Assembly: GCA_030740335.1 (NCBI GenBank)
Contig: JASLXL010000260.1
Coordinates: 1-10,412 of the forward strand
Direction of reading: 5' to 3'
Length of the DNA stretch: 10,412 nt
Origin: SAR202 cluster bacterium
GTDB lineage: Bacteria > Chloroflexota > Dehalococcoidia > SAR202 > CAJWER01
Shown here: one piece after another, positions 1 through 10,412 of the stretch
Numbering within the stretch: the first letter of the stretch is position 1
Layout: every line of letters starts with the position of its first letter
The notes under the pieces: generated by a model
What the model was told of the DNA's origin: nothing
The model's input: the letters and a program-made list of their open reading frames with translations, nothing else
Database searches by the model: none
Made by a program: the position numbers and the translations under genes

Positions 1-1290
1 CTCATCCAGTCGATGATCGACGCGATGCGTGTGCCGGATCTTCGTGCCAAAATTCTCTTTACCCTGGCTATGCTGGTGGTCTACCGGTTCATATCCCATG
101 TACCGGTACCGGGTGTCGATCCTCAGGCGCTGTCTCAGGCCTTTGAAGCTAACGCTCTGCTCGGGTTCTTGGACCTGTTCAGTGGTGGTGCTCTAGTAGG
201 CATGAGTGTGGCCGCGCTGGGAGTCTATCCGTACATCACTGCTTCCATTGTGATGCAGATATTGACGCCTGTGATACCGCAACTCAAGGCTCTATCCCAG
301 GAGGGAGAGTTCGGACGGCAGCGGATCAACCAGATTACACATTGGCTGACTATTCCCGTCGCCTTTTTCCAGGCTTGGGGCACGCTAACGTTCCTGCGTG
401 CGTCTCCTGTGTTCCCCGACGTCCAGTTCGGGCTTAATGTCACGATGATGGCTATGCTCTTCTCGATGGTCGCAGGAACGATGGTGAGCGTATGGCTTGG
501 CGAGCTCATCACCGAGCGAGGTCTAGGCAACGGCATATCCCTGATAATTTTCGGCGGCATCGTCGCCCGGTTCCCGCAGGTAGTGGGTCGCGGTTTCTTG
601 GAAAGTGACCAGGCTGCCGGACTGCTTCTGCTAGGTCTGTTCGGGCTTGGGATAATCTACGTGATAGTTCTGTTCACTGAGGCCCAGCGTCGGGTACCGG
701 TGCAGTATGGACGCAGCGTATTCAGGGGTGGCAAGATGCAGCGCCAGAGTGGTGCCACCTTTCTACCTCTGCGTGTAAATTCAGCGGGGATGATTCCGTT
801 AATCTTTGCGTCGTCGATGATGATACTGCCTGTTACTGTAGCTAGCTACTTCACTACAGGGCTGACCGATAGCATATTTGTCAGGGCGGCGCGTTTCTTC
901 TCGGACGCCCTGGACCCGTCAAGGTTCCCATATTTTGCCGGTTTGTTTATCTTGGTGGTCCTGTTCACGTTCTTTTATACGATGATCGTGTTCCAGCAGC
1001 AAAACCTCGCAGAGAACCTTCAGAGGAACGGAGGATTCATACCGGGAATACGACCCGGTCGTCCGACTCAGGAGTACCTCAACCGTGTGATCATTCGGAT
1101 TACGTGGGCTGGGGCCATCTTTCTCGGGACCATCGCAGTGCTGCCATTCTTTGCCAGGATTGCAACGGATGTCCGCGCTCTGACGATTAGCAGCTTCGGT
1201 TTGCTGATCATGGTCGGTGTGGCCCTGGACACGATGAGGCAGCTGGAAGCGCAGCTTATGATGCGTAATTATGAAGGGTTCATCCGCTAA
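1..1290 (+). CDS. secY: Protein translocase subunit SecY (5' end probably truncated by the window)
   Basis: SecY forms the membrane channel of the Sec translocon with SecE and SecG; it exports unfolded proteins and inserts membrane proteins. The frame is open from base 1 and reads LIQS before the first ATG at 13. Family members usually have a few residues before the conserved RVPDLR segment, so the true start is probably just upstream of the window; the ATG at 13 would give 425 residues. Numbered from that ATG, about ten hydrophobic segments are visible near 14-32, 64-84, 109-129, 141-161, 173-190, 204-222, 256-276, 308-327, 360-380 and 390-407. Signatures include YPYITASIVMQIL (72-84), ITERGLGNGISLIIF (166-180) and the cytosolic C5-loop segment RSVFRGGKMQRQSG (234-247). 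It is the last spc-operon translocon gene, and adk begins 2 bp after its stop, so the two are surely co-transcribed. The product is certain; only the start is not. Confidence 0.97.
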   Translation, partial: LIQSMIDAMRVPDLRAKILFTLAMLVVYRFISHVPVPGVDPQALSQAFEANALLGFLDLFSGGALVGMSVAALGVYPYITASIVMQILTPVIPQLKALSQEGEFGRQRINQITHWLTIPVAFFQAWGTLTFLRASPVFPDVQFGLNVTMMAMLFSMVAGTMVSVWLGELITERGLGNGISLIIFGGIVARFPQVVGRGFLESDQAAGLLLLGLFGLGIIYVIVLFTEAQRRVPVQYGRSVFRGGKMQRQSGATFLPLRVNSAGMIPLIFASSMMILPVTVASYFTTGLTDSIFVRAARFFSDALDPSRFPYFAGLFILVVLFTFFYTMIVFQQQNLAENLQRNGGFIPGIRPGRPTQEYLNRVIIRITWAGAIFLGTIAVLPFFARIATDVRALTISSFGLLIMVGVALDTMRQLEAQLMMRNYEGFIR

Positions 1291-1292
1291 CT

Positions 1293-1940
1293 GTGACTCA
1301 TCGAGTGATCTTGCTTGGTCCGCCAGGAGCGGGAAAGGGTACGCAGGCGGCCAGGATAGTTGAGAGCCTGTCTGTGCCGAAGGTCGCCTCGGGCGATCTA
1401 TTTCGGGATCATCAGGCGAGAGATACGGAGCTTGGGAGGCTGGCCCGCACCTACATGGAGCGAGGAGACTTGGTTCCCGACGACATTACCATCCGCATGG
1501 TGATGGAGTGGGTCGAAGCCCACGAAGGTGAGGGGGGTTTCTTACTGGACGGCTTTCCGCGGACCCTGGCCCAGGCCGAGGCGTTGGACCGGGAGATGGT
1601 GGAGCCAGGTGGGATCGACCGGGCGCTCTATATCAATGTAAATACTGAGGAACTGTACAGGCGTCTGGCGGGCAGGCGGATCTGCCGTAGCTGTCAGGCA
1701 CCGTATCATGAGTACTCGTCGCCACCGGCGGTGTCTGGCAAGTGCGATCGATGTGGCGGAGATCTATACCAAAGAGACGATGACAATGCGGAGGCGGTTC
1801 AGAAGAGACTTGGAGTTTTCTTCAAGGAAACCGAACCGCTGGTCCAGTTCTACCGTGAAGCAGGGATTTTGCGAGAAGTAGACGGTGTTGGCACAGTCGA
1901 TGGTGTTGGAGCGGCGTTACTAGAGGCTGTTGCGGAGTAG
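1293..1940 (+). CDS. adk: Adenylate kinase, long form with zinc-type LID
   Basis: Cytoplasmic adenylate kinase interconverts ATP + AMP and 2 ADP. The 215-residue product has the P-loop GPPGAGKGT (9-17), the AMP-binding DGFPRT segment (86-91) and the long LID insertion, placing it in the normal 210-220-residue long form. The LID carries two CxxC pairs (C131/C134 and C151/C154). In this family that pattern marks a structural zinc site, typical of Gram-positive and many other bacteria but absent in E. coli. The RDDDN segment (161-165) follows the LID. The start is GTG at 1293, two bases after the secY stop and just ahead of the conserved RVILLGPPG strand; no strong Shine-Dalgarno is visible, which fits translational coupling to secY. 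Near the C-terminus the peptide VDGVG occurs twice (196-200 and 202-206), encoded by two similar 18-bp units at 1878-1913, so the tail may have grown by a small duplication. Confidence 0.97.
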   Translation: MTHRVILLGPPGAGKGTQAARIVESLSVPKVASGDLFRDHQARDTELGRLARTYMERGDLVPDDITIRMVMEWVEAHEGEGGFLLDGFPRTLAQAEALDREMVEPGGIDRALYINVNTEELYRRLAGRRICRSCQAPYHEYSSPPAVSGKCDRCGGDLYQRDDDNAEAVQKRLGVFFKETEPLVQFYREAGILREVDGVGTVDGVGAALLEAVAE

Positions 1941-2042
1941 TGTTCCAAGGTCTTGTTTTGATGTGGAGATATTGGAACTGAAGGAATTGGATCAAGGGAT
2001 ACCAGGAGATAGATCATCGGAAATTCACCGGCACTGGGAACG

Positions 2043-2801
2043 ATGAAGCACGGTGGCATCACGATAAAGTCCCACCGGGAACTGGACTCGATGCGGGAGT
2101 CTGGCCGCATCGTTTCAGTCGCCAAAGTGAAGTTGTCTGAAGCGATCGAGCCTGGCGTGACGACTGCAGAGTTGGATAGCGTGTTTGAGGCGGAGATACG
2201 CAGGCAGGGTGCAGTACCGTCGTTTAAGGGGCTGTACGGTTTCCCGGCCACTATATGCACCTCGTTCAACGAGGAAATTGTGCACGGCATACCGTCGGAT
2301 CGAGTTGTTCAATCCGGCGATATTCTGAGCCTCGATGTTGGGGCAGTTGTCGAGGGATTTCACTCTGACAGCGCTTTTAGCTTGGGAGTGGGCGAGATTA
2401 CAGAAGAGCAGCGCAAGTTGATAGATGCCACCAGGGAGTCGTTGAAGGCCGGAATAGGGCAGGCCAAGGCCGGGAACAGGGTCGGAGACATTTCTGCCGC
2501 TGTCCAGGCGTATGCGGAACCCCTTGGGTACGGTATCGTTCGGCAGTACGTTGGCCATGGTATCGGACGGGACCTGCATGAGGATCCTCAGGTTCCCAAC
2601 TTTGGCATAGCTGGACGAGGACCGCTCTTACGGGAAGGTATGACTCTGGCAATCGAGCCGATGCTCAACCTGGGCACTTGGAAGACAGCGGTAATGGAGG
2701 ACGGCTGGACTGTGGTGACCGCGGATGGTTCTTTGTCCGCACACTTCGAGGACACCATAATGATCACCAGCAACGGGGCTGAGGTTCTAACCAGCCCGTG
2801 A
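2043..2801 (+). CDS. map: Methionine aminopeptidase, type I
   Basis: It removes the initiator methionine from nascent proteins after deformylation, using a dinuclear metal centre. The product has 252 residues, the size of the bare catalytic type I enzyme without an N-terminal extension. All five expected metal ligands are present: D98 (in LSLDVG), D109 (in HSDSAF), H172 (in YVGHGIG), E205 (in LAIEPM) and E236 (in HFEDT). The substrate-site histidines H81 (NEEIVHGIP) and H179 (DLHEDP) are also there. The ATG at 2043 is chosen because the conserved ITIKS motif follows at once and an in-frame TAG lies a few codons upstream; the ribosome site is weak (GGGA about 5 bases ahead). It is separated from adk by 102 bp in which I see no convincing promoter, and is followed 21 bp later by infA, the usual adk-map-infA order. 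Confidence 0.97.
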   Translation: MKHGGITIKSHRELDSMRESGRIVSVAKVKLSEAIEPGVTTAELDSVFEAEIRRQGAVPSFKGLYGFPATICTSFNEEIVHGIPSDRVVQSGDILSLDVGAVVEGFHSDSAFSLGVGEITEEQRKLIDATRESLKAGIGQAKAGNRVGDISAAVQAYAEPLGYGIVRQYVGHGIGRDLHEDPQVPNFGIAGRGPLLREGMTLAIEPMLNLGTWKTAVMEDGWTVVTADGSLSAHFEDTIMITSNGAEVLTSP

Positions 2802-2822
2802 TCTACGACGAAAAAGCGTAAA

Positions 2823-3044
2823 ATGCCAAAAAAAGAAGCTATAGAAGTTGAAGGGATTGTATCCGAATCCCTACGAGATGCCACCTTTAGGGTGGAGTTG
2901 GCAAACGGCCATGAGGTCATGGCCAAAATCTCCGGTAGGCTCAGGGTTCACTATATACGAATATTGCCGGGAGACAGGGTCTTGGTCGAGTTGTCTCCCT
3001 ATGATTTGTCTCGCGGCAGAATAACCTATCGATTCCACAACTAA
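2823..3044 (+). CDS. infA: Translation initiation factor IF-1
   Basis: IF-1 binds the ribosomal A site region of the 30S subunit and works with IF-2 and IF-3 during initiation. The 73-residue product is essentially the whole protein, a single S1-type OB fold, matching the family length of about 72. Diagnostic stretches are [11 protein letters not shown] (27-37), [20 protein letters not shown] (39-58) and [13 protein letters not shown] (62-74 in the family alignment, at the C-terminus here). The ATG at 2823 begins the expected [12 protein letters not shown]-terminus. No clear Shine-Dalgarno precedes it; the upstream bases are A-rich. The start codon is followed by a run of seven A. It sits between map and rpmJ as in most Gram-positive spc operons. 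Confidence 0.97.
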
Positions 3045-3085
3045 TCGGGTCGCCGTTACGGTGGAGTCAGAGTCGGGAGGCCGAG

Positions 3086-3199
3086 GTGAAAGTATCTGCA
3101 TCCGTGAAGAAGAGGTGCGCCAAGTGCCGGATTGTCCGGCGCAAGGGGCGCGTGATGGTAATGTGTGAAAATCTCAGGCACAAACAGAGGCAAGGCTAG
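3086..3199 (+). CDS. rpmJ: 50S ribosomal protein L36 (bL36), zinc-binding form
   Basis: L36 is the smallest large-subunit protein and stabilises 23S rRNA near the L11/L16 region. The frame starts with GTG at 3086 and encodes 37 residues: [14 protein letters not shown] at the N-terminus and RHKQRQG at the C-terminus, both characteristic. The zinc ligands are C11, C14, C26 and H32, so this is the zinc-carrying (C+) type rather than the cysteine-free paralogue. A good Shine-Dalgarno, GGGAGG at 3075-3080, lies 5 bases ahead of the GTG, which settles the start. It lies 41 bp after infA and 97 bp before rpsM, the standard infA-rpmJ-rpsM arrangement. It is easily missed because it is so short and starts with GTG. 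Confidence 0.96.
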
Positions 3200-3222
3200 G
3201 TCAGCCTCCGCACACCTTGAGA

Positions 3223-3247
3223 GCGTTGTTACCGAAAGGGGAAACGC
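3223..3247 (+). other. Weak hairpin in the rpmJ-rpsM spacer
   Basis: GCGTT (3223-3227) can pair with AACGC (3243-3247), and inside it CC-GAAA-GG (3232-3239) makes a GNRA-type tetraloop, separated from the outer helix by an internal loop. The spacer (3200-3296) is the largest between ribosomal genes here and lies at the start of the alpha-operon section, where r-protein autoregulation occurs in other bacteria. The helices are short and could be chance. Confidence 0.25.
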
Positions 3248-3296
3248 CGGGGATGACGGAGATAGACGAAGAACACTGCCTGAATAGGGGAACGTT

Positions 3297-3677
3297 ATGG
3301 CAATAGTTTCCGGCGTAAATATTCCAGACAACAAGCGCGTTGAGATTTCTCTGCAGCACGTCTACGGTATTGGGCGCTATCAGGCCAAGGATGTTGTGGA
3401 CAAGGCCGGTGTGACGGGTAACCCCCGTGTTCGAGATCTCACCGAGATGGATCTCACGCGCATCCGAGAGGTCGTCGATCGCGAGAAGCGAGTCGAAGGT
3501 GATCTCCGTCGTGAAATAAACTTGAATATCAGAAGGCTCATCGACATCGGCAGCTACCGAGGATCACGACATCGTCGTGGTCTGCCCGTTAGAGGCCAGC
3601 GGACTAAAACCAACGCACGAGCGAAGCGTGGACGCAGGGTGCCGGTCGCCGGTCGTCGGCATACGACCACGAAATAG
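3297..3677 (+). CDS. rpsM: 30S ribosomal protein S13 (uS13)
   Basis: S13 sits in the head of the 30S subunit and contacts the P-site tRNA and the B1 bridges to the large subunit. The 126-residue product has the N-terminal globular part with [20 protein letters not shown] (7-26), the helical [21 protein letters not shown] region and the basic tail [15 protein letters not shown] that reaches toward the P site. Length and order are normal. The ATG at 3297 gives the expected [10 protein letters not shown] start, with a GGGG-containing ribosome site at 3287-3290. It heads the alpha-operon part of the cluster, 97 bp after rpmJ; in other bacteria this junction is where S4-dependent control can act, but I see no recognised S4 target here. 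Confidence 0.97.
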
Positions 3678-3752
3678 TTGTACGCATGGTGAGGTTTGCG
3701 GAGGGCCGAAGACCAATCTGGACGAGGCGGATGGACGGATAGAGGAGAGAAG

Positions 3753-4139
3753 ATGCCTAGAGAGCCAAGAACAAGAAGGCGGGTGCGGAAGAATGTTCCA
3801 GTAGGCCGCGCCTACATTCAGTCGACATTCAACAACACGGTGATAACGCTGACCGATCCGCAAGGCAACCCCATCGCATGGGGCAGCGCGGGTACGGTTG
3901 GATTCAAGGGATCCCGTAAGTCCACGGCTTTCGCGGCTCAGAGGGCAGCGGAGGCTGCCGCGCGGAAGGGTATGGATCAAGGCTTACGTCAGGTTGAGGT
4001 GTTCGTTAGGGGTCCTGGTGCCGGCAGAGAAGCCGCCATTCGCACCCTCGCGACATCTGGGATAATGATTACCACGATTCGCGATGTGACACCGACTCCT
4101 CACAATGGTTGCCGTCCACGCAATCGTCGGCGAGTGTAG
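3753..4139 (+). CDS. rpsK: 30S ribosomal protein S11 (uS11)
   Basis: S11 is on the 30S platform, lining the exit-site mRNA path with S7. The 128-residue product shows [18 protein letters not shown] (18-35), the platform core [14 protein letters not shown] and the classic C-terminus [17 protein letters not shown] chose the ATG at 3753 rather than the in-frame upstream codon at 3696, because [14 protein letters not shown] is the usual N-terminus and GAGGAGAG (3742-3749) lies immediately upstream as a ribosome site; the 19 extra residues of the longer frame look like untranslated leader. It is followed 11 bp later by a membrane-protein gene instead of the expected rpsD. Confidence 0.97.
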
Positions 4140-4150
4140 TAGGGCAGGAA

Positions 4151-4966
4151 GTGAAATATCGGTCGCAGACGCTCCTGCCACGCGGGTTGGGCGGACTGAT
4201 CGACGAGACATTCGCCATTTACGGGAGACATCTGCGTCGATGGCTGATTATCGCAGCGGTGATCTATTTGCCGGTGGGCCTGGTCTCGATCGGCCTTAGA
4301 CAGTTGGCTGGTGGGCCAGGGGTTGCGGTTTTTACGTATGTTTTGGAAGTGGCTGGTGCTGTGCTAGCTCTTAGCGCAGTCGCCTATGGGGTAGGACAGC
4401 ATTACGTCACAGGAGTGGTTGAGATACGAGAATGCTATGCGAGAGCACGGAGGATGATTCGGTCTCTGACACTTCTGTCGCTTGCGCCGGTGGCCGTATT
4501 GTTGGCGGTGGCGCTGCCCCTGAATTATGGGGGTGACGTTGTCGGAACGATTGTGGCAATGCTGTTGGCGCCGATCGCGATAGGTGCGGCGGTGTATTGG
4601 TCAATGGCGGTGCCAACGGTAGTAATTGAGGAACAAAGAGCACTGGGAGCGATGAAACGCGGATTTATACTGGTGCAAGGTAGTTGGTGGAGGGCTTTCG
4701 GGGTCGCGCTGGTACTGATGTTGGTCGTGCTGGGCATGGCTATCGTACTGACTCTCCCGGTGGGGATTACAGCGGCGCTTGCAGGAGGCAGCCTGGCATC
4801 TCGAACCACAGCGGTTCTGATAGGAATAGGTGACCTGGCGGCCATGGTCGTGGTTCTGCCAGTGCTGATGATAGCCTGGACACTTTTTTATAACGATCTT
4901 CGGGTGAGGAAAGAAAAATACGATGTCGCTGCGATGTCCAGGGAACTGGGAATAGCCGCGACCTGA
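4151..4966 (+). CDS. Polytopic membrane protein of unknown function, inserted between rpsK and rpsD
   Basis: I cannot assign a function. The 271-residue product has about six hydrophobic segments, near residues 31-49, 58-82, 106-124, 130-152, 182-207 and 218-246. It opens with a soluble stretch LPRGLGGLIDETFAIYGRH and ends with a charged tail (FYNDLRVRKEKYDVAAMSRE). The central VVIEEQRALGAMKRGFILVQ (157-176) followed by GSWWR resembles a loop I recall from the loose YciC-like / GDPD membrane-domain-like group of actinobacterial and Chloroflexota membrane proteins (pattern P-x-V-x-x-E-G-x-x-x-x-A-x-x-R-S-x-x-L); that assignment is from memory. No catalytic motif is evident. I prefer the GTG at 4151, preceded by AGGG and AGGA (4141-4149) and 11 bp after rpsK. 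A TTG at 4109 in the same frame would overlap rpsK by 31 bp. It ends 76 bp before the rpsD ATG. Base composition is not obviously foreign, so it looks settled in the operon. Confidence 0.85.
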   Translation: MKYRSQTLLPRGLGGLIDETFAIYGRHLRRWLIIAAVIYLPVGLVSIGLRQLAGGPGVAVFTYVLEVAGAVLALSAVAYGVGQHYVTGVVEIRECYARARRMIRSLTLLSLAPVAVLLAVALPLNYGGDVVGTIVAMLLAPIAIGAAVYWSMAVPTVVIEEQRALGAMKRGFILVQGSWWRAFGVALVLMLVVLGMAIVLTLPVGITAALAGGSLASRTTAVLIGIGDLAAMVVVLPVLMIAWTLFYNDLRVRKEKYDVAAMSRELGIAAT

Positions 4967-5042
4967 CCCATCAGCGGTCCTTGTGGCAAACAATCGCCGC
5001 GGGACTATGGAGACCTCTGAAAGGGGCGAGACAACAGGAAGA

Positions 5043-5672
5043 ATGGCACGATATACGGACCCGGTTTGCAGACAATGCCGTCGGATAGGCGAGAAGCTAT
5101 TTCTCAAGGGTGATCGTTGCTACACCCCGAGGTGCGCCGTCGAACGGCGAAAACGACCTCCTGGGGATCAGGTGCCGCGTAGGCGGCGCTCATCCGACTG
5201 GGCAATCCAGCTCAGAGAAAAGCAGAAGGCCCGATTCACCTACGGAGTGCTCGAACGGCAGTTCCGCGGATATTTCGACGTCGCGAGAGATCGGCAGGGA
5301 GCTACCGGCGACCTGCTGTTGCAGATGCTCGAAACGCGTCTGGACAACGTGGTATTCAGGTTGTCTTTCGTGGACTCGCGTCGCCAGGCACGCCAGCTAG
5401 TTAACCATGGCCACTTCAAGGTCAACGGTAGGAGGCTTGACATCCCTTCTTACCAGGTCAAGCCCGGCGACAGTATTAGCTGGATGGGCACCGATGACGC
5501 CGTGCCCGAGTTTATAGGGACACTAACGGATGGACTGCCCAAGCGCCCGGTGCCTCAGTGGCTGCACCTGGATCCCGAGAATCTGGCTGGGCAGGTGGTC
5601 ACGGAGCCGAACCTGTCCGAGATAGATACAGGAATCGAATCTCGTCTAATCGTCGAGTTCTATTCCAGATAG
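5043..5672 (+). CDS. rpsD: 30S ribosomal protein S4 (uS4), zinc-finger form
   Basis: S4 is a primary 16S rRNA binder that nucleates 30S body assembly and in several bacteria represses its own operon. The 209-residue product starts MARYTDPVCRQCRRIGEKLF and carries four cysteines C9, C12, C26 and C31, the zinc-binding C+ type. The S4 RNA-binding domain follows (about 97-160), with RLDNVVFRLSFVDSRRQARQ and LVNHGHFKVNGRR. The ATG at 5043 matches the family N-terminus and has AGGAA directly upstream (5036-5040). Two in-frame earlier starts, GTG at 4983 and ATG at 5007, would add 20 or 12 residues with no family support. In bacteria such as Bacillus rpsD is elsewhere, so its place here before rpoA is the E. 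coli-like arrangement, though split from rpsK by the membrane-protein gene. Confidence 0.97.
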   Translation: MARYTDPVCRQCRRIGEKLFLKGDRCYTPRCAVERRKRPPGDQVPRRRRSSDWAIQLREKQKARFTYGVLERQFRGYFDVARDRQGATGDLLLQMLETRLDNVVFRLSFVDSRRQARQLVNHGHFKVNGRRLDIPSYQVKPGDSISWMGTDDAVPEFIGTLTDGLPKRPVPQWLHLDPENLAGQVVTEPNLSEIDTGIESRLIVEFYSR

Positions 5673-5681
5673 CTCTTCGTC

Positions 5682-5713
5682 TTGTCTTGGTGACAGTGCC
5701 GTGGACTAGACAA
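5682..5713 (+). repeat. Inverted repeat upstream of rpoA
   Basis: TTGTCT (5682-5687) and AGACAA (5708-5713) are perfect inverted copies flanking 20 bases, in the 58-bp spacer between rpsD and rpoA, and the right copy ends two bases before the AGGAG ribosome site of rpoA. A 6-bp stem with a 20-nt loop could affect access to that site, or it may be chance. Confidence 0.3.
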
Positions 5714-5730
5714 TAGGAGATGCCGATCAC

Positions 5731-6804
5731 ATGTTGAGTTTTCAGACGTTTGCAGCACAAGAAACGCCAGAAGAAGAGCCGGAGCAGATTCCCGATCCGG
5801 CAATTGAGGTCGTCGAGACCGATGATCGCTACGGCAAGTTTGTCGCAGAGCCTCTACCGAAAGGTTATGGGCTGACTCTGGGCAACCCGCTCAGGCGCGT
5901 CCTGTATAGTTCGCTGCCGGGCACAGCGGTGACCTGGGTAAAAATCGAAGGTGTTCTCCACGAGTACGGGACCATTCCTCACGTGAAAGAGGAGGTCTCT
6001 GAACTGCTGCTCAATATCAAGGGCATCAGGCTGCGTTCCGAAGTGGACAGGCCAGGCAAACTTCGTCTCGAAGTAGCTGGCCAGGGCGAAGTGAGTGCCG
6101 GAGATATCATGGCTTCCTCTGACTTTGAGGTAGTGAATCCGGAGCTTCACCTGGCGACACTCGATTCAGATGAGTCCAAACTTTCGATTGAGCTCAATGT
6201 CGAGCGGGGCACAAGCTATGCCGAGGCCTCAATGGGCGAAGGTCTGCCCATTGGCGTGTTGCCGGTCGATGCCATATACACGCCTATTCGCAAGGTCAAC
6301 TACATCACCGAGAGCATTCGTGTGGGCCAGCGGACCGATTTTGAGCGACTCACCATCGAGATATGGACAGACGGGTCCATATCCCCAATAGATGCCCTGC
6401 AGCAGGCAGGCAATATCCTGGTGAGCCAGTTCTTCCTTTTCGGCAATGCCCAAAAAATTGCCGAGGCTACCGAAGAAGGATCGGCAATAATCAACATCTC
6501 GCCGGAGAACTACAACACTGAGGTTGAGAAACTTGATCTTTCATCCAGAACCCTTAACTGCTTGAAACGGGCCAGTCTCGACAAGGTGGGAGAGATACTG
6601 GAGATGAGTAGGGCGGAGCTACTCCAAATACGAAACTTTGGAGAGAAGTCATTGGACGAGCTCTACGACAAGCTGCGGGAAATGGACCTGTTGCCCGCCG
6701 AACTTGATCCTGAGATCCAGGATAAGGCCGCGGCGGATGACGAAGAGAAGGTCGGCGTTGGGGCTGATGCCTCCACCGACGGCGGAGAAGGAGCCGATCT
6801 GTGA
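5731..6804 (+). CDS. rpoA: DNA-directed RNA polymerase subunit alpha
   Basis: Alpha dimerises to start assembly of RNA polymerase, and its C-terminal domain contacts UP elements and activators. Of 357 residues, about 23-240 form the N-terminal assembly domain (GYGLTLGNPLRRVLYSSLPG at 45-64). A short linker follows, then the C-terminal domain at 266-325 with SSRTLNCLKR (271-280; R273 corresponds to the DNA-contacting Arg265 of E. coli) and IRNFGEKSLDEL (300-311). Two additions are unusual: an acidic N-terminal leader with EETPEEEPEQ-like composition (about 10-22) and an acidic, disordered-looking tail after 326. The ATG at 5731 is the likely start. AGGAG (5715-5719) is 11 bases away, slightly far, and an out-of-frame ATG at 5720 would read only five codons. 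The stop overlaps the rplQ start as GTGA, indicating translational coupling. Confidence 0.97.
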   Translation: MLSFQTFAAQETPEEEPEQIPDPAIEVVETDDRYGKFVAEPLPKGYGLTLGNPLRRVLYSSLPGTAVTWVKIEGVLHEYGTIPHVKEEVSELLLNIKGIRLRSEVDRPGKLRLEVAGQGEVSAGDIMASSDFEVVNPELHLATLDSDESKLSIELNVERGTSYAEASMGEGLPIGVLPVDAIYTPIRKVNYITESIRVGQRTDFERLTIEIWTDGSISPIDALQQAGNILVSQFFLFGNAQKIAEATEEGSAIINISPENYNTEVEKLDLSSRTLNCLKRASLDKVGEILEMSRAELLQIRNFGEKSLDELYDKLREMDLLPAELDPEIQDKAAADDEEKVGVGADASTDGGEGADL

Positions 6805-7154
6805 GGCATCGAATAGCTGGACGAAAGCTTTCACGACCCACCGCGCATCGTATGTCTATGCTTCGCACCGCGGTAACAGACCTGCTCAGGCACGAGACGC
6901 TGCAGACCACAGATGCCAAGGCCAGAGAGATCCGCCGGATGGCAGAGAAGGTCATCACGCGTGGCAAGACAAACACGCTGCACAGCAGACGCCTTGCTGC
7001 TGCGGTACTGCGCGACAAAAAAGTTCTCTCCAAACTCTTCGACGAGCTCGGAACGAGGTACGAGGATCGCCCGGGAGGTTATACCCGGATAGTGAAATTG
7101 GGCAACCGCAAAGGTGATGCCGCTCCGATGGCCATCATCGAGCTGATGCCTTAG
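6801..7154 (+). CDS. rplQ: 50S ribosomal protein L17 (bL17)
   Basis: L17 binds 23S rRNA near the peptide exit tunnel. The 117-residue product has the family opening MRHRIAGRKLSRPTAHRMSM, the segment HETLQTTDAKAREIRRMAEK and the ending GGYTRIVKLGNRKGDAAPMAIIEL. The length is that of the compact form. It begins with GTG at 6801, whose last two bases are shared with the rpoA TGA stop (GTGA overlap), so ribosomes probably pass directly from rpoA. Two TAG stops stand in tandem at 7152-7157. truA starts 20 bp later. Confidence 0.97.
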   Translation: MRHRIAGRKLSRPTAHRMSMLRTAVTDLLRHETLQTTDAKAREIRRMAEKVITRGKTNTLHSRRLAAAVLRDKKVLSKLFDELGTRYEDRPGGYTRIVKLGNRKGDAAPMAIIELMP

Positions 7155-7174
7155 TAGGCAGTGCGAGAAGCCTA

Positions 7175-7936
7175 ATGAGGCTGGCGTTGATCGTCGAGTA
7201 CGATGGAACCGCGTATGGCGGCTATCAGTACCAGAACAATGCGCCGAGTATTCAGGAGGAGTTGGAAAAAGCGATAACGAGGCTGACACGCGAGAATACG
7301 CGCGTCAGCGGGGCTGGGCGAACCGATTCGGGAGTCCATGCCCTGGGCCAGGTAGTAGCCTTCGACACCGAGGCGGAGTACCCGCCCGAGACCTTCGTCA
7401 AGGCGCTGAATCACTATCTGCCCGACGACATAGCGGTTAGAGAGGCCTATAGGGTAGACTCTGGTTTCGATCCGCGACGAATGGCACTGAGTCGACTATA
7501 CATATACAGGATGTACACCGGTGCGACGAGATCGCCTCTGATCCGTCGGACCACCTACCGAGTCGGTGCAGGGCTGAAGTTGAAGCGAATGAGGAGAGCA
7601 GCGCGGCACCTGGTTGGGGTCCATGACTTTGCGGAGTTTGCAGGACCGTTGGAATGGCCCGATGCCAGTACCGTCCGCGAGATATTCGAGGCGAGAATTA
7701 GGTCCAAGGGAGACGAAATTACAATGGAGATCGAGGGTAACGCGTTCCTCCCTCACCAGGTGCGCCGGATGGCCGGAGCGCTGGTTGATGTGGGATTCGG
7801 GCGCCTGAGCCCCTCCGAGGTTTTGGCGATGGTGGACCGGCGCCCCGGCGCGGCGGTTGCTCGGTCGCTGCCTCCCCACGGACTTTGTCTGTCGAGAGTC
7901 AATTATGCGAATTTTCCGCCGAAAGTTGGTGCCTAG
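7175..7936 (+). CDS. truA: tRNA pseudouridine(38-40) synthase TruA
   Basis: TruA converts uridines 38, 39 and 40 in the anticodon arm of many tRNAs to pseudouridine. The 253-residue product shows the N-terminal VEYDGTAYGGYQYQ (7-20) and the catalytic GAGRTDSGVHALGQV (46-60), with the nucleophile D51. A second half contains ARHLVGVHDFAEFAG, NAFLPHQVRRMAGALVDVG and a C-terminal LPPHGLCLSRVNY motif. Length and domain order are normal for the family. The ATG at 7175 fits the MRLALIVEYDG start; the ribosome site is poor (GAGAAG). Its stop at 7934-7936 abuts the rplM ATG with no spacer. The truA-rplM-rpsI order is common in Gram-positive-type clusters. Confidence 0.96.
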   Translation: MRLALIVEYDGTAYGGYQYQNNAPSIQEELEKAITRLTRENTRVSGAGRTDSGVHALGQVVAFDTEAEYPPETFVKALNHYLPDDIAVREAYRVDSGFDPRRMALSRLYIYRMYTGATRSPLIRRTTYRVGAGLKLKRMRRAARHLVGVHDFAEFAGPLEWPDASTVREIFEARIRSKGDEITMEIEGNAFLPHQVRRMAGALVDVGFGRLSPSEVLAMVDRRPGAAVARSLPPHGLCLSRVNYANFPPKVGA

Positions 7937-8392
7937 ATGCAATCGTACATAAAACATCATGTAACGAAGAAGTCCGATCTGGAGCCAGGTTGGCACGTCG
8001 TGGACGCCGAGGGTAAGACCCTGGGTCGATTCGCCACAGAAATCGCGGTGCTGCTCATGGGCAAGCACAAGACCAATTACGTCCCAAATCTAAATACCGG
8101 CGATTTCGTGGTTGTCGTGAATGCCAATAAAATCTCGGTGACCGGCAAAAAACTAGAGCAGAAGATATACTATCGCTATAGTGGGTATCATGGGGGCTTG
8201 AACGAACAAAAGCTCTCGACCGTCCTTGAGAGGTCCCCAGAACGGGTTATCAAGCAGGCGGTCAAAGGGATGCTCCCCAAGAATACGATGGGCAAGCACA
8301 TGCTTTCCCGTTTGAAGATATACGCAGGGGAATCACACCCCCACGAGGCCCAGGTCAATGCCGGGCAGATTCAGCAGTCGGAGGAGGCCTAG
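7937..8392 (+). CDS. rplM: 50S ribosomal protein L13 (uL13)
   Basis: L13 is an early-assembling large-subunit protein. The 151-residue product has W19[38 protein letters not shown] (41-60), the [10 protein letters not shown] segment and [31 protein letters not shown]. This is about ten residues longer than the 142-residue E. coli protein, because of the extra C-terminal residues after the HPHEAQ motif ([11 protein letters not shown]). It starts at the ATG directly after the truA stop. Its 3' end supplies the ribosome site for rpsI (GGAGGAGG at 8380-8387), so the last codons do double duty. Confidence 0.97.
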
Positions 8393-8791
8393 TTGGAGCA
8401 GCAACAGCACTACTATTATGGCACTGGTCGGCGCAAGACGTCGGTAGCCAGGGTCAGGATCTACACTGAGCAGGGCCCGATTATCGTCAACGGCAGGACG
8501 ATGGATGAGATGTTCGGCTGGCCTACGTGGCGCGAACACATCACCGAGCCATTTCGGGTCACAGACACGGAGGGCCAACTCCGCGTTATCGCCAAGGTGA
8601 GCGGTGGTGGGGTGGTTAGCCAGGCCGGTGCTCTCCGACACGGCATCTCCAGGGCGCTATTGGAACTCGACGCAAGTTTGAGGCCGCGCCTCAAGAAGGC
8701 GGGCCTTCTCACTCGCGACGCCAGGGAGAAGGAGAGTAAGAAGTACGGTCTGAAACGGGCTCGCAAGGCCCAGCAGTGGACCAAACGCTAG
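8393..8791 (+). CDS. rpsI: 30S ribosomal protein S9 (uS9)
   Basis: S9 sits in the 30S head; its C-terminal tail reaches the P-site tRNA. The 132-residue product shows YYYGTGRRKTSVARVRIYTE (7-26), the internal VSGGGVVSQAGALRHGISRA region and the conserved C-terminus KKYGLKRARKAQQWTKR ending in the P-site Lys-Arg. It begins with TTG at 8393, touching the rplM stop, with the strong Shine-Dalgarno GGAGGAGG (8380-8387) 5 bases upstream; no ATG or GTG fits the N-terminus, so TTG is well supported. It is the last gene of the operon, 21 bp before the terminator hairpin. Confidence 0.97.
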   Translation: MEQQQHYYYGTGRRKTSVARVRIYTEQGPIIVNGRTMDEMFGWPTWREHITEPFRVTDTEGQLRVIAKVSGGGVVSQAGALRHGISRALLELDASLRPRLKKAGLLTRDAREKESKKYGLKRARKAQQWTKR

Positions 8792-8812
8792 TTGTAGTTC
8801 GACATAGCCAGT

Positions 8813-8852
8813 AAAGCAAACGCCCCCCGATCACCGGGGGGCGTTTGCTTTT
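8813..8852 (+). terminator. Strong intrinsic terminator of the ribosomal-protein operon
   Basis: The left arm AAAGCAAACGCCCCCCG (8813-8829) pairs without mismatch to 8835-8851, a 17-bp stem with a 5-nt ATCAC loop, ending in TTTT (8849-8852). The T run is short but the stem is exceptionally GC-rich and long. It begins 21 bp after the rpsI stop and so closes the whole secY-to-rpsI unit. The leading AAA gives a short T run on the other strand too, so some termination from the cinA side is possible. Confidence 0.94.
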
Positions 8853-8932
8853 GTAGTGGTATCGGGCCTTCAATCCGGTGGAGCGACACAGTCCAATCGT
8901 GACCACAAAGTGTTGTTTTCCTTCTAGCGCGG

Positions 8933-8955
8933 TTGAATGGTGCACTGTGTATAAT
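8933..8955 (+). promoter_or_regulatory. Candidate promoter with a consensus -10 box
   Basis: TATAAT at 8950-8955 is a perfect -10 hexamer in an otherwise GC-balanced spacer, directly after a terminator. TTGAAT at 8933-8938 resembles a -35 box but is only 11 bp away, too short for a standard sigma-70 promoter, and no good hexamer occurs at 16-18 bp. TGTG precedes the -10, close to but not exactly an extended -10. The expected start point (8961-8963) coincides with the first paired base of the hairpin that follows, which adds support. Confidence 0.5.
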
Positions 8956-9003
8956 GCAAAGCAGGGACAAGCGGATGTGGAAGACAGCTTATGGTTGGTC
9001 CCT

Positions 9004-9014
9004 AGAAAGGAGGT
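9004..9014 (+). promoter_or_regulatory. Extreme Shine-Dalgarno sequence
   Basis: AGAAAGGAGGT is complementary over 11 bases to the 3' tail of 16S rRNA found in many bacteria (ACCUCCUUUCU). No other ribosome site in the window approaches this length. AGGAGG (9008-9013) is 2 bases from the ATG at 9016 and 8 bases from an in-frame TTG at 9022; the latter is the better spacing. The 16S of this organism is not in the window, so the match rests on the general consensus. Confidence 0.6.
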
Positions 9015-9015
9015 A

Positions 9016-9054
9016 ATGGCATTGGATAGTAGTACGTGGAGGTGTTTCCGGTAG
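9016..9054 (+). CDS. Possible micro-peptide ORF (10-12 residues)
   Basis: From ATG at 9016 the frame reads MALDSSTWRCFR then TAG (9052-9054); from the better-spaced TTG at 9022 it would be a 10-residue peptide, MDSSTWRCFR. The only reasons to consider it real are the very strong ribosome site just upstream and its position inside a promoter-to-terminator unit. The peptide includes Trp, Cys, Phe and two Arg near its end, and its stop overlaps the base of the next hairpin. That layout recalls attenuator leader peptides, but there is no gene behind it to attenuate. It might equally be a ribosome-binding sponge with an incidental frame. I know of no named family with this peptide. Confidence 0.35.
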   Translation: MALDSSTWRCFR

Positions 9055-9077
9055 ATGTTCCCTGGAGCATCTCTAAC

Positions 9078-9114
9078 AAGGGGCCTCGCTTCGGCGGGGC
9101 CCCTTTACTTTTTT
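9078..9114 (+). terminator. Intrinsic terminator with TTCG tetraloop
   Basis: AAGGGGCCTCGC (9078-9089) pairs with GCGGGGCCCCTT (9094-9105) with one T-G pair, closing a stable TTCG tetraloop. It is followed by TAC and six Ts (9109-9114), a textbook + strand terminator. Since the operon has already ended at 8852, it implies transcription starting between the two terminators. On the minus strand the same hairpin lies about 40 bases past the cinA stop and is followed by only TTGTT, so it may also serve cinA less efficiently. Confidence 0.93.
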
Positions 9115-9145
9115 CTGATGTTGGGCTCGTTCGTGGAATACCCGG

Positions 9146-10396
9146 CTATTCAAACCCCTCGGTCAGGGCCATTCGCAACAGATCCACTGCGTTGATGCTC
9201 ATTCGTGTCCTGTCCGGAATGCCGCGACTCGCACTCTCGTAGATTCTCGATTTGAAAGCATTGCCATCTGTGATGGTAATTACGGTGCGGCCCTTGCCCA
9301 GATTGATAGCGGTATCGTCCGGGTCCTGTACACCGTGCAGCGCCAGGCCTAGGTCGGTCCCAGCCTGAAGCCTGATTGCACGCGCGATTTCGGCGGTAAG
9401 AGGTCCAATATCGGAAATCAGGTCCTTCGACCTCTCTGGTGCGCTGGAGTGTGCTAACAGCCGTTGAATCGCTGTGATGTCGTTGCCGATGATTCCCGTG
9501 ACAACATGCTCGTGGCTGGCATCGAGCATGCGTCCCGTGACTAGCCCGCCCGTCAGATCCTCGTAGACCGCAATGGTCTTATTGGATCGACTCAGCAGTG
9601 AGCCTACCGTGTCCTCCATCGACTCCTCGTCGATCGCAAACACCCGTGAGCCCAGGAGCTCCCGTACCTCCGCTTCGACGGGCGCAATTAACTTTGCCGC
9701 TTCTGTCTCGTCGGACGCTTTGGCTGCAATCCGCACGTCCACCTGCCCTGGGTGTGCCAGGACCCCCACGGTGGGGTTGCTGGAGCCCGAAATCAGATGG
9801 CCGATCCGCTCGTCCACCGCGCTCTCGCCCATGTCCGCAACCTTCAGCACACGGTAGGTGATCACATCGGAGAGATCGAATCTTTTTTGTAGATACGGAA
9901 CCACCTCGTTGTCGAACAACCACTTCATCTCAAATGGGACACCCGGCAACGCGATGACGACTCCCCTCTCGTCCTCCACGACAAAGGAGGGCGCGGTGCC
10001 ATTAGGGTTGTGCACCGGGATCGCCCCTTCAGGTATGTAGGCCTGTCTCTCGTTGTTCTTTGTCATGATGAACCCGCGACTTCGAAACCGCCGCTCGATG
10101 TCAGACAGCAAATCTGGGTGTAACGACAGCTTACGGCCTGTCACCTCGGCGATGACATCCCTGGTGATGTCGTCCTGTGTGGGGCCGATTCCTCCGCCCG
10201 TGATGACAACGTCGGACCGGTCCAGCGCCTGAGCGATCGCGGCTCCCATGCGCTCGTGGTTATCCCCGACTATCGTCTTGTGGAACAGATTTACGCCGAC
10301 GCTTGTGAGCCGTTGGGCCATCCACGCGGCGTTCGTGTCCACAATCTGCCCCAAAAGCAGTTCCGACCCGATCGACACGATTTCGGCGTTGGCCAT
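9146..10396 (-). CDS. cinA: CinA-family protein with degenerate C-terminal deamidase domain
   Basis: CinA proteins usually join an N-terminal COG1058 domain, related to MoCF molybdopterin-binding folds and reported in some members to hydrolyse ADP-ribose and similar pyrophosphates, to a C-terminal PncC domain that deamidates nicotinamide mononucleotide. In this 416-residue protein the first domain looks intact: IGSELLLGQIVDTNAAW (9-25), TGGGIGPTQDDITRD (66-80), ERQAYIPEGA (116-125), NPNGTAPSF (130-138) and ALPGVPFEMKWLF (149-161). The C-terminal domain (about 260-416) aligns by order and length, but the usual AESCTGG signature reads YEDLTGG (278-284), with Asp280 and Leu281 where Ser and Cys are expected. 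The later TGIAGPGG loop reads HGVQDPDD (354-361). The deamidase is probably inactive. The start at 10396 has GGAG five bases upstream. It converges on the ribosomal operon; its own promoter is outside the window. Confidence 0.93.
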   Translation of the reverse strand: MANAEIVSIGSELLLGQIVDTNAAWMAQRLTSVGVNLFHKTIVGDNHERMGAAIAQALDRSDVVITGGGIGPTQDDITRDVIAEVTGRKLSLHPDLLSDIERRFRSRGFIMTKNNERQAYIPEGAIPVHNPNGTAPSFVVEDERGVVIALPGVPFEMKWLFDNEVVPYLQKRFDLSDVITYRVLKVADMGESAVDERIGHLISGSSNPTVGVLAHPGQVDVRIAAKASDETEAAKLIAPVEAEVRELLGSRVFAIDEESMEDTVGSLLSRSNKTIAVYEDLTGGLVTGRMLDASHEHVVTGIIGNDITAIQRLLAHSSAPERSKDLISDIGPLTAEIARAIRLQAGTDLGLALHGVQDPDDTAINLGKGRTVITITDGNAFKSRIYESASRGIPDRTRMSINAVDLLRMALTEGFE

Positions 10397-10412
10397 GAGT
10401 ACTCCGTTGACG

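Follow-up and report, generated by a model that had tools for sequence, protein, structure and literature searches.

The window analysed here, a stretch of 10,412 bp from a SAR202 cluster bacterium, contains a ribosomal-protein gene cluster followed by a convergent cinA gene. From their translations we take the genes of the cluster to be secY, adk, map, infA, those for ribosomal proteins S13, S11 and S4, rpoA, the L17 gene, truA, and the L13 and S9 genes; the identities of S9 and CinA were confirmed by Pfam. A 285-codon hydrophobic frame at 4109-4966, between the S11 and S4 genes, looks like an unusual operon insertion. The S9 gene is followed by a near-perfect terminator hairpin (8811-8851), which appears on both strands in the terminator scan and could work both ways. 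Between this terminator and cinA, at 8950-9115 of the forward strand, lies a compact unit comprising, in this order, a promoter, a 5' hairpin, a maximal Shine-Dalgarno sequence, a minute reading frame, a second hairpin and a terminator. An earlier note, made from the letters of the window, had described a self-contained small transcription unit here, and its TATAAT, hairpin, 11-nt Shine-Dalgarno sequence, frame, second hairpin and terminator were all recovered at the places it gave.

The -10 element, TATAAT, occupies 8950-8955 (forward strand, as are all features of the unit). A script placed this element in 50 of the 51 core sequences defined below, the window included, as TATAAT in 49 and TACAAT in one; the promoter scan of the window listed no sigma-70 match at the unit. 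The predicted transcript (8963-9112), about 150 nt long, would start with hairpin 1 at its first base and end in the T tract of the terminator, as judged from the -10 element and the terminator. The intrinsic terminator (9078-9115), identified by the terminator scan, consists of a stem at 9078-9105 and a T tract. By our own rule a terminator is predicted within 95 nt after the second hairpin (helix A) in 55 of 63 distinct sequences. Five of the remaining eight are divergent-type members with a long GC hairpin lacking a T tract, in two (L035 and L068) the stem is followed by a weak T tract, and one (L019) has no terminator. The terminator stem lies apart from the helices described below and is not conserved in the sequence comparison.

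The Shine-Dalgarno sequence of the unit, SD1 (AGAAAGGAGGU, 9004-9014), was compared with the 3' tail of 16S rRNA as read from the genomes of relatives. A 16S rRNA gene was found in nine of the ten carrier genomes searched, and all nine end in ...GGAUCACCUCCUUUCU, so that SD1 is complementary to the whole tail; the complementarity claimed earlier for this 11-nt stretch is thus exact in nine relatives. The pairing energy of SD1 with the tail is -17.6 kcal/mol, compared with -2.0 to -13.8 kcal/mol for 12 other start regions in the window, representing 11 genes with two candidate starts for S11; these starts were picked mechanically and may not all be right, and the cinA start was left unscored at the window end. 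Only three of 6928 sampled 21-mers, a sample that includes the SD1 site itself, pair as strongly. The AAGGAGG portion was invariant in the first 18 sequences, and the last G of SD1 is lost in L067, L069, L091 and L153. Pairing of the RNA with 16S rRNA outside the tail was also considered and set aside, since the energy of a long duplex says little when both RNAs are folded.

By itself the window stands out only mildly: its 154-nt fold has a z-score of -1.74 against shuffled sequences, and 13 of the 200 are at least as stable. A blastn search with 8930-9115 gave matches in 17 of 98 relatives, and the alignment of these revealed the same elements in the same order. A covariance model (R1) built from the window and those 17 genomes matched 66 of 250 genomes of the order at E ≤ 0.01, and 63 after the removal of chance matches in G053, G084 and G199; one extra match in G073 was likewise removed, and G179 was accepted among the 63 without reading its match. 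According to the table of matches, these 63 genomes span 20 families. A second model (R2), run on part of the 250 genomes, added four more (G029, G086, G145 and G181), which gives accepted members in 67 of the 250 genomes of the order. The other 183 have no accepted member, so either cells can do without the function or the RNA has in many cases diverged beyond the reach of the search. There is normally one copy per genome; in G090 two pieces (L051 and L053), each at a contig end, were taken as one copy probably split by the assembly.

Outside the order, two further families of the class carry members. In the class, R2 matched 19 of 294 genomes, of which 12 were accepted, including L091 from another family. 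A full-length model, R3, matched 15 of 393 at E ≤ 0.05, with 11 accepted; it found L153, from yet another family, at E 1.5e-7, a sequence that is in no model's training set. A search of the phylum matched 3 of 251 genomes, and the sole new match (L095) was not accepted. A more permissive search of 40 genomes, 38 of them without an earlier match, yielded seven matches, namely the known L085 and six that were not accepted, and added none. Weak model matches that were not accepted on reading are L061-L064, L086-L088, L090, L092-L095, L154-L156, L159 and L160-L164, among which L087 and L090 are unclear rather than clearly due to chance. A pattern scan of named genomes found 37 stretches, all 37 in SAR202, Dehalococcoidia or Chloroflexi, and the same strict pattern had no match in viral contigs. 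On this evidence, the RNA belongs to Dehalococcoidia; parts of one order carry it commonly, and its occurrence elsewhere is patchy.

In Rfam 15 no family matches the window at or above its gathering score, and the 17 matches of the spacer 8790-9150 at E up to 10 all fall below their gathering scores. A search of open-licence PMC literature found no report of such an RNA. The unit thus represents an RNA family without an Rfam 15 match and without a report found in that literature.

The genomic setting was compared at 60 loci, the window and 59 others with near-duplicates included, by mechanically picking the nearest ORF of at least 85 aa on each side and naming one representative per group by Pfam. 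The upstream neighbour is a glyoxalase-type gene at 31 loci, and downstream there is a phosphotriesterase gene at 24 and cinA at 11. The nearest downstream ORF lies on the opposite strand at 48 of the 60 loci; a same-strand NUDIX-type gene follows at six, all of the divergent type. Upstream genes of the S9 type are confined to two loci, the window and its nearest relative. The suggestion that the RNA is tied to ribosome supply through its S9 neighbour was therefore dropped, because the neighbours differ among loci. The unit is autonomous, and the recurrence of certain neighbours indicates that it is inherited rather than mobile.

Conservation in relatives is the reason to regard the unit as real and not a product of chance, the signal in the window alone being modest. 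Helix A, the Shine-Dalgarno sequence and the frame are kept in relatives, as is hairpin 1 in the core, and there is strong support for a self-contained transcription unit. We conclude that it is almost certainly a real, conserved, stand-alone RNA gene. That it might be a chance arrangement, or a mobile or repeat element, could be argued from the fact that single elements of this kind are common and from the folding z-score of -1.74; this we consider extremely improbable given the covariation, the conserved element order, the normally single copy, the recurrent neighbours across families and the lack of any strict-pattern hit in viral contigs. A role as a stand-in for a missing housekeeping RNA was also considered and set aside. 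The tmRNA model (RF00023) has no match in the window, and a separate tmRNA scores over the cut-off in nine of ten carriers; the 6S model (RF00013) has no match in the window and none in any of the ten carriers, as judged by a model that hits only five of 14 controls.

In total, 102 member loci were collected, corresponding to 63 distinct sequences: 51 core sequences, 11 of a divergent type confined to one family, and L091. L153 stands outside the 63 and is counted as a further case. Two selection effects bear on counts over the 63: weak matches were rejected partly for lacking a Shine-Dalgarno sequence, frame or terminator, which favours a score of 63 of 63, and the 37 pattern-scan loci were found with a pattern fixing UUG and UAG, only two of the 63 coming from them alone. 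In the divergent type (L054-L060, L083-L085 and L089), which comes from one family of the order, the loop is longer and often contains palindromes after the stop codon, such as GGCGCC or GGGUACCC, and the core hairpin 1 is lacking. Its kinship with the core rests largely on architecture, because R1 matches it weakly (E 8e-5 to 2e-3) and several of its carriers (G086, G124, G145 and G188) escape the full-length model R3.

Hairpin 1 spans 8963-9003, with arms 8963-8968 (AGGGAC) and 8998-9003 (GUCCCU). Its main helix of five pairs is formed in 97.0% of cells in 20 sequences, and an added sixth pair is poorer (72.2%). The arm sequences vary widely between members, and double changes occur in three of the five pairs. 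The loop contains a conserved GAHAGYYU-like motif (GACAGCUU at 8983-8990 in the window). Neither hairpin 1 nor its loop motif was seen in the divergent type.

The second hairpin is formed by helix A (9040-9072), in which 9040-9051 pairs with 9061-9072 around a 9-nt loop (9052-9060) whose first triplet is the stop codon of the frame. Across 53 distinct sequences pairing holds in 90.7% of the cells, and it falls to 36-52% when the partner is shifted by 1-3 columns. Four of five covariation measures were reached by none of 500 shuffles; the fifth, the number of pairs with double changes (9 of 12), was reached by 164 of 500 and is no better than chance. In the first alignment, of 17 distinct sequences, pairing was likewise 90.7%, and seven pairs showed double changes, a number reached by 9 of 500 shuffles. 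The 53-sequence alignment was fitted to the R1 structure, and the 17- and 20-sequence alignments were unfitted, yet the structure was drawn from the same sequences. Given this strong covariation, helix A can be regarded as established.

The loop sequence AGGUGUUC begins inside the stop codon and nearly copies the start of the helix A 5' arm, so that it can pair with the same 3' arm. This alternative pairing, helix B (9053-9072; 9053-9060 with 9065-9072), corresponds to the hairpin given earlier as 9054-9071, which therefore exists but is the weaker fold, the stable one being helix A. Helix A is more stable than helix B in all 51 core sequences (mean -18.9 against -9.0 kcal/mol), the difference averaging about 10 kcal/mol. 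In the shared-arm columns 5-7 of the core, 45 cells lack the helix A pair and every one of them has the helix B pair, while helix A alone is formed in two cells; in column 8, helix A alone is formed in 13 cells and helix B alone in none. In the window, its nearest relative and L052, the loop has changes that match those of the 3' arm, and the 5' arm keeps G-U pairs. In 20 sequences helix B is paired in 96.9% of cells, against 38-64% when slid; compensatory change is almost absent, however, with a double change at one pair and 92 of 500 shuffles doing as well. Helix B is broken in L037 and L041 and was not seen by eye in the divergent type. Thus, of the two helices that compete for the arm, A is strongly supported, whereas B is compatible with nearly all core sequences and has little covariation of its own. 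With the 5' arm covered by a ribosome, helix B would be a plausible alternative state, and we give its importance an even chance.

In several relatives, the 3' part of this hairpin (GGUAGGUGUUCCCUGGAACACCUCC; 9053-9075 in the window) looks like the 3' end of 16S rRNA (GGAAGGUGCGGCUGGAUCACCUCC), and other members have lost the likeness. Mimicry of the 16S 3' end by the 3' arm (CUGGA.CACCUCC in several members) was considered as a function and rejected, as members such as L049, L052 and L078-L080 no longer show the likeness although their helix is intact.

The mini-ORF at 9022-9054 reads UUG GAU AGU AGU ACG UGG AGG UGU UUC CGG UAG and would encode fMet-DSSTWRCFR. A frame of 9-12 codons, starting shortly after its own Shine-Dalgarno sequence and ending at the top of the second hairpin, is present in all 63 distinct sequences, as would be expected of a minigene. 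In the 51 core sequences the start is always UUG and the stop is UAG in 50 and UAA in one, and the frame has ten codons in 46, 11 in four and nine in one; since a frame by definition consists of whole codons, these length changes by three bases are informative only because the core offers two independent sequence anchors, UUG and the UAGGUGUUC loop. The 11 divergent-type sequences use UUG (seven), AUG (three) or GUG (one) as the start and UAG (five), UAA (four) or UGA (two) as the stop, and L091 and L153 have an AUG start and a UAA stop, the latter with ten codons. For 17 divergent members, such a frame arises in an average of 6.2% of shuffled intervals, a figure that serves as a guide and not as a probability, since the members are related and hand-chosen and the stop position was taken as observed. 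The interchange of start and stop codons in fixed places supports translation, and the frame is very probably translated.

Other starts and frames were considered. An AUG at 9016 lies 2 nt from SD1, and the start common to relatives is the UUG at 9022; L028 and L065 have a further possible GUG upstream, and UUG was taken there too. A second frame opening from an RUG after the stop codon (AUG in the window; in the core GUG in 48 and AUG in three of 51) varies from 3 to 138 codons in length and is not conserved.

If the frame is translated, its product could be a functional micropeptide of about ten residues with the core consensus fM-D-S-S-S-R-R-C-S-R. The maximal Shine-Dalgarno sequence, the conserved frame, synonymous-type changes (GAU/GAC and AGU/AGC) and an R-C-S stretch common to many core members and to L091 and L153 all fit such a gene. 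However, members vary from MDSSSRRCSR-like peptides, typical of the core, to MFNYLRGCNR, MKHSSTRCIF, MDINYKRGVLI, MYSCLTGGVLL and MSFELPGGALAF, and the synonymous-only change in 9022-9054 that the earlier note had proposed to test for is not found. Moreover, the 5'-arm RNA GAGGUGUYC is kept in both types and is read in different frames, and in the 46 ten-codon core sequences the serines of codons 3-4 are always encoded by AGY and never by UCN, which suggests an RNA-level constraint in part of the frame. Of the micropeptide proposed earlier, translation of the frame has gained support and conservation of the peptide has not, and a functional peptide is improbable. With the peptide varying, the 5'-arm RNA kept and serine restricted to AGY, what is conserved appears to be the act of translating to the stop codon, together with the RNA structure.

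An internal Shine-Dalgarno-like 8-mer, GGAGGUGU (9038-9045), recognised by its pairing energy with the 16S tail, lies 6 nt before the stop codon of the window. An 8-mer of this kind, 6-10 nt before the stop codon and pairing at -8 kcal/mol or better, is found in all 63 distinct sequences, compared with 24% of composition shuffles, and in the divergent type it is read in another frame. It may be a by-product of the conserved lower stem.

The RNA could also act as a decoy that occupies the anti-Shine-Dalgarno sequence of 30S subunits with no need for elongation. Binding of 30S subunits, one of the options raised in the earlier note, is plausible because SD1 complements the whole 16S tail, and the UUG start in all 51 core sequences could slow initiation. 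An open frame with a placed stop codon in all 63 sequences would be superfluous for a decoy, and a single-copy gene would hardly suffice for titration unless its expression were very high. We accordingly consider the decoy very improbable.

A leader-like frame, two helices that would exclude each other and a terminator are also the parts of a leader-peptide attenuator acting in cis, whose target gene would have been lost or would be reached through the terminator, and the same-strand NUDIX-type gene downstream of the divergent type at six of 60 loci would suit this reading. An attenuator should precede a regulated gene on its own strand, whereas at 48 of 60 loci the nearest ORF on that side runs on the opposite strand. 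The terminator has a stem of its own, which is not conserved, and no antiterminator was seen by eye. We therefore judge attenuation to be improbable as well.

A trans-acting small regulatory RNA that pairs with mRNAs, stabilised or tuned by translation of the mini-frame, deserves more weight. The unit has a predicted promoter and terminator of its own, as such an RNA should, and keeps them at varied loci. Pairing might involve the hairpin 1 loop, the UUGGAUAGUAGUA stretch or the CACCUCC-like 3' arm; the core has conserved unpaired stretches in hairpin 1 and at the start of the frame, and the 3' arm is complementary to Shine-Dalgarno sequences. Yet the frame is kept in members without the unpaired stretches (L052, L054-L060 and L068), and the divergent type does not have the hairpin 1 motif. 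On balance such a regulator seems unlikely, though worth keeping in mind.

The explanation that we find best, and hold tentatively at somewhat below an even chance, is a translated minigene that reports or holds a ribosome through its fold. The unit would produce a free-standing mini-mRNA of about 150 nt, on which the Shine-Dalgarno sequence complementary to the entire 16S tail would load a 30S subunit, and about ten codons would be translated. As the 5' arm of helix A is the second half of the frame, the ribosome would have to open helix A on its way to the stop codon. Once that codon is in the A site, the internal Shine-Dalgarno sequence (GGAGGUG) would lie at about the normal distance from a Shine-Dalgarno sequence to the P site, so the ribosome would probably be slowed or held there; the placement is observed, and the holding would follow from what is generally known of Shine-Dalgarno spacing. 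While the 5' arm is covered, the 3' arm could refold with the loop as helix B. Sharing of the arm would thus give the RNA two states in the cell, ribosome-free (helix A) and ribosome-occupied (helix B or open). It might serve as a detector or holder of free ribosomes, with a signal given through the exposed or hidden 3' arm or through the stability of the RNA itself.

Ribosome sensing or holding as the function of the translated minigene is possible, though we would not call it probable. A bolder formulation, about which we are more doubtful, is that these RNAs constitute a class with two Shine-Dalgarno sequences, one to load the ribosome and one to hold it at the stop codon; a ribosome halted at a fixed position would be their sole conserved product, and the hairpin would read ribosome occupancy. 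SAR202 bacteria are described in passages of a recent publication as prominent in the dark ocean and only recently brought into culture (PMC10444878). If the occupancy reading is true, slow-growing ocean bacteria would have a dedicated gauge or parking place for free ribosomes. It would then offer a compact natural system for studying how cells measure spare translation capacity, and a test of what a Shine-Dalgarno sequence just before a stop codon does to termination. On our reading, what the relatives have kept is a translation event, neither a peptide nor a plain structure, which places the unit between coding and noncoding genes and makes it easily missed by finders of either.

Several known systems share some of these features. 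In the trp and ilv leader-peptide attenuators a short frame covers one arm of alternative hairpins and a terminator lies downstream. The SAR202 unit resembles them in the overlap of a short frame with a hairpin arm and in the terminator just downstream; unlike them, it has a downstream neighbour on the opposite strand at 48 of 60 loci, no run of regulatory codons conserved across types, and a terminator that is not seen to take part in the switch. Dual-function small RNAs such as RyhB/RyhP and SgrS also are small RNA genes with an internal short ORF, but in the SAR202 RNA the ORF is in the middle and its stop codon is tied to a hairpin. In prfB an internal Shine-Dalgarno sequence within the coding sequence is placed against a stop codon, as it is here; in contrast to prfB, no frameshift product is expected, the following RUG frame not being conserved.

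The bar minigenes are very short ORFs with their own Shine-Dalgarno sequence, and the unit shares with them, and with the axe-txe minigene mg2, a minute ORF and a strong Shine-Dalgarno sequence. In its passages on minigenes, one publication reports that a strong Shine-Dalgarno sequence favours re-initiation without release, that long occupancy stabilises the RNA, and that minigene toxicity falls with length; mg2, of two codons, acts there in cis as part of an operon leader (PMC8708949). These reports are a partial precedent for the mechanism proposed here. The SAR202 unit differs from mg2 in being free-standing, in its 9-12 codons and in the covarying hairpin at the end of the frame. Finally, the yfr6 downstream-peptide motif is described as a structured RNA beside a short ORF in marine bacteria, the ORF having been recognised from synonymous changes (Weinberg 2010, PMC2864571), and the SAR202 unit is likewise a structured RNA near a short ORF in marine bacteria. 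As far as the relevant passages of that source describe it, yfr6 is cyanobacterial, with ORFs of 17-100 residues and the structure in the 5' UTR, whereas the SAR202 unit encloses a frame of about ten codons within the structure itself.
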